A stretch of 64,000 bases of DNA from Longitalea luteola (GTDB lineage: Bacteria; Bacteroidota; Bacteroidia; Chitinophagales; Chitinophagaceae): NCBI RefSeq assembly GCF_017356035.1, contig NZ_JAFIQX010000002.1:186001-250000 (forward strand), given 5' to 3'. Positions 1-64,000 of the stretch are shown here, in pieces. The position numbers were made by a program, and so were the translations under genes. Position 1 is the stretch's first letter, and the number at the start of each line of letters is the position of its first letter. The notes beneath the pieces are model-generated. The model saw only the letters and a list, made by a program, of their open reading frames with translations, was not told the origin of the DNA and made no database searches.

Positions 1-239
1 TCAGCACCTGGATAGACAATATGGGAACCGGTATCATGTATATGGAAGGCACGTGGGATGAAGCTTCCAAATCAGCCACCATGAAAGGTAAAACAACCGA
101 TCCCATGACCGGCAAGGAAATGGATGTTAAACAAACATTTACGGTAGTGAACGACAATACGCAAAAAATGGAAATGTATATGACGCACGAAGGCCAGGAG
201 TTCAAGACCATGGAGATCACCTTTACCAGGACCAAATAA
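1..239 (+). CDS. DUF1579 family protein, C-terminal part (cut by window start)
   Basis: The reading frame is open from the first bases of the window (codons from base 3) to the TAA at 237-239, so the gene starts outside. The visible 78 residues alternate short strands rich in Met, Thr and Lys (GTWDEASKSATMKGKTTDP, then QTFTVVNDNT and KTMEITFTR). This fits the C-terminal half of the DUF1579 beta-barrel-like domain, which has no established reaction. No signal peptide or start can be judged. A strong terminator follows directly. Family assignment is from recognised pattern only. Confidence 0.6.
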   Translation, partial: STWIDNMGTGIMYMEGTWDEASKSATMKGKTTDPMTGKEMDVKQTFTVVNDNTQKMEMYMTHEGQEFKTMEITFTRTK

Positions 240-264
240 CTTATTGAAGATCGTGTTCATCAAT

Positions 265-303
265 GCGTCCCGCCCATATTAAACCGGGCGGGACGCTTTT
301 TTA
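265..303 (+). terminator. Rho-independent terminator after the DUF1579 gene
   Basis: A perfect 11-bp stem (GCGTCCCGCCC at 265-275 with GGGCGGGACGC at 286-296) with a 10-nt loop is followed by seven T residues. It lies 26 nt after the stop codon of the upstream gene. Confidence 0.9.
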
Positions 304-327
304 TTGACATAGTTCTTGATCCGTACA

Positions 328-828
328 TCAACTGTTCAGCATCTCCTTTAAGTGCAGGTTCTTGTTCCTTAGATCAATGCCACCTTCCACGATCGATTTA
401 AGGTTGGCCAGGTAAAAGGTCCAGCCGGTTTTACAACCCACATGAAAATTTTGCTTTCCGGTTTCGTCGGTAGGTACTTGTTCCTGCACCAGTTCCACTA
501 TATGCTCTCCGTCTTCAACTTTGATCTGAACAGTGCAAATGCCCGCCTTGCCAAAACTGAATTTGAACAGGTCTTTATGGTTTGCCTCCAGGATCTCTCC
601 TTTTTCCAACGATGTATCCGGATAACCATGCCATAGCCACTTATAAGTATCGCCCACCACTACCTGTTCGTCTTTGTCTTTTTCTTCCCCGTTTTTATTC
701 CGGTACTCACTCAGGCGAACAAACCAGCTTTCCATCCCATTACGGGTTGTCCACGCCCGGTATAAAGTTTCCACCGGTGCGCTTACATTAATACGAACTA
801 CAAAACGACTCCAGTCAATTGTTGACAT
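328..828 (-). CDS. SRPBCC/AHSA1-like domain protein
   Basis: 166 residues, ATG at 828. The pattern is that of the START-like SRPBCC fold, AHSA1 branch: an early VRINVSAPVETLYRAWT strand-helix, then FVRLSEYR, a GDTYKWLWHGYP segment and a C-terminal helix with GWTFYLANLKSIVEGG. Members bind hydrophobic ligands or resemble the activator of Hsp90 ATPase; the actual ligand cannot be read here. No signal peptide, so cytoplasmic. It is followed on the same strand, after window coordinate order, by nothing close; upstream (higher coordinates) lies the VOC gene, so the VOC, DUF1761 and SRPBCC genes may be co-transcribed. Confidence 0.8.
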   Translation of the reverse strand: MSTIDWSRFVVRINVSAPVETLYRAWTTRNGMESWFVRLSEYRNKNGEEKDKDEQVVVGDTYKWLWHGYPDTSLEKGEILEANHKDLFKFSFGKAGICTVQIKVEDGEHIVELVQEQVPTDETGKQNFHVGCKTGWTFYLANLKSIVEGGIDLRNKNLHLKEMLNS

Positions 829-863
829 ATAATTTAATTTTTGATATTACAGTTTCACAGGTA

Positions 864-1226
864 TTACACACCCGGTACGGAATGAAGGCCTATCCGGTTT
901 CCCTCGCTGTCGATAAACACGGCCATATGTCCATATTCAGGTGCGATCTCTGTTTTAGGAACAATCACTTTTCCGCCAGCCGCTTCAACTTTGTTTAACA
1001 CCCGCTGAACATCGGGATTTGCATTCAAATATAACAGCGGCCCGTCGGTACCTGAAGGTTTGTGAAATGTACCACCCGTATCTGCCAGGGCGCCGGTAAC
1101 ACCATTCACCTGATCATCGACGGGAAACACGCGCATTTTTATGTTGGGCAGATCAATGGCATTTAGCTGAACCCCAAAAATGGTTTCATAAAACCGTTGT
1201 GCTCGGTTAAGATCAATATTCCCTTC
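864..1226 (-). CDS. VOC (glyoxalase/bleomycin-resistance) family protein, 5'-truncated
   Basis: The minus-strand frame from 1226 to the stop at 864 encodes a VOC protein: IDLNRAQRFYETIFGVQL, then GTDGPLLYLNANPDVQ, VEAAGGKVIVPKTEI, YGHMAVFIDSEGNRIGLHS. Such proteins are about 120 residues and open with a beta strand of the type WFEIPV before the D..RA..FY helix. That strand is missing: immediately upstream are in-frame TAA and TAG, the TAG being the stop of the next gene. The first ATG (1136) would remove a further 30 conserved residues. Either translation starts at an unusual codon (ATT at 1217) or the gene lost its 5' end and is decaying. Family certain; functionality doubtful. Confidence 0.6.
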   Translation of the reverse strand, partial: EGNIDLNRAQRFYETIFGVQLNAIDLPNIKMRVFPVDDQVNGVTGALADTGGTFHKPSGTDGPLLYLNANPDVQRVLNKVEAAGGKVIVPKTEIAPEYGHMAVFIDSEGNRIGLHSVPGV

Positions 1227-1229
1227 TTA

Positions 1230-1658
1230 CTACCGCCAGGCTCCAATAATAGCGCCCATTAATACCAGGGCAACAACACTATAAAAACCATTAATAAAAA
1301 TCAATCGCCAGGGCTTCAGTTCAAACAGGCTGTGAATCGCAATGGCGCAGAAGGTCCAGATCCCGGCGAGGAACCCGGCGGTGGCGCCCCAGGCAACATT
1401 GGCTTTGGCAGCACAATGGGGCGGACAATCGGCTGGTGTAGCCAGGAACATGGCCAGGTTAACCGCCATCAATAAAGAGAAGATGAGCGTAAAGCCAAAG
1501 ATCTTTCCTTTATTGCCACCCTTTCTTATTTCTTCTTCAGTAAAATTATTATCCTTCATCCAGGCCTTGCCAAACAGACCCGGTGAATACCAGATGCCGC
1601 CAACCACAAATGAAGATATCCCGGCAACTAAAACAGCCCACCAGTTAATTACAGGCAT
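1230..1658 (-). CDS. DUF1761 family membrane protein
   Basis: About 142 residues with four hydrophobic helices. It opens MPVINWWAVLVAGISSFVVG, followed by the family hallmark WYSPGLFGKAW, and ends GAIIGAWR. DUF1761 members are small inner-membrane proteins of unknown function. I place the start at 1658 because the family begins right at the N-terminal W..VL helix; a longer frame to 1721 adds 21 residues that do not look like the family. Its stop codon abuts the truncated VOC frame, suggesting a deletion joined them. Confidence 0.8.
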   Translation of the reverse strand: MPVINWWAVLVAGISSFVVGGIWYSPGLFGKAWMKDNNFTEEEIRKGGNKGKIFGFTLIFSLLMAVNLAMFLATPADCPPHCAAKANVAWGATAGFLAGIWTFCAIAIHSLFELKPWRLIFINGFYSVVALVLMGAIIGAWR

Positions 1659-1952
1659 GATCATAAGCATATAATTTTTGTAAAAACCGTTAGGGCTGAA
1701 CAGGGATTGCTTATTGAACACAATTTTTCATGGCTGATTGAAATTTAGCCCTAACAGGTTTTTAAGGTTATTTCAAATCTATTTGCTAATTTTTACGCCC
1801 GCAACTAAAATGGAATCAGGCTGGAAAAGCAGGCGATCAATAGTACTAATAAGCCGATCAAAAAAATAACAGGCTCCGACCGGTTAAATGATATCGGTTT
1901 CAGGGTAATTCTTATCCCGGCCTTTGGTGTAGTTATTCCCCTGCTTACGGGC

Positions 1953-2900
1953 ATGATCAACGAACAGGAATTCTCGCCGTGGAAAGTCAAACTCAGTATC
2001 CTTTTTACCATAGGAATTGCTTTTATTATCTGGGAAGGAAACCGTTTTCTACTGTTTACATTACGCAGTTATTTCGACTGGTTCAACAAACCAATCCGCA
2101 AGATAACGGTGCTCGTACTGGCGGTATCGTTCTATACAATTCCTATAAGTGCATTGCTGCTGGTGATCTGGTATGAAATATTCAATGAAGGAAAAGTAAA
2201 CTGGAATACCATCACCACCACAACACTTATCATCATGATATGCGTGTTGTTCATCACGCATATTTACGAAACGGTGTTTCTGGTGCGGGAAGCAGAAACC
2301 GAGAAATTAAAAAAGGAACAATTGGAAAGGGCCCGGGCAGAAGCGGCCCTCGAAGCGCTCAAAAACCAGATAGACCCGCATTTTATTTTTAATTCGCTCA
2401 ACACCTTGTCGCACCTCATTGAAAAAGACCCGGCAAAAGCCAGGCAGTTCAATGATAACCTGGCAGATGTTTACCGGTACATTCTTCAAAACAAAGCCCG
2501 CGAGCTGGTCTTGCTTCATGAAGAAATGCTATTTTTAAACGATTATTTTTCTTTGCTGAAGATCAGGTTTGAACAGGCTGTGCAATTACAGGTCAATATC
2601 GATGCGGCTTTGTTTGAACAATACCTTATCCCGCCAATTTCATTGCAGATCCTGGTAGAAAACGCCATTAAACACAATGAATTTTCAGATGCTATCCCGT
2701 TGGTAATTACTATTGACATGCAAAACGATGAATTGATCATCCACAACCAGGTGCGCAAAAAGATATTACGGAAAGCATCTTCGCGGATCGGGTTACATAA
2801 CCTGGGCGAACGCTATAAATTAACTACCAGTAAAGAGATCAGTGTGATGGAATCAGGGAGTGATTTCATGGTTTCTTTACCGGTATTAAAAATTGCCTGA
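1953..2900 (+). CDS. LytS-like sensor histidine kinase
   Basis: Membrane sensor kinase of the His_kinase (PF06580) type. From the ATG at 1953: helices near residues 12-35, 50-76 and 88-110, a coiled-coil linker (EAETEKLKKEQLERAR), the phospho-acceptor motif DPHFIFNSLN with His143, an N box (ILVENAIKHN) and a G box (RIGLHNLGERY). The frame is open upstream to 1809 and encodes another clear membrane helix (VILIPAFGVVIPLLTG, 1905-1952), but has no ATG, GTG or TTG there. An ATG at 1810 lies one frame off and would join it if the A7 run at 1860-1866 had one more A. The true N-terminus therefore probably lies upstream. Partner regulator follows 39 nt downstream. Confidence 0.88.
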   Translation: MINEQEFSPWKVKLSILFTIGIAFIIWEGNRFLLFTLRSYFDWFNKPIRKITVLVLAVSFYTIPISALLLVIWYEIFNEGKVNWNTITTTTLIIMICVLFITHIYETVFLVREAETEKLKKEQLERARAEAALEALKNQIDPHFIFNSLNTLSHLIEKDPAKARQFNDNLADVYRYILQNKARELVLLHEEMLFLNDYFSLLKIRFEQAVQLQVNIDAALFEQYLIPPISLQILVENAIKHNEFSDAIPLVITIDMQNDELIIHNQVRKKILRKASSRIGLHNLGERYKLTTSKEISVMESGSDFMVSLPVLKIA

Positions 2901-2939
2901 TATAAAACGTCCGTGGCAAAACCAAATAATTATTACGAG

Positions 2940-3695
2940 ATGAAGTGTGTAATTATAGAAGACGAAAAGCCGGCAGCAGAAAAATTACTTTCATTACTTG
3001 CTGTAAGCAATCAACCTGTATATGTTGAAGCCGTATTGAGCAGTATTAAAGAAGCCATGGAGTGGTTGCAGCAACATGCTACCCCCGAGCTGATCTTTAT
3101 GGATATTGAGCTCAGCGATGGCCTCTCGTTCAAATTATTTGAACAAATAAATATTGAGTGCCCGGTGATTTTCATCACCGCCTATGACGAATACTGGCAG
3201 GAAGCATTTGAATATAACAGCATAGATTATCTGCTGAAACCGGTAAAACCCGAAAAACTGGAAGCCGCCCTCAGTAAATACCAGAAGCTGAAACAGCATT
3301 TCACTAACAACTACCAGGCGCTGGTGAACTGGCAGCAGCCCCAGCCGCAAGGCGGTTACAAAAAGCGGTTCCTCGTAAAAAGGGGCACCGATTACATTAG
3401 TATTAAAACAGAGGAGATAGCCTACTTTTATGCCACCCATAAACTGGTGTGTATGGTTGATAGCGCAGGCCAGAAATTTATCATGGACCAGTCGCTCGCC
3501 GATATTGAGACCCAGGTCGACCCGGCGGTCTTTTACCGGGTCAACCGCAAATACCTGGTAAATATGAGCGCTATCAAACGCATCAAAACCTACCCGAAAA
3601 GCAAGCTGTTGCTCGAGGTAACGCCGCTGGTTACCGAAGACATCATCATCAGTCAGGAAAATGCCGCCGCCTTTAAGCAATGGATGGGACAGTAA
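2940..3695 (+). CDS. LytTR-type response regulator
   Basis: 251 residues. Receiver domain at 1-115 with the acidic pair E7/D8, phospho-acceptor D55 (LIFMDIELSDG), T80 and K100-P101 (LLKPVKPEKL). A LytTR DNA-binding domain follows at about 145-250 (FLVKRGTDYISIKTEEIAYF, then VFYRVNRKYLVNMSAI). The ATG at 2940 is chosen because the receiver starts right there (MKCVIIEDE); the GTG at 2913 only adds nine unrelated residues. It forms a kinase-regulator pair with the gene ending at 2900. LytTR proteins bind paired direct repeats; no target could be assigned in the window. Confidence 0.93.
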   Translation: MKCVIIEDEKPAAEKLLSLLAVSNQPVYVEAVLSSIKEAMEWLQQHATPELIFMDIELSDGLSFKLFEQINIECPVIFITAYDEYWQEAFEYNSIDYLLKPVKPEKLEAALSKYQKLKQHFTNNYQALVNWQQPQPQGGYKKRFLVKRGTDYISIKTEEIAYFYATHKLVCMVDSAGQKFIMDQSLADIETQVDPAVFYRVNRKYLVNMSAIKRIKTYPKSKLLLEVTPLVTEDIIISQENAAAFKQWMGQ

Positions 3696-3826
3696 ACAGT
3701 ATATAGTTTAAAGTTCATAGTTTACAGTTCTCACTGCATGGTTTATGGTTTTTAGGTTGATCTGCATGATCGTAATGGCTGGCGAAATTTCAATTAATAA
3801 ACGATCTTGCGCCGCGGCATTTCTTT

Positions 3827-3854
3827 GCCTTCAGCCTTCAGCCTTCAGCCTTCA
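3827..3854. repeat. 4 x 7-bp tandem repeat GCCTTCA
   Basis: Four exact head-to-tail copies of GCCTTCA in the gap between the LytTR gene and its convergent neighbour. The same gap also has gttta/gttca words at 3698-3750. Confidence 0.9.
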
Positions 3855-3855
3855 A

Positions 3856-3887
3856 TAAAAAACCCCGATAATATAAACTACCGGGGT
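3856..3887 (-). terminator. Rho-independent terminator of the Gly-rich periplasmic gene
   Basis: Stem ACCCCG (3862-3867) with CGGGGT (3882-3887); on the minus strand it is followed by a T run (AAAAAA on the plus strand at 3857-3862). It lies about 30 nt after the stop at 3916. Confidence 0.75.
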
Positions 3888-3915
3888 ACATCCTATAACG
3901 TGTGCATAAAAGCCA

Positions 3916-4323
3916 TTAATTGTTGCCGCCGCCACCGCGGTTGCCGCCACCGCCGCGTTGCGGACGGGTTGTGGGTTCAATTTCATCTTTCCACTTCTTG
4001 AACTGGTCTTCGGTAAAGATCTTTTTCAGCTTTTCATCGCGTTCACCGGCCAGTTTCATCATCTTTTCCCGGATAGCTTCGCGGTCAGGAGCGCCGCCGC
4101 CGGCCCGCATTTCTTCAAATAATTTATTTTGGGCTCTGAAATATTCTATAAAAGCACTGTCACTTTTAGTGGTCTGGTCACTATTCAGTTTAAGGTCGGT
4201 CAGTTTTTCCTTGACCATTTTTAATCTTTCTTCCGGAGTACGGCGAAAACCGCCGCCGCCCTGGGCATGTACGGCTATAACCCCGGTTATGGCAATCGCC
4301 AGCAATAAGATCGCTTTTTTCAT
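3916..4323 (-). CDS. Periplasmic Gly-rich helical protein (Spy/CpxP-like)
   Basis: 135 residues. An N-terminal signal peptide (MKKAILLLAIAITGVIAVHAQ) is followed by a helical, charged core with RTPEERLKMVKEKLTDLKL and FTEDQFKKWKDEI, the layout of small periplasmic Spy/LTXXQ-like proteins that bind misfolded proteins or metals in other bacteria. It is bracketed by two Gly-rich patches (GGGGF and the C-terminal GGGGNRGGGGNN). No catalytic residues are visible. The Spy-like role is inference from layout; the secretion signal and helical core are clear. Confidence 0.7.
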   Translation of the reverse strand: MKKAILLLAIAITGVIAVHAQGGGGFRRTPEERLKMVKEKLTDLKLNSDQTTKSDSAFIEYFRAQNKLFEEMRAGGGAPDREAIREKMMKLAGERDEKLKKIFTEDQFKKWKDEIEPTTRPQRGGGGNRGGGGNN

Positions 4324-4612
4324 GCTATGAGATTTAGTTTAATGTAAGTATGTATTTGATTGGATGCCGCTTCGGTTAAAAACCTGCGCGGGTGAAAAAA
4401 TTATTGTGTGAAAGTCAAAAAAAGCCCAAAAACAAAACAGGATGCCCAAATCGCCCCTCTGAGGCCTTACAGGGCCGGTGAGCTGCTAAAATGCACTGGC
4501 TAAAGCCGCAAACCCCGGACCGGCCAGCCTACTCCTTATCTTTCAAACTATTTTGGAACACCGTTTGCCAAATTCAGATTATCTTGCAACTCCTTAAAAA
4601 ATTTGTATTGAT

Positions 4613-5311
4613 ATGGAATACGCTAAAATTGTTGCTGTAACGGGTTTACCAGGATTATATGAATTGGTGAGCAGTAAATCAGATGGCGCTATTGTACGGT
4701 CACTGGATGACAAAAGCACAAGATTTGTTTCGAGCAGGATACATAATTTTTCTCATCTCGAAAGCATTGAAGTATATACAGTTCGGGACAATGTGAACCT
4801 GGTGGATATTTTTACTGCCATGGACCAGAGCGGCGAAAAAACACCTGATGAAAAAGATAACGAAGCTGTAAAAAAATATTTTGAGAAAGTATACCCCGAC
4901 CTCGACTTCGACCGCGTATATTCCAGCGATATGAAGAAGATGGTAAAATGGTTCGGCGTACTGAAATCGAACAATATCGAGATCAAATTAAGAGAAGCAG
5001 CGCCTGAAGAAGAACCGGTTGAAGAAGCAGTTGCTGTAGAAGAAAAAGCAGCTGGCGAAAAAGAAGCAAAGCCAAAGGCGGCTAAAAAGGAAAAAGAAGT
5101 AGCAGACGACGAAGAAAAGAAAGAAGCAGCCCCCAAGAAAAAAGCGGCTTCCAAAGCCAAAAAAGAAGAGGGTGATGCCAATGGTGAAGAAAAGAAAGAA
5201 GCAGCTCCCAAGAAAAAAGCGGCCCCTAAAGCCAAAAAAGAAGAGGGTGATGCTACTGATGAAGCTCCTGCTAAAAAGAAAGCGGCTCCTAAAAAAGACG
5301 CCAAGAAGTAA
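4613..5311 (+). CDS. DUF5606 domain protein with Lys/Ala-rich repeat tail
   Basis: 232 residues. Residues 1-130 form the Bacteroidota-specific DUF5606 domain (KIVAVTGLPGLYELVSSK, SRIHNFSHLESIEVYTV, then VYPDLDFDRVYSSDMKKMVKWF). From about residue 133 the protein becomes an acidic, then Lys/Ala/Pro-rich tail. Two adjacent 25-residue copies of EEKKEAAPKKKAA-KAKKEEGD lie at 5111-5185 and 5186-5257, followed by a third partial block. The tail resembles histone-H1-like or ribosome-associated basic tails; nucleic acid binding is inference. No signal peptide. Single gene with its own terminator. Confidence 0.88.
   Translation: MEYAKIVAVTGLPGLYELVSSKSDGAIVRSLDDKSTRFVSSRIHNFSHLESIEVYTVRDNVNLVDIFTAMDQSGEKTPDEKDNEAVKKYFEKVYPDLDFDRVYSSDMKKMVKWFGVLKSNNIEIKLREAAPEEEPVEEAVAVEEKAAGEKEAKPKAAKKEKEVADDEEKKEAAPKKKAASKAKKEEGDANGEEKKEAAPKKKAAPKAKKEEGDATDEAPAKKKAAPKKDAKK
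5111..5257 (+). repeat. 75-bp tandem duplication inside the DUF5606 gene tail
   Basis: Copies at 5111-5185 and 5186-5257 differ at only a few bases and keep the reading frame (75 nt = 25 codons), so copy number can vary without a frameshift. Confidence 0.85.
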
Positions 5312-5332
5312 TTTAGCAAACTTTAATAAACT

Positions 5333-5386
5333 AAAGCTACAGGCTGCTGGTTTTATTACCTGAAGTTTGTAGCTTTCTTATTTTAA
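5333..5386 (+). terminator. Terminator after the DUF5606 gene
   Basis: Stem AAAGCTACA (5333-5341) with TGTAGCTTT (5368-5376), extended inside by CAGG/CCTG, followed by TCTTATTTT. It ends just before the M3 peptidase start. Confidence 0.75.
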
Positions 5387-5398
5387 AAAAGTGAACCA

Positions 5399-7129
5399 AT
5401 GAATTATTCTGCAGACATAAAGAAATTGCCCCGGCATTTTTTACCGGAAGATTTTACTGTAACTACCTGGGACAATCTTGAACCTTATTTTAAAAATTTG
5501 CTCGACAGGCCTGTTAATTCTAAAGCCGATCTGGAAAAATGGCTGCACGACATGAGTGAGCTGGAAGCCGTCGTAAGCGAAGACGCCTGCTGGCGCCAGA
5601 TTAAAATGACCTGTGATACCGAGAACAAGGCGCTGGAAGAGGCTTTTGTGTTCTTTGTAACCCAGATCCAGCCGCAAATTCAGCCTTATGCCGATAAACT
5701 GAATAAAAAACTGGTTGAAAGCCCCTTTGTAAATGAACTCGACCAAAAGAAATATTTTACCTACCTGCGCAGTGTTCGCAAAAGCATCGAGCTGTTCCGT
5801 GAAGAAAATATTCCCCTGCAATCTGAGCTGGCAGTACTGGCCCAGCAGTTCGGCACCATTGCCGGCAAAATGACCGTTGAAGTAAACGGTAAGGAATACA
5901 CTTTACAACAGGCATCCAAATTCCTCGAGAGCCACGACCGCAGTTTGCGCGAGAGCGTTTACCGTAAGATCAACGAACGCCGCCTGCAGGATAAAACAGC
6001 GCTCAATGACCTCTACACCCAACTGATCCAGAAAAGACACCAGGTAGCTAAAAATGCCGGCTTTGATAATTATCGCGACTATAAGTTCAAAGAACTGGGC
6101 CGCTTCGATTATACCAAGGAAGACTGTTTTCAGTTCCATGAAGCGGTTAAACAGCATATCCTGCCGCTGGTGAATGTGATCAACGAACGGAAAAAGAAAA
6201 AACTGAACCTGTCTTCGTTCCGCCCATGGGATTCAGAAGCAGAGCCGGAAGGCGTTCAACCACTAAACCCGTTTAGCACCGGCAGTGAATTACTGGAAAA
6301 AAGCATACGGTGTTTCGATCGCGTGCATCCCTTCTTCGCCGATTGTCTGCGGAAAATGGGCGAAATGAAACACCTCGACCTTGATAGCCGCAAGGGTAAA
6401 GCCCCTGGTGGATATAATTGTCCGCTCGCCGAAACAGGCGCTCCGTTTATCTTTATGAATGCGGCTGGACAAATGAGTGATGTTACCACTATGGTGCATG
6501 AAGGCGGTCATGCAGTGCATTCATTTCTCGCGCATCCATTGGAGTTAACTTCTTTTAAAGAATATCCTATGGAGATAGCGGAAGTGGCCAGCATGACGAT
6601 GGAACTGTTCAGCATGGACGCCTGGGATGTTTTCTTCGACAAGGAAGAGGACCTGATCAGGGCAAAGGAGCACCAGTTGGAAAGAGTGATCACTATCTTC
6701 CCCTGGATCGCCACCATCGACAAATTTCAACACTGGGTGTATGAAAATCCCATGCATACCGTAGAAGAAAGAGCGGCAAAATGGATGGAGATCCTGAATG
6801 AATTTTCCAGCCCCGTAATTGACTTTGACGGCCTTACGGAATACCGCACGTATGCCTGGCAAAGGCAGCTGCATTTGTTTGAAGTTCCTTTATACTACAT
6901 TGAATACGGGATCGCCCAACTGGGCGCCATCGGCCTGTGGATGCAATTCAGAAAAGACAAAACAGCGGCGCTTAACAATTATATGAAGGCTTTGCAACTG
7001 GGCGGCACCAAAACATTGCCAGAACTCTACAGCGAAGCAGGACTTGTATTTAATTTTTCGCCTGATTACATTAAGCAGTTAATGCAATTTGTGAAAGTTG
7101 AAATGGATAAACTAAACGTTCATCCATAG
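5399..7129 (+). CDS. M3 family oligoendopeptidase
   Basis: 576 residues, cytoplasmic zinc metallopeptidase of family M3 (oligoendopeptidase F / thimet-like). The zinc site is visible: HEGGH at residues 367-371, preceded by MTTMV and followed 25 residues after the first His by E392 in EYPMEIAEVAS, the expected third ligand. The N-terminal helical half and a long helical C-terminus match the family's usual 560-600 residues. It degrades short peptides in the cytosol. The start at 5399 fits (MNYSADIKKLPRHFLPEDF). It follows the terminator of the DUF5606 gene, so it is probably transcribed alone. Confidence 0.93.
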   Translation: MNYSADIKKLPRHFLPEDFTVTTWDNLEPYFKNLLDRPVNSKADLEKWLHDMSELEAVVSEDACWRQIKMTCDTENKALEEAFVFFVTQIQPQIQPYADKLNKKLVESPFVNELDQKKYFTYLRSVRKSIELFREENIPLQSELAVLAQQFGTIAGKMTVEVNGKEYTLQQASKFLESHDRSLRESVYRKINERRLQDKTALNDLYTQLIQKRHQVAKNAGFDNYRDYKFKELGRFDYTKEDCFQFHEAVKQHILPLVNVINERKKKKLNLSSFRPWDSEAEPEGVQPLNPFSTGSELLEKSIRCFDRVHPFFADCLRKMGEMKHLDLDSRKGKAPGGYNCPLAETGAPFIFMNAAGQMSDVTTMVHEGGHAVHSFLAHPLELTSFKEYPMEIAEVASMTMELFSMDAWDVFFDKEEDLIRAKEHQLERVITIFPWIATIDKFQHWVYENPMHTVEERAAKWMEILNEFSSPVIDFDGLTEYRTYAWQRQLHLFEVPLYYIEYGIAQLGAIGLWMQFRKDKTAALNNYMKALQLGGTKTLPELYSEAGLVFNFSPDYIKQLMQFVKVEMDKLNVHP

Positions 7130-7180
7130 CCGGAAAAAAAATACCCAGTTCATGGTATGCGAAATATTAATTCATTCTAT

Positions 7181-7188
7181 TATATTTG
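7181..7188 (+). promoter_or_regulatory. -7 element of a candidate small-RNA promoter
   Basis: TATATTTG matches TAnnTTTG exactly. No good -33 TTG is seen at the usual spacing. The predicted start is near 7195. Confidence 0.5.
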
Positions 7189-7194
7189 TACCAC

Positions 7195-7301
7195 TAAAAG
7201 TATATTGATAAGGTAGTTACGCTACCTGACATCATAAAATAGCTACTAATCAGAGCCTTAACCAAAAGTCCCGGTGTTTCTACATCGGGGCTTTGTTTTT
7301 T
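7195..7301 (+). ncRNA. Candidate small structured RNA (~107 nt)
   Basis: No ORF. A TAnnTTTG box lies just upstream and a perfect 13-pair terminator hairpin ends the segment. The body can fold two exclusive ways. Fold A is AGGTAG (7211-7216) with CTACCT (7222-7227). Fold B is a long nested hairpin: TAAGG 7209-7213 with CCTTA 7256-7260, TAGT 7214-7217 with ACTA 7245-7248, and GCTA 7221-7224 with TAGC 7240-7243. No plus-strand gene follows for about 1.5 kb, so it is not a leader. The size is in the range of Bacteroidota 6S-like RNAs, but I cannot assign a family. Confidence 0.5.
7265..7301 (+). terminator. Strong Rho-independent terminator of the candidate small RNA
   Basis: Thirteen consecutive pairs (AAAGTCCCGGTGT at 7265-7277 with ACATCGGGGCTTT at 7282-7294, two G-T wobbles), a 4-nt loop, then GTTTTTT. 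Confidence 0.88.
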
Positions 7302-7317
7302 AGATATTTAAGGTTTT

Positions 7318-7360
7318 GTTAAAAAAACGCGGCAGTCTCAATTTAAGTGCCCGCTGTTTT
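7318..7360 (-). terminator. Possible terminator of the SCO1-fur transcript
   Basis: On the minus strand, AAAC-GCGG (7325-7332) pairs with CCGC-T-GTTT (7351-7359, one bulge) and is followed by seven T residues. It lies about 200 nt after the fur stop. The rest of 7361-7561 shows no gene; a perfect 12-bp palindrome TGACCATGGTCA sits at 7542-7553 next to the fur stop. Confidence 0.4.
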
Positions 7361-7561
7361 CATTTTGTCTAAGCAAAACTGATTGAGCTTTGACATTTGG
7401 TAAATTCATAGAGCGTAACTGTAAACAAGATCTTCAAATATTCCCGCCAAGGAGTTGTAGTAGATTTTTAAAAGTCCGGTTAGGGTACACCGAAATACGC
7501 ACGGTTACCTCAATGCTGCACAACCGGAAATACAATTAAAATGACCATGGTCAATTTTTTT

Positions 7562-7990
7562 TTACCGGCAGTCCTTACACAAGCCGGTTACCACCATTTG
7601 ATATTCCTGCGGTAAGAACCCGACGGGCAATTTAACTTGCGGAACAGTTACATCGGCCAGGCAAATAGTCTTGCCGCAGTCGGAGCAAATGAAGTGCACA
7701 TGATTGTCATGGTGATGACCCTCGGAGCAGTCATCTTTACATAATGCATATAATACAGAGTTATCGGAGGTTGGTATAGAGTGGATGATGCCTTTTTCGA
7801 GAAAGGTTTGCAACGTGCGATACACGGTAACGCGATCGAATTTTTCGCCGGTCTTTTTCTCTATATCGCCATGCGCAAGCGCTCCGTTGCTCATTAGGAA
7901 CAATTCCAGGATCCGCTTCCGGCTACCGGTAACACTCAACTGATTTTTGCGAAGTATTTCGTCTATCTGCGCTTCCATCTTTAAAAACAT
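7562..7990 (-). CDS. Fur-family metal-responsive transcriptional repressor
   Basis: 142 residues. N-terminal winged helix at 1-85 (SVTGSRKRILELFL, then FDRVTVYRTLQTFLEKGI with the recognition-helix RVTVYRTL). C-terminal metal/dimer domain with EGHHHDNHVHFICSDCGKT and a final GLCKDC: two Cys pairs forming the structural zinc site. The His-rich loop is the regulatory metal site. Fur, Zur and PerR cannot be separated by motif alone. Co-directional with the SCO1 gene 15 nt upstream, and near the MerC-like gene whose promoter carries a palindrome; zinc or copper control is inferred from that context. An alternative start is the ATG at 7978. Confidence 0.88.
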   Translation of the reverse strand: MFLKMEAQIDEILRKNQLSVTGSRKRILELFLMSNGALAHGDIEKKTGEKFDRVTVYRTLQTFLEKGIIHSIPTSDNSVLYALCKDDCSEGHHHDNHVHFICSDCGKTICLADVTVPQVKLPVGFLPQEYQMVVTGLCKDCR

Positions 7991-8005
7991 TAAACAATGG
8001 CAGTA

Positions 8006-8656
8006 TCAACTGCCGAACATATTATTTGAAAATCGCTCCTGCGTATTCCTTTCCTTTAACAATCGCCTGATGTCTTCTTTCAATTCTTCCACTTCGTCCT
8101 TTTTCAACCCGTCATAAATCTTTCTCACCCGCCCAATGCGGTCGACCAGCGCAAAGAACTGGGTATGTAAGAACTGGTCGTTAATGCTCTGCAGGTTATT
8201 CTTCGGATCATCCAGCAGGTAGCTATTCCGGGCGGCCTGGTAGAGGCTGTCCTTCCGGCCGGTTACAAAAACCCATTTTTGGGTATTTACCTGCATGCTA
8301 TCGGCGTAGAATTTCAAACGGGCCGGGTTATCAGTATCCGGGTCTACCGTATGCGACAGGATCATAAAACCGGGCTCATCTTTATATACGTCGTATACCT
8401 TTTTCATATTGGTGTTCAGCATCGGGCAAATACTGGGGCAGGTCGTAAAAAAGAATTCTGCCACATATACCTTGCCTTCCAGGTGCCGTTCGGTTACCAG
8501 CTGCCCATCCTGATTGGTAAAACTGAATGGTTGAACCCGGTTCACCACCGGCAGTTTCACCTCGCCGTACCCCGGGATCACCTGGGTAAGGGCCACATAA
8601 AAGGCTATCACCAACACCACAAAAAAAGCAACATAAAAGATCAGTTTCCGGCGCAT
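8006..8656 (-). CDS. SCO1/SenC family copper chaperone
   Basis: 216 residues. N-terminal membrane anchor (about 7-25, IFYVAFFVVLVIAFYVALTQV), then a thioredoxin-like domain facing the periplasm. The copper ligands are visible: CPSICPML (CxxxC) and the distal His in MILSHTVDPD. SCO proteins deliver copper to the CuA site of cytochrome oxidase or act as thiol reductants. It is first in an operon with the Fur-family gene. A good promoter (TTG-N19-TACCTTTG) lies 23 nt upstream of the ATG at 8656. Confidence 0.92.
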   Translation of the reverse strand: MRRKLIFYVAFFVVLVIAFYVALTQVIPGYGEVKLPVVNRVQPFSFTNQDGQLVTERHLEGKVYVAEFFFTTCPSICPMLNTNMKKVYDVYKDEPGFMILSHTVDPDTDNPARLKFYADSMQVNTQKWVFVTGRKDSLYQAARNSYLLDDPKNNLQSINDQFLHTQFFALVDRIGRVRKIYDGLKKDEVEELKEDIRRLLKERNTQERFSNNMFGS

Positions 8657-8679
8657 ATCATCTATGATTTTTCAGGCAA

Positions 8680-8709
8680 CAAAGGTACGGCTACCCATTC
8701 CGCTACCAA
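8680..8709 (-). promoter_or_regulatory. Promoter of the SCO1-fur operon
   Basis: On the minus strand, TTG (plus 8707-8709), 19 nt, then TACCTTTG (plus 8680-8687): both elements of the Bacteroidota housekeeping promoter at the usual spacing. Confidence 0.7.
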
Positions 8710-8736
8710 TTAATTTATTTTTATAACGAATCTTTT

Positions 8737-8751
8737 TGCAACAAAGTTGCA
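8737..8751. promoter_or_regulatory. Candidate metalloregulator operator, TGCAAC-AAA-GTTGCA
   Basis: Perfect 6-3-6 inverted repeat in the divergent SCO1/MerC promoter region. Its right half contains the TTG -33 element of the MerC gene (8747-8749), so a bound repressor would block that promoter. Assignment to the adjacent Fur-family protein is inference. Confidence 0.6.
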
Positions 8752-8778
8752 TGCTAGTTGATTTAGTTCTTATCTTCG
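8747..8778 (+). promoter_or_regulatory. Promoter of the MerC-like gene, leaderless layout
   Basis: TTG (8747-8749), 21 nt, TATCTTCG (8771-8778, one mismatch to TAnnTTTG). Only four bases separate it from the ATG, so transcription probably starts at or next to the start codon. Confidence 0.6.
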
Positions 8779-8782
8779 AGCC

Positions 8783-9175
8783 ATGAATTTTAGAGTAAAC
8801 TGGGATGCGATGGGTGTGGCAGCTTCACTCGCCTGCGCTATCCATTGTGCTATATTGCCGCTTGTGTTAACCAGTTTGCCTGTTTTAGGCATAAACATTA
8901 TTGAAAATGAGGCGTTTGAGTATTTTATGATCCTACTGGCAATGGCTATTGGCGTCTATTCCCTGCGCCATGGCTATAAAAAGCATCATCACAGCACGGT
9001 TCCGATTATCATCTTTGCCATTGGCATTACCGGACTGATAGCCAAGCAAATATGGCATCAATACCAGCTGTGGATCCTGCCGTTTGCTGTTTTAATGATC
9101 GTAACCGCTCATTTAATGAACTTCAGGGCCTGCCGCGTGCATAACCACGCCCATGAAGACGACTGCGATCACTAA
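8783..9175 (+). CDS. MerC-domain membrane protein
   Basis: 130 residues with four membrane helices. The N-terminal AASLACAIHCAILPLVL carries the conserved Cys pair of MerC-type metal transporters. Basic and His-rich segments follow (YKKHHHS) and the C-terminus is CRVHNHAHEDDCDH, a likely metal-binding tail. Classical MerC carries Hg(II); in Bacteroidota such genes are often under Zur/Fur-type control without other mer genes, and zinc or another soft metal is more likely here. No merA, merR or merT is present. The operator-like palindrome and the fur gene next door support metal regulation. Confidence 0.8.
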   Translation: MNFRVNWDAMGVAASLACAIHCAILPLVLTSLPVLGINIIENEAFEYFMILLAMAIGVYSLRHGYKKHHHSTVPIIIFAIGITGLIAKQIWHQYQLWILPFAVLMIVTAHLMNFRACRVHNHAHEDDCDH

Positions 9176-9303
9176 GCCCTTGTTCCTGGTCATATTTATT
9201 CCTGAATCGTTCCTGCCTCGTAAATTCTGCTGACAGCTCACCGGCCGGGTTCGTCACGGCTCAAAGATTTTCAAAATAAGAAACAATTGCAGCAGGCATT
9301 TGT

Positions 9304-9311
9304 TATTTTTG
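9304..9311 (+). promoter_or_regulatory. -7 element of the nfu promoter
   Basis: TATTTTTG, exact TAnnTTTG match, 25 nt upstream of the ATG. A strong purine RBS (AAGAAGGAA, about 9324-9332) precedes the start, unusual in this window. Confidence 0.6.
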
Positions 9312-9336
9312 TAATCAACTTAAAAGAAGGAATATC

Positions 9337-9933
9337 ATGATCAAAACAGGAAATCCTGTCATTAGTATTTATACAGAAATGACGCCTAACCCGGAAACCA
9401 TGAAGTTTGTGGCCAATAAGTTACTGTACCCGGGCAAAAGCATTGATTTTCCGGATGTGGAAAATGCCAAGCCTTCGCCGCTGGCTACCGAACTGTTTGG
9501 GTTTCCCTTTATTAAAGCAGTATTTATTGCCAGCAATTTTGTAACACTGACAAAAACTGCTGAAACCGAGTGGAATGATGTTATTCCTACCATTCGCCAG
9601 TTCCTGAAAGAATACCTGGAAGAAAATAAAGTGGTGATCAATGAAGAAGAGATCGCTACCATTAAACAGGAAAGCACCAACATTGTAGCTGCCGATGACG
9701 ACGACGTGGTTAAACGGATCAAAGAGCTACTCGAAAATTATGTAAAACCAGCCGTAGAAATGGATGGCGGCGCCATTCAGTTCAAAAGCTATAGCGATGG
9801 AGTTGTTAACCTGATGCTGCAGGGTTCATGCAGTGGTTGCCCATCCTCCATGATCACTTTAAAAGCAGGTATCGAAGGCATGATGAAGCGGATGATCCCT
9901 GAGGTTAAAGAAGTAGTGGCAGAAGCAGAATAA
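9337..9933 (+). CDS. Nfu/NifU-type Fe-S scaffold protein
   Basis: 198 residues with two domains. N-terminal Nfu_N domain (about 8-95: EMTPNPETMKFVANK, then ELFGFPFIKAVFIASNFVTL). C-terminal NifU-like domain (about 125-198) with the cluster-binding GSCSGCPSSMITLKAGIE CxxC motif. It receives and transfers [4Fe-4S] clusters to apoproteins in the cytosol. The start is supported by a clear RBS. Monocistronic: own promoter and strong terminator. Confidence 0.93.
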   Translation: MIKTGNPVISIYTEMTPNPETMKFVANKLLYPGKSIDFPDVENAKPSPLATELFGFPFIKAVFIASNFVTLTKTAETEWNDVIPTIRQFLKEYLEENKVVINEEEIATIKQESTNIVAADDDDVVKRIKELLENYVKPAVEMDGGAIQFKSYSDGVVNLMLQGSCSGCPSSMITLKAGIEGMMKRMIPEVKEVVAEAE

Positions 9934-9967
9934 CACATTTCTGTTAACATATTTTAACTTGTTTTAA

Positions 9968-9998
9968 ACCTTCCCCAAAAGGGAAGGTCTTTTTTTTG
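9968..9998 (+). terminator. Rho-independent terminator of nfu
   Basis: ACCTTCCC (9968-9975), loop CAAAA, GGGAAGGT (9981-9988), then CTTTTTTTT. Confidence 0.9.
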
Positions 9999-10272
9999 TG
10001 CATATATGAAGTTGAAAGAAAAAGTGATTACGAAGTTTCATGCATGTCTATTGGCCGTTACAATTAAACCATTATCCTGTTAAACGGTCAAATCAAAACT
10101 ACCAAAGTACAACACGTACAACCGGGTCTTACCCCCTTATCTGAACAGCTAAAATTTTAATGGCACTGATTTGTTTCAACAGGCAGCATTTTTTTCAATG
10201 CAACCGGTTGATAAGGGGCAACTCATGCCATAACTATAAAAACGACCATTATTAAAACTAAAATCAACATTT
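9999..10272. other. Intergenic, no feature recognised
   Basis: Non-coding stretch between the nfu terminator and the next secreted-protein gene. I see no hairpin, repeat or good promoter in it. Confidence 0.5.
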
Positions 10273-10884
10273 ATGAAAGTACACATCCTGTTTATTTCTA
10301 CTGCAGCAGCGGCCATGTTAACAACAGCTTCCAAAGCACAGCTCGGCCTGGGTGCTACCACTTCTGCTTCCCTGAGGTCTGCTACCAGTATTAATACCAG
10401 TGGTGCAGGCGCAGCGCTGAATCATACCCGTACAAATGTTCAGAGCGCCGCTCAAAAAACAGTGAACACAACCAGATCAGTTACTGCCAACACCGTTACA
10501 GCAACCAAGAATGGCGTGGCCAATACTGCCCACAACAACGCCGTGAATGTAAACGCCGGCGCTTCGGTACAGGGCAATTCAAGCACACCAGCAACTTCAC
10601 TCGCCACTGATAATGTCGTGGGCGTATCAGCAGGTGCCGATAGATCTGTTGCTGTAAATGCCACATCAAACAACCAGGCCACAGAATCAGTTAGCAGCAC
10701 AGCGGTTGAAAAAGTTCAAAAAACAAAAGATGTTGCCTCTACAAAAACCCGCGAAACCGCGAATAAAGTAAGATCAACAACCGCCAATACTACCAATGCG
10801 GTTAAAGAGACTGCTTCCAATACTTCTGTGACCTCATCCACTGCAGTAAGCAATGAAACTGCTGTAAAGACCACCAAGCAATAA
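10273..10884 (+). CDS. Secreted Ala/Thr/Asn/Ser-rich low-complexity protein
   Basis: 203 residues. Signal peptide 1-22 (ending ASKAQ). The remainder is built almost entirely of Ala, Thr, Asn, Ser and Val, with loosely periodic segments such as NTTRSVTANTVTATKNGVAN, and a Lys-spaced C-terminal part (KTKDVASTKTRETANKVRSTT). It looks like a fibrous or intrinsically disordered exported protein, somewhat like LEA-type or amphipathic helix repeats. No known domain recognised. The coding signal is solid: a long open frame with signal peptide and a terminator right after the stop. Confidence 0.7.
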   Translation: MKVHILFISTAAAAMLTTASKAQLGLGATTSASLRSATSINTSGAGAALNHTRTNVQSAAQKTVNTTRSVTANTVTATKNGVANTAHNNAVNVNAGASVQGNSSTPATSLATDNVVGVSAGADRSVAVNATSNNQATESVSSTAVEKVQKTKDVASTKTRETANKVRSTTANTTNAVKETASNTSVTSSTAVSNETAVKTTKQ

Positions 10885-10901
10885 TTGCCCTATTGATAAC
10901 A

Positions 10902-10938
10902 AAACCTTCCCGGTGTTAAACCGGGAGGGTTTATTTAC
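10902..10938 (+). terminator. Terminator after the low-complexity secreted protein gene
   Basis: AAACCTTCCCGG (10902-10913) pairs with CCGGGAGGGTTT (10921-10932, one wobble), followed by ATTT. Confidence 0.75.
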
Positions 10939-10959
10939 ATCTCCATTTCAATTCGTAAT

Positions 10960-11793
10960 ATGAAAAAACTAATTGCCCTATTTCCCCTCGCTTTTATTTG
11001 TATGGTGCTGCAGGCGCAACAAACTGATTCCACTACAACGAAAAGGAAAATAACCATTACAACGGGGCTATCCGTTAATTCAGGGCTCAACTATTATGGC
11101 CGTACCGATAGCCTGAAAAGCCAGGGCATTTATCCCTTTGTTGGCATTACATTGCCGAATGGATTATACCTGTTCTCCAATTTCATTTTCGTTCGCAATG
11201 CAGTTGCCACCACTTATGCGGCCACTACCTTGGAAGCAGGCTATAAATTCAGGAACAAAAAAGAAAATTTCCGGGGGAACCTCTTCGGGTCGCGCTTTCT
11301 TTATAATGAAGATGTAAGCCTGGTGCAATCGGTACTGAAAGGACAAGCTGGCATCAACCTGATCCACACCAATAAAATTGTGGGTATCTATGGCGGCGCG
11401 GATGCGAAATTCAGCGATAAAACTGATTTTGGCGTTTACGCCGGGCTTGACCATTCCTTTCGCATCGACTCCATTGGCAAAAGAGGCGTAATTGTGATTG
11501 CCCCCGCCGTCTATGGCTATTTCGGTACCCAGCGGTTTACCAAAACATGGCTGCAACAAAAAAGATTTCTTTTTATACCGGTTGGCGAACAAACAGTAAC
11601 CGCCAGCAGCAGCCGTTTCGATCTTTTATCGTATGAACTAAGCTGTCCGGTCATTTATGGCATCGGTAAAATGAACATTATTATTACGCCTGCGTTTGTT
11701 CTACCGCAAAATGTAATTACTGCCAATGGTCAGTCAACCCCTGAAGCTGATGCGCTGTTTTACACTACCGCAACCGTGCGCTTCGATCTTTAA
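10960..11793 (+). CDS. Predicted outer-membrane beta-barrel protein
   Basis: 277 residues. Signal peptide 1-20 (MKKLIALFPLAFICMVLQAQ), then alternating amphipathic strands (ITITTGLSVNSGLNYYG, YPFVGITLPNGLYLFSNFIF, VGIYGGADAKFS, DFGVYAGLDHSFRI) ending in ATVRFDL, a C-terminal strand suited to BAM-dependent insertion. No specific family recognised; porin-like or structural. It starts 75 nt after the upstream gene and behind that gene's terminator, so it needs its own promoter, which I cannot point to. Confidence 0.7.
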   Translation: MKKLIALFPLAFICMVLQAQQTDSTTTKRKITITTGLSVNSGLNYYGRTDSLKSQGIYPFVGITLPNGLYLFSNFIFVRNAVATTYAATTLEAGYKFRNKKENFRGNLFGSRFLYNEDVSLVQSVLKGQAGINLIHTNKIVGIYGGADAKFSDKTDFGVYAGLDHSFRIDSIGKRGVIVIAPAVYGYFGTQRFTKTWLQQKRFLFIPVGEQTVTASSSRFDLLSYELSCPVIYGIGKMNIIITPAFVLPQNVITANGQSTPEADALFYTTATVRFDL

Positions 11794-11862
11794 CCAGCCC
11801 CTCTGATAACCCAACTTGGCCGTGTTGCAGGAATGCAGTAAATTCAATAAAACAGCGGGTTT

Positions 11863-12417
11863 ATGACCGTACTGTATATTTTGGGCGCATTGATAGTAGT
11901 GATAGTGTTACTGTTGATCATCGCCTTGTTTTTACCAGATGGGTATTATATTGAGAAATCGGCCATCATAAAAAAGCCATGTGATTTTGTAATGGATAAA
12001 GTGGCTGACTTCCATAATCATATTCAGTGGAACCCATGGCATCCAAAAGGGGCTGCTAAAGCGGGCGCTATTACCGGTCTGGCAAAAAGGCCAGGTCATA
12101 AATATTCATGGAAAGAATCGAAGATCGGAACCGGCAGCCTCACCTTGCGCGATATTGATGACAGGCATATTCACTTTGATCTTGATTTTATAAAGCCGGT
12201 AAAGACCACCGCCCGCGACAACTGGCTGTTTGAAGAATGGGGCAATGATGAAACCAAAGTGACCTGGCAGAATTTCGGCGATCTCCCTTACCCTGTAGGC
12301 CGGTTAATAGGATATATGCTGCACAAAAACCTGAATGCCCAGATCGCCGAAGGATTGAAAAACCTCAAAAAGTTCTGTGAACTGTACGACGGCACTATTG
12401 CGGTACGGCATTTTTGA
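11863..12417 (+). CDS. Membrane-anchored SRPBCC family protein
   Basis: 184 residues. N-terminal membrane helix (3-25, VLYILGALIVVIVLLLIIAL), then the polyketide-cyclase/SRPBCC fold: YYIEKSAIIKKPCDFVMDKVADFHNHIQWNPW, TGLAKRPGHKYSWKES, GSLTLRDIDDRHIHFDLDF, and the C-terminal helix NLNAQIAEGLKNLKKFCE. These lipid- or ligand-binding proteins are common in Bacteroidota; the ligand is unknown. The last 23 coding bases overlap the convergent SDR gene. Confidence 0.85.
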   Translation: MTVLYILGALIVVIVLLLIIALFLPDGYYIEKSAIIKKPCDFVMDKVADFHNHIQWNPWHPKGAAKAGAITGLAKRPGHKYSWKESKIGTGSLTLRDIDDRHIHFDLDFIKPVKTTARDNWLFEEWGNDETKVTWQNFGDLPYPVGRLIGYMLHKNLNAQIAEGLKNLKKFCELYDGTIAVRHF

Positions 12418-13216
12418 ACACCTTCATAGCCATTGTTGGAAATAACCGCATAAGATGTATGGCCATCCATTCCTGTGAAAAAGGCCGCCCCACGAACTTT
12501 TCAAATTTCCCCTTTTCAACAGCCCGCAATATTTGTTGAGCCGTTTTATCGGCCGGAAAGCCATGTCCAATATTTTTGCCCAATTCGTTCAGTTTCTCGC
12601 CCGAAGCAGTAACCGCATTTAAAGAAACCTGGGTGCGAATGTATCCCGGCATGATCAGGGTGACCTTGATATTATCCCGCCACACTTCAGCCCGCAAACA
12701 ATCAAAAAAGCCGTGCAGCGCATGTTTTGCCGCAGCGTATGCCGAGCGCATGGGCGTTCCAATTTTACCCATGACACTGCTGATCACCACAAAATGACCG
12801 GTTTTCCTTTGTTGCATGTGTGGCAGTAATAACCTGGTGAGCTCTATATAGCTGAAATAATCAACTTCCATTACTTTACGCTGCACGGCAGGCAGGGTGT
12901 CTTTTACCGTCGACCGCTGGCTTATGCCGCCATTATGGATCATAATATCGATCTGTGAAAATGCGCCCATGGCTTCTTCAACTTTCTGGGCAAAAGAACC
13001 AGCCGCTTCCAGGTCGAGCGGAAGCACATATATATTGGAGCCGCCGGCCTGCTGTTGTACCCGCTTTAGCTCTTCCTCGCGGCGGGCAGAGATAATGATC
13101 TTTGCGCCCTGTTTAGCCAGTGCATAAGTAAGTGCTTCGCCAATACCCGAAGAGGCGCCGGTGATCCAAACGATCTTATTGGTAAAATAACTCAATGAAT
13201 AAAAATTTGTGACCAA
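12395..13216 (-). CDS. Short-chain dehydrogenase/reductase (SDR)
   Basis: Classical SDR: NAD(P)-binding GASSGIG near the N-terminus, NNAG variant HNGG, catalytic Ser in VVISSVMGK, and Y..AK in SAYAAAKHALHGF. The C-terminus continues the substrate domain (MPGYIRTQVSLNA). The start is uncertain because no ATG precedes the Rossmann strand: TTG at 13216 gives 273 residues, TTG at 13195 gives LSYFTNKIVWITGAS, which fits homolog N-termini better. Soluble oxidoreductase of unknown substrate. It overlaps the convergent SRPBCC gene by 23 bp. Confidence 0.88.
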   Translation of the reverse strand: MVTNFYSLSYFTNKIVWITGASSGIGEALTYALAKQGAKIIISARREEELKRVQQQAGGSNIYVLPLDLEAAGSFAQKVEEAMGAFSQIDIMIHNGGISQRSTVKDTLPAVQRKVMEVDYFSYIELTRLLLPHMQQRKTGHFVVISSVMGKIGTPMRSAYAAAKHALHGFFDCLRAEVWRDNIKVTLIMPGYIRTQVSLNAVTASGEKLNELGKNIGHGFPADKTAQQILRAVEKGKFEKFVGRPFSQEWMAIHLMRLFPTMAMKVFKNAVPQ

Positions 13217-13292
13217 ATATCGGAAACCGGCCTGAAAGTGCAGAAAATGGTACCGGTAATTGCAATAGAATTATCTTGCGCTTTTTTAGAGC

Positions 13293-13925
13293 ATGACATA
13301 CGAAGAAATTATAAAGCAATTCGTCGACGGCATGCGCAATACCACGCTTCCGGAATACATCGCGGTATTTGCGGGTATTGCTAGCGTATGGTTTTCGCGC
13401 ATTGAGAACATCTGGGTGTACCCGGTGGGACTGATCAGCACTGTCATATATATATTTCTTAGTGTGGAAGGCAGCCTGTATGGCGAAGCGAGCGTTAACC
13501 TGTACTATACCATCATGAGCATTTATGGCTGGGTATTGTGGCTGAAAAAAGACAAACAACAACATTACGTCGTGACGGTACAATTTTCAACCCGCCGCGA
13601 ATGGGTGCAACAGATCCTCTTCTTTGCATTTTTTTACATCGCCATCTTCAGCGCATTGACCTGGCTGAAGCACGCGTTTTATTCAGCCACTATTCCCTGG
13701 GCCGATGCCTTTGCTTCGGCAACCGCATTCACCGGCATGTGGCTTATGGCCAAAAAGAAAGTGGAAAGCTGGTACTGGTGGATCGCAACCAATATCGCCT
13801 CCATTCCGTTATATTTTGTGAAGCAATATGTGTTCACCAGTGTCTTTTATTTTATACTGTTTTTAATGGCAGTGTGGGGATTGCTGGAATGGAAAAAACG
13901 CGCCAGGAATTGGAAGGTTAAATAG
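13293..13925 (+). CDS. pnuC: PnuC-type nicotinamide riboside transporter
   Basis: 210 residues with about seven membrane helices. The family signature NLYYTIMSIYGWVLW and paired Trp-rich helices (ESWYWWIATNIASIPLYF) identify PnuC. It imports nicotinamide riboside by facilitated diffusion driven by intracellular phosphorylation. The next gene, five bases downstream, is a NadR-like ribosylnicotinamide kinase, which supplies exactly that trapping step; the two form an NAD-salvage operon. Confidence 0.92.
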   Translation: MTYEEIIKQFVDGMRNTTLPEYIAVFAGIASVWFSRIENIWVYPVGLISTVIYIFLSVEGSLYGEASVNLYYTIMSIYGWVLWLKKDKQQHYVVTVQFSTRREWVQQILFFAFFYIAIFSALTWLKHAFYSATIPWADAFASATAFTGMWLMAKKKVESWYWWIATNIASIPLYFVKQYVFTSVFYFILFLMAVWGLLEWKKRARNWKVK

Positions 13926-13930
13926 GGGGA

Positions 13931-14458
13931 ATGAAAAAGATAGTTGTCATAGGTCCTGAGTCAACAGGAAAAAGCACGTTGAGTGAACAGCTGGCCCGCT
14001 ATTATAAAACCAGTTGGGTGCCTGAGTATGCCCGGGATTATCTCCTGCAGCATGGGACTGATTATACGTATGACGATCTGCTCATCATTGCCAAAGGCCA
14101 GCTGGCCCTGGAAGAAAGCTATATCGAAAAAGCGAAAGATGCAAAGCTCCTGTTTATTGACACAGATCAGTATGTAATGAAAGTATGGTGTGAGTTTGTA
14201 TTTGGCAAATGCCATCCCTGGATCCTTGATCAGATTACAAAAAGGAAATATGATTTATACCTTCTATGTAATATTGATCTCCCATGGATCAAAGATGCTT
14301 TACGAGAGTATCCTGACCTTGAGCCTCGGAAACAGTTATACAGCATTTACAAAACTATCCTCACCAACCAGTCTGTACCCTGGGTAGATATCTCGGGGAA
14401 TTATGATGAGCGGTTACAAAAAGCTATTCAGACGGTGAACGATTTATTTCTGAAGTAG
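13931..14458 (+). CDS. NadR-like ribosylnicotinamide kinase (AAA ATPase)
   Basis: 175 residues. Walker A GPESTGKST at residues 8-16; WVPEYARDYL and a DTDQYVMKVW segment match the kinase domain of NadR. The family usually fuses this to an NMN adenylyltransferase; here it stands alone. It phosphorylates nicotinamide riboside to NMN in the cytosol. Five bases after pnuC, surely co-transcribed. Confidence 0.88.
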   Translation: MKKIVVIGPESTGKSTLSEQLARYYKTSWVPEYARDYLLQHGTDYTYDDLLIIAKGQLALEESYIEKAKDAKLLFIDTDQYVMKVWCEFVFGKCHPWILDQITKRKYDLYLLCNIDLPWIKDALREYPDLEPRKQLYSIYKTILTNQSVPWVDISGNYDERLQKAIQTVNDLFLK

Positions 14459-14507
14459 AACAGTTTTTATAGTTGCTATGTTGTTGTAGTAGGCAAAACG
14501 CGCTGCA

Positions 14508-16163
14508 ATGAATCATCGATTGTTATTTTACATCGGATGGTTAGTAATAAGTATTGTTCAAGCTATCAATACTGAACTATTCGATGATGAAGCGTATTAT
14601 TGGGTGTACAGTCGTTTTATAGATTGGGGCTATTTTGATCATCCACCCATGATCGCGGCATTGGTTAAGGCAGGATATGCAATTTTTCACAATGAGCTGG
14701 GTGTTCGGTTTTTTATAATATTACTGAACACAGCCACCATCTTTTTAGTTCAGCAACTTACTTACAAAAAGGACGACCGCCTGTTTTATGCTGTGGCCCT
14801 TTCTATTGCCGCTGCACAAATTGGCGGCATACTGGCGGTGCCCGATACACCATTACTGTTCTTCGCGGTACTTTTTTTCCGGCTCTATCAGCGATTCCTG
14901 GAAAAGACAAACCTCATCAGCTCGCTGTTACTGGGCTTTTGCATGGCCTGCATGTTATACAGTAAGTATCATGGCGTATTGGTGATAGGATTGGTTTTTT
15001 TATCGAACATAAAACTGTTCGCCAACAAATATACCTGGGTGGCAGCGGCTGTTTGCCTGCTGTTATTTCTGCCGCATTTATACTGGCAGTACCAGCACAA
15101 TTTTCCCTCGGTACAATATCATTTGTTTGAAAGAAATGCATCCGGTTACCGGTTCGTTTTTACCACTGAATATATCCTGGGACAAATAGCTTTTGCCGGA
15201 CCGATCATCGGCTGGTTCCTTTTATGGGCAGCGGTGCGCTACAGGCCGGTTTCTTATCTTGAAAAGGCCATGCAATATTCGCTGGTCGGCATTTATATCA
15301 TATTTCTATTAAGTACTTATAAAGGACGGGTGGAGGCTAACTGGACGGCAGCCGCATTCATCCCTTTAATGGTGTTAAGCCATCGATACCTGGTGCAACG
15401 TTACCAATGGCAAAAATGGTTATATATAAGTCTTCCGGTTACTTTGTTAGTGGTGCTGGCAATAAGACTTTATCTTATGTGGTGGTTCCCGCCTGTTTCC
15501 TGGATTAAGCGCAATGAATTCCATGGCAACCGTACATGGACAACCGAGATGCATCAGCAAGCGGGTAATTTGCCGGTGGTCTTCATTGATACCTACCAAC
15601 GCGCTTCCAAATATTGGTTCTATACCGGCCTGCCGGCGTTTTCGCTGAACTCGGCTTATTACCGCCGGAATAATTTTAATATGTGGCCGGTAGAAGATTC
15701 ATTGATCGGTAAGGCTGTTTATATGGATGTGCCAGATAACAGCGATTATTTCAAAAGACTTTTCAAGCCACATGGCTGGCCTTTCCCGCATGACGGCGTG
15801 CAGCAGGGCTTCTATTCTTTTGCGAGGGTATTATTTACCGACATGAACTGTGCCAACCGGCAGACACGTACTATAGAGATCAGCACGAAGGTGAGTGTTC
15901 CGGAAAGATACAGGGAATACTTTCAGCAGGTCAGTTATTGTCAAACGGCCATCTGGCTGGTGCTCTACGAAAACGGGGAAGTAAAAACATTGATCAATAC
16001 CGGCACTACGGTGAGCCGGTTGACAGGCGACAGCCTCAGGCTTTTGGTGAATGTTCCCGGCGATATTGGCGATGGTGAATATACAGCCCGCTTATGTATC
16101 GGGACCGTCTTACCGGGATTTCCTACGATTAACAGTACTGAATTTCAGCTTTGCGTAAAATAA
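14508..16163 (+). CDS. GT39/ArnT-like membrane glycosyltransferase
   Basis: 551 residues. About ten membrane helices in the first 340 residues followed by a periplasmic C-terminal domain. The acidic FDDEAYYWVYS motif (D26, D27, E28) after the first helix is the catalytic loop of the GT-C superfamily (dolichyl-phosphate-mannose or ArnT type), with GYFDHPPMIA following. It transfers a sugar from a lipid phosphate carrier to an extracytoplasmic acceptor; donor and acceptor are unknown. Starts 49 nt after the kinase gene; its stop codon directly abuts the stop of the convergent mtgA gene. Confidence 0.88.
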   Translation: MNHRLLFYIGWLVISIVQAINTELFDDEAYYWVYSRFIDWGYFDHPPMIAALVKAGYAIFHNELGVRFFIILLNTATIFLVQQLTYKKDDRLFYAVALSIAAAQIGGILAVPDTPLLFFAVLFFRLYQRFLEKTNLISSLLLGFCMACMLYSKYHGVLVIGLVFLSNIKLFANKYTWVAAAVCLLLFLPHLYWQYQHNFPSVQYHLFERNASGYRFVFTTEYILGQIAFAGPIIGWFLLWAAVRYRPVSYLEKAMQYSLVGIYIIFLLSTYKGRVEANWTAAAFIPLMVLSHRYLVQRYQWQKWLYISLPVTLLVVLAIRLYLMWWFPPVSWIKRNEFHGNRTWTTEMHQQAGNLPVVFIDTYQRASKYWFYTGLPAFSLNSAYYRRNNFNMWPVEDSLIGKAVYMDVPDNSDYFKRLFKPHGWPFPHDGVQQGFYSFARVLFTDMNCANRQTRTIEISTKVSVPERYREYFQQVSYCQTAIWLVLYENGEVKTLINTGTTVSRLTGDSLRLLVNVPGDIGDGEYTARLCIGTVLPGFPTINSTEFQLCVK

Positions 16164-16868
16164 CTATTGCAGCAGCCTTTGAATATCCGGGTCGTTTTGC
16201 AGAAAAGCCATTTGTTTCATTACCCAGGGATAGCGGTTGGCAACATACCGCGACATTGGCTTTACGGTGTATTTTTTCGGATTGGGCATACAGGAGGCGA
16301 TCATGGCGGCTTCCTGGCGGGTGAGTTTTTTTGCCGGCTTTTTAAAGTAATTCTGTGCAGCGGCTTCAATCCCGAAAATACCGGGTCCCATTTCCGATAC
16401 GTTGAGGTACATTTCCATGATGCGGTTCTTTCCCCACATCAGTTCTATCATAAAGGTGAAATACACTTCCATGCCTTTGCGAAACCAGCTGCGGCCCTGC
16501 CACAGGAACACATTTTTAGCTACCTGCTGGCTGATGGTTGAAGCGCCTTTTATGCGGTTGGGCTTTTTTTTGTTGTACTCCATCGCCTTGTTAATGCTTT
16601 TCCAGTCGAACCCATTGTGATCGGGGAACAGTTGGTCTTCAGCAGCAATAAAGGACAGGCGTGCATAGGATGAAATTTCTTTCATATGTACATAATCCCT
16701 TTTCAAACCATTACCGGAAAACAGGCTACCCAGCTGAGTTAGGGTAAAAGGCGGGTCGACCCACTTCAACAGAAGAATATAGAATAACTGTAATAGAAAA
16801 AGAAAGAGCAAAGTCCTCTTTATAATACGCCAGATGCGAAGGGCTTTTTCTTTCGTTTTAGTTGACAT
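16164..16868 (-). CDS. mtgA: Monofunctional biosynthetic peptidoglycan transglycosylase
   Basis: 234 residues, GT51 family. One N-terminal membrane helix (about 18-36), then the transglycosylase domain: catalytic E77 in SFIAAEDQLFPDHNGFD, KGASTISQQVAKNVFLW, RKGMEVYFTFMIE and the conserved LNVSEMGPGIFGIEAAAQNYF. It polymerises lipid II into glycan strands. The ATG at 16868 (MSTKTKEKALRIW) is preferred over the TTG at 16901. It abuts the GT39 gene stop-to-stop with no spacer. Confidence 0.93.
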   Translation of the reverse strand: MSTKTKEKALRIWRIIKRTLLFLFLLQLFYILLLKWVDPPFTLTQLGSLFSGNGLKRDYVHMKEISSYARLSFIAAEDQLFPDHNGFDWKSINKAMEYNKKKPNRIKGASTISQQVAKNVFLWQGRSWFRKGMEVYFTFMIELMWGKNRIMEMYLNVSEMGPGIFGIEAAAQNYFKKPAKKLTRQEAAMIASCMPNPKKYTVKPMSRYVANRYPWVMKQMAFLQNDPDIQRLLQ

Positions 16869-16946
16869 GAGTAGGGAACTGCTTTGGCCTGCAAGATACA
16901 ATTTTGATTGCTGATCCTTAACGTTGCCAGGGGGCCGGATATTTTC

Positions 16947-17522
16947 TTATCGTGAATTTTTCACATATACCACTTTATATTTTCCCCCAACCTTATCGGC
17001 CCTGCTCTGAAAGTGCGTGAGGGCAAAACCGGTAGCCGCCACTCCCGCAGCAATGGTCAATGGAACTACTTTATTATTGGCAGTAACCGATTCTTTCCGG
17101 TAAGCTGTATTTACCAGTTCCAGCAAGATGAAACCTAGTCCGCCCACTTTCATTAATGCAGGCAATGTTACCTGGGCAAACCCTTTTTTTCTGCCCCAGG
17201 TGTATTGACGGGTGAATTGAAACTTTTTTATTTGCCGGTAGTCTATGCCAATAGTGTAGGCCATTGTATCGAGTGTAGTACCGAATTCAGTGGCTTGCAG
17301 TTGCCGCTCCTGTTGCTGAATGATGATTGAATCGTGCCTGATATCTTTTATATAACCATTTATGGTAAAACCGTTGTGCGTTACGGCTGAAATGAAGACG
17401 CCGGGATAGTAGGTCTTTAAAGTGCGGTTATTATGTTTTCTTAATACGATAAAATCCGAGGTCTGCGATAAGGTTACTTCTGCTAATGATACGAGTAGTA
17501 TTAAAAGTAAAGCTTGTTTCAT
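16947..17522 (-). CDS. Secreted protein of unknown function
   Basis: 191 residues. Signal peptide 1-19 (ending VTLSQ), a beta-rich central part (FTINGYIKDIRHDSIIIQQQ, then DYRQIKKFQFTRQYTWGRKKG) and two short hydrophobic segments near 120-140 and 150-170. The pattern DSIIIQ...YRQIKKF is often seen in Bacteroidota envelope proteins of unknown role. No family assigned. It lies between mtgA and lysE on the same strand. Confidence 0.65.
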   Translation of the reverse strand: MKQALLLILLVSLAEVTLSQTSDFIVLRKHNNRTLKTYYPGVFISAVTHNGFTINGYIKDIRHDSIIIQQQERQLQATEFGTTLDTMAYTIGIDYRQIKKFQFTRQYTWGRKKGFAQVTLPALMKVGGLGFILLELVNTAYRKESVTANNKVVPLTIAAGVAATGFALTHFQSRADKVGGKYKVVYVKNSR

Positions 17523-17588
17523 TCGGTGACAAGTTACACCGGGCCATTTTGTTAATTCACTAATGATTTGTTAAAGGAGTCCTGCGCT

Positions 17589-18227
17589 TTAATTGATCTT
17601 GTCAGATAAGAAATAGGTGCCATAGAAAAGCGCTATGCCGAATCCGGCCAGAATGACCCCTGATACTTTATTGATCACGGAGATATTGTGCAGTGTTAGC
17701 TTGTTTCGCAATTTGCCCGCGAGCATCACTTTTAAAATATCAGCAGCGATATTAACGGCGAGGCAAACCGAAAAGATAAGTAACCTTTGGTTCAAACTGT
17801 ATTTCGAAAACGCGGTTGCGGTACCCAGCCAGAAGATGAATACACTGGGATTTAAGGTGTTCAGAAAAAATCCGCTCGACAGGATCTTGAGTATTTCCAG
17901 CTTTCCAAATTTTAGGGCATTGCCATCGGCATCTGTACGAAGGGTCACCTTTTTAAAGAACAAGTAATAAATGCCAACTGCTACCAGGAAACCGCTGCCG
18001 ATATAGCCGATCACGCTTTTGTATTCCAGTAAATCAGACACAAAAGCCGAAAAGGCGTTACTTATTACAACGAGTATAATATCGCTCAACCATACGCCGG
18101 CTACAAAACACAACCCACCGGTATGCCCGTTATTCAAACTTTGCTTTATAATGGTAAATATTACGGGCCCTACAGAGAGAGCAAGAATACATCCCAGCGT
18201 TAACCCACTTATTATGGCTTGCCACAT
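17589..18227 (-). CDS. LysE family amino-acid exporter
   Basis: 212 residues with six membrane helices. The N-terminal GCILALSVGPVIFTIIKQSLNNG (with GP motif) and GFFLNTLNPSVFIFWLG are typical of the LysE/RhtB family, which exports amino acids or derivatives by proton antiport. Substrate unknown. It lies 85 nt downstream of a GH3-family gene on the same strand, so the two may be one transcript. Confidence 0.88.
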   Translation of the reverse strand: MWQAIISGLTLGCILALSVGPVIFTIIKQSLNNGHTGGLCFVAGVWLSDIILVVISNAFSAFVSDLLEYKSVIGYIGSGFLVAVGIYYLFFKKVTLRTDADGNALKFGKLEILKILSSGFFLNTLNPSVFIFWLGTATAFSKYSLNQRLLIFSVCLAVNIAADILKVMLAGKLRNKLTLHNISVINKVSGVILAGFGIALFYGTYFLSDKIN

Positions 18228-18312
18228 GCTTACATCCTTATAAATAGTCCAATTTTATATACGTGCGCGCAAGGTAGGAAAACAAATTGCATATAAAGAG
18301 AGGATTGTTGAT

Positions 18313-19854
18313 TTAGGGATTGGATTGTGTAATGGTACCAGTTTCAACGAACCTGCTCCAGTCTTCGAACATCTTGCCTTTCATAACACGTGGAAATTTA
18401 TGTTGCCCGCCGATCTTTCCTTTCAGGTGCATAAACTCCATGAATTTTGAAACGGGCAACACGTGCAGATAAACTTCCTTCAGTGCGCTGTTTCTTTCAA
18501 CTGCATAATCATCGTTGAGTTCTTTCAGGCAGTTGTCTATTTTCTGGCGTAATAAGTCCGCATCTACGACATCATCACAGGCGATCCACCATTCATGCGC
18601 AAAGAACAAACCGTGCGGAACACCAGCCACCGTGTATTCAGGAATGTCCAAATTCATTTCTTCGCTGGCCAGTTTAATGGCTTTGTTCATGTTATCAACA
18701 CTCAGGTGTTCACCAACAAGACTTAAAAAGTGTTTGGTACGGCCTGTAATAATTATTTCGCAGCGCTCTTTATCAACGAACCGAACGGTGTCGCCGATCA
18801 GGTAGCGCCAGGCGCCGGCGGTAGTGCTGAGCAGGATCGCATAGTCTTTTCCTTCTTCCACCTGGTGGATCATCAGTGCTTCCGGATTTTCTACCAGGTT
18901 ACCATCTGCATCGAAATTGTCGTTATTGAAAGGGACAAATTCAAAAAAGATATGATCGTTCAGGGCCAGCCGCATGCCTTTGGAAGTTTGGCGGTCCTGG
19001 TAAGCGATAAACCCTTCAGAGGCGAGGTAGGTTTCAATGAATGTAAGCGGTTTGGCCACCAGTTTATTGAAGCCTTTTTTATATGGTTCGAAGGAAACGC
19101 CGCCGTGTACGAAGAATGCCAGGTTAGGCCACATGTCGTGGATGGAGTTGAGCTGGTACCGCTCGATGATCTTTTCCATACACATTTGTATCCAGGCCGG
19201 CACGCCCACCACGAAGCCGATGTCCCAGTTGGGTGCTTCCTCAACAATGGCTTCTATTTTACTGTTCCAGTCGCGGGTACGGGCAATTTTTTTTCCTGGC
19301 TTATAAAAGGGCGAAAACCAGAATGGTACTTTTTTGGCGGTAATGCCGCTGAGATCACCGGCATAGTAACCGGGTCCTTTTTGCAGGTCGGTGCTACCGC
19401 CCAGCATTAACCAGCCTTTGCCAATACTTTTAACAGGAATATCGTGGTAGGTGCGTAAGGAAAGTAATTGCTTGATCATGACGATGCGGTTGCCACGCAT
19501 CAGATCATTGGTAATGGGAATATATTTACTGGCAGCTTCGGAGGTTCCGGAGCTGAGGGCAAAATATTTTATCTTTCCGGGCCAGCAAATGTCCCTTTTA
19601 CCCTCGAGTGTTTTATGCCACCATTCAGCATAAATCTTGTTGTAATCATAGGTAGGGACCAGTTGCTGGAATTTTTTCCCAGCGTGTTTACTCAATAGGA
19701 TCTCGTCGAACCGGTATTTTTGACCGAATTCGGTAAACCGGGCTTTCTTCAGCAATTTCTTTAGCACCTTGATCTGCTGCCGCCGTGGTGACTTCTCCGG
19801 CAAACGCAACGCTCTGGCAACGGACCTGGGTAAAGAGATATCAATTAGGGCCAT
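18313..19854 (-). CDS. GH3 family acyl-adenylate/amido synthetase-like protein
   Basis: 513 residues, full-length for the GH3 family (PF03321). Nucleotide-binding motifs visible: FALSSGTSEAASKYIPIT (P-loop-like SSGTS), TYLASEGFIAYQ and YLIGDTVRFVDKE, with the C-terminal lid ERNSALKEVYLHVLP. Plant GH3 enzymes adenylate acids such as jasmonate or auxin and conjugate them to amino acids; bacterial members are widespread in Bacteroidota but their substrates are unknown. Cytosolic. Upstream of lysE on the same strand. Confidence 0.9.
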   Translation of the reverse strand: MALIDISLPRSVARALRLPEKSPRRQQIKVLKKLLKKARFTEFGQKYRFDEILLSKHAGKKFQQLVPTYDYNKIYAEWWHKTLEGKRDICWPGKIKYFALSSGTSEAASKYIPITNDLMRGNRIVMIKQLLSLRTYHDIPVKSIGKGWLMLGGSTDLQKGPGYYAGDLSGITAKKVPFWFSPFYKPGKKIARTRDWNSKIEAIVEEAPNWDIGFVVGVPAWIQMCMEKIIERYQLNSIHDMWPNLAFFVHGGVSFEPYKKGFNKLVAKPLTFIETYLASEGFIAYQDRQTSKGMRLALNDHIFFEFVPFNNDNFDADGNLVENPEALMIHQVEEGKDYAILLSTTAGAWRYLIGDTVRFVDKERCEIIITGRTKHFLSLVGEHLSVDNMNKAIKLASEEMNLDIPEYTVAGVPHGLFFAHEWWIACDDVVDADLLRQKIDNCLKELNDDYAVERNSALKEVYLHVLPVSKFMEFMHLKGKIGGQHKFPRVMKGKMFEDWSRFVETGTITQSNP

Positions 19855-19949
19855 TCAATAGTTGCCCGTTTGGTCAGGCATAACCAAAATTAAAGGTTTT
19901 TAGCCTGATATATTGCACATTTTGCAAAGATTAGGGTGTACGGTAAACC

Positions 19950-19983
19950 GAAAAGAAAAAAACCCGCCGGTCAGGGCGGGTTT
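19950..19983 (-). terminator. Terminator of the T9SS surface protein gene
   Basis: AAACCCGCC (19960-19968) and GGCGGGTTT (19975-19983); on the minus strand a long T-rich run follows (A-rich at 19950-19960). Confidence 0.8.
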
Positions 19984-20047
19984 GTGAAATTTCTGTTCGT
20001 CCAGTGAAAAAAATTATATATGTAATGATTCAGCGTTTGCACCCCGA

Positions 20048-22558
20048 TTATTTACCTATTACAATTTTTTTCGTGATGGTTTGTGCCTGGGTTTGAATTT
20101 TTACAAAATAGACCCCGTTTTGCAAACCGGAAACATCGAGGTCGAGGCGGCCGGTAGATCCCTGAGCAACTGCTCTCAGTTCACGAACGGTTCTGCCTGA
20201 CTGGTCGAGAATGGTGATGATGGCGTTTTTGGCATCGGTCATTCCTGAAATAAACAGTTTTCCAGTTGTGGGAATGGGGTAAACCCGCAATATTTCGGGA
20301 GTCTCAGTTTCATCGATAACATTACTTGTAGTGGTTTTTCTTAACCCTGAAATAGCAGTATTATAACAGGCACCCGGGTTCTGGAAAGCTTCGGCCTGGA
20401 GTGTGCCGCAGCTAATATTATATCCGAATGTGTTGATCGAAGCTTCAAACTCGCTACCATATTCTGCCTCAAATCCTTCTTGAAGTAGGACGGTACTACC
20501 TGCTTTATATATAACACTTTGGCCATTGGGTACTATTACGTCTACTCCGCCTTCAGTTGTGATACTGTTATCTACCTTTTCCTCTACGGATTGATTATAA
20601 ACAATGCCGTATATTACTTTGTCTGATACATACGTTGGTGTTTCAGTATAATTTGAATAAGGCAGCGGTGTTTGCCATGAATAAACCTGATTATGCCTGT
20701 TCCTGAAATAAGTGTCAAAAGAACCCTGAAATGTTTTTATTTCATAATCATGAATGTAAAGAATAGGCGTGTTTTCAGGATCGTTTTGTTTTTTCAAAAC
20801 AGCTTTTACCCTGAGCCACACCTTTGTTTCCTTACGGGCGTTGAAAGCAAGGCCATTTACACATTCAATATTTACATACGGGGTTTGAAATGTATGTAAC
20901 TTTTTCTCCGTATCAAATGTGGTAACCTGCAATCTTCCCGATTCCAGATCGGGCCGCATAAAATTGCACGTACGTACCAGATAATAGTAGGCATCGGGAT
21001 CATTTATGTACTCATTTTGAGAGAACAGATCATAGGAAGCGGTAGCAGTCTCCCCTGCGCCGTTTGGAAGGATTTGTCCAACTATTGCAGCCTGTGCTGA
21101 AACAAGTTCAAGACCAGCACCGCTATTAAATGACACTTCGAGGTTGTTACGTATTCTATAGGATACATAATCTGATCTGCTGGTATTAACGCAACAAGAT
21201 GAATATTGAAAATGGTGCACCCTAGTATAAATAACAGTATCGGCTTCAGGAGTATTCTTTATATTGAATATTCCAAGCGGACATTTGTAATAAGTTGCGT
21301 TATCATTATTTGGCTGGATGGTCCCAGGAACCCGCAATATAAATGATTGTTGTACCGTCTTTGCTGTTAAACTACCTCTCAATTCCATATCATACGAAGT
21401 ATATGTAGGCATGGCTGCTGGTTTGCCCGAAGATCCGGTTGAAAACAAACCGATCATTTCTCCCACGAATTTCAATATTACACCTGCACTTCCTGTTCCT
21501 GTAGCAAGATTAGAAGTTGCATTGCCCAACATTTTAAGGAAGTCATGGTCATTATTGGAATTATTGCTAACGTTAGTTGCCTCTAATTCTATTTTACCTT
21601 CAGGACCGTCTTCAGGAGGGTTTGTTTCTTGAATTTTCGCTTTCACTCTTTCAGCAAATGTCTTAGCCAGATTTCGTACTTCAGAAATCGATTTGCTAAA
21701 CGTGCTGAATTTTTCACCGATAGCTGAAAATTGAACCGTTTGACCGCCATTACTGGAAGTAGGCGTATTTTTGGGTACATAGGAAAAGCTATATATGGCA
21801 GCATTTGTTCCTGTTACACTTCTGCCTTTTATAACAGCTTTCAAATCATTGGTTACTACACCATAAATAGTAAATTTTACCCCTGCTCCGAAATAAGCCC
21901 CATTTTGAATGTTTGGATCGAACCCCGGATTTAATTCTGCAACAGACCACCTGGTGTACCCGCCCTGTTCTGTAACCGCAACAACCGATTTTCCATATTT
22001 ACCGGTTTCGTTTGAATTAAGAAACGCAGCTGGCGTGCCCGCTAATTCATCTCCAAGAGATGTGGTAGCAGGGTATGGTGCAGGCATGGTAGGTTCCATG
22101 GTCACAAGCATGGAAGTAAATCCTTCCGGGGTTTCCGTTTTATAAATATATACTCGTATTAGGCCAGTAAACTTATTATATAAAACAAAATATGGGTAGG
22201 CAGTGACATGCGTGCATCCAAAATCCCTTTGCAATAACTCCCAACCCTTTTCTTTTGTGTAATCCCCTCTTTGTGAAATTAAATCCAGCGCTGTGGTAGG
22301 GGAATTTACAAATGGTGACCCCATTATAGTAAGTTTAGTACTTATGCTACTGGTTCGGGCGCTCCAGTGTTTACAATAATTAGCATCAGATGGTTTGATT
22401 TCCCAATTCCAGTTCGAGTTACCATTTGCATCACCATAATTTGCACATACGAATTGGTTGTTGGTGATGTCTGTGTAATCATCAGCACAGTTTTGGGAAT
22501 AACCTCGATATGCAATAGCGCACAAAAAGATTATTAGTATTTTTAAAAATTTCTTCAT
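20048..22558 (-). CDS. Large secreted protein with T9SS type A sorting domain
   Basis: 836 residues. Signal peptide 1-21 (FLKILIIFLCAIAYRGYSQ), a long beta-rich passenger without recognised catalytic motif, then near 670-720 a segment NGQSVIYKAGSTVLLQEGFE resembling the coathanger-stack element common in these proteins, and a C-terminal type A sorting domain (ILRVYPIPTTGKLFIS ... GLQNGVYFVKI ... TKKIVIGK). It should be secreted by the type IX system and anchored or released at the surface. AT-richer codon use than the neighbours. Upstream on the same strand is another surface-type protein; 40 bp separate them. Confidence 0.85.
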   Translation of the reverse strand: MKKFLKILIIFLCAIAYRGYSQNCADDYTDITNNQFVCANYGDANGNSNWNWEIKPSDANYCKHWSARTSSISTKLTIMGSPFVNSPTTALDLISQRGDYTKEKGWELLQRDFGCTHVTAYPYFVLYNKFTGLIRVYIYKTETPEGFTSMLVTMEPTMPAPYPATTSLGDELAGTPAAFLNSNETGKYGKSVVAVTEQGGYTRWSVAELNPGFDPNIQNGAYFGAGVKFTIYGVVTNDLKAVIKGRSVTGTNAAIYSFSYVPKNTPTSSNGGQTVQFSAIGEKFSTFSKSISEVRNLAKTFAERVKAKIQETNPPEDGPEGKIELEATNVSNNSNNDHDFLKMLGNATSNLATGTGSAGVILKFVGEMIGLFSTGSSGKPAAMPTYTSYDMELRGSLTAKTVQQSFILRVPGTIQPNNDNATYYKCPLGIFNIKNTPEADTVIYTRVHHFQYSSCCVNTSRSDYVSYRIRNNLEVSFNSGAGLELVSAQAAIVGQILPNGAGETATASYDLFSQNEYINDPDAYYYLVRTCNFMRPDLESGRLQVTTFDTEKKLHTFQTPYVNIECVNGLAFNARKETKVWLRVKAVLKKQNDPENTPILYIHDYEIKTFQGSFDTYFRNRHNQVYSWQTPLPYSNYTETPTYVSDKVIYGIVYNQSVEEKVDNSITTEGGVDVIVPNGQSVIYKAGSTVLLQEGFEAEYGSEFEASINTFGYNISCGTLQAEAFQNPGACYNTAISGLRKTTTSNVIDETETPEILRVYPIPTTGKLFISGMTDAKNAIITILDQSGRTVRELRAVAQGSTGRLDLDVSGLQNGVYFVKIQTQAQTITKKIVIGK

Positions 22559-22598
22559 GTCATTTTAATTAAGCATTTTTAAAATTCTCCCATGTTTT

Positions 22599-23792
22599 TT
22601 ACTTCTTCTTAATTATCTCTTTAATTTCCTTCTTCATTTGCTCATTCTCCTTTTTAAGTTCAATAACATATAACGTCAACTCCTCGATCTTCTCAAGCAA
22701 TTTCACATTCATTTCGCCCAGCTCAAAACCACCTTCTTTCTCAACCTCTTTTGCAGAAGGCATACCTGGCAAGTGTTTGTTCTGATTGATGTATTGCTCG
22801 ACATGGGCAAGCGGTCTTAAATGGTATGTTGAATCAAAAACGTAATCAGCAAAAACAGCTGTAGTAACCTTGACGCCACGGGCTGCTATCTTTCCTTCAA
22901 CGGCCAGTTTAAATGAACCAGGGTTGGTAGTTCCTATGCACACGCTTCCACCAGAAGGACTCAGTAATATGTTGCCATTTAAAGGATTTAATACTATATT
23001 TCCCTGTGTTTCTTTGCTTAGATAAAAATCATTTGCATTATCTAATCCCATCCAGGCCTGGCGCACATTGCTTCTTTTATATTCCATATACTGCCAGGAG
23101 TTATCACCATTGTTAAAAGTAAGCACATTGTCAACGTCGGTCTGAATCAGTGCACTTCCTCTTACATCTAAAGTATGTGATGGGCTGTTTGTTCCTATTC
23201 CCACATTCCCGTTATTCGTTATAACCATGCCGTATGTAGAACTATTAACTATTGAATTGGCAGCACCAGTAGGGCCGGTAACAAACTCAAATCCACCATT
23301 GGGATGAAAAACAAACTCAGAAATGGGCCCATCTTCCGCTCTTTTAACTACTCCCAGATTAGCGTCATAATAGCTGTTAACGGTTATCTTTTTGGTTCCT
23401 CCATCGTGGAAAAAGAATTTACTACCCAGCTGAAACTTCTCACGCACTTCTGCCGCTCCAACTCCCAGATGACCATTTGCCTGTAATCTTAAAACAGCAT
23501 TATTGGGAACAGCCCCTGGTACGCGTAGATCTGTATAGTCGCCATTAACGCCGCTCCAATTCGTTTCAAGTAGCACCTGATTTACAAACCCGCTCCTGGG
23601 AATTGATAAGTGAGTGCCTTGTGCACCAAATGAAATATGCCCTGGGTGCGGATATGTTGCATCGGTTCCAATACCTATACCCCCGGTGCGCCAAATGGGG
23701 CTATTAATAGTAGTACTTCCACCCCATTGAGCAAAAGCACTGTTTCCAATAATGAATAATCCAACTGTGATCTTTAAGGTCTTTTTTAACAT
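22599..23792 (-). CDS. Surface protein with tail-fibre-like GIGT repeats and C-terminal coiled coil
   Basis: 397 residues. Signal peptide from MLKKTLKITVGLFIIGNSAFAQ (start 23792; the frame extends to 23840 without a better start). The body has strands punctuated by GIGT motifs (GIGIGTDA, NVGIGTNSPSHTLDVRG, VCIGTTNPGSFKLAVEGKI), a layout shared with phage tail-fibre and trimeric stalk proteins. It ends in FDSTYHLRPLAHVEQYIN, HLPGMPSAKEV and a long coiled coil (ELKKENEQMKKEIKE). This C-terminal arrangement is common in Bacteroidota fibre-like proteins. Probably trimeric, surface exposed; function unknown. Likely co-transcribed with the T9SS gene. Confidence 0.75.
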   Translation of the reverse strand: MLKKTLKITVGLFIIGNSAFAQWGGSTTINSPIWRTGGIGIGTDATYPHPGHISFGAQGTHLSIPRSGFVNQVLLETNWSGVNGDYTDLRVPGAVPNNAVLRLQANGHLGVGAAEVREKFQLGSKFFFHDGGTKKITVNSYYDANLGVVKRAEDGPISEFVFHPNGGFEFVTGPTGAANSIVNSSTYGMVITNNGNVGIGTNSPSHTLDVRGSALIQTDVDNVLTFNNGDNSWQYMEYKRSNVRQAWMGLDNANDFYLSKETQGNIVLNPLNGNILLSPSGGSVCIGTTNPGSFKLAVEGKIAARGVKVTTAVFADYVFDSTYHLRPLAHVEQYINQNKHLPGMPSAKEVEKEGGFELGEMNVKLLEKIEELTLYVIELKKENEQMKKEIKEIIKKK

Positions 23793-24242
23793 AAACTGTA
23801 TTTTGATAATTAAAGAATAGAAAGCCCGTTCCGCCGTCAAGGCCGAAGAATAATTAAACTGATACCGTAAATGAAAACCGATTATTTTAACCGCACTGGC
23901 TACAACTCAGCATTTGTAGCCGGCGTTCGTTGAGGTAAAAAGGAAATAGGAGAATACGTTATGTGTATAATTGTTTAGTCATAGAATGGTTTACGTTCAT
24001 TCAAAGCTACATGAATTGCCGGTGAACATTGTCTTTATCTAATAGGCGTGCAATTTTGCCAATAGGCGTGTTGAAATCGCCGATAACCGTGTAAGGCTTT
24101 TTAATAATGCTGTCAGATTACACCCCTTCAGCGCAGCGATATCACAGCGAAATAACCAATGCAAAGGTAAGATGAGGAGAGAGGGCCTTATTAAATATCG
24201 AACGTTTTCTTTAGGCACGCATTCACACAAAACAGAATAATT
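23793..24242. other. 450-bp intergenic region with short direct repeats
   Basis: No convincing gene. AATAGGCGTG occurs at 24041-24050 and again at 24061-24070, with a third related word (GATAACCGTG) at about 24082. Presumably contains the promoter of the fibre-like gene, but no clear TAnnTTTG box was found on the minus strand. Confidence 0.5.
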
Positions 24243-25412
24243 TTACTCCATAACAATCACATATCCCCGCTGATCTTTTGAATGGCTTCCTACAATTGTA
24301 TATGTTCCACTGGCATGGATGAATGGTTTTAACCAGGGCGGACAAGTCTTCAGCTGTTCAATGATCTGTTTAAATGAATACATAGCGCCTTCACAGAAGA
24401 TCCATTCCCGCGCCTCTTCAGCCGTTGTGGTAACTGAATAGTCTGGAACAGCTGATAGTACCGAACGTACTTCGTTATTGCTTTTATCATCACCTGCGAG
24501 AAAGAAACGGGGCCTGCCTTCGTATTTTATCGATCGTTCCTGGTGTTCCCCGCTCACAAACGTTACGGCTGCCCGTAACCAGATCACTGCTTCCAGCAAA
24601 CCTGTATAAAGCCAGGCCAGTTCGCCATGAAAATGTTTCTGCACAAACTGCACCATTGCCTTATAAAACAGCCGCACATATTTACTGTCCTTACGGGTGC
24701 TTTCGCCTTTGAAATGTATAATGGTACAATCAGGTAAATAATAATTATAATGGCCGGTTTGCTGTAAACGGTAACTGAGGTCAATGTCTTCCCCATACAT
24801 AAAGAACTGCTCATCGAAGCCGCCGGTCTTGTTCAATAAGGTCTGTCTGATCATCATGAACGCGCCTGATAAAATATCAACCTTATTCACCTCCTGGTTG
24901 CTCAAATGGCCCATATAATAGCGGGCAAAGAGTTTAGATGTGGGGAACCAGCGCGTCAACCCGCTCATCTTACAAAATGACACCCATAAAGAAGGGAAAC
25001 CCCGCTTTGATTCTTTCAGGAATTGCCCGGTACCATCGATCATTTGAACGCCCAGGGCGCCGGCATCGGCAGTGGTTTCCATAAAGCCAACACATTTTGT
25101 AAAAGCGTCTTCCGGCAAAATAGTATCGGGGTTCAGAAATAGAATGTATTTCCCGGTGGCTTTTTGCAGGGCCTGGTTGTTGGCTTTTGAAAACCCCTGG
25201 TTTACTGAATTCTTTATAAAATGTACAAAGGGAAACCGGTGCTGGAGGTATTCAATGCTGCCGTCCGTTGAATTGTTATCTACTACCCAAACTTCCACGT
25301 TCCGCTCACCGGTGGCTACACTCATCTCGCCAATAGCTTTCCTTACAGAGCATAAGCACTGTTCCAGAAAGTATTTCACATTATAGTTAACAATGATGAC
25401 AGAAAGCAACAT
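24243..25412 (-). CDS. GT2 family glycosyltransferase
   Basis: 389 residues. N-terminal GT-A fold: LLSVIIVNYNVKYFLEQCL, VWVVDNNSTDGSIEYL, NQGFSKANNQAL, then the metal-binding FLNPDTILPEDA and the acceptor segment GEDIDLSYRLQQTGHYNYY. Rhamnosyl- or glucosyl-transferase type acting on cell-surface glycans; sugar unknown. About 100 C-terminal residues beyond the catalytic part are unassigned. No membrane helix. Isolated, not in a polysaccharide cluster. Confidence 0.9.
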   Translation of the reverse strand: MLLSVIIVNYNVKYFLEQCLCSVRKAIGEMSVATGERNVEVWVVDNNSTDGSIEYLQHRFPFVHFIKNSVNQGFSKANNQALQKATGKYILFLNPDTILPEDAFTKCVGFMETTADAGALGVQMIDGTGQFLKESKRGFPSLWVSFCKMSGLTRWFPTSKLFARYYMGHLSNQEVNKVDILSGAFMMIRQTLLNKTGGFDEQFFMYGEDIDLSYRLQQTGHYNYYLPDCTIIHFKGESTRKDSKYVRLFYKAMVQFVQKHFHGELAWLYTGLLEAVIWLRAAVTFVSGEHQERSIKYEGRPRFFLAGDDKSNNEVRSVLSAVPDYSVTTTAEEAREWIFCEGAMYSFKQIIEQLKTCPPWLKPFIHASGTYTIVGSHSKDQRGYVIVME

Positions 25413-25440
25413 ATCTGCAAAATAGTATAGAAATTATTAA

Positions 25441-25620
25441 GAGTTACAGGTTCTGGGTTACTGATTGCGGGTTACCCTTACAGCGGTTAAAACCATAACT
25501 GCTTATGTGTTCCAAGGCAATTCAAACTTTGGGCCCGGTAACCGGAAACTGATAACCGGTAATCGTTTTTACCTGTAACCCCGCATAGCGGGGCAGGCTC
25601 TATAACTTGTAACCTGCACC
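25441..25620. repeat. Degenerate intergenic repeat with GGTTAC/GTAACC words
   Basis: Words such as GGGTTAC (left side, twice) are mirrored by GGTAACC, GATAACCGGTAA and ACCTGTAACC on the right; TTACAGGT near 25443 mirrors ACCTGTAA near 25571. A small hairpin CCCCGC-ATA-GCGGGG lies at 25580-25594. Confidence 0.55.
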
Positions 25621-25637
25621 CTGTATCCCTATCTTTG
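25607..25637 (+). promoter_or_regulatory. Promoter of the inositol monophosphatase gene, leaderless layout
   Basis: TTG (25607-25609), 20 nt, TATCTTTG (25630-25637): a full match. Only CGCC separates it from the ATG at 25642. Confidence 0.75.
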
Positions 25638-25641
25638 CGCC

Positions 25642-26418
25642 ATGTTAAAAGAAACTTTAATAAACGCTACCGAGGCTGGCGCCAGGGTGCTGCAGCATTA
25701 TTTTAATTCGAAAACCTTGCTGATCAGCAATAAAGAAGGAATCAACAACCTGGTTACCGAAGCTGACCATGCGGCTGAGAAAGCCATCATCGAAACAATT
25801 AAACAGCAGTTTTCCGATCATTATATTATGAGCGAGGAAGTGGGTGAGATCATTATGGACAGTGAGTATAAATGGATCATCGACCCCATCGACGGAACTG
25901 TGAACTTTGCCCATGGAATTCCCATTTGCTGCGTTTCCATCGGCCTCGAGCACAATGGCACCATGATCATGGGCGCTGTGCTGAACCCGTTTATCAAAGA
26001 ATATTATTTTGCCGAAAAAGGCAAAGGCGCTTCCCTGAATGGCGAGCCCATTCATGTAAGCGTTGAAAGCGATCTGATGAAATCCTGCCTGGTAACCGGC
26101 TTTCCCTACACGTATATCAATCAGCCTAACGGACCCCTGGAAGCATTCTCGCGGTTCATTCGCGCAGGAATACCTGTACGCCGCCTGGGTTCTGCCGCAA
26201 TGGACCTGTGCTGGGTGGCTGCCGGCCGTTTTGATGGCTTTTATGAACATAAGCTGCAGGCGTGGGACAGCGCCGCCGGATTTTTAATAGTGGAAGAAGC
26301 TGGTGGTAAAGTAACTGATTTTGAAGGCAAGCCTTATTCACCGTATCAACCGCATATCGCCGCTTCCAATGGAAAAATACATGACGATATGTTAAAATGG
26401 GTGAACGACAAAGCGTAG
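25642..26418 (+). CDS. Inositol monophosphatase family protein
   Basis: 258 residues, typical for the family. Metal-binding residues visible: E65/E66 (MSEEVGE), D81 and D84 in DPIDGTVNFAHG, and the WDSAAG motif (about 211-216) with the third Asp. Dephosphorylates myo-inositol-1-phosphate or related sugar phosphates with Mg2+; in bacteria SuhB-like members can also act in rRNA transcription. Soluble. Start fixed by the promoter placed four bases upstream of the ATG. Confidence 0.93.
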   Translation: MLKETLINATEAGARVLQHYFNSKTLLISNKEGINNLVTEADHAAEKAIIETIKQQFSDHYIMSEEVGEIIMDSEYKWIIDPIDGTVNFAHGIPICCVSIGLEHNGTMIMGAVLNPFIKEYYFAEKGKGASLNGEPIHVSVESDLMKSCLVTGFPYTYINQPNGPLEAFSRFIRAGIPVRRLGSAAMDLCWVAAGRFDGFYEHKLQAWDSAAGFLIVEEAGGKVTDFEGKPYSPYQPHIAASNGKIHDDMLKWVNDKA

Positions 26419-26548
26419 TCCGTCAATACCGGCCTGCCAAATAATTCTATAACTTTATTGGTCTTTTCTGCCTGCCCGTTACAGCGAATTACTGATCAGC
26501 GCGGCAGGTATTGCTATTTATTTAAATAGATAATATCATATCAGCACC

Positions 26549-27583
26549 ATGAGCGAAAGCAGAACAGAAGTAAGTTCCCTCGGCGAATTCGGGCTTATTC
26601 AGCACCTGACCAGAAATATTGAGCTCCAGAACGCCTCTTCCATCGTTGGCGTGGGCGATGATGCCGCCGTTATCGACCATTTTGGCAAACAAACGGTTAT
26701 AACGACCGACCTGTTGATCGAAGGCATTCATTTCGACCTCATGTATACCCCGCTTAAACACCTCGGCTACAAAAGCGTGGTGGTAAACATCAGTGATATT
26801 TACGCTATGAATGCTACCCCCACCCAGATCACGGTGAGTATCGGATTCAGCAACCGTTTCAGCGTGGAGGCGATCAGCGAGTTTTATGAGGGCATCTACG
26901 CCGCCTGCGAAAAATACGGGGTCGACCTGGTTGGCGGCGACACGAGTTCCTCCCAAAAGGGCTTTGTAATTTCGGTAACCGCTATCGGCGAAGTGACGCC
27001 AGGTAAATATGTTAGAAGAAATACCGCCCAAAAAGGCGATCTTATCTGCTGCAGCGGCGACCTGGGTGCCGCCTATGTGGGCTTATTGTTCCTGGAACGT
27101 GAAAAACAGATCTACCTCGAACACCCGCAGGTGCAGCCCGACCTGGAAGGGGAAACTTATGTAATAGGCCGGTTGTTAAAACCCGATGCCCGCAAAGACA
27201 TTATCGAGTTCCTTGAAATGCAGAATATTGTACCAACCGCGATGATGGATATCAGCGACGGGCTCAGCTCCGAGATTCTCCACATTTGCGAACAAAGTCA
27301 GCTTGGATGCGTATTGTATGAAGAAAAATTACCCATAGCCGAAGAAATGCGCAAAGCAGCTTTTAAATTTGAAATAGACCCAACGGCCTGCGCTTTGAGC
27401 GGGGGCGAAGACTATGAATTACTGTTCACGATGTCACAATCAGATTATGAAAAGATCGTTTTAAATGAGCAGATCAGTGTGATCGGTTATATGACCGATG
27501 CAGCTGAAGGGTTGAAAATCAACACCAAAGGCGGTCATGTGCATTCCATTACGGCCCAGGGATGGAACGCCTTTAAAAAATAA
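26549..27583 (+). CDS. thiL: Thiamine-monophosphate kinase
   Basis: 344 residues. ThiL hallmarks: GEFGLIQHLT, VGVGDDAAVID, TTDLLIEGIHFDL, KSVVVNISDIYAMNA, VDLVGGDTSSSQ and MMDISDGLSSEI, then SGGEDYELLFT. Phosphorylates thiamine monophosphate to thiamine diphosphate with ATP, the last step of TPP synthesis. No TPP riboswitch seen upstream. An S41 protease gene follows after 12 bases, probably co-transcribed. Confidence 0.95.
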   Translation: MSESRTEVSSLGEFGLIQHLTRNIELQNASSIVGVGDDAAVIDHFGKQTVITTDLLIEGIHFDLMYTPLKHLGYKSVVVNISDIYAMNATPTQITVSIGFSNRFSVEAISEFYEGIYAACEKYGVDLVGGDTSSSQKGFVISVTAIGEVTPGKYVRRNTAQKGDLICCSGDLGAAYVGLLFLEREKQIYLEHPQVQPDLEGETYVIGRLLKPDARKDIIEFLEMQNIVPTAMMDISDGLSSEILHICEQSQLGCVLYEEKLPIAEEMRKAAFKFEIDPTACALSGGEDYELLFTMSQSDYEKIVLNEQISVIGYMTDAAEGLKINTKGGHVHSITAQGWNAFKK

Positions 27584-27595
27584 ACCGGTGATAGC

Positions 27596-29116
27596 ATGAT
27601 GCAGAAGATTTCGTACGTAGGCTTTATTGTAGCAATTACCTGCCTTATTGGCTGTTCTGCATCCCGGCAATCCTACAACCCGCAACGCACATACACCAAA
27701 AAACAATTACAACAGGATTACCGCGTTTTCCGGGGCGTGCTCGAAGAATCGCACCCCAGCCTGTATTGGTTCACCTCCAAAGACAGCATGGATTATTATT
27801 TCGATGAGGGATTTAACCGCCTGAGGGATTCCATGACTGAATTACAATTCCGGAATGTGCTTTCCTATGTGGTAAATAAGGTACATTGCGGGCATACGGC
27901 TGTCAAATACTCCAAAAAATACGGCCGGTACATCGATACGGCAAAAATAAAGATGTTTCCCCTGAGCTTTAAGGTGTGGAGCGATTCCCTGGCCATAACC
28001 GCCAATATCAATAGAAAAGATTCTATTCTGAAATACGGTACACTGGTAACCGCCATCGATGGCTATAGCGTTCGCCAACTTACCGATACGTTCATGAATT
28101 ATATTTCGGGTGATGGCCACAGCATAAACGGAAAATACCAAAGCCTCAGCAACAGCGGCGCTTTTGGAAGCCTTTACCGCAATATCATTGGCCTGAAAGA
28201 CCAAATAACGGTAACCTATATTGACAGCACGGGCGCAGAACAAACCGTAACCGTGCCCGTATTCGATCCCTCAGTGGATGATAAGGATACGGCAGCAAAA
28301 GTTTCGAAATCAGGGCAGGCTCCGAAACCATCCAAAGAGAACCCGCGTCATTTTTCGTGGAAGGCACGTTATGTACAGATAGATACCACCCTGTCTTCCG
28401 CATACATGACCGTTCATACGTTTGCACGGGGAAATAAATTGAGATCTTTCTTTCGCCAGGCTTTCAGAGAACTGGAAAAGCGGAAGATCCAACACCTGGT
28501 GGTTGACGTTCGTACCAACGGCGGGGGCGATGCAGGCATTTCCACCCTGTTGACCCGCTACCTGGCTGATAAAAAATTCAAGCTGGCCGATTCGTTATAC
28601 GCCGTTCGCAGAAGCAGTAAATACCATAAATACATTTCCTGGCAGCCATTCTACTGGTCGCTGATGCAATTTGTAACGCACAAGAAAAAAGACGGACTGT
28701 ATCATTTCGGATATTTTGAACGCCACTATTTCCGGCCTAAAAAACGACATCATTTCGACGGTAATATTTACCTGGTTACCGGTGGTAACTCCTTTTCAGC
28801 AACCACCCTGTTCGTGAAAGCGCTGCAGGGTCAGCAGAATGTGAAAGTGATCGGCGAAGAGACGGGTGGGGGCGCTTATGGCAACTCAGCGTGGATGATC
28901 CCGGATGTAACACTGCCTAATACCAAAGTACGGTTCCGCCTTCCCAAATTCAGGTTGGTTATGGATAAAAACATGGTGAAGGAAGGGCGTGGCATTATGC
29001 CGGATATCCAGGTGTCGCCAACCCGTGAAACCATTCTGCGGGGCATCGATCCGAAAGCGGCCGTTATCCGCCGGATGATCATGCACAAGAACAAGATCGG
29101 CATCGCTCAGCAATAA
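27596..29116 (+). CDS. S41 family peptidase, lipoprotein
   Basis: 506 residues. Lipoprotein signal with lipobox LIGCSAS (Cys about 19), so membrane-anchored in the periplasm. N-terminal region with SLYWFTSKDSMDYYFDEG and HCGHTAVKYS, a PDZ-like part (GTLVTAIDGYSVRQL), then the tail-specific protease domain (DVRTNGGGDAGISTL; NSFSATTLFVKALQG with the nucleophile at Ser401 or Ser399; GEETGGGAYGNS). Degrades or processes envelope proteins; target unknown. A second ATG follows directly. Its last 10 bases overlap nagA, convergent. Confidence 0.88.
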   Translation: MMQKISYVGFIVAITCLIGCSASRQSYNPQRTYTKKQLQQDYRVFRGVLEESHPSLYWFTSKDSMDYYFDEGFNRLRDSMTELQFRNVLSYVVNKVHCGHTAVKYSKKYGRYIDTAKIKMFPLSFKVWSDSLAITANINRKDSILKYGTLVTAIDGYSVRQLTDTFMNYISGDGHSINGKYQSLSNSGAFGSLYRNIIGLKDQITVTYIDSTGAEQTVTVPVFDPSVDDKDTAAKVSKSGQAPKPSKENPRHFSWKARYVQIDTTLSSAYMTVHTFARGNKLRSFFRQAFRELEKRKIQHLVVDVRTNGGGDAGISTLLTRYLADKKFKLADSLYAVRRSSKYHKYISWQPFYWSLMQFVTHKKKDGLYHFGYFERHYFRPKKRHHFDGNIYLVTGGNSFSATTLFVKALQGQQNVKVIGEETGGGAYGNSAWMIPDVTLPNTKVRFRLPKFRLVMDKNMVKEGRGIMPDIQVSPTRETILRGIDPKAAVIRRMIMHKNKIGIAQQ

Positions 29117-30204
29117 ACCCGCTGCAGCTCCAGGTTATTATCAAACACTACAAAATCGGCGCGGTAGCTTTTTTCAATTCTTCCAAGTTTTTTACCGGTA
29201 AGCAATTTCGCAGGGTACGCTGACGCCATCCGTAAAGCTTCTTCCAGCTCAATACCGGCATGCGCAACTGCATTTTTTACACATTGCAGCATGGTTAGTG
29301 CCGATCCCGATAAAGTGCCATCAGGCAAAACATACCGGTCGCCACGGAACAGGTGCTGGTATTCGCCGGTAGTGGTTTCGGCCACTGCATCGGTAATAAA
29401 GAACAGGCGCTGGTGCATGATCTTCTTTGCAATTCGGACCGCTGCATAATCTACATGTACACCATCGCAAACAATACTGCTCATCACTTGCGGATGATTC
29501 ATGATAGCTCCCACCATTCCCGGCTCGCGATGCTGTAGCGGCGACATGGCATTATACAGGTGGGTGGCTGCCGGTATCCCATCGTTGAAAGCGTTCGTAG
29601 CCTGTTGGTAACTGGCATTGCTGTGGCCGGCGGAAACAATGATGTTATGTTTGATCAACAGCTCCATGACCGCCGCATCGCATACCTCCGGCGCTACGGT
29701 CATCATCTTAAAGACGCCTTCCCCTTTTTTCAACAGCATTCCCACTTCTTGCAGCGTAGGTTTCTTTACACAAGCTTCGAGGTGTGCGCCTCTTTTTACG
29801 GGATTGATATACGGGCCTTCCAGGTGCAGCCCCAACAAACCCTTTCCGCCCTGTTCCCAATAAGACCTAACCACTTCAAAGCCCTGCAGGAATTTGTCGA
29901 TGGTGTTGGTAGCCATGGTGATCATAAAATGCGTACAGCCGCCAAACAGACAATAATCATAGGTAGCTTTCAAAGATTCCACACTTAACTCATGCGAGAA
30001 CAGTTTGCCGTTGCCGCCATAGATCTGAAGGTCAATGAAAGCAGGGGCCAGGGTAAATCCGCTCAGGTCTTCTATGCTGTATTGCGAAGGAATTTCATCG
30101 GCATTCACCAGGGCAACTATTTCATCATTATCCGTCAAAACCGCTTTGTTTTCTTCAATACGTTTGCCTGTAAATATTTTTCCGTTCGTATATGCTGTAG
30201 ACAT
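29107..30204 (-). CDS. nagA: N-acetylglucosamine-6-phosphate deacetylase
   Basis: 365 residues. Amidohydrolase-fold NagA: FIDLQIYGGNGKLF, HLEGPYINPVKRGAH (metal Glu), SAGHSNASY (metal His), ATHLYNAMSPLQHREPG and the catalytic Asp in FITDAVAETTTGEY. Converts GlcNAc-6-P to GlcN-6-P and acetate in aminosugar or cell-wall recycling. No nagB or transporter in the window. Downstream of the nitrilase gene with 77 nt between; overlaps the S41 gene tail by 10 bp. Confidence 0.93.
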   Translation of the reverse strand: MSTAYTNGKIFTGKRIEENKAVLTDNDEIVALVNADEIPSQYSIEDLSGFTLAPAFIDLQIYGGNGKLFSHELSVESLKATYDYCLFGGCTHFMITMATNTIDKFLQGFEVVRSYWEQGGKGLLGLHLEGPYINPVKRGAHLEACVKKPTLQEVGMLLKKGEGVFKMMTVAPEVCDAAVMELLIKHNIIVSAGHSNASYQQATNAFNDGIPAATHLYNAMSPLQHREPGMVGAIMNHPQVMSSIVCDGVHVDYAAVRIAKKIMHQRLFFITDAVAETTTGEYQHLFRGDRYVLPDGTLSGSALTMLQCVKNAVAHAGIELEEALRMASAYPAKLLTGKKLGRIEKSYRADFVVFDNNLELQRVYC

Positions 30205-30281
30205 GCTTTTTGCTTAATTCAGTTTGGTTGGGTTGGCCTCCCCCTGCCCCTCCGAAAGGAGGAGGAGGAAGTGATGTTGTT

Positions 30282-31157
30282 TTATGCTAATATAAACCGG
30301 TCGGCATCTTTCAGGAAAGGCAGCTTATTCCTTACTTCATCTAGGGCTGCTTTTTCGAGGGTAATAGTGAAAATGTCTTCCTCTTTGGCCCTGGTATACA
30401 AAACTGTTCCCAGGGCATCCACCACCATGCTGTCGCCACTATAATAAATGCCATTGCCATCATTGCCTACGCGGTTTACGCCCACCACATAACACTGGTT
30501 CTCTATAGCCCTTGCCTGCAACAATGTTTTCCAGGCATGGTTGCGTCTTTCAGGCCAGTTGGCAACATAGATCAACACATCGTATTCGGGTGTATTTTCA
30601 ATAGCAGAAGAGCCGGCTTCCTGCGGCGGCGCCACCGGAAAGTCATGGGCTTCCATTTCCGAAGCAACCAGGTCGGCCAGGGAGGAGGCTGCCGGTTTTT
30701 GCCGGCTCCACACCGGGAAACGCAGGTCATAACATACCAGCAGGTTGATCTTCCAGCCTTTCACTGAAGCGATCAACCGTTTATTGCCGGGCGAATAATG
30801 TTGGTCTTCATGGGCATAGCCAAACAAATGGCGTTTGTCATAATAGCCATATTGGCCGTTAGGCAACATCCATACCAGGCGGTTGTAATAGCTGCCATCC
30901 TCTTCAATGATCAAACTACCGGTGAGGATGATCTTTTTTTCAGCAGCCCGTTTCTTCATCCAGGCCACGGTAGGGCCATCCATTTTTTCCGCCAGCTTTT
31001 CAGCCTGCATACTAAAACCGGTGCTGAACATTTCCGGCAATATTACCACTTCCGTACGCTGCAACTGCCTTATCTTTTCCTCCAGCATTTGCAGGTTGGC
31101 GCTCTTGTCTTCCCAATGCAAATCGGTTTGTATAGTAGTAATGGTAAGCGTTGACAT
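30282..31157 (-). CDS. Nitrilase-superfamily amidohydrolase (omega-amidase-like)
   Basis: 291 residues. Catalytic triad visible: E42 (ILPEMFSTGF), K108 (YYDKRHLFGY), C142 (LLVCYDLRFPVW). The VANWPERRNHAWKTLLQARAIEN segment fits the YafV/Nit2 omega-amidase branch, which hydrolyses 2-oxoglutaramate or related amides. Unusual: about 38 extra residues (153-190, rich in Ala, Ser, Pro and Glu) between WSRQ and EYDVLIYVANWPE, where relatives have a few residues; in the fold this lies in a surface loop near the active site. Cytosolic. Confidence 0.9.
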   Translation of the reverse strand: MSTLTITTIQTDLHWEDKSANLQMLEEKIRQLQRTEVVILPEMFSTGFSMQAEKLAEKMDGPTVAWMKKRAAEKKIILTGSLIIEEDGSYYNRLVWMLPNGQYGYYDKRHLFGYAHEDQHYSPGNKRLIASVKGWKINLLVCYDLRFPVWSRQKPAASSLADLVASEMEAHDFPVAPPQEAGSSAIENTPEYDVLIYVANWPERRNHAWKTLLQARAIENQCYVVGVNRVGNDGNGIYYSGDSMVVDALGTVLYTRAKEEDIFTITLEKAALDEVRNKLPFLKDADRFILA

Positions 31158-31187
31158 GATATTAAATTAGTGAACCAAAGGTAATCA

Positions 31188-31217
31188 TTGTGCCTATCGC
31201 CAACAGGGTTATTTTTG
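31188..31217 (+). promoter_or_regulatory. Promoter of the 31223 gene, near-leaderless layout
   Basis: TTG (31188-31190), 19 nt, TATTTTTG (31210-31217): a full match with optimal spacing, five bases before the ATG. It rules out the upstream in-frame GTG at 31190 as start. Confidence 0.75.
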
Positions 31218-31222
31218 TGTTT

Positions 31223-31699
31223 ATGAGAAGCGCATCTGTTCATGAATTAAAGCAGGAACTATTGACCAAACCGGCCGCTGAGTTAACTGACTTATGCCTG
31301 CGGCTGGCAAAATATAAAAAAGAGAACAAGGAGTTATTAACGTACCTGCTTTTCGAAGCGCATGATGAGGCTGCTTATATAGAATCAATTAAAAGGGAAG
31401 TAAATGAACAATTTGCGGAGATCAACCACAGCAATCTGTATTTTGTTAAGAAGACGCTGCGTAAGATCCTGAGGAACATCAATACGCATATACGGTACAC
31501 CGGTTCTGCACAGGTTACCGTCGATCTGCTGATCTATTTTTGCCAGTCCATTAAGGCATCCGGCATCCCTATTGAAAAAAATCCCATCATTGCTAATTTG
31601 TACAAAGGGCAGGTACAGAAAATCAATAAAACACTGTTGGGCCTGCATGAAGACCTGCAATACGATTATTCAAAAACAGTGGCTGAGTTGCATGTATAA
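31223..31699 (+). CDS. Helical cytoplasmic protein of unknown function
   Basis: 158 residues. Predominantly helical and charged (HELKQELLTKPAAELTDLCL, LTYLLFEAHDEAAYIESIKR, VKKTLRKILRNINTHIRYT). No signal peptide, membrane helix or metal motif. I do not recognise the family, although similar sequences are familiar from Bacteroidota. The start at 31223 is set by the promoter directly upstream. Confidence 0.75.
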   Translation: MRSASVHELKQELLTKPAAELTDLCLRLAKYKKENKELLTYLLFEAHDEAAYIESIKREVNEQFAEINHSNLYFVKKTLRKILRNINTHIRYTGSAQVTVDLLIYFCQSIKASGIPIEKNPIIANLYKGQVQKINKTLLGLHEDLQYDYSKTVAELHV

Positions 31700-31914
31700 T
31701 TCGCTGACATATTTCATAGTACGTTATGAATCTATATAAGATTTCCTCCCGTATATAGTAGGTACATTCACCAGGCATTAACAAAATCTTGATCTTTTGT
31801 ATACAACTCGCTGTTGTCTTTCGTTATCTTATATAATAGCAGTCGTAGTTGTTTGGTCATAAACACACGTATGTGGTGCGTAATTTGTATAATAACCTAT
31901 GTAATGCTAATACA

Positions 31915-32433
31915 ATGAACATTTCAATCCGGCCTGAGCAACCGGCCGACATAGATGAAATTCATGAGCTCAATACATTGGTATTCGGGCAGGAGAATGA
32001 AGCAAGGTTGGTAGATCATGTGCGCCAGGGTCCTCATTTCATTCCGGAATTATCATTGGTTGCGTATTCAGATAATGAATTGATCGGATATATTTTATTT
32101 TCCCAGATCACTATCACAAACGGCGACTACCGACATCAAAGTTTGGGGTTGACTTCTATGGTAGTGCATCCTGCGTTTCAAAAAAGAGGGATTGGTTCCA
32201 GGATGATCGCTGTTGGTTTACAAAAAGCTACAGACCTGGGTTATACCGATGTATTTGTTTTTGGACATGAACATTATTTTCCAAAATTTGGATTCCTTCC
32301 TGCTGCCCGGTGGCACATCAGACCACCTTTTGATGCACCTGCCGACGTATTTATGGCATTAGAATTAATCCCCAACGCATTATCAAATGTGTCGGGGATC
32401 GTTGAATTTCCTATAGAGTTTTCTGTAATATAA
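31915..32433 (+). CDS. GNAT family N-acetyltransferase
   Basis: 172 residues. GNAT fold: NISIRPEQPADIDEIHELN, SLVAYSDNELIGYILFSQI, the acetyl-CoA loop LTSMVVHPAFQKRGIGSRMIAVGL (Q/RxxGxG/A) and VFVFGHEHYFPKFGF. The last matches YhbS/PhnO-like acetyltransferases with the YY..FGF motif. Substrate unknown. The ATG at 31915 is chosen; 22 extra residues from 31849 do not fit the family. Confidence 0.9.
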   Translation: MNISIRPEQPADIDEIHELNTLVFGQENEARLVDHVRQGPHFIPELSLVAYSDNELIGYILFSQITITNGDYRHQSLGLTSMVVHPAFQKRGIGSRMIAVGLQKATDLGYTDVFVFGHEHYFPKFGFLPAARWHIRPPFDAPADVFMALELIPNALSNVSGIVEFPIEFSVI

Positions 32434-32509
32434 ATTCTTCTTTACTGCCATAGGAAGGCACCGTTTGTTTTGAGCTCTGCGAATTGTTGTGCCCACGTTG
32501 GTTTCTTCC

Positions 32510-33391
32510 TTATTGAAACTTATATCTTATTGCCAATCCATGCGATAGTCCGGTGAACGGAGTAATGGAGAGATTGGGATTTTTGATCAGTTTTGTTTTA
32601 TGCAGCTTTGGCACTAATATACCGGTCAGCGTACCCTGTGTTATTCCCAATAAAATATCAGACGGGAAATGCAAGCCACCGCGATGCCGCCACCAGGCAG
32701 TTACGCCGGTTGCAGCGCCTGCCAATCCATACCACACCCATTTCGCTTTTGAATCGGGATGGTAGTCGGCCCATACCTGTGCAAAAAAGAACGTGGAAGT
32801 GGCTACCAGTGCTACGTGCCCTGCATAAAATGAATTTTTACCACCGCCTCGCGTACGATAATCCAGTGGTGTTTCTTCATGATACACATACGGTCTGTAC
32901 CTGTTTGTAAAGTAGGTGGAACCTGTATACAACAACCCGGTGATCGACATGGCTTCGAGGTACAGGAACGAAAGCTTTGCTATGTCTTTCCGCATCTTTT
33001 TGTCGAACAGGAAAAATACAGGCACCGGCATCGATCCATAAAATGGTAAATAACTAATGTCATCCACTTTTTTATTGTATGGGCGTATTCCCCAACGATC
33101 GAAACCGTTAACGTCTGACTTATTCAATGCAAGTACTTTTTCTTCATTCGTAGGATCTTTACTGTAGATCTTTGTAAATGCATATAAAGACCACAAAGTT
33201 CCTGTAGCGGTCACCGGTATATCGGCGCCCCAGTTCATTTTATAAACCTCTTTCGGCTCTTCTTTTACTTCTTTTATTTCCGGCTGTTGTAAGGGAATTG
33301 TATCGACCCGTAGGCTTGCAGAATCGTTCTGTGCACGTACTGATGCGAATACAAAAAGGAAAGCCGGAACTGCTGCATATACTTTCTTCAT
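32510..33391 (-). CDS. PAP2 superfamily phosphatase, periplasmic/membrane
   Basis: 293 residues. Signal peptide 1-20, then several hydrophobic helices. The three PAP2 catalytic motifs are visible: NRYRPYVY, SFYAGHVALVATS and RHRGGLHFPSDILLG. Dephosphorylates lipid phosphates such as undecaprenyl or phosphatidic acid derivatives at the envelope. C-terminus SHGLAIRYKFQ ends like an outer-membrane strand. Monocistronic. Confidence 0.9.
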   Translation of the reverse strand: MKKVYAAVPAFLFVFASVRAQNDSASLRVDTIPLQQPEIKEVKEEPKEVYKMNWGADIPVTATGTLWSLYAFTKIYSKDPTNEEKVLALNKSDVNGFDRWGIRPYNKKVDDISYLPFYGSMPVPVFFLFDKKMRKDIAKLSFLYLEAMSITGLLYTGSTYFTNRYRPYVYHEETPLDYRTRGGGKNSFYAGHVALVATSTFFFAQVWADYHPDSKAKWVWYGLAGAATGVTAWWRHRGGLHFPSDILLGITQGTLTGILVPKLHKTKLIKNPNLSITPFTGLSHGLAIRYKFQ

Positions 33392-33521
33392 AGCTATCCC
33401 TTTTGTGTTAATATGTTATATTACCCTTACATTTTTGCAATGTTTATGCCATGGAACATAGTGGGGAAGCGAGCTGGCGCGCTATTGAGCCAGTAATCAA
33501 AAGTGAAGAAAACCAACTAAT

Positions 33522-33566
33522 TGAAAAAGCCCGGACGATCATTCTATACATGAAGATCATCCGGGC
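33522..33566 (-). terminator. Terminator between the GH63 and PAP2 genes (bidirectional-looking)
   Basis: GCCCGGaCGATC (33529-33540) pairs with GATCaTCCGGGC (33555-33566); T-rich on both sides (CTTTTTC on minus, ATTTAATTTTT on plus). Lies 46 nt after the GH63 stop. Confidence 0.7.
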
Positions 33567-33611
33567 ATTTAATTTTTATTAGTAGAGGTTTCGGCAGTTC
33601 TCCATTGAACC

Positions 33612-36266
33612 TTACTGCTTATCAGCAGGCGCCGGTTCGTCTGTAAAATACTGTTTCTCTGATAATGAATGCACCAGTTCGGCTACCAGGGCCGTCCAAC
33701 CTGTTTGATGGCTGGCGCCCAGTCCGGCACCGGTATCACCATGAAAATACTCATAGAACAATACCAGGTCGGCATTTTCAGATCGTTGATAGAACCAACT
33801 GTAAGCACCATGCGCAGGACGCTTGCCATGCTGATTAGGCTGGAACAGCGTGATCAACCTGCGGGTCAATTCTTCGGCCACCTGTACCAGGTTCATTTTA
33901 TTGCCAGAACCGATCGGGCATTCCACTACCAGTTCGTTGCCATAAAATTCGCCAAAATGCCGGATGGATTGAATAATGATATAGTTAATAGGCATCCACA
34001 ACGGACCTCGCCAGTTTGAATTACCGCCGAACATATCAGAGGTAGAATCGCCCGGTTCGTATTGGATCTTATATTCAATGCCTCGGATGTTCACAGAGAA
34101 CGGGTTCTTTTCATGGTATTTCGACAAAGCGCGGATACCCCAGGGCGATAGGAACTGCGTTTCATCCAATAGCCGTTCTAATAAAAATACCAGCCGTTCT
34201 TTCGGCACCAGTGATAATAAGATCGTTTTGCCGTCGCTTCGTTCTTCATTAGGCCAGAAGCGGTTATTTTTCTTCCGGTAATTTTCAAACCAGGTGATGC
34301 GTTTTCTGAAATCATCCAGCTTATCGAGCATCCGCTTTTCAATGGTTGATACTGCAAAAAGCGAGGTAAGGCCTACGATCGAGAAGATGCGCAAATGCAG
34401 GGGTTCGGAACCCGCTATAGACAATGTATCGTAAAAGAATTTATCTTCCTGGTTCCACATGCCCTGTTCATTCAGTGCCTCGGCGATCATTACAAAGTGC
34501 TCAAAGAATTTCGTAGCGGTGTCTTCGAACGATATATCATGCATGGCGATTTCCAGGGCCATATCCATCATGTTCAGCGCATACATGCCCATCCAGCTGG
34601 TTCCATCGGCCTGCTCCAGCTCCATATCGTTATGCACGAGGTGGCTTCGGTTAAATACCCCAATATTATCGAGTCCAAGGAATCCTCCCTGGAACATGTT
34701 ATTACCATTCGAATCTTTCCGGTTTATCCACCAGGTAAAATTGATGATCAGCTTTTGGAAGATCCGCTTTAGAAAAGGTATATCGCCTTTGCCGGTTTGC
34801 ATTTTTTCAATGCGGTATACTTCCATCGCAGCCCATGCCTGCACCGGCGGGTTTACATCGCTGAAATTCCATTCATAGGCCGGCAGCTGTCCATCGGGTT
34901 TCATATACCATTCGCGCATGATCAGCGTTAGCTGATGTTTGGCAAACACGGGATCAACCATGGCCATGGGAATACATTGAAAAGCCAGGTCCCACGCGGC
35001 ATACCAGGGATATTCCCATTTATCGGGCATGCAAATAATATCCTGGTTCTTGAGGTGTTTCCAGTCGTGGTTCCTTCCGTGTAACCGGGCTGCACTTACC
35101 GGTGTAATTCCATCGCTGGTGGTAAGCCAGCGTTCCACATCAAAGTGATAGTATTGTTTACTCCACAATAAACCAGCCAGCGCCCGCCGCTGGATCTTCG
35201 CCAGCCCGGGAACCTTCGTATTCGCCAGTACTTTGGCGTAGAAGTCATCGGCTTCCTGTTTGCGTAATTTAAAGATCTGTTCAAAGCCGTCGTGAAATGG
35301 ATCGTCTACCACCTTATTGCTTAGCCGAAGATAAACGGTTTCAGAACGGCCACCGTGAATGCGTAATTTATAAACAGGTGCAAACTTGGTTCCCGATTTC
35401 TTTTGCCGTAAGGCGGCAATGTTCTCGCCTTTGATGATAGCATCATGAAACGCGTCTTTGGTAAAAGGCGACAAATTCGGTTTGCCGTTCACTTTTTCAA
35501 AATTCGTTTCATTCTCCGTGAACAGGATATCGCGCGGCTGTTGAAAATATAAATAGTAAGTACCCAGCCGGTGATGGCTCGCTTTTACCGAAGTTTTATC
35601 GCGCCAGGCAATGGATGGCTTTTTCTTCGAAGCATCATGGCTCCAACGATTGTAAAACCATAGGGTAGGCAAAAGCGTTATTTCGGCCGACTTGGTATGA
35701 TGGTTATGAATATTTATCCGGATGCTGATATCCCGCGAACTATGTTTCGCGTAGGTTACGTGCACATCAAAATATTCATTGTTATTGAAAATGCCTGTAT
35801 CGAGGATCTCATATTCCGGTTCCGTACGCGAACGTTGCCTGTTCACTGACAACAGCTCATCATAAGGAAATTTCTGTTGCGGGTATTTATACAAATACTC
35901 CATGTAGTAGTGGGTAGGCAAATTGTCGAGGTAGTAATAAAGTTCTTTAACATCCTCGCCATGATTGCCTTCATAGTTTCCCAGTCCAAACAGGCGTTCT
36001 TTCAAAATAGGGTCTTTTCCATTCCAAACAGTAATGGCAAAACACAGGTTTTGAAAGAAATCGGAAATACCCGCGATACCATCTTCACCCCATCTGTAGG
36101 CACGAAAGCGCGCCTGGTCATGGGTAATATAATTCCAGGCGTCGTTATTATGACTAAAATCTTCTCTTACAGTTCCCCACTGTCTTTCACTTAAATACGG
36201 TCCCCATTGCTCCAAAGGAATTTTCCTCGTGGAATTAACCGCAAGTCGTTGATGTTCTGCACTCAT
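33612..36266 (-). CDS. GH63-family glucosidase
   Basis: 884 residues, the usual size of bacterial GH63-like enzymes. N-terminal beta domain (PYLSERQWGTVREDFSHNNDAWNYITHDQARFRAYRWGEDG), then the (alpha/alpha)6 barrel with WDLAFQCIPMAMVDP, VHNDMELEQADGTSWMGMY and the C-terminal GAYSWFYQRSENADLVLFYEYFHGDTGAGLGASHQTGW. Hydrolyses alpha-glucosides or mannosylglycerate-type substrates. No signal peptide, so cytoplasmic, perhaps in trehalose/glycogen or compatible-solute metabolism. Single gene with own terminator. Confidence 0.9.
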   Translation of the reverse strand: MSAEHQRLAVNSTRKIPLEQWGPYLSERQWGTVREDFSHNNDAWNYITHDQARFRAYRWGEDGIAGISDFFQNLCFAITVWNGKDPILKERLFGLGNYEGNHGEDVKELYYYLDNLPTHYYMEYLYKYPQQKFPYDELLSVNRQRSRTEPEYEILDTGIFNNNEYFDVHVTYAKHSSRDISIRINIHNHHTKSAEITLLPTLWFYNRWSHDASKKKPSIAWRDKTSVKASHHRLGTYYLYFQQPRDILFTENETNFEKVNGKPNLSPFTKDAFHDAIIKGENIAALRQKKSGTKFAPVYKLRIHGGRSETVYLRLSNKVVDDPFHDGFEQIFKLRKQEADDFYAKVLANTKVPGLAKIQRRALAGLLWSKQYYHFDVERWLTTSDGITPVSAARLHGRNHDWKHLKNQDIICMPDKWEYPWYAAWDLAFQCIPMAMVDPVFAKHQLTLIMREWYMKPDGQLPAYEWNFSDVNPPVQAWAAMEVYRIEKMQTGKGDIPFLKRIFQKLIINFTWWINRKDSNGNNMFQGGFLGLDNIGVFNRSHLVHNDMELEQADGTSWMGMYALNMMDMALEIAMHDISFEDTATKFFEHFVMIAEALNEQGMWNQEDKFFYDTLSIAGSEPLHLRIFSIVGLTSLFAVSTIEKRMLDKLDDFRKRITWFENYRKKNNRFWPNEERSDGKTILLSLVPKERLVFLLERLLDETQFLSPWGIRALSKYHEKNPFSVNIRGIEYKIQYEPGDSTSDMFGGNSNWRGPLWMPINYIIIQSIRHFGEFYGNELVVECPIGSGNKMNLVQVAEELTRRLITLFQPNQHGKRPAHGAYSWFYQRSENADLVLFYEYFHGDTGAGLGASHQTGWTALVAELVHSLSEKQYFTDEPAPADKQ

Positions 36267-36475
36267 GATCCAGTTTTGTGCTTTATTAATTAATACGCTG
36301 GCAAGCGACCGGCGGTAAGCATCAATTATTTAATAATCGTCTAAAATACTATTATGAAGTTACTGTATAGGGGTCATTTAATAAAAGAATAGCCCCCTGT
36401 TTATGGCAGGAAATGAATAAATTTTACATAGGACACGGGGTTATTAAATATGTGTTAATACAATGAATCTATTAG

Positions 36476-37246
36476 TTACGGCTGTTCCTTATCAATATTC
36501 AGGAACGGCTTAACCAGATCGATGGGTACGGGGAAGATGGTGGTTGAGTTATTTTCGGTGGCAATTTCTCTCAATGTTTGCAGGTAGCGCAGTGTAAGGG
36601 CGCTGGGTTGATCGCTCAAAATGCGGGCGGCATCGGCCAGCCGTTGCGATGCCTGGAATTCGCCCTCAGCTGCAATGACCTTCGAACGGCGCTCGCGTTC
36701 GGCTTCCGCCTGCTTGGCCATGGCCCGCTGCATTTCCTGTGGCAGGTCAATTTGCTTTACTTCCACGTTCGATACTTTAATGCCCCAGGGTTCGGTATGC
36801 GTATCTATGATCTGCTGCAGTTTCTGGTTTATTTTTTCCCGCTGCGATAGCAGGTCATCCAGCTCTGACTGACCCAGTACACTGCGCAACGTTGTTTGTG
36901 AGAACTGGGAAGTGGCTACCAGGTAATTCTCCACTTCTACAATGGCTTTTTGAGGTTGAAGCACCCTGAAATACACCACGGCATTTACTTTTATGGAAAC
37001 GTTATCCTCAGTGATGATATCCTGTGGCGGAACATCCATTACTACTGTACGCAAGCTTACTTTTACCATCTTATCAATAACCGGTATTAATAAAATAAGA
37101 CCCGGCCCACGAACAGAAACCAGGCGGCCTAACCTGAATACAACGCCCCGCTCGTATTCACGTAAAATTCGAATGGCGCTGGAAAGCACAAAGATCAGGA
37201 ACATCACTATGACAATGGCTGAAGCAGAAAAAGGTAATGTGTTCAT
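36476..37246 (-). CDS. Slipin (stomatin/SPFH family) membrane protein
   Basis: 256 residues. N-terminal membrane helix (7-27) followed by the SPFH domain ([41 protein letters not shown], given in part) and the C-terminal helical [21 protein letters not shown]. Forms oligomeric membrane microdomain scaffolds. It starts 12 nt after nfeD; the NfeD-slipin pair is one of the most conserved bacterial gene pairs. Confidence 0.93.
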
Positions 37247-37258
37247 ATTAAAACGGGT

Positions 37259-38557
37259 TTATGCTGATGGATCATGGTATTGTTCTACCTGCAGGGTAAG
37301 ATTTAAAATGCCTGTCACGATCACTTTTTTTCCTTCGGGAATGAACCCGCTGGCAGCAATGGCCTTCCAGATCTCCCCATGCATACGTACGGTACCGCCG
37401 GGATTCAATTCACTTAATGAGTGACCTACTTCGCCTATCATGGCTTCAAAACCGATCACTGGTTTTGCCCGCTGTGCTTTTAATCCCATGCCTATCACGA
37501 ACATGAAAAAGAGAGCACTTACAGCAACCGCTGTCAGGATCACCGCCCACGACAAACTGGCCATGGCCCAGGCTTCATCCGTTCGAATGAGCATCATGGA
37601 ACCAAGCAACAGGGATATGACACCGCCTACGGCCAGTAATCCGTGACTCACAATTTTTATTTCAAGCAGAAATAAGATCACGCCAAAAACGATCAGGGCG
37701 AGACCGGCATAATTTACCGGTAAGGTATGCATCGTGTACAAGGCGAGAATGATACAAATGCCGCCGATGATACCCGGGAAAATAGCACCCGGACTGTACA
37801 GTTCAAAAATGAGTCCGTACAAACCCAGCAGAAATAAAATATAAGCGACATTGGGATCACTGAGGATATTCAGCATTTTTTCGCCCAAGCCCATTTCGAG
37901 CGAACGGATGGCTGCATTCTTCGTATGCAGTGTAACCGTGCCCGAACTAACGGTGATGGGCCTCCCATCGATGCTGTTCAGGAGCTCCTGTTCAGTAGAG
38001 GCTACCAGGTTAATGACATTATATTCCAGCGCTTCCGATTCAGTAAGCGATACACTGTTTTGCACTGCCTGTGCTGCCCACTCGGCATTGCGGGATCGTT
38101 TGGCGGCAATGGATTTTATAAAGGCAATAGCATCATTGGTAACCTTTGCGCTCAGGATGGTATCCATTTCACCCTGACTGCTTACCGGGTGAGCGGCGCC
38201 AATATTGGTACCCGGCGCCATTGCAGCTATATGAGCCGCCATAGTGATAAACACGCCAGCAGAACCTGCATGGGCGCCCCCTGGTGAAACATAAACAACA
38301 ACGGGTACCGGTGATCCGAGAATGTCGCTTACAATAGAGCGGGTACTTTTCAATAATCCGCCGGGGGTGTTCAAATGAATAAGTAAACAGGCAGCCTGTT
38401 CTTTTTTTGCCACATCCATGGCGCGACGAATAAAATCTGCCGAAGCCGGATTAATAGTGGCGTCTACCTTTATAGAAACTACTTTTTGCGCATACAATGG
38501 CAATGCACTTACAATAAGCAGCAGGTAATATAGTAAAATGCGCTTCATAACATTCAA
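37259..38557 (-). CDS. nfeD: NfeD-family membrane serine protease
   Basis: 432 residues. Signal peptide about 1-23; ClpP-like protease domain with HLNTPGGLLKS and the nucleophile S99 in AHAGSAGVFIT; four to five membrane helices (about 235-355); C-terminal NfeD OB-fold (GFEAMIGEVGHSLSELNPGGTVRMHGEIW). Long NfeD forms cleave stomatin-like proteins. Immediately upstream of the slipin gene. An ATG three codons in (38548) is an alternative start. Confidence 0.93.
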   Translation of the reverse strand: MNVMKRILLYYLLLIVSALPLYAQKVVSIKVDATINPASADFIRRAMDVAKKEQAACLLIHLNTPGGLLKSTRSIVSDILGSPVPVVVYVSPGGAHAGSAGVFITMAAHIAAMAPGTNIGAAHPVSSQGEMDTILSAKVTNDAIAFIKSIAAKRSRNAEWAAQAVQNSVSLTESEALEYNVINLVASTEQELLNSIDGRPITVSSGTVTLHTKNAAIRSLEMGLGEKMLNILSDPNVAYILFLLGLYGLIFELYSPGAIFPGIIGGICIILALYTMHTLPVNYAGLALIVFGVILFLLEIKIVSHGLLAVGGVISLLLGSMMLIRTDEAWAMASLSWAVILTAVAVSALFFMFVIGMGLKAQRAKPVIGFEAMIGEVGHSLSELNPGGTVRMHGEIWKAIAASGFIPEGKKVIVTGILNLTLQVEQYHDPSA

Positions 38558-38683
38558 ACAGCTTTATTGCGCGTGAAGCAGGAGACTGATCAGTATTGTA
38601 TAAAGTGCGGATAGAAGGGGAAAGTTGTCTATTGTAATTTACTGAAATGGCCGGGAATGGCAAAATAAGATTAGCAGCTTAAT

Positions 38684-38781
38684 GCCTAGGCTTAACGCTG
38701 ATTTCCGCGTTTTGCGCCTGCTGCCAATAGGCGGAGTGCCTTTGATTTTGGGCTTCGGCGTTCTGCGTTTAGCGTTCAGCA
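38684..38781. repeat. Degenerate repeat-word spacer behind chrA
   Basis: Tracts such as GCTTAACGCTGA near 38691 and TTTAGCGTTCAGC near 38769 are inverted relatives of each other; GC-richer than flanks, no ORF. Confidence 0.5.
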
Positions 38782-40047
38782 TTACATCTGGAATGCCCAG
38801 CCGAGCAGTAAACAGATCAATACAATGATAGGAGAGGGAATGCGCGTAAAGTTCAGCAGTAGCCAGGTACCCACGATAACAGCAAGGTTTATGATACTAA
38901 CAGTTCGGAAGCCGATCACAGAAATATCGCGCATCATATAAATGGTGCCGGCCACCATAATACCTACGACTACAGCATTGATGCCTTCCAGCGCCCGGTA
39001 TACTATTACATAGCGTTGCAGGTTATGCCAGATGGGAAAAAAGAATAATACCAGCAGGGCGCTTGGTAAAAAAATGGCAATGGATCCTATGATACAACCG
39101 AGTATTTGCCAAAGGGTGCCTTTGTCTTTCATGGCCATGCCGCCCATAAAAGAAGAAATGGAAAATACAGGTCCGGGTATGGCTCGAACAATTCCGGCGC
39201 CGGTATAAAAATCATCACGCTCGATGCTGATGACATTGCCTTTCTTGTTCAGGTTTTTTCGAATAACTACCGGCGACTTCGGACGTTCAACATACTGTTC
39301 ATACATCATGGGTATTAATACCTGTCCGCCACCAAAGACCAGGCTGCCAAAGCGGTAAGTATTTTCGAACAGGTTCAGCGGACGGCGGTTCGGCCAGTCG
39401 TTTTTTCTGGCCATTTCACTCACAACCCCCGCTACAAAAAAGATGATGGCAAATAGCCAGATGTTACCCCATTTAATTTTTTTTACGGGTTGTGCTTTTT
39501 CAGGAATGCGTTTATCGCTCAGGTTGGTTATAAAGCCGCCAGCCACCAGCAATACCGGAAAGATCCACGGCGATTTGAACAGGAAATAAGTGGTGATAGT
39601 ACTTATCACCATGATAACACGGGTAATATTGTTATGTATAGCCAGTTTGAAAGATCGGGTAGCGGCAAAGGCGAGGAAACCCACCGCCATGGGTTGAATG
39701 AATTTAAAGATCCCGTTGCTCACAGACTTGCTGTCGAAAAACTCGAGCAGAAAAGAAAAGGCGCCCATTAAAATACAGGCCGGAGAGATCCAGATAAGCA
39801 ACGTTAATATGGCCAGCGGAATGCCACCCCGTTTATAACCTATGAGGGTTAACACCTGGGTTGAAGAGGCGCCGGGCAACAGCTGGCAGAATGAATTATA
39901 CTCCAGCAGTTCCTGTTCGGTAACATCGTGGCGCCGATGAACGAATGTTTTCATCACCATACCAAAATGACCTTGCGGTCCGCCAAAGGCAGAAACACTA
40001 TGAATAAAGACCGCCTTCAAAAAAGGTATATGGCGCAGAAGGATCAT
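38782..40047 (-). CDS. chrA: Chromate transporter (ChrA family), fused two-domain form
   Basis: 421 residues with about 12 membrane helices in two CHR halves. First half: [18 protein letters not shown] and [23 protein letters not shown]; second half: [21 protein letters not shown] and [22 protein letters not shown]. The paired GGP/GGG-Q motifs are the family signature. Exports chromate (or sulfate-like anions). The ATG at 40047 is the first after an in-frame stop. 62 nt after the beta-lactamase-like gene. Confidence 0.92.
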
Positions 40048-40109
40048 TCCATTGTATTCAAATCACATCCGAAAGTTCACAAGTTAGGCAAACTGCATCA
40101 TTCGACGAC

Positions 40110-41000
40110 TTATAATGATGGTTTCCAGCGCGATCGTGGTTCAAAATAATTCCAGCATAGGGCCGATAGCTTGCGGGTAAGCACCCAGGCTTCATTTGAA
40201 TTATCCCAACGCTGGTCTTTCAGGTTTTTTGTTTCTACTGAAAAAATATAGGGACCATGTGGCGCCATCACCAACAATATTTCACTGCGCGATGCATTAA
40301 CACATCCATTCTTCGAGGCCACAAATATGTACGGTGGAATTTCGGCGATCGCCTGTTCATCATTATAATTTCTTCCCAACAGGCGGATCATTTTTTCACA
40401 GGATTGTTTGCTGATCACTTCGCCGCGGTAGATCTTTTCCATGAGGGTGCCCATTTCACGTGGAGTGGTTTGTCCCCACCCATATTGTTGCCTGTTGGCT
40501 TCGCGGCCCGGCGTTCTTGAATTCACTCTGGTATATTTCATGCCAAGGGAATCGAGTATTTCATTGATGCGGGTTCCGGTTCCGGCCAGGCTTTGCAACC
40601 AGAGGCTGGCGGTATTGTCGCTGGTAGTAAGCATCAACATGAGTACTTTATGCAATCCGATTTTTTCACCGTTTTTGAATGAACCCAGAATATCTTCACC
40701 GGCATAGTATAATGAATCTTTGTATTCAAGTTGCTGTTGGTACTCGAGCTCTCCTTTGGCTATTTTATCCTGGATGCCTATTAAGATGGGAACCTTCACC
40801 ATGCTGGCGGTTGGGAATATTGAATCGGCATTCACCTGTGCGATCTTTCCGGTGCGCAGGTTTTTAACATATACGCCAATATCTCCGGAAAGGTCTTTGA
40901 CCAGGTCCTGGATCTTTCGCTGCAATTTATGATCGATCTTTTGGGCTGATAAGGAACAGGCGATCAGTAATAACAATGAAGATAGAATATTTTTTTTCAT
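40110..41000 (-). CDS. Class A beta-lactamase-like serine hydrolase
   Basis: 296 residues. Signal peptide 1-19, then the class A fold: S66-M-V-K69 (SxxK), S127-D-N129 (SDN). The third motif is KNG (in VASKNGCVNASRSEI) rather than KTG/KSG, and no typical ExxLN omega-loop Glu is seen (RTPGREANRQQYGWGQ occupies the region). So it is a relative of the beta-lactamases; hydrolysis of beta-lactams is uncertain. Periplasmic. Co-directional with chrA. Confidence 0.85.
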   Translation of the reverse strand: MKKNILSSLLLLIACSLSAQKIDHKLQRKIQDLVKDLSGDIGVYVKNLRTGKIAQVNADSIFPTASMVKVPILIGIQDKIAKGELEYQQQLEYKDSLYYAGEDILGSFKNGEKIGLHKVLMLMLTTSDNTASLWLQSLAGTGTRINEILDSLGMKYTRVNSRTPGREANRQQYGWGQTTPREMGTLMEKIYRGEVISKQSCEKMIRLLGRNYNDEQAIAEIPPYIFVASKNGCVNASRSEILLVMAPHGPYIFSVETKNLKDQRWDNSNEAWVLTRKLSALCWNYFEPRSRWKPSL

Positions 41001-41150
41001 AATATGATCAGGTTCAAAAATTTCTCATGTGTTTTGTTTTCCAGGGAACTGGGGAAGCTGCCCACAAAGATTCCAAAATTTTAAGACCGGCAGTTGCTTT
41101 AATCAACTTATAATATAAAACAGCGTGCGCTCGACAATTTCGTTTAAGCG

Positions 41151-41723
41151 TTACCGATAGTAATTATTTCTTTCTATTTCTTCGAGCACTTTATCGGGCA
41201 CCAGGTAACGGATGGATTTTCCCTGCCGGATATTGTTACGGATATGCGTGGCTGATATCTGCAGCAGCGGCGCATCGAGAATGGTTATGCTGCCTTCTTT
41301 AAAATTATTCACTACATCGTGACCGGGCCGCCGGTACACATAAATGGGGCAGTGCTGCAGGATGAACTCATAGTTTTTCCACCTGGAAAGATTTTCAAAA
41401 CTGTCGCTGCCCATAATGATCGCAAACTGGTGGGTAGGATATTTTTCCTGCAAATACGCCAGTGTATTCACCGTGTAGGAAGGTTGCGGCAGGCGGAATT
41501 CAATATCACTGGCCTTCAATTTCGGTTCCGATTCAATGGCCAGTTGAACCAGGTTCAGCCGGTTGTAGGAGTTCAGTAAACTGGACGATTGTTTAAAAGG
41601 ATTTTGTGGAGATACGACCAGCCAGATCTGATCAAGATCAGAATTTTGCAACATGTAATTCGCAATGATCAAATGACCATGATGAATAGGATTGAATGAT
41701 CCGAAGTAAAGTCCAACTTTCAT
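41151..41723 (-). CDS. nadD: Nicotinate-nucleotide adenylyltransferase
   Basis: 190 residues. Nucleotidyltransferase motif GSFNPIHHGH (residues 8-17), WLVVSPQNPFK, FAIIMGSDSFENLSRWKNYE and the C-terminal ISATHIRNNIRQGKSI. Forms nicotinate adenine dinucleotide from NaMN and ATP. Full length. Stands alone on the minus strand; nadA is 10 kb away. Confidence 0.95.
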   Translation of the reverse strand: MKVGLYFGSFNPIHHGHLIIANYMLQNSDLDQIWLVVSPQNPFKQSSSLLNSYNRLNLVQLAIESEPKLKASDIEFRLPQPSYTVNTLAYLQEKYPTHQFAIIMGSDSFENLSRWKNYEFILQHCPIYVYRRPGHDVVNNFKEGSITILDAPLLQISATHIRNNIRQGKSIRYLVPDKVLEEIERNNYYR

Positions 41724-42308
41724 AAATGCTAACAGTTCCCCTTTTTAAAGTTCCTGAATTAATCGCTTCTTGCGACGGATAATTTTCTGCAAAGAAACAG
41801 ATTCATAGTGCATGAAAGATGGGATTGGCGATGCAGAAAAAAATATTGCGAAGGGCCGGTAAGACAGTGCAGCGGCTGATTCAACATGTCTTCTTCTCCT
41901 TTAGCTGCCTTTACCAATTATACTCCCACTCACCACGGCTGTATAATGGTAGCGTACCAGCTTCGGGCCTTCTTCGCCTTTTTCTCCTGCCTGTGTCATA
42001 CGTAAGTTGTGTATGTTTCGTACATATCCCGTTCTTTTATAGGTACGGCTTATATACGAGACATATACGAGATATATACGGCACATGTACGAGACATTGA
42101 CGAAGATGCTCCGGTTCAGGTACGAAGATGGGTCGGTTCAAAGTGACCGCAGAATGGTAGGTTATGCGAAAGGATAAAAGGATGGATCCTGGAATAGAAT
42201 ATCCTTCAGGAGGATACAAAGCAGACCAAAGTTTGATGAGGATGACGGAAAGAGAGCCTGTAGTAAAATTAGACAGGAATAGAGGGAGGTGTAAAAACCG
42301 GAACCGCT
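41724..42308. other. 585-bp intergenic region holding an 11-bp tandem array
   Basis: No credible ORF: short open frames lack family features, RBS or codon pattern. It contains the 11-bp repeat at 42052-42106. Confidence 0.55.
42052..42106. repeat. 5 x 11-bp tandem repeat, unit ATATACGAGAC
   Basis: Consecutive units: ATATACGAGAC, ATATACGAGAT, ATATACGGCAC, ATGTACGAGAC, ATTGACGAAGA. Period is one DNA helical turn. Confidence 0.85.
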
Positions 42309-42542
42309 TTATACAAATCCGAGTTCCTCTACAAAAATATTATCGGCTTCATTCAATCGTAAACTGAGGTTATAGCCAGCAACAATTATTGAGATGGGAT
42401 CGCCCAGCGGGGCAATTTGTTCTACCTTAACCAATTCACCGGGAACACAACCCATTTCCATTAGTTTAAGAAAGAGGTCATTATTTTCAAAAGAAAGTAT
42501 CCGGGCAACAGTTCCTGTTTCTATTTCTGATAATCGTTTCAT
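42309..42542 (-). CDS. feoA: FeoA-domain protein, stand-alone
   Basis: 77 residues, SH3-like FeoA domain: MKRLSEIETGTVARILSF, LKLMEMGCVPGELVKVEQ, DPISIIVAGYNLSLRLNEADNI. FeoA assists the Fe(II) transporter FeoB. No feoB follows: downstream is non-coding, then nadD. It may serve a distant feoB. Its -7 element (TACATTTG, minus) overlaps that of ybeY. Confidence 0.88.
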   Translation of the reverse strand: MKRLSEIETGTVARILSFENNDLFLKLMEMGCVPGELVKVEQIAPLGDPISIIVAGYNLSLRLNEADNIFVEELGFV

Positions 42543-42556
42543 AATTCAATAGACAA

Positions 42557-42570
42557 CAAATGTAGCTTTG
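42557..42570. promoter_or_regulatory. Overlapping divergent -7 elements for feoA (-) and ybeY (+)
   Basis: TACATTTG on the minus strand (42557-42564) and TAGCTTTG on the plus strand (42563-42570) share the two bases 42563-42564. feoA begins 14 nt to the left, ybeY 33 nt to the right. Confidence 0.6.
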
Positions 42571-42602
42571 TATTTATTAATGACAGTTACGAATTTCGAA
42601 AA

Positions 42603-43049
42603 ATGCATAATCTTAACACTCCGCCTGTTCAATTTCACTTTTTGTTGGCTGTATCCTTTTCTCACCGTTCCCTGGTGAAGGAAGTTGTTAGGGATATTTT
42701 TAAAAAGGAGAAGACTAAACTGGAACAACTTCGGTACATATTCTGTTCAGATGAATACCTTTTAGAGATCAACAAACAACATCTACAGCACAATTATTAC
42801 ACGGATATTATCACCTTCGACCTCTCTGAAAATGACAATGCGGTAATAGGAGAAGTTTATATAAGTGTTGACCGGGTTAAGGACAATGCCCGCACTTATA
42901 AAGTTCCTTTCAAACATGAACTCCTTCGGGTAATATTTCATGGCGCTCTGCATTTATGTGGGTATAAGGACAAGACCAAAAAAGAAGAAGACTTAATGCG
43001 AAAGGCTGAGGATAAATATCTACACTACTATTTGTCTAAACTTCAATAG
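42603..43049 (+). CDS. ybeY: Endoribonuclease/rRNA maturation factor YbeY
   Basis: 148 residues. UPF0054 fold with YFTDIITFDLSE-type core (NYYTDIITFDLS) and the metal motif HGALHLCGYKDK. The canonical third His (HxxxHxxxxxH) is replaced by Lys here, which I believe is usual for Bacteroidota YbeY. Acts in 16S rRNA 3' processing and ribosome quality control. A parS-like palindrome begins 3 bp after the stop. Confidence 0.9.
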   Translation: MHNLNTPPVQFHFLLAVSFSHRSLVKEVVRDIFKKEKTKLEQLRYIFCSDEYLLEINKQHLQHNYYTDIITFDLSENDNAVIGEVYISVDRVKDNARTYKVPFKHELLRVIFHGALHLCGYKDKTKKEEDLMRKAEDKYLHYYLSKLQ

Positions 43050-43051
43050 GG

Positions 43052-43067
43052 TGTTCCACGTGGAACG
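43052..43067. promoter_or_regulatory. parS-like palindrome 1
   Basis: TGTTCCACGTGGAACG: a perfect 14-bp palindrome GTTCCACGTGGAAC at 43053-43066. Differs from the general parS TGTTTCACGTGAAACA at symmetric positions 5 and 12, plus the last base. It begins three bases after the ybeY stop. Confidence 0.65.
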
Positions 43068-43533
43068 TGAAACATTACATTTACCTGAATGATAACTAAT
43101 AGGCGGAAGGTTAGATACTATCCAGTTCAAGAATCAGTTTTTATACGACCTTCTGTAGATCTGGGGGAAGGAATCTATTCCTTACAGCGACTCTTACAGT
43201 TCCACCATGTTTTAACCCTATTGAAATCTAGATTGGGGAAATCATATTCTACACTACAGCCTCCTCTACATTCCATCAAAATAAAACTGCCCCCGGATCA
43301 ATCATCTTTTAATACGGCGGATGCTCAATTGAAATACAGCTGTCATGGGCTGGGTAAAAAGACAGGCATTTTATAAAAGAGTGGAACCACCATTGAAAAT
43401 ATTGGATTGGCAGTGTACTCCCTGTGGTTTAATGTACACTGGTTCTCAATAAGCAGGCATAACACTGCCCGCTTACCATTAGACCGATCGCTTCAGTGTT
43501 CCGGATGGTATGGTTTAATCATCAGCAACAAGA

Positions 43534-45090
43534 CTTCCTTACAGGATATCCTTTGTAGTCTCTCCTGAACTACCCAGAACATGAAACCTCTCCTTTACCG
43601 CCACCAGCAGGCATCTCCTTCTTTAAAACCCGCCTCCATTGTCCGGATAAAATAGATGAGTTAGCGATTGGCTTCCTTACGGTACAGCCCACATAGTCTC
43701 GCCATACTATCCCGAGGATAAACCCTCACCACTTGCCACCACTGCAATGTCTTCTTCTGAAACCAAAATCCATTCACCGGATACAATGGTAAATAATAAT
43801 CTCCAGGTAAGAGCCCAAGTCTCAACTAAACAATCCCCATGCACTTTTCTTTTGCAATGCAGAACCTTTCCCCTTGAAACACGCTTAAGAAGTCAGGGCG
43901 AGAGTATGAATTATTGGTAAACAGAACTTTCATACAGGAAAGCCTTTACAGCTTCAGTCGAACAAACGCCCGGGTAAGCTCCCTCCGTTTACAGCACGAG
44001 CCCTTCCCTGAACCATGGTCTCAGGTGCCCGATAGAAAGATGGCTAATGAGTTACCATTGCTTCCTCACAAAACAGCCTGTTAGCTCAGCTCAATTGTCC
44101 CTTGAATAAAGTCTACTTTACAAGCACAGCAGAATCACCTCCCTGAACGCATCTATAGTGTCCGGACGGAAAGACGAAGAATAATATAGGTTCCTGACAG
44201 GACAGCCGTTGAAGTCCAGTTTAATAATACCTCCGATACCTCTCTCTTTACTGCCAAAGAACTTACTTCACCCGTCTACGGCGCCCAAATGGCAAAATGA
44301 AACCAACTTATTAATAGCTTCCCTACGGAAGTCTTTTAGTCTCACCTTAATAGTCCCCCCAGGTAAAACTCCCTTTTACGGCCAGTTGAACCACGTCCTT
44401 GGAACCCAAAAATGACGTCCATATGGAGCGTGAATTAATGACATCCTTATAGAAGTCGAGTCCTGTTGGTCTCACCTTAATAGTCCCCCGGTAAAACTAC
44501 CTTTTACGGCCAGCAGAACCACAACCCTGGAACCCAATACTGACGTCCAGACGAAGCAAGAATTATAACTTCCTTATAGAAGTTCCCTTGATAGTTCCAC
44601 GGTAAATCCTCCTCTTGCAAAGGAAAACCTCCCTCGGACCAACTCTTATTGCGGATGCTTAATAATAACTGAACACAGCCTCCTGGCAGGACAGGCGATG
44701 TACTCTCAGTTCAATAACCCGTCGATAACGATGCTTTTTACTGCCAACGAGTGACCAATCCATTCTGAACGATCACCAGCGCCCAGATAGTAAGGTGAAT
44801 TTAATTGAATATAGCTCCCTGGCAGTACAGTCCTTAGGGCCACAACTTAAAAACCGATCAGACAACCCATTCGTTTTGTGGCCACAGAAGGATGTTTCCT
44901 TTTTAAAAGAGGGCCCATTGTCCGGATGGAAAAAGTGAATTATCTCCTAGTAATAACTTCCTTACCAGAGAGAGTCCTAATTGTTCAGTAGGCAATCCCG
45001 GGATTTCTCCCCTTAAATCTTACCTCTATTTCATATCAAGGGTACACCTGCACAACCTTATGTAAATAGCAACTTAAACTACTCCCTGAA
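43534..45090 (+). repeat. Left arm: ~12 degenerate tandem copies of a ~128-bp unit
   Basis: Units start with cTTCCTTACAG-like words at 43534, 43672, 43800, 43925, 44061, 44190, 44318, 44442, 44569, 44679, 44815 and 44957 (spacing 110-142, mean about 129). Within each, in order: AGTCTCACCTTAATAGTCCC, then CTTTTACGGCCAGCAGAACC, then GTCCGGATGGAAA and GAATTA. The best-preserved copies are at 44318-44568. More decayed copies extend left to about 43170. Confidence 0.85.
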
Positions 45091-45584
45091 TCAACCCATC
45101 TTTTAATATAAAAGAATCTCCGTCTTAAACCTTTTCCCAGTGGCCTGGCTGGAAAGCTTAATCACACAATTAAGCCTTAAATCAATCGAATAAAACCCAT
45201 TGCAACCTTATTTGATACCTCCTTTTGTAAGCTTACATACAGGAACGCTCGACTCTACCTTATCCATGTCGTATAGGCTCATCAGTGAATTAAAGAAAGG
45301 AGTAAATGGCTTTCAGAATGTAGAGAGTAAGGAGAAGGCAGCGGGCCCTTAACGTTGGGCATTACTCTTAGCCAAATGGGTCTCTCACTCCCAGTTGAAA
45401 AAATGAACCAGGATAAAAAAGGTATGCTTGCAAAAGGGATTAGACAGGTCAACGATAGTACTCGATCGAACAGTAAGTGGATAAACCATCTATCTGCTGG
45501 GGTCACTCCAAAAGCACGCCTACTTCAAAGCGGAAAGAATATGCGAAAAAGCACTGGTCACTTGTCAAAGTCAATCCCATTGAG

Positions 45585-45600
45585 GGTTCCACGTGGAACA
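45585..45600. promoter_or_regulatory. parS-like palindrome 2
   Basis: GGTTCCACGTGGAACA with the same perfect 14-bp core (45586-45599) as site 1. Lies about 300 bp right of the skew and orientation flip. Confidence 0.65.
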
Positions 45601-45817
45601 CAAAGCTGTGAACGATCGTTTTAAAGAGAGGTTCCACAGAGAAGTGAGGAAATAAGGGTTGAAAGGTTGAAAATCGGAGCAGAAATATCGGGGCAAGGGT
45701 CCTCTGGGAGGACGTTCCCAGACAAAAGGAAGGGAACAAGGGGTGTGCAAATGAAACGCTGTAATGAGACTGGGACAAAAAAGGCGAAAGGATCCTTTTA
45801 GAAGAGAGTGTAAAGGA

Positions 45818-46370
45818 GGGCAATAAGGCATACTAGCCAAAAAGGATAGTGTACCCAAGGAATTAAGACAGACCAAGGGTTGGCTTGGACCGGCTACAAG
45901 TAAGGAAAAGATCCTTAAAGCAGGGAGTACAAATCAAAAGGGATGATGACAATGGGGTAAAAAGTAGGGGGAACGGGTCCTTGCAGAACAGAATTTAAAG
46001 AAGGGCAATAAGGCATACTATACCAAAAGGGATAGCGTACCAAAGGAATCAAGACAGACTAAGGGTTGGCTTGGACCGGCTACAAGTAAGGAAAAGATCC
46101 TTAAAACAGAAAGTACATATCAAAAGGGATGATGAGAATGGGGTAAAAGTAGGGGGAAGGGTCCTTGTAGAACAGAATTAAAAGAAGGGCAATAAGGCAT
46201 ACTAGCCAAAAAGGATAGTATACCAAAGGAATCAAGACAGACTAAGGGTTGGCTTGGACCGGCCACAAGTAAGGAAAAGATCCTTAAAACAGAGAGTACA
46301 TATCAAAAGGGATGATGAGAATGCGGTAAAAGTAGGGCAACGGTCCTTTTGGAAAGGGTCCTTTCAGAAA
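45818..46370 (-). repeat. Right arm: three near-identical 185-bp tandem copies
   Basis: Copies start with GGGCAATAAGGCATACTA at 45818, 46003 and 46187 (periods 185 and 184). Read on the minus strand, each carries TTCCTTAC, GGTCT (or AGTCT), TTAAT, GGTA, ACT, CCTTTT and GGC in the same order and near the same spacing as the left-arm unit at 44442-44510. Related fragments continue to about 47440 (for example AAGGAATTAAATAGACAAACC near 47410). Confidence 0.85.
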
Positions 46371-47550
46371 GCGTTTCACATACAAAGGGAAGGGAATAAG
46401 GTGTGCGGAAAAGTAACGTTGTTGTCCGCAGAGGTCCTTCCATGCACAAAATAGTCGTTGTGAGTTCCTTTATATTAGGAAGAGGGCAACAGAAGTGTTC
46501 AAATAAAAGTGCCCTTATAAAGCGTTTAAAAATATGACGATGCCTGCTTTAAAAGGTATAACATGGCGAAAGCAGGAGGAGTAGACGAATTAGAGTAAGC
46601 CTGTAAAAGTAAAGGTCGAGGCGAAAAACTTCATCAATCTAAATACTAAATGAGCCTAATAAAGTAGACAACCAAGACCCACCTTCAGGTAGACATGTGA
46701 GATAAAACAAAAAGCTTCATACGTAAGGGTAAAAAAGATAGAAGGGCGTACAGGGCAGGGCCACCCTAAGGGAAAGCAAGAGAAAGGCGGCTATAGATAG
46801 CGAAGCAGGCACCCACTACCAAAACCCTAATTAGAAATGATATATGAAAGGTGAACATAATTCCCTCCCAAAAAGAGCAAAGGCTAACTATGGTAAAGTA
46901 CGGCGGGCAAACAGGGCAGTTCCTTTGGGATAAGAAACGGAAAGCGAGCACAAGCAGGTGGGCAAGGTAGGAAGGAGAAATCCAAGTAGATAATAGAGAC
47001 TTTCTCATTGGGGTGGCGAGGAAAAAAAGGAGCGAAGAAGGGTCCTTACAAGGAGGTTAATAGTAAAAGAGGAAACCAATGATTAAACAAAAGTACCCCA
47101 TAGCAGTTGAAGAAAATAAGGAATGACAAAGAACCTTGCAAAGGAGAACTGTGGGAACAGGAATTAAGTAAGCAAACAAAACTTACCCTGTCAAAGGAAA
47201 GTAAAACAAGCGACTCAAAGAATGGTCCTTAAGAAGTGAAATACGAAAAGAGGAAAGAAGTAGGCAAACAAGGGATCCCTTCAAAAAAGGTAAAGGAAGA
47301 AGAAGGGAAAGAGGACAGATTTAGAGAACTCAGAATTCAATTATAAAAGTAAAGGATAGCTCCTGACAAAAGGCACCAATAAAAATCTGGAACCTTTCAT
47401 TACCCTCAAGGAATTAAATAGACAAACCAAGTACGAGACCCAGCATTTTTGGATAACAATATCCATATTTGGATGAAAAAAATCTCACGAAAGTTCCCGG
47501 ACAAACCCTTACCGGCATTTTTCTCTTTTTACCCCTTGCCGTCCTTCCTG

Positions 47551-47558
47551 TAATTTTG
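47551..47558 (+). promoter_or_regulatory. -7 element of mnmG, leaderless layout
   Basis: TAATTTTG, an exact TAnnTTTG match, four bases (CACC) before the ATG at 47563. Confidence 0.65.
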
Positions 47559-47562
47559 CACC

Positions 47563-49425
47563 ATGTTTCCAGAATACGATATTATTGTTGTAGGGGCAGG
47601 TCATGCCGGTTGTGAAGCAGCCGCAGCAGCCGCTAACCTTGGTTCAAAGGTCCTTTTAGTAACCATGAATATGCAAACCATTGCCCAAATGAGCTGCAAC
47701 CCGGCCATGGGCGGTATTGCAAAAGGTCAAATCGTTCGAGAAATCGATGCTATGGGTGGATACTCCGGGATCGTCACCGATATCAGCATGATCCAGTTTC
47801 GCATGCTCAACCTGTCCAAAGGTCCGGCCATGTGGAGCCCCCGCGCACAAAATGATCGCATGTTGTTCGCAGCCACCTGGCGGGAATTGTTAGAACGGAC
47901 TCCAAACGTAGATTTTTACCAGGACATGGTCCGCTCACTTATTATAAAAGACGGCCGCGCCTGTGGTGTGGTCACCGGCCTTGGTCATGAAATAAGATCA
48001 AAAGCAGTTGTTCTCACCAACGGTACCTTCTTGAACGGCATCATTCATATCGGTGAAAAACAATTCGGTGGTGGCCGCGTAGCCGAAAAAGCCGCTACCG
48101 GCATTACTGAACAATTGGTTGAACTCGGCTTCGAAAGTGATCGCCTTAAAACAGGAACACCTCCCCGAATCGATGGCCGCAGTCTCGATTATTCCAAAAT
48201 GGAAGAACAAAAAGGCGACGAAGAAATCGTAGGTTTCTCATTTACCGATACTAAAAAACCAGTTGAACAGAGAAGCTGCTGGATCACTTATACTAGCCCG
48301 AAAGTACACGACATCCTGAAAACAGGATTCGACAGGAGTCCTATGTATGCTGGTAGAATTGAAGGCACCGGTCCACGGTATTGTCCCAGCATCGAAGACA
48401 AGATCAACCGGTTCGCTGAACGCGAAAGACATCAGCTCTTTGTTGAACCCGAAGGCTGGAACACCGTTGAAATTTATGTAAATGGTTTTTCCACTTCTCT
48501 ACCCGAAGAAGTGCAGATCGCTGCCCTTCGCCAGGTGCCCGGTTTTGAAAATGTTCGCGTGTTCCGTCCAGGCTATGCCATCGAATACGACTACTTTCCA
48601 CCAACACAGTTAAATCATTCGCTGGAAACAAAACTCATTCAGAATTTATTCTTCGCCGGACAAATCAATGGAACCACGGGTTATGAAGAAGCTGCCTGCC
48701 AGGGTTTGATGGCCGGCATCAATGCCCATCAAAAAGCCAAAGAATTGGATGCGGTTATTTTGAAAAGAAGCGATGCCTACATCGGCGTTTTGATCGATGA
48801 TCTCATCAGTAAAGGAACGGAAGAACCTTACCGCATGTTTACCAGCCGCGCCGAATTCAGAACGATCCTTCGTCAGGATAATGCAGACCTCCGGCTGACG
48901 GAATTAAGCTACCGGCTGGGACTCGCATCCCAGGAAAGAATGGATAAAGTGATCAACAAAAAAGACGGTGTCGAAAAAATAAAAGATATTCTGAAAGAAG
49001 TTTCATTGGAGCCGGCTGAAGCAGATGGATTTCTCGCAGAAAATAATTCAGCGCCATTGCCCCAAAAACAAAAAGCGCTTCAGGTACTGCTTCGCCCAAA
49101 TATTACACTGGAAGCTATGATCAACGGTTTACCCAGAATTAAACAGGCGTTGACTGGTTTTTCAGAAGAAATAATAGAGCAGGCTGATATTCAGATAAAA
49201 TATAATGTATATATCGAAAAAGAAAAGGAACTGGTAAAGAGAATGAATCAACTGGAAGATCTGCTGATCCCGGATAATTTCGATTACGATCGTATCAATT
49301 CTTTGTCGGCGGAAGCTATGCAGAAATTCAAAAAAATTAAACCCCGAACATTAGGCCAGGCAAGCCGCATCAGTGGAGTAAATCCAAGCGATGTGCAAAT
49401 ACTGATGGTGTATATGGGAAGATGA
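47563..49425 (+). CDS. mnmG: tRNA uridine-5-carboxymethylaminomethyl modification enzyme MnmG
   Basis: 620 residues, full length. FAD-binding GAGHAGCEAA (residues 11-20), NPAMGGIAKGQIVREIDAMG, the catalytic Cys-containing YCPSIEDK and FAGQINGTTGYEEAACQG, and the C-terminal helical domain ending SRISGVNPSDVQILMVYMGR. With MnmE it forms cmnm5U34 in tRNA wobble positions. Borders the gene-free repeat tract, as gidA borders oriC in some bacteria. Confidence 0.97.
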   Translation: MFPEYDIIVVGAGHAGCEAAAAAANLGSKVLLVTMNMQTIAQMSCNPAMGGIAKGQIVREIDAMGGYSGIVTDISMIQFRMLNLSKGPAMWSPRAQNDRMLFAATWRELLERTPNVDFYQDMVRSLIIKDGRACGVVTGLGHEIRSKAVVLTNGTFLNGIIHIGEKQFGGGRVAEKAATGITEQLVELGFESDRLKTGTPPRIDGRSLDYSKMEEQKGDEEIVGFSFTDTKKPVEQRSCWITYTSPKVHDILKTGFDRSPMYAGRIEGTGPRYCPSIEDKINRFAERERHQLFVEPEGWNTVEIYVNGFSTSLPEEVQIAALRQVPGFENVRVFRPGYAIEYDYFPPTQLNHSLETKLIQNLFFAGQINGTTGYEEAACQGLMAGINAHQKAKELDAVILKRSDAYIGVLIDDLISKGTEEPYRMFTSRAEFRTILRQDNADLRLTELSYRLGLASQERMDKVINKKDGVEKIKDILKEVSLEPAEADGFLAENNSAPLPQKQKALQVLLRPNITLEAMINGLPRIKQALTGFSEEIIEQADIQIKYNVYIEKEKELVKRMNQLEDLLIPDNFDYDRINSLSAEAMQKFKKIKPRTLGQASRISGVNPSDVQILMVYMGR

Positions 49426-49443
49426 TCTTACGTGTGCTAACTG

Positions 49444-49486
49444 GCGGAGATCTTTTTTTGCTTCCGGCTTTTAAAGATCTCCGCTA
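49444..49486 (+). terminator. Hairpin after mnmG, terminator-like
   Basis: Perfect 12-bp stem GCGGAGATCTTT (49444-49455) with AAAGATCTCCGC (49473-49484), 17-nt loop. No T run follows, so termination is uncertain. The rest of 49487-49699 is AT-rich without a gene. Confidence 0.5.
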
Positions 49487-49699
49487 TAGTAGGCTTCTCG
49501 TCAGACCTGTATATTTTCTTACGGTTAACCGTACTGATTATACTAAGTACAAAATATATAAATTCAAGAAATAGCATAGATCCTATTTATTATAATTCAT
49601 AAATATATATCTACTATCCTTTCCTTATTACGCCTTTCGTAATTTACTTTTTTTTCATCAACTTACGAGAAAACCTATCGCCAATAAAAAGTAAAGAAA

Positions 49700-50479
49700 T
49701 TAAACCTGTGAATAGGGGAGTGGTTCCAGGAATATTCTTCGAATGTTTGACACCGTATTAGCGTATTGGGGATCTGCCAAAACCCGCTTCCAATCGGCAT
49801 CTGCACCAAATGCCGCCCAATTCTTATCACGCTCTTCCATATCTTTAAAAGTGATCATATACGTTAGACAGGGAAGATTGGGTCCCGCTATGGCCTCACC
49901 AAAAAATACAGGAGTCAGTTTTGTTCTGTAGAAGATCGGGAACTCTTCATCATTGAACATCTTGATCTTTCTTTTTACCGCATCTTCATTATAACCTTCA
50001 TATGTTCTCAATTCAAAAATGCGTTTTTCCTTCGCCGGAACTTTCATGACAGGCAATCCATCAAATGCAATCAATAACGAAGTATTATAACGATTGTAAA
50101 CCGGGTTGTCTGCCGGCATCTTATCCCAGCTGGCGCTGTTCTGCTTAAAGTCATTGTCTGACTTCAATTTATCATTGATGGTGGTGTAGTCTTCAAACGA
50201 CGGATAGGCAATAAGCACATACAATTTCGGCGGTTCGCTTTTACCGGTTTCTTTAAAAACGCCTACGTTCTTAACGCCGAATTTATTCAAAGCAGGTATC
50301 AGTGCTTTCTCCAGGTAAGTATGCAAAGCAGGCTGACTTCCGCGAAAACGGATCTCATATTCCCGCCACTCGTATAATTCCTTTTTTGGTGCTTTACCGG
50401 TGGAGCCAAAAGCCAGGTTGCCGGCAGCTAATGCTGAAGTGGTGGTAGCTGCGAGCTGGATAAAGTTTCTGCGTTTCAT
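49700..50479 (-). CDS. NIPSNAP family protein with Tat-like signal
   Basis: 259 residues. N-terminal MKRRNFIQLAATTTSALAAG is a twin-arginine-type signal. Two ferredoxin-like NIPSNAP halves follow: LYEWREYEIRFRGSQPALHTYLEK and KRIFELRTYEGYNEDAVKRKI, with LYVLIAYPSFEDY and TYMITFKDMEERDKNWAAF. Function unknown in bacteria; dimeric alpha/beta barrel. Exported. Co-directional with the GAF gene upstream (20 nt). Confidence 0.88.
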   Translation of the reverse strand: MKRRNFIQLAATTTSALAAGNLAFGSTGKAPKKELYEWREYEIRFRGSQPALHTYLEKALIPALNKFGVKNVGVFKETGKSEPPKLYVLIAYPSFEDYTTINDKLKSDNDFKQNSASWDKMPADNPVYNRYNTSLLIAFDGLPVMKVPAKEKRIFELRTYEGYNEDAVKRKIKMFNDEEFPIFYRTKLTPVFFGEAIAGPNLPCLTYMITFKDMEERDKNWAAFGADADWKRVLADPQYANTVSNIRRIFLEPLPYSQV

Positions 50480-50499
50480 ATATGGGAAGCAATTGATTA

Positions 50500-50976
50500 C
50501 TATTCGAAAATGATGAGATCCACGATCTCCTCCAAAAATTTTTTATCACTCTCGTCAAAAGCGGCTAACTCCTCACTGTCGACATCCAGTACACCCATCA
50601 CCTTGTTGTCGCGGATTATTGGCACCACAATCTCTGACCGTGACTTACTGCTGCAGGCAATATGCCCGGGGAATTTCTCTACGTCCGGAACAATGATGGT
50701 TTTCGCTTTCTCCCAGCTGGTTCCACAAACTCCTTTCCCTTTTTTGATGCGGGTACAGGCTACGGGTCCCTGAAAAGGAGCCAATACCAACTGGTTTTCT
50801 TTCACCAGGTAAAAACCAACCCATAACCAGCCAAACTGTTCCATCAGCGCTGCTACGATATTGGCCAGGTTTGCCACCAGGTCGGGTTCGCCTTCGATCA
50901 ATGCTTTTATCTGGGGTATTACTGACTGGTACTTTTCTTCTTTTGTGCCCTGCACAATGCTCAGATCTTCTGCCAT
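50500..50976 (-). CDS. msrC: GAF-domain free methionine-(R)-sulfoxide reductase
   Basis: 158 residues, a single GAF domain with the fRMsr pattern: GWLWVGFYLVKENQLVLAPF, then the redox Cys residues in GPVACTRIKKGKGVCGTSW and HIACSSKSRSEIVVP, and VMGVLDVDSEELAAFDE. Reduces free Met-R-sulfoxide with thioredoxin. Cytosolic. Symbol by family pattern. Confidence 0.88.
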   Translation of the reverse strand: MAEDLSIVQGTKEEKYQSVIPQIKALIEGEPDLVANLANIVAALMEQFGWLWVGFYLVKENQLVLAPFQGPVACTRIKKGKGVCGTSWEKAKTIIVPDVEKFPGHIACSSKSRSEIVVPIIRDNKVMGVLDVDSEELAAFDESDKKFLEEIVDLIIFE

Positions 50977-51074
50977 GCCGCAAATATAGAATTATTGCAA
51001 ATTCATAAAAACGATTGCCACCGAAAACCCTTAACCTAACATCCATTGTTACGAAATAGGGTGTTATTCATAGG

Positions 51075-51095
51075 TTATACACAGGTTTATCCCCA
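51075..51095 (+). other. Two DnaA-box-like 9-mers
   Basis: TTATACACA (51075-51083) matches the TTATNCACA consensus exactly; TTATCCCCA (51087-51095) has one mismatch to TTATCCACA. Intergenic, between the GAF and nadA genes. A small hairpin AGTTGGC/GCCAACT lies at 51160-51187. Confidence 0.5.
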
Positions 51096-51231
51096 TCTAT
51101 ACTACCTATTTGCCTCACTATCAATCGCTAGCCTCCATAAACGCTAGTTGGTTGTTTGAAGTTGGCGGTTTTCGCCAATTGCCAACTGCCGATTGAACAA
51201 CGGACAGTGCAAAAGTTGTTAAGCCGTTGCC

Positions 51232-52242
51232 TTACAAACCATATCTGGCGCTGATTTCCAGCATCCTGTCAATTGGTTTCCTGGCTGCTTTCCGCAATTC
51301 CTCGTCCATCAGGATCTCCGGTGTTTCGTATTCCATGCACAGGTACAACTTCTCCAGGGTATTGAGTTTCATGTGTGGACAATCATTGCAGGCACAGCTG
51401 TTGTTGGGCGGCGCAGGAATAAAGGTTTTATCCGGCGAGGCCTTTTGCATCTGGTGCAGAATACCGGTTTCGGTGGCAACAATGAATTCTTTCGCATCGC
51501 TTTGCTGGGTGTATTTCAACAAACCGGTGGTGGATCCGATATAATCGGCCAACCGCAGAACCGCTTCTTCACATTCCGGGTGGGCAATGAATTTAGCATT
51601 CGGGTGGCGTGTTTTCAATTTTGTGATCTTTTCGAGGCTGAAAATCTCGTGCACCATACAGGCGCCGTTCCACAACACCATATCACGGCCTGTTTTCTTC
51701 ACAAGGTAAGCACCCAGGTTTTTGTCTGGTGCAAAAATGATCTTTTGATCATGCGGAACACTTTCAACTATTTTTTCAGCATTGCTCGAAGTGACGATGA
51801 TATCGCTCAGGGCTTTGATCTCGGCCGTGCAATTGATGTAGGAAATCACGATATGATCGGGATGCTGTTCTTTGAACTTTCTGAACAGGTCGGCCGGCGC
51901 GCTATCTGCCAGCGAGCAACCAGCGTTCAGGTCGGGCAGCAGCACTTTTTTGTTCGGGTTCAGGATTTTCGCCGTTTCGGCCATGAAATGCACACCGGCA
52001 AAAACAATGATATCCGCATTGGTTTTCTCTGCGTGTTGCGCCAATCCCAAACTATCCCCAATATAATCGGCCACATCCTGAATATCCGGCTCCTGGTAGT
52101 AATGCGCGAGCAGGATGGCATTTTTTTCTTTTTTCAAACGCTCAATTTCATGAAACAAATCCAGGGTGGGGTCAATTTCAATGTCGAGAAACCCGGCCTT
52201 CGGCACATTTTTTTTTGCGTTAGCAACGTGGATATCTTCCAT
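51232..52242 (-). CDS. nadA: Quinolinate synthase A
   Basis: 336 residues. Three [4Fe-4S] cysteine regions visible: [23 protein letters not shown] and [15 protein letters not shown]; also [19 protein letters not shown] and HPECEEAV. Condenses iminoaspartate with dihydroxyacetone phosphate to quinolinate. No nadB or nadC alongside. The divergent gene on the right is 570 bp away across an AT-rich, DnaA-box-rich gap. Confidence 0.96.
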
Positions 52243-52244
52243 AG

Positions 52245-52760
52245 TATTTATATTAATTCTATTTTTTTATAAATAACCTATTATTATTACGGCTGTGGAT
52301 TCGTGGATAAAATGAAAGCCGAGAAATTTGGTAAAGTTACAACAACCTGGTTATCCACGTTTTTCCACTTTCTATCAACATTAAACAATTGTTACCTGGC
52401 AAGGGTTTTAGCCAGTTTTCCACTTCCGTGGAATAAAAATCGCCGGGAAAAATACAACGGCCTGTGAACATACAAAGTGTGTTAATGGAGGTCGAATAAC
52501 TAAGGGTTTTTATACACCGCACCGTTGGGGAAACTATTCATCAAAACTTATTGGCGAACTATCCACTAAAACCGATGTGCAAAAACCGGGGTTACCCACA
52601 TATTTTCAGCGTTATACCCTTTTGATGTTAGCATTGTTTTCACGACGCTGTTCCACGACAGGTACGTATATTAAAAAGATAGTGGTTGTGCACATGGCTG
52701 TGAACAGGCAAAACCTTTACTTGATGCTGGTTTTGAGTGGTTTTCCACAGTTTGTTCATA
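52245..52760. other. AT-rich intergenic region with a DnaA-box-like cluster, candidate oriC
   Basis: An AT-rich stretch (52245-52290) is followed by 9-mers near TTATCCACA. Minus strand TTATCCACG (52302-52310). Plus strand TTATCCACG (52351), TTTTCCACT (52361 and 52416), TTATACACC (52510), TTACCCACA (52592) and TTTTCCACA (52741). Six have one mismatch or match the relaxed TTWTNCACA; others two. This density in 450 bp is striking. The gap is 570 bp, divergent genes on both sides, no ORF. Confidence 0.55.
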
Positions 52761-52781
52761 AACTTTTTTCGCCTATTTTTG
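52751..52781 (+). promoter_or_regulatory. Promoter of the PpiD/SurA-like gene
   Basis: TTTG (52751-52754), 19 nt, TATTTTTG (52774-52781): full match. The DnaA-box-like TTTTCCACA (52741-52749) abuts the -33 element. Confidence 0.75.
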
Positions 52782-52812
52782 CCATCCTTATAAAAAGAGG
52801 TATACCTATAAT

Positions 52813-54948
52813 ATGTCAGTAATTCAAACCATCCGCGACAAAGCAGCGTGGATCATCATTGGTGCGATTGCATTAGCCCTTATCGCCTTTATTGTACAGG
52901 ATGCCCTGCAAGGGGGAGGCGGAGGTTTGTTCCGTGGTAACAATACGACCCTTGGAAAAGTTAATGGTACCAGTATCGACGTGCGCGATTTTGAGCAGCG
53001 CTACAAAATGGCCGAAGAAAACTACCGTGCGCAGAACTACCCCGTAAATGACCAGCTGCGCAACCAGATCCGTGAAAGCCTTTGGAACGAGTTTGTTGAA
53101 GACGCGTTAATGGCTGACGAATACGCAAAACTGGGCATCGCCATCTCTGATAAAGAAGTGGGCGATATATTATATGGTGCTAACCCACCCCAAATGTTAA
53201 GACAACAGTTCACCGATTCAACCGGTGTATACAATGCACAAATGGCTTACCAGGCCATTCGTTCACTGAAAAAAAACACGCCTCAATACAACAGCTTTTG
53301 GGGTGAATTTGTTCCGGCCTTGGAAAAAAGCCGTCAGCGTGAAAAATTCACTTCCCTCCTGGGAAAAAGCATGTACGTTCCAAAATGGCTGCTCGAAAAG
53401 ACCAATGCTGAAAACAGCCAGCGTTCTTCTATATCGTATGTAAATGTTCCCTATTCTTCCATCCCCGATTCTTCCATCAAAGTAACTGACGAGGATGTGA
53501 AAGAATATGTTGAAAAATACAAAGAACTTTACAAACAGGAAAATGAGCGCAGCCTGGTGTATGTAACTTTTGATGCTGCCCCCAGCGCTGCCGACAGCCA
53601 GGCTGTATATAATACTGTAGCCGCTCAAAAAGATGCACTGGCTGCAGCCAACACGCCTGCCGAGGTTCAAAATGTACTGGCTACCAACTCCAGCGAAACA
53701 CCATTCTTCGATGGTTATGTATTGAGCAGCCGCATGCAAATGTCAAATGCCGATACGCTTCGCCAACTGGCCGACGGCCAGATGATGGGTCCCTACCTGG
53801 ATGGTCCAAATTATACACTGGCAAAAATGATCGGCCGCCGCTCAATGCCCGACAGTGTTAAATGCCGTCACATCCTGGTCAAGATCGCCGATCAGCAGGG
53901 TCAAACGAGAACCGACAGTGCTGCAAAGAAACTGATCGACAGCATTGTAACTGCTATCAAAGGCGGCGCCAGCTTCGACAGCATGGTAGTTAAATTCAGC
54001 GACGACGCTGGTAGTAAGGATAAAGGAGGTGAATACGAATTCACTTCCATGCAGTTCTCGAACCTGAGCAAGGAATTTGCTGAAGTGATCTTCTATGGCA
54101 ACGTTGGTGATAAAAAAGTAGTGAAAGTTGAAAACGCTTCTTACAGCGGATATCATTATATAGAAGTACTGAATCAAAAGAAATTCGAGACTGCCTATAA
54201 AATTGCTTACCTCAGCCGGCCGGTTGTTCCCAGCGATGAAACCGTAAATGGCGCCAGCGGTATGGCAGCCCAGTTTGCAGCCGAAAGCCGTTCACTGAAA
54301 GCATTTGACGATAATGCCAATAAAAAGAAACTTAATAAATTCCCCGCAGAGGTTAAAGAAAGTGATTTCATGATCATGGGACTGGGGGAATCACGCGAAA
54401 TTATCCGCTGGGCATTTAACGATGCTAAAAAAGGCAGTGTGGCCGAACATCCCTACCTGGTAGGTGATAAATATGTGGTGCCTGCCGTTACCGCTGTTTC
54501 TGAAAAAGGAACAATGTCGGTTGAAAAAGCCCGTCCGTTGGTTGAATACAAGATCCGTAACAATAAAAAAGCGGAGAACATTATTAAAAAGATCGGCAAT
54601 GCCGCTACGCTCGAAGCTGTAGCACAGGCCACCGGCCAACAGGTATTGAAAGCCGACAGCGTTGTTTTCAACAGCAACTTTATACCCAATGTTGGTAACG
54701 AGTTGAAAGTGTTGGGCGCTTCATTCAATAAAGAATACCAGGCCAAAGTTTCTCCTCCCATCAAAGGTGAAATTGGCGTATTTGTGATCAAGGTAGACAA
54801 CATTTCTGCTGTTCCGAATCCGAACTTCGATGCAAAAGCGCAACAGGCTGCTATGCAGCAACAAATGGGTACTATGATCGGCTACAGAGCGATCGAGATC
54901 ATGAAGAAGTCGGCTGACATTAAGGATAACAGGATCAAATTCTTCTAG
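52813..54948 (+). CDS. SurA/PpiD-like periplasmic chaperone-isomerase
   Basis: 711 residues. One N-terminal membrane helix (about 13-33, WIIIGAIALALIAFIVQDAL), then a SurA_N-like helical domain (VNGTSIDVRDFEQRYKMAEE, LWNEFVEDALMADEYAKLGI) and a parvulin rotamase domain near 345-455 (CRHILVKIADQQGQ, GGASFDSMVVKFSDD, GGEYEFTSMQF). The rest is helical. Assists outer-membrane protein folding in the periplasm. Size and layout fit the PpiD class. Confidence 0.92.
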   Translation: MSVIQTIRDKAAWIIIGAIALALIAFIVQDALQGGGGGLFRGNNTTLGKVNGTSIDVRDFEQRYKMAEENYRAQNYPVNDQLRNQIRESLWNEFVEDALMADEYAKLGIAISDKEVGDILYGANPPQMLRQQFTDSTGVYNAQMAYQAIRSLKKNTPQYNSFWGEFVPALEKSRQREKFTSLLGKSMYVPKWLLEKTNAENSQRSSISYVNVPYSSIPDSSIKVTDEDVKEYVEKYKELYKQENERSLVYVTFDAAPSAADSQAVYNTVAAQKDALAAANTPAEVQNVLATNSSETPFFDGYVLSSRMQMSNADTLRQLADGQMMGPYLDGPNYTLAKMIGRRSMPDSVKCRHILVKIADQQGQTRTDSAAKKLIDSIVTAIKGGASFDSMVVKFSDDAGSKDKGGEYEFTSMQFSNLSKEFAEVIFYGNVGDKKVVKVENASYSGYHYIEVLNQKKFETAYKIAYLSRPVVPSDETVNGASGMAAQFAAESRSLKAFDDNANKKKLNKFPAEVKESDFMIMGLGESREIIRWAFNDAKKGSVAEHPYLVGDKYVVPAVTAVSEKGTMSVEKARPLVEYKIRNNKKAENIIKKIGNAATLEAVAQATGQQVLKADSVVFNSNFIPNVGNELKVLGASFNKEYQAKVSPPIKGEIGVFVIKVDNISAVPNPNFDAKAQQAAMQQQMGTMIGYRAIEIMKKSADIKDNRIKFF

Positions 54949-54990
54949 TTGGCCTTTAAGTTGAAAAGTTAATAAGTTGATAATATTGAT

Positions 54991-55028
54991 AGGGTTGACA
55001 AGCCAAGCTTGTCAACCCTTTTCTTTTA
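54991..55028 (+). terminator. Terminator of the PpiD-like gene, inside a larger inverted repeat
   Basis: AGGGTTGACAAGC (54991-55003), loop CAA, GCTTGTCAACCCT (55007-55019), then TTTTCTTTT. Outside it, AAGTTGAAAAGTT (54959-54970 region) mirrors AACTTTTCAACTT (about 55080-55092). Confidence 0.85.
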
Positions 55029-55099
55029 AAGAATGCGTCCAAAATGAGCGGTCTTTGCTTGTCAACCGGTTAACCTGTCAACTTTTCAACTTTCCGTAG

Positions 55100-55107
55100 T
55101 AACTTTG
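55100..55107 (+). promoter_or_regulatory. -7 element of the DUF2480 gene
   Basis: TAACTTTG; followed by an RBS AAAAGGAG (55121-55128) and the ATG at 55133. Confidence 0.55.
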
Positions 55108-55132
55108 TAACCGTTTAGTGAAAAGGAGTATT

Positions 55133-55639
55133 ATGAGTGAAGAAATTGTAAATAAGGTCGCGCAAAGTCAACTGGTCACAGTTGACCTGGAAACCTATTA
55201 TCCCGCTGAAGAGATCGCGGTCTTCGACCTGAAACCGCATTTGTTCATGGAGCTGATCCTGAAGGAAAAAGAATTCCGGACAGCCTTACAGAATTTGGAT
55301 TGGAGTATTTACCAGAATAAGATCGTAGCAGTTACCTGTACCGCAGATGCCATTATTCCCATGTGGGCATATATGCTGGTTGGTTCTTATCTGCAACCGG
55401 TTGCCAGGGAAATTATTTTCGGCGATGAAAACACAGCCCGGCAACAGGTTTTTTTACAACGTATTGAAGCCATCGATCCGGAACCTTTTGTTGATAAGAG
55501 AATAGTCGTTAAAGGTTGTGGCGATATTCCCATACGTGAATTTGCCTACCTGGCCATCACCAAAAAATTGATGCCGGTAGCCAAGAGCATCATGTATGGC
55601 GAACCTTGCAGTACTGTTCCTATCTTTAAAAGAAAATAA
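55133..55639 (+). CDS. DUF2480 family protein
   Basis: 168 residues, Bacteroidota-specific DUF2480: VDLETYYPAEEIAVFDLKPHLFMELILKEKEFR, WSIYQNKIVAVTCTADAIIPMW and VVKGCGDIPIREFAYLAITKKL. Function unknown; soluble. The ATG at 55133 is preferred over the GTG at 55118 because a purine RBS lies directly before it. Own promoter and terminator. Confidence 0.9.
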   Translation: MSEEIVNKVAQSQLVTVDLETYYPAEEIAVFDLKPHLFMELILKEKEFRTALQNLDWSIYQNKIVAVTCTADAIIPMWAYMLVGSYLQPVAREIIFGDENTARQQVFLQRIEAIDPEPFVDKRIVVKGCGDIPIREFAYLAITKKLMPVAKSIMYGEPCSTVPIFKRK

Positions 55640-55645
55640 TAAACG

Positions 55646-55675
55646 AAGCCGATGCCGACGCGTCGGCTTTTTTTT
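55646..55675 (+). terminator. Rho-independent terminator of the DUF2480 gene
   Basis: AAGCCGA (55646-55652) pairs with TCGGCTT (55663-55669), then TTTTTTT. Confidence 0.88.
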
Positions 55676-55795
55676 GATCTGACTGTTGCCTGCCTTTTCG
55701 CTTAACCTGACCAGGTGAGATATCTTGCCATAGTAATGCCATCCGCGAAGTGTGGCACACATTATACTATTCTACTGAAACTAAAACCGCTCAAC

Positions 55796-57181
55796 ATGGA
55801 CGTTGAAATATTAGCGCGTTTACAATTTGCCTTTACGATCGCCTTTCACTACATCTATCCGCCTTTAAGTATTGGTCTAGGTTTATTGCTCGTGGTATTC
55901 GAAGGGTTATACCTGAAAACGGGTAAAAAGATATACGAACAGGCCACCCGATTCTGGATCAAGATCTTTGCCCTGATCTTTGGTATTGGTGTAGCCACCG
56001 GTATTATAATGGAATTCGAGTTTGGTACCAATTGGGCTACCTATTCAAAATATGTGGGTGATATCTTTGGCAGCGCCCTCGCGGCGGAAGGCATCTTTGC
56101 TTTTGCGCTGGAATCCGGCTTTTTGGGAATACTCATTTTTGGCTGGAACCGGGTAAGCTCCCGGGTGCACTTCTTTTCTACCCTCATGGTGTTCCTCGGT
56201 TCAATGTTCTCTGCCATCTGGATCGTAGTAGCCAACTCGTGGCAGCAAACCCCTGCAGGTTATCATATTGTTGGCAAAGACATGGAAGCACGTGCCGAGA
56301 TCACCGATTTCTGGGCCATGGTCTTTAATCCTTCCAGTGTTGACAGGCTGTTACATGTGTGGATAGGCGCTTTTCTCGCCGGGATCTTTCTCGTGCTGAG
56401 TGTAAATGCCTGGTATATCTTAAAAAAGAAACACCTCGAGATCGCTAAACCTACTTTCAAAATAGCACTGGTAGCCGCAACTGTATTTTCATTGCTGCAG
56501 CTGTTTGCAGGCCACCGCAGCGCCGATGTTGTATATAAATACCAGCCGGCCAAACTCGCTGCCCTTGAAGGCCATTACGATTCGATGGCCGTGGCCGATA
56601 TGTTTTTACTGGGTTATGTGAATAATAAAACACAGGAAGTAACCGGCATAAAAGTTCCCGGCGGCCTGTCGTTTTTGACGCAGGGCGATTTCAATAAACC
56701 GGTGAAAGGATTGAATGCATTCAAACCGGAGGAAAGGCCGACCCAGGTAAATGCTATTTTCCAGTTCTATCACATCATGGTGGCCATCGGCATGTTCCTG
56801 ATCGCCTTAACGGTGTATGCATCCTGGCTGAGCTATAAAAATAAACTGTTCGAAAAGCGTTGGCTGATGTGGGTTTTCGTATGGGCGGTGCTTGCACCAC
56901 AAATTGCCAACCAGGCCGGATGGTTTGCCGCCGAAATGGGCCGCCAGCCCTGGGTGGTGTATGGTTTGCTGAGAACTTCTGATGCGCTTTCAAAAACGGT
57001 AACGGCGAACCAGATCATATTTTCCCTGGTATTGTTCATGATGGTATATGCATTGTTGTTTGTGCTGTTCCTTTACCTGCTGAATAAGAAAATTGTGCAT
57101 GGACCGGTAGATCATGGAACAAAAGAAGATATAGAGGAAGGCAGTAAAAGAGATAACCCGATCATGGACCACCATCAATAG
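55796..57181 (+). CDS. cydA: Cytochrome bd ubiquinol oxidase subunit I
   Basis: 461 residues from ATG 55796 ([29 protein letters not shown] in part); the longer frame to 55715 adds 27 unrelated residues. Nine or so membrane helices. Heme ligand His18, [26 protein letters not shown], the quinol-loop region near 230-330 and [18 protein letters not shown] near the C-terminus. Short Q-loop type. Reduces O2 with quinol at high affinity. Pairs with cydB 104 nt downstream. Confidence 0.96.
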
Positions 57182-57285
57182 ATTTCTGATTTTTCGATTG
57201 CGCGACTTCGAGACTTAAACACAATCTCAACATCTCAAAACCCAACATCCTAAAATCAATTGTACACGCTGCATAAACTATAACA
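57182..57285. repeat. Degenerate palindromic repeat between cydA and cydB
   Basis: GATTTCTGATTTTTCGATT, then CTTCGAGACTT, then AATCTCAACATCTCAAAACC and CCTAAAATC: a decayed copy of the element behind cydB at 58321-58450. Confidence 0.7.
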
Positions 57286-58320
57286 ATGGAAACATTCTTA
57301 GGTATCGATTATAACGTTTGGTGGTATCTGGTATTTGGCGCTGTTATAAGTGGCTATGCCATCCTGGATGGGTTCGATCTGGGCGCTGGCGCTTTACATT
57401 TGTTATTGAATAAAGAACTCAGCCGGCGTATTGCCTTGAATGCTATTGGTCCGGTATGGGATGGAAATGAAGTGTGGCTGGTGATTGGCGGCGGTGCTTT
57501 GTTTGCCGGTTTCCCGGTAGCGTATGCCGCTATTTTCTCCGCTTTTTATGTTCCGTTCATGATCTTCCTGGTTGGCCTCATCTTCCGCGGCGTGGCCATA
57601 GAATTCAGAAGTAAAGAACCTGGCAAATTATGGCGCAAGACCTGGGATGTGGTGTATTGTGTGGCTTCTATAATTATTTCGTTATCGCTTGGACTGATGC
57701 TGGGGAATGTAGCGCTGGGCATTTCTTTGAATGAACAGAAAGAATTCGATGGTGACTGGTTATCGTTCTTCAATTTCTTTTCTATCATGGTGGCCATTAC
57801 AACGCTTGCCCTGTTTATGATGCATGGCGCCATTTATCTTGTAATGAAAACGGAGAACAGGTTGTACACTAAATTGTATATCCTGGCCCGCCAGTTCATC
57901 ATCTTCTTTGTATTGAGTTTTGTGATCACCACTTTGTATACCTTATTATATGTGCCGCATCTGGGTGATTTTTTCAGAGCGCATCCTTCTTCCTTTGTCA
58001 TTCCGGTTTTGATGGTACTGGCCATTGCCAATATTCCTCGTCAGCTCAAAATTGGTAAATACCGTTTTGCTTTTATCAGCTCTTCGGTTACTATTGCGCT
58101 GCTGCTGATAATGGTGGCCCTGGAAGTATTTCCTTATTTGTTGTATTCGAAAGACAATCCGGCTAACAGCATTACGGTGCACAATGCGGCCGCATCGCAA
58201 AAGACCATGAAGATATTATTGATCATTGCGTTGATTGGCACACCGCTCGTAGCTACCTATACGTCCTTTGTATTCTGGACATTTAAAGGGAAGGTAAAAT
58301 TGGATGAAACAAGCTATTGA
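57286..58320 (+). CDS. cydB: Cytochrome bd ubiquinol oxidase subunit II
   Basis: 344 residues with eight to nine membrane helices. Family motifs: YAILDGFDLGAGALHLLL, GPVWDGNEVWLVIGGGALFAGFP and FRGVAIEFRS. Forms the bd oxidase with CydA. No cydX or cydDC in the window. Same strand as cydA, separated by the palindromic repeat. Confidence 0.95.
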   Translation: METFLGIDYNVWWYLVFGAVISGYAILDGFDLGAGALHLLLNKELSRRIALNAIGPVWDGNEVWLVIGGGALFAGFPVAYAAIFSAFYVPFMIFLVGLIFRGVAIEFRSKEPGKLWRKTWDVVYCVASIIISLSLGLMLGNVALGISLNEQKEFDGDWLSFFNFFSIMVAITTLALFMMHGAIYLVMKTENRLYTKLYILARQFIIFFVLSFVITTLYTLLYVPHLGDFFRAHPSSFVIPVLMVLAIANIPRQLKIGKYRFAFISSSVTIALLLIMVALEVFPYLLYSKDNPANSITVHNAAASQKTMKILLIIALIGTPLVATYTSFVFWTFKGKVKLDETSY

Positions 58321-58450
58321 TGATTTCTGATTTCTGATTTTGGGATTTCGAGATTTTAAATCTCGAAATCTCAAAATCGAAAATTCAATATAAATCTCAA
58401 AATCAGAAATCTCAAAATCGAAAATTCAATATAAATCTCAAAATCAGAAA
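58321..58450. repeat. Palindromic element plus 2 x 41-bp tandem repeat behind cydB
   Basis: A near-perfect inverted repeat (GATTTTGgGATTTCGAGATTT against AAATCTCGAAATCtCAAAATC, about 58336-58377) is followed by two 41-bp copies starting AAATCTCAAAATCGA at 58366 and 58407. Lies between convergent genes. Confidence 0.88.
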
Positions 58451-58453
58451 TCC

Positions 58454-59419
58454 TTAAATCGCTTTTCCTACACGTTCGAGTAAAGCCTTGGTTTTTTTAA
58501 TGCCTTCTTCCTCACTTAATTTTTCGCCTTCATATTCGATACCCATATAACCTTTGAATCCGGCATCTTTTACTACTTTCAGCATTTTCACATAATCCGT
58601 TTCAATACAATTGCCATTTTCATCAAAGTCGTGCGTTTTGGCGCTTACACCCTTGGCGAAAGGCATCATTTCGGCAACACCTTTATAACGGTCGTACTCT
58701 TCTATACATTTGGCGCCCCATAACGCACCGCCTTCCCGTTTGATACAGAAATTACCGAAATCCGGCAACGTACCTACATTTTTACGGTTAACGCCTTTCA
58801 TTACATTGGCCAGCCATTCTCCATTGGAAGTATAACCGCCATGGTTTTCCACAATGACATTAATGCCGGTTTTGGCGGCATATTCGCCGAGCGTGCTCAG
58901 GCCTTCTATGGCTGCTTTTTGTACTTCTTCGGCACTGCCCTGTCCGAAGGCGTTTACGCGGATGGTGGTACAACCCAGGAATTTAGCGGCATCCACCCAT
59001 TTGTAATGGTTTTCCACCGCCTCCATTCTTTTGGCAGCGTCGAGGTGGCCCAGGTCACCCTCGCCATCGCACATGATCAGGTGATTTTTAACCCCATTGT
59101 CCTTACAGCGTTTCAGCAGTTCGGCCAGGTATTTTTCATCTTTTGCCTTGTCTTTGAAGAACTGGTTCACATATTCCACTACGCTGATGCCAAAGGTATT
59201 TTTGGCAACCGAGGGGAAATCGAGATTATCCATTTCTTTTGCCCAAAGTTTTTTATGCAATGACCATTGGGCCAGGGAAATAGTAAAAAATAATGGTTTT
59301 GTGGCTGGTTCAATATCTTTTTGATCGGGAGAAATAAAAGATAAGCCGGTGGAAGCAACGCCATAACCGGCTGCGAGTCCACCCAGTTGTTTTAAAAAAT
59401 GTCGACGATTGGAGGGCAT
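58454..59419 (-). CDS. TIM-barrel sugar isomerase/epimerase-like protein, Tat-exported
   Basis: 321 residues from ATG 59419 ([18 protein letters not shown], a twin-arginine signal). AP-endonuclease-2/xylose-isomerase-like TIM barrel: [85 protein letters not shown] and [10 protein letters not shown]. The Glu/Asp/His set fits a divalent-metal isomerase. Substrate unknown; exported sugar-acid or inositol epimerases of this type are common in Bacteroidota. Confidence 0.9.
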
Positions 59420-59466
59420 GATGTAATTGGTTTGATGGTTTATTGTTAACGAAATGTTCCCTGCGG

Positions 59467-60564
59467 TTAGAACCAGCCTCTTCTTCTGAAAACATACAAC
59501 ATCCAAAGCGGGATCAGCAGCATTAGACCCACCGCAATAAAAAATCCCCAACGGTTATGAATGTAGGGGATAAGATCGAAGTTCATTCCAAAGATCCCGC
59601 CAATAACGGTTGCAGGCGCCAGCAGGCAGGTCACGATGGCCATTACCTTCATTACTTCGTTCATGCGCAGGTTCACATTATTTATATACAGGTCCTGCAT
59701 GCTCATAATGATATCGCGATAGTTTTCGCTCAGATCATAGGCCTGTACAATATGATCATACACATCTTTATAATATTTGGTGTGGCGGTCTTCGAGTAAT
59801 TCGCTTTCACTGCGGATAATACCATTCAGCAGATCACGTACCGGGGCGAAATTCCTTTTTAATACAATAAGTTCCTTACGCAGTTGGTTAATGCGGGCGA
59901 GTGAGCGGGTATTGCTGCTGCGGATCACCTCTTCTTCTACAATTTCAATTTGCTCACCCACTTTTTCCATGACGATAAAGTAATTATCCACGATCATATC
60001 CAGCAGGGAATAACACAGGTAGTCGGCGCCACGTTGCCTTATTTTGGCATTGTTGATCTTAAGCCTTGTCCTGATCGGCGGGAACACATCGCGGTGAGCA
60101 TCTTCCTGGAAAGAGAGCACAAAATTTTTACCGAGGATAATACTGATCTGTTCGGTTTCAACCGATTTTTTCTGCTCGTTGAAATATAACATGTTCAGGA
60201 GGCAGAAAAGGATATTATCAACTTCGTCCATCTTCGGACGCTGGTTAATACTCAATATATCCTCGATCACCAGCGGGTGAATACCGTAATTGTTGCAAAT
60301 GATTTCAACATCATTTTTCCGGAGGCCATCAATATTGATCCAGCTCACGAAACCATCATCATGGCGAAGCAAACATTCGGAAGCACTTTCCACCCCGTAT
60401 TCCTGGATGGAAGTGGCATTGTATTCATGTACGAATATTTTTACATCTTTCGCTTCTTCGCGCTGCGGAATAATGGTAGGATTTACCTGCAGGATTTCCT
60501 TGGTTCTGGCGGTGCCGAACAAAGATGGCAGCATCAAATACCGCAGGTATTTTTGTGGACTCAT
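59467..60564 (-). CDS. corA: CorA family Mg2+/Co2+ transporter
   Basis: 365 residues from ATG 60564 ([19 protein letters not shown]). Large helical cytoplasmic domain, then two C-terminal membrane helices with the pore signature GMN in [13 protein letters not shown]. Ends with basic RRRGWF. Pentameric Mg2+ channel. The frame extends to 60645 without a better start. Confidence 0.94.
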
Positions 60565-60662
60565 ATAACAAAAATGGCTAAAAAAACTGAAAAACAATGG
60601 TGGCAGCCAGGCAACTGGCTGAAAAACCTGTTGTTTAGTAGTCAATAATCCTGCCGGATCAA

Positions 60663-61232
60663 TTATTCCACGGAGCTAATGGCGAGGTCGGCGCCAAGGG
60701 TATTTCCTTCTATTTTTAACAATACCGGTGATGCTGCATTATTGAGGATCCAGAGTTTGGTAGAACCATTGGCGTTTTCGAGATAATAAGCATCTACCAG
60801 CTTGCCATCGAGTTTTAACTGTTGCTGTTCACCCGGCTTCTTAACTGTAAATGTTTGCTGATCGAAAGTTATTTGATTTTCCTTCTGAAGCGTTTGCCAC
60901 TGCGCTTTAGAAAACAGGATCACCGTTTGATCATCTGCCAGATCTTCGGTTGCGCCCAGGTTTGGCTGGCTCCAAAAGCCGCGGGTGCCGCTTTCGAGCG
61001 ATTTGTTTCTCATTACCCAGGTGCCATTGCCGTAACCATCAACATTCCAGCCAATTTTTACATAGTCTGCCGACAAAGAATCAATGGAAAAAGACACGGC
61101 AAAGGTTTGACCATTAACAGCTGCAGAATAACCGAGTTTGGTACCCTGTTTAATTACCGGCGCATATTTTTCCTGTGCCCGCGAAGTTATTACAGCTACC
61201 AGCAGGCTTAGTCCCAATACGATTTTTTTCAT
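60663..61232 (-). CDS. Secreted protein of unknown function
   Basis: 189 residues. Signal peptide 1-20 (LGLSLLVAVITSRAQ). Beta-rich: YAPVIKQGTKLGYSAAVNGQ, FAVSFSIDSLSADYVKIGWN, DAYYLENANGSTKLWILNNAASPVLLKIEGN. No catalytic motif. The middle motif with LENANGSTKLWI and PVLLKIE recalls Bacteroidota outer-envelope proteins of unknown role. Upstream (61233-61568) is a 336-bp gap with two hairpins on the minus strand. Confidence 0.7.
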   Translation of the reverse strand: MKKIVLGLSLLVAVITSRAQEKYAPVIKQGTKLGYSAAVNGQTFAVSFSIDSLSADYVKIGWNVDGYGNGTWVMRNKSLESGTRGFWSQPNLGATEDLADDQTVILFSKAQWQTLQKENQITFDQQTFTVKKPGEQQQLKLDGKLVDAYYLENANGSTKLWILNNAASPVLLKIEGNTLGADLAISSVE

Positions 61233-61439
61233 ATAAAAAGGTTTTAAGTGAATTTACGGAAAAACGCTTTATGCCCAATGCTCAACCCTTACCACCCAAC
61301 GCAAAACCCGCAACTCCGCGGCAGTCCTCGTTCCGCTGACATTGAAAATGTGACCAGGCAGCAAATGTTTAAGCTGAAAGTATAACGTGCATCAATAACA
61401 GCTTTCATTATTTATCTCCCCGTTTAGGAAGCTGTGGGA

Positions 61440-61474
61440 TAAAAAAAACGGAGTTGCAAGATGCAGCTCCGTTT
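61440..61474 (-). terminator. Second minus-strand terminator-like hairpin
   Basis: AAACGGAG (61446-61453) pairs with CTCCGTTT (61467-61474), with inner TGCA/TGCA; T run on the minus strand (A run at 61440-61448). A backup to the hairpin at 61511-61562, within an otherwise empty 336-bp gap. Confidence 0.65.
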
Positions 61475-61510
61475 GCATGCTACCATTGGCAGCCCGGTTA
61501 TATTATTATT

Positions 61511-61562
61511 ATTATTAAAAGGTGTGGCACAACTTGTTTTGCAAGGGTAAGTGTGCCACACC
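61511..61562 (-). terminator. Terminator of the KdnB-like gene
   Basis: GGTGTGGCACA (61521-61531) and TGTGCCACACC (61552-61562); on the minus strand TTTTAATAATA follows. It overlaps a TAT microsatellite (61500-61517) and lies 6 nt after the gene. Confidence 0.75.
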
Positions 61563-61568
61563 TAATAA

Positions 61569-62663
61569 TTACAGTTTCTCGTACAGTGCGCGCAGTTTTT
61601 CGCGTGTCATGATCTTTTCCCAATCTTTGCCAAGGGCATTTTCCCACAGCGGTTTCATGCCCAGCGACACATTGATCATGGTATCGAACTGCTCATCGGT
61701 TAAGCCTTTGCAGATACCAACGGGAATATCGATGTTATTCTTTTCTACCATTCTTTTGAATTCAGCCACGCCTTCCGGATAGTAAGGTTCCAGGTGATTC
61801 ATCACAATGCAATTACCAACGCCATGTTTGGTGCCCAGCAAATAGCTTAATCCATAACTTACCGCATGGGCAACACCCACCTGTGAATAAGCGATGCTCA
61901 TACCACCGGCATAGGAAGCCATCATTAATTTATCATCGCATTCTTCGTCCCACTTGTCCTTGTCCAGAAATATATACTGACAAAGGTTCAAAGCTTTTTC
62001 ACCATACGATTTGCTGAACTCATTGAGGTAAGTACCCTGCAAACTTTCAATGCAATGGATATAGCAGTCCATACCTGTATAAAAGCGTTGGTTCACCGGT
62101 GCATTGGCTATTAATTCAGGATCGAGCACGATCTGGTCGAAAGGCGTGAAGTCGGAGTTCATGCCCAGCTTGCGGGTTGGACCGGTCAATACGGTTGTCC
62201 GCGAAACTTCGGCGCCGGTTCCACTGAGGGTAGGAATGCCCGCTTTGTATACGCCGGGGAATTTAACCAGGTCCCAGCCCTGGTAATCGGCTGAAGAACC
62301 CGGGTTGTTCATCATCAGGGATACGGCCTTTGCCAGGTCGAGGGTTGAACCGCCGCCAATTCCGATGATCCCGCTCACCGTGCCGAACTCATCTTTCAGC
62401 TGTTTGGCCAGTTTATCTACCTGGGTGGTTTTTGGTTCGTAGGTAACATCGGCAAAGATTATTTTGTCTTTACCACGCAGGGGAATGCGGTTGATAAGCG
62501 GCTTGCCGTCGCCGGTAGCGGCGCCATGTTCAAAAAAATGATCTACCAAGAAGATCATCGGCGCATCGCCTTTTCTATGTGGAGCTAAAATTTCATCGAG
62601 CTGGTTAAAACTGCCTCGGCCATAAATAACAAAGCTGACCATTTTAAAGTTTCTGAACTTCAT
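61569..62663 (-). CDS. kdnB: Iron-containing alcohol dehydrogenase, KdnB-like (Kdo 8-oxidase)
   Basis: 364 residues. Group III alcohol dehydrogenase: NAD-binding GIGGGSTLDLAKAV, SGTGAEVSRTTVL, metal ligands in MDCYIHCIESLQ and VGVAHAVSYGLSYLLGTKHGVGNCIV. The overall sequence strongly resembles KdnB of Shewanella, which oxidises Kdo at C8 before transamination by KdnA to 8-amino-Kdo in lipopolysaccharide. No kdnA lies in the window. The assignment rests on remembered family similarity, so substrate is inference. Confidence 0.75.
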   Translation of the reverse strand: MKFRNFKMVSFVIYGRGSFNQLDEILAPHRKGDAPMIFLVDHFFEHGAATGDGKPLINRIPLRGKDKIIFADVTYEPKTTQVDKLAKQLKDEFGTVSGIIGIGGGSTLDLAKAVSLMMNNPGSSADYQGWDLVKFPGVYKAGIPTLSGTGAEVSRTTVLTGPTRKLGMNSDFTPFDQIVLDPELIANAPVNQRFYTGMDCYIHCIESLQGTYLNEFSKSYGEKALNLCQYIFLDKDKWDEECDDKLMMASYAGGMSIAYSQVGVAHAVSYGLSYLLGTKHGVGNCIVMNHLEPYYPEGVAEFKRMVEKNNIDIPVGICKGLTDEQFDTMINVSLGMKPLWENALGKDWEKIMTREKLRALYEKL

Positions 62664-62876
62664 ATGCTTACGCTAAACGATTTTTAACAGATACTGTGAT
62701 TTAGCCGTGCGAAGGTCGGAATCAATAGGCAATTTGCAATAGACAATTGACAAATTGTACCGGCCAGGGAACGGCTGGTGGCTGGTAGCAAGCAGCGGTA
62801 GAGCCTAATTATTGAACGCCCGGTATAGCAGAATATTGCCGGTGATAGTTAGCCAGTTAATAGGAGCGGGCTCTTG

Positions 62877-64000
62877 TTATTTCCAGGTAGAACGCATTGG
62901 CCACACTTTGGCCGTGGTGATCCTGGTGCCGCCTTTTTGGCTGAAAAATTCAATGCCGTCGGCGCCAGACGGGGGAAACAGCTGCACCGTTAACACCGTA
63001 GTGCCGTCATTGACAAACACTTCTACAATACTTTTATCGAGAAAGAGGTGTAACCGCAATTTGCCGTCCTCCAGGGGAACCCGGGCTGCCGAATGGAGCA
63101 GGGCCGCAAACTCGTTATTGAAGTAGGTATTGCTGCTTTTTGACCGGTCAATGTACAATTGCTCTTTCGCAGCATCGTAGCCGATGATCAGACCTTGTGA
63201 ACCTTTCACCGCCAGCCGCACACCACAAATGTCATCTTTGGCTGGTATAAGCTCCGCATCCAGTTCAATCACCTGGCCTTTGGCCGGAAATGTAAGATCA
63301 CCGGAAATGAGCTGGTTTTTCCATTCCACTACCCCGCCTCGTAACCCCTGCAAAGCTTTCACCGGTTCTTGCAGCAGCGTCCAGATATTGCCCGTTTTTT
63401 TCAGCCGTAAAGTACGAGGCAGCGATTGGGCGCTTCGCCACGGCGAGGTAGGGATCGATGCGCCATATTTCCAGTTGTTTACCCAACCCAGCAAAACGGG
63501 GTCCTGATCCACGGGCAGGTTGTTATAAGTAATAGCAGCATAAAAATCCGGTCCATAATCGGGGCGAAGGATCGTATCGGCTGGTGTTTCATTTTGAAAG
63601 TGGATGCCATTGAACTCACCGACGAAATACTGCATGGTATATTGTTGCGAATTGATGAGCACCCATTTGCGTTTGCCCGCTTGCCCGGTGAGGGGTACCT
63701 GCAACAGATCGGGGCATTCCCAGATGGCGCTGGTATCGCCGGCCGGACCGAAATCGCTCAAATGCGCCCATGATCTCAGGTTTGAAGAACTGTAAAACTG
63801 AACGATATGTTCATGGGGCAACACAATGGCCATGATCCATTTTTTGGTGGGTTCGTGCCAGAACACTTTTGGGTCGCGGAAATCTTTTTTATTCAGGTCA
63901 AGCACCGGGTTGCCTTCATATTTTGTCCAGGTACGGCCATCGTCGAGGCTGTAAGCGATATGCTGATGCTGCAGGTAGTCGTCGGGTTTTGATTTATCGG
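62877..64000 (-). CDS. GH32 family fructan hydrolase, N-terminus beyond the window
   Basis: The frame runs from the stop at 62877 through the right edge of the window. Visible GH32 motifs: the RDP transition-state motif in KDFRDPKVFWHE, the acid/base ECPDL in SAIWECPDLLQVP, and the C-terminal beta-sandwich (DKSIVEVFVNDGTTVLTVQLF). The nucleophile NDPNG block lies outside. Hydrolyses sucrose, levan or inulin linkages. Levanase versus invertase cannot be decided without the N-terminus. The GTG at 63905 is not the start: coding continues upstream (HIAYSLDDGRTWTKYEGNP). Confidence 0.93.
   Translation of the reverse strand, partial: DKSKPDDYLQHQHIAYSLDDGRTWTKYEGNPVLDLNKKDFRDPKVFWHEPTKKWIMAIVLPHEHIVQFYSSSNLRSWAHLSDFGPAGDTSAIWECPDLLQVPLTGQAGKRKWVLINSQQYTMQYFVGEFNGIHFQNETPADTILRPDYGPDFYAAITYNNLPVDQDPVLLGWVNNWKYGASIPTSPWRSAQSLPRTLRLKKTGNIWTLLQEPVKALQGLRGGVVEWKNQLISGDLTFPAKGQVIELDAELIPAKDDICGVRLAVKGSQGLIIGYDAAKEQLYIDRSKSSNTYFNNEFAALLHSAARVPLEDGKLRLHLFLDKSIVEVFVNDGTTVLTVQLFPPSGADGIEFFSQKGGTRITTAKVWPMRSTWK

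Follow-up and report, generated by a model that had tools for sequence, protein, structure and literature searches.

The window, that is the whole 64,000-nt stretch analysed here, belongs to a 7.3-Mb genome and holds between ybeY and mnmG a gap without genes (43050-47562), called the tract below. Its features and those of its surroundings are the following:

42603..43049, plus strand: ybeY (PF02130, E 1.3e-27), left border of the tract
43053..43066, no strand: parS1, GTTCCACGTGGAAC, from an exact-match genome search, directly after the ybeY stop codon
43534..45156, plus strand: left array, ~115-120-nt unit in 12-13 diverged copies at a step of ~130 nt, from an iterated profile with shuffle control
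45586..45599, no strand: parS2, GTTCCACGTGGAAC, from the same search, 2,533 nt from parS1
45745..46402, plus strand: right array, ~183-nt unit in 4 copies with the final one partial, from a repeat search
45840..45886, minus strand: possible but weak inverted resemblance to the left unit, lying within the right array, its score equalled by 8-15 of 300 shuffles
47505..47562, plus strand: mnmG leader, 90% identical to G007 over 58 nt and aligning between 8 of 9 tracts (not L041)
47563..49425, plus strand: mnmG (gidA; PF01134, E 1.3e-162), right border of the tract
52243..52812, no strand: putative oriC in the gap between nadA and surA; 5 exact TTWTCCAC boxes where 0.09 are expected

The original prediction of a gene-free tract was borne out, its longest open reading frame (106 aa) being inside the range of 50 shuffled versions (median 100 aa, 95% value 164 aa). 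Hidden genes could also be rejected for seven of the nine species' tracts compared, where ORFs were no longer than shuffled ones, while the tracts of L039 and L041 hold a real gene. Among the ten genus members, G004, G005 and G008 carry inside the tract a gene of ~260 aa with a hydrophobic C-terminal part, for which no match was found in the other seven genomes. Thus, gene-freeness is not required of the tract.

About 12 copies of a ~128-bp unit had been predicted to run rightward from 43534, and we could confirm them: the iterated profile ended with 12 copies (E <= 1.1e-7), or 13 in a rerun, at a step of ~130 nt, whereas shuffled sequence left 1-2 copies, that is the seeds, in each of 12 runs. 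Mean column identity over the 12 copies was 57%, and plain BLAST paired one adjacent couple (84%) and one distant couple (76% over 71 nt). The right array has a period of its own, ~183 nt, unlike the left step.

Both arrays had been described as opposed arms of a single family. Comparing the tract with itself on both strands revealed direct repeats in both arms, but no inverted match of at least 30 bits apart from the parS pair. The ordered words on which the description was based did occur in the right arm in minus-strand orientation, all five at 45874 and four of the five at 46243, with offsets +-4. The best score in 500 shuffles was 3, but the words had been chosen from those very copies. 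Applied to the right arm, the profile that recovers the left copies gave one weak minus-strand match of ~50 nt, with a best E of 2.2 at 45840-45864; with other gap costs this place scored 1.1-3.4 bits, a level that 8-15 of 300 shuffles and none of 16 strands of other tracts matched. When the two arms were aligned unit by unit and the scores summed, z ranged from +0.9 to +2.9 for the minus strand and from -0.3 to +1.4 for the plus strand. Any piece common to both arrays would be ~50-70 nt long. These comparisons hint weakly that the arrays may be one inverted family.

Both parS sites are perfect copies of GTTCCACGTGGAAC, which we take to be the parS consensus palindrome. Only two exact TTCCACGTGGAA cores exist in the genome, both in the ybeY-mnmG gap. 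Across the genus the core occurs twice in nine of ten genomes and three times in the tenth (G004), always downstream of ybeY; the gap holds every site in the nine genomes where it was read whole, with 1.25-2.53 kb from first to last parS (G004 counted with its three sites), and G008 has both its sites on a small contig, again downstream of ybeY. A GTTYCACGTGRAAC site is present in 45 of 60 family genomes, and the other 15 lack an exact parS match. All 73 sites in 30 other family genomes, among the matches listed, lie inside mnmG or at most 1.71 kb upstream of it. Where a locus includes 2 kb or more upstream of mnmG, a site stands near mnmG in 8/8 genus and 53/83 other cases, against one site in 1.16 Mb elsewhere. 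PMC10197239 gives a related parS consensus.

One ParB above the family cut-off was found in each of five genomes, and SMC in two of two. The ParB of the window's genome is canonical, with ParB_N, HTH_ParB and ParB_C domains and a best match among solved structures at E 9e-55, and a ParA-type ATPase gene lies next door. The locus thereby combines what marks a chromosomal parS centromere: a consensus palindrome, clustering by the likely origin with rarity elsewhere, and cognate ParB and ParA. Apart from the two sites, the window's tract contains no parS-like core with up to three mismatches; the repeat units are devoid of parS, and the binding site does not recur with the unit as in a tandem-repeat centromere. 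Among the species examined, G004 alone has array units that contain parS, whether intact (2 of 8 aligned ones) or decayed.

The nadA-surA gap contains 3-6 DnaA boxes in all 14 syntenic genomes (0.01-0.10 expected; 16 loci compared, two not syntenic and not counted), and in the sampled stretch of G005 the cumulative GC-skew minimum falls in the 20-kb bin holding mnmG. This conserved box cluster at the skew switch makes 52243-52812 the likely, predicted oriC, ~5 kb right of the tract and 6.6 and 9.2 kb from the parS sites. Within the window's tract there is no exact DnaA box and there are two with one mismatch (1.4 expected); an origin inside the tract was rejected, as none of nine tracts shows a clear excess of boxes (0-2 against 0.7-1.6 expected), and an in-tract GC-skew flip was discarded as an origin mark because the closest relative, L034, has the opposite order. 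The arms had been thought to be oriented by replichore about an origin between them. However, the box cluster lies outside, and this orientation is unsupported because the likely oriC lies to the right of the entire tract and the skew of L034 is reversed. As for the predicted role in origin function or partition, the tract does adjoin the likely origin and partition would act through the two parS sites, which the prediction had not named, but the units themselves carry no parS-like core.

Between species the tract is hardly alignable: 1.3% of it aligned to G007, compared with 72% for 22 other intergenic stretches, and parS and the mnmG leader are almost all that aligns. Judged by these alignments, the comparison shows constraint on the parS pair and the leader only, and none recognisable on the spacer. 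The arrays are species-specific in repeat period, position and presence, with a distinct unit length in each species that has them; L037, L040 and L041 (3/9 species) have no BLAST-visible array. The nine tracts have no words in common beyond those of sets of other noncoding DNA. A shared binding word was rejected since the best oriented 7-mer (z 8.0), although above 30 Markov simulations (maximum 5.8), was rivalled by 12 noncoding sets, which reach 8.2, and the best 6-mer and 8-mer stayed below the maxima of random noncoding sets.

Taking these observations together, we consider it quite probable that the tract is the ParB/parS chromosomal centromere of a Chitinophagaceae bacterium, with a long, repeat-prone spacer of unconstrained sequence. 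ParB, encoded far off beside ParA, would load on the two palindromes and then slide or spread across the DNA around them, presumably occupying the spacer, and this spread would allow ParA, and perhaps SMC, to move and fold the freshly copied origin, which would fire ~5 kb right of the centromere. The spacer would lengthen repeatedly by local tandem duplication, giving each species different, decaying arrays, which we infer to be by-products and not working parts. Several observations fit this reading less well. Most of the failure to align could be due to neutral saturation alone, given that identity to G007 is 59% at four-fold sites and that simulated neutral copies aligned over 2-57% depending on the indel rate. 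Noncoding DNA outside the tract has tandem arrays as well: 67.5 kb of this genome, taken as 20 samples, contained 7 clusters spread over 6 of them, and 115.6 kb of G005 contained at least 7. Moreover, a steady A-richness is unexpected of wholly unconstrained DNA, a quarter of the family genomes (15/60) have no exact parS, and the inverted match, if real, would mean that both arrays share an origin instead of being independent duplications.

The A-richness bears on a possible but doubtful alternative, namely that selection acts on the length and strand composition of the spacer and not on its sequence, so that it serves as a long strip for the loading and sliding of ParB or condensin, with satellite-like turnover of its letters. 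Accordant with it, the ybeY-mnmG gap measures 2.7-4.5 kb in all nine genus members read, including the window, while 10 of 11 other family genomes have a gap of 72-1,726 nt (ybeY was not found in the eleventh), the first-to-last parS distance stays in the range given above, and A exceeds T on the mnmG strand in 9/9 species (AT skew +0.109 to +0.242), including the three without BLAST-visible arrays. Neither replication-strand bias (four-fold AT skew just -0.026 to +0.007 in six sample sets) nor transcription bias (four-fold sites T-rich on the sense strand) accounts for this skew. However, of the 90 other noncoding stretches that measure 500 nt or more, 13 reach an AT skew of 0.109, several other parS-bearing loci have gaps below 100 nt, an expansion, once inherited, might be retained with no selection acting on it, and three of ten members have a gene inside the tract. 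A fuller version, which we hold to be somewhat unlikely, is a satellite-like bacterial centromere whose location, parS pair, multi-kb length and A-rich strand would be selected while its sequence is replaced between sister species by local tandem amplification, which in G004 would have taken in parS itself; the spacer would then work through its physical properties, offering ParB or condensin a strip to load on. The same ~260-aa gene, unmatched elsewhere in the genus, could point to a tract made of the remains of a decayed gene or an inserted element, the arrays being debris, yet all nine members read have a long tract and in 7/9 no ORF exceeds shuffled length, which makes this improbable. It is very improbable that the units form one family in two opposed arms binding a partition, SMC-loading or replication protein: real arrays do adjoin parS and the likely origin, and both the ordered words and the word-free profile point to the right-arm minus strand, but the inverted BLAST match is missing, the profile E is poor, arrays and unit lengths vary or vanish between species, no shared word stands out, the units have no parS-like core and both arms lie on the same side of the likely oriC. 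Repeated structured RNAs, also suggested originally, are hardly credible, with no supporting evidence found: RNAalifold gave 0 pairs on 12 left units, eight folds (4 of the 12 units, both strands) had z -0.76 to +0.68, no Rfam match at gathering threshold was found in the window, and the Bacteroidetes-type promoter motif is absent from the window's tract.

The ParB/parS reading thus places a likely centromere and origin in a group for which no segregation study was found among the matches listed, in whose titles and abstract starts we also found neither parS beside mnmG nor repeat-rich chromosomal parS spacers. The genus supplies nine natural variants of the locus, with almost all sequence outside the 14-nt parS sites exchanged, so the role of parS-flanking DNA (sequence, length, strand composition) is directly testable.

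Among known systems, in sopC of the F plasmid each tandem repeat is a binding site; the tract resembles such plasmid centromeres in having tandem arrays at a partition locus and differs in that the window's units are without parS. In eukaryotic satellite centromeres, position is conserved while tandem arrays turn over fast. The tract likewise combines a kept position and presumed function with quick array turnover, but here a fixed short parS is conserved and 3/9 species have no BLAST-visible array. Chromosomal ParABS centromeres are also close: passages of PMC10197239 describe parS clusters near oriC in gut bacteria including Bacteroides caecimuris, with no mention there of a long hypervariable spacer. 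Alike are the palindromic GTTCCACGTGGAAC near a skew-defined origin, dnaA located elsewhere, and canonical ParB and ParA; what sets the present locus apart from that account is a pair of sites 2.5 kb apart, with a hypervariable spacer carrying tandem arrays.

Two perfect parS palindromes lie inside the tract flanked by ybeY and mnmG, the first of them directly after the ybeY stop codon. The features concerned, in window coordinates, are:

43050-47562, tract between ybeY and mnmG
43053-43066, parS1
43534-45156, left array of 12-13 repeat copies (iterated profile plus shuffles)
45586-45599, parS2
45745-46402, right array, four copies of a ~183-nt unit with an incomplete final copy
47505-47562, mnmG leader
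52243-52812, putative oriC: DnaA-box cluster in the nadA-surA gap

The core TTCCACGTGGAA did not occur outside the tract in the 7.3-Mb genome of the window. Each of the 10 genomes in the genus search had it 2-3 times, always within the ybeY-mnmG gap in the 9/9 genomes where this gap was read (2.7-4.5 kb in each). In the relative G008, a small contig carries both cores, downstream of ybeY and with ~2.3 kb between them; mnmG is on a different contig. Across Chitinophagaceae, the GTTYCACGTGRAAC site was present in 45 of 60 genomes (the window's own plus 59 from other genera), and the sites listed for 31 family genomes were all on the mnmG contig. Among the listed sites outside the window's genome, 73/73 were inside mnmG or at most 1.71 kb upstream; in the window's genome the distance to mnmG reaches 4.51 kb. 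We also collected 100 mnmG loci and dropped one duplicate, one fragment and seven with <2 kb upstream. A site lay near mnmG (in a span starting 2 kb before the gene, or 5 kb in the genus, and ending 2.5 kb beyond it) in 8/8 genus loci and 53/83 others, with one site in 1.16 Mb elsewhere. The distribution of parS was reportedly treated by Livny et al. in 2007.

In several genera, parS is coding, at +381 within mnmG (loci L062, L063, L067, L069 and L101; genomes G014, G041, G044, G055 and G078). In Pedobacter and Mucilaginibacter (L108, L111, L114), ybeY and mnmG are 4.2-6.3 kb apart and parS was found at most 80 nt from mnmG.

The original prediction had the repeats of the tract oriented about a replication origin. 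In G005, a one-contig relative (9.03 Mb), GC-skew samples at 2.45 and 2.9 Mb bracket a switch from positive to negative, and those at 7.75 and 8.4 Mb the switch back. With finer samples, the cumulative minimum fell in the 7,830-7,850-kb bin, which includes the mnmG start (7,831,758) and a DnaA-box cluster; dnaA itself is 1.2 Mb distant. On the window's contig, negative skew samples prevail as far as the tract and positive ones beyond 250 kb; small exceptions stand at 160, 270 and 880 kb. DnaA boxes were not enriched within the tract, and the nadA-surA gap holds five exact TTWTCCAC against 0.09 expected, with 3-6 boxes in 14/14 genomes having matching neighbours (16 loci compared, two without them). 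Since the boxes cluster in that gap and not in the tract, the whole tract would lie on one side of the likely oriC, ~5 kb to its left, and the predicted arrangement about an origin is not supported.

As predicted, the tract held no ORF exceeding shuffled-sequence length, and the left array of about 12 copies was recovered: an iterated profile, seeded from a single strong adjacent pair (84% identity), gave 12 copies at E <= 1.1e-7 and 13 on a rerun, while 12 shuffle runs retained only 1-2 seeds. The right array has a period of its own. Together with the left (1,623 nt), its 658 nt stand within 4,513 nt of tract. Arrays are species-specific, with periods of ~145/288 nt (L034), 107 and ~150 (L035), ~165 (L036), 193 (L038) and 214 nt (L039); none was visible by BLAST in L037, L040 and L041. 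The L039 (G004) unit has parS at a fixed place, intact in 2/8 aligned units and decayed in the rest. A special role for such arrays is disfavoured by the seven tandem clusters that a search without profiles found in 67.5 kb of noncoding DNA elsewhere in the window's genome.

The two arms had also been read as one family in opposed orientation. The ordered words were indeed present on the minus strand at 45874 (5/5) and 46243 (4/5), and the best of 500 shuffles had 3/5, a control that is too lenient because the words were picked from the copies under test. Self-comparison gave no inverted BLAST match of at least 30 bits besides the parS pair. The best right-arm match of the left profile (E 2.2) fell at the predicted place, 45840-45864, scoring 1.1-3.4 bits under four gap settings; it was equalled by 15, 9, 8 and 11 of 300 shuffles and by 0/16 strands of other species' tracts. 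Summed alignments of 12 left units with three mutually non-independent right copies gave minus-strand z values from +0.9 to +2.9, the plus-strand values being -0.3 to +1.4. A decayed inverted relation is possible and would involve ~50-70 nt at most.

Ten genes compared with those of the closest relative, G007, had 87% DNA identity. Of 6.7 kb in 22 intergenic stretches elsewhere, 72% aligned with G007, versus 1.3% of the tract, namely the mnmG leader. BLAST pairs among nine tracts were nearly all at parS or the leader (8/9 tracts, 41-108 nt); the others were a 96-nt stretch from parS1 (L040/L041), a gene (L039/L041) and two ~30-nt pieces (E 0.002-0.009). Four-fold sites were 59% identical to G007 (ybeY alone 34%, 41 sites). 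When neutral copies were simulated with this divergence, 2-57% aligned, depending on indel rate; the similarity lost therefore matches or somewhat exceeds neutral expectation and is no proof of accelerated change. The coaD-ybeY gap (41724-42602, 879 nt) is likewise poorly conserved, with 42% aligned to G007; a Beta-lactamase2-family gene lies beside coaD (40110-41000).

A exceeded T on the mnmG strand in 9/9 tracts (AT skew +0.109 to +0.242). A skew of 0.109 in either direction was seen in 1/16 other noncoding stretches of at least 1 kb and 13/90 of at least 500 nt. Beyond the genus, the sign of the A-over-T skew varies among family members. The A-richness is not explained by bias at four-fold sites, whether linked to replication or to transcription. 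The 2.1 kb at 45300-47400 are 66% purine on the plus strand; the extreme value among 93 noncoding samples from G000 and G005 was 59%. Three of ten genomes (G004, G005, G008) carry within the parS tract a ~260-aa gene of unassigned family with a hydrophobic C-terminal part (L039 gap 2248-3042; L041 gap 1265-2035; G008:C172:851-1588), the G005 and G008 copies being 38% and 42% identical to that of G004.

ParB is single-copy in 5/5 genomes, ~2.6 Mb from the tract in G005, where the distance is measurable. The window-genome protein has ParB_N, HTH_ParB and ParB_C domains, matches solved Spo0J/ParB chains and is adjoined by a ParA-type ATPase; SMC was found in 2/2 genomes. From the motif, its exclusivity and its position, we infer that ParB binds at the tract. 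Most likely, ParB would load at the two parS sites and then spread over the spacer without sequence requirement, the spacer probably being filled by short-lived arrays through tandem duplication. Spacer length and strand composition may be under selection.

Repeats in a parS spacer also occur far from the Longitalea genus: Flavobacterium sp. MC2016-06 (L117), like L126 and L133, has 6-7 parS upstream of mnmG, mostly in ~40-90-nt steps, and L117 has a separate ~100-120-nt tandem array running from past the parS cluster to the last parS. In gut bacteria, Bacteroides among them, parS sites are reported to cluster at the origin as defined by skew, and dnaA is no constant marker of the origin (PMC10197239).
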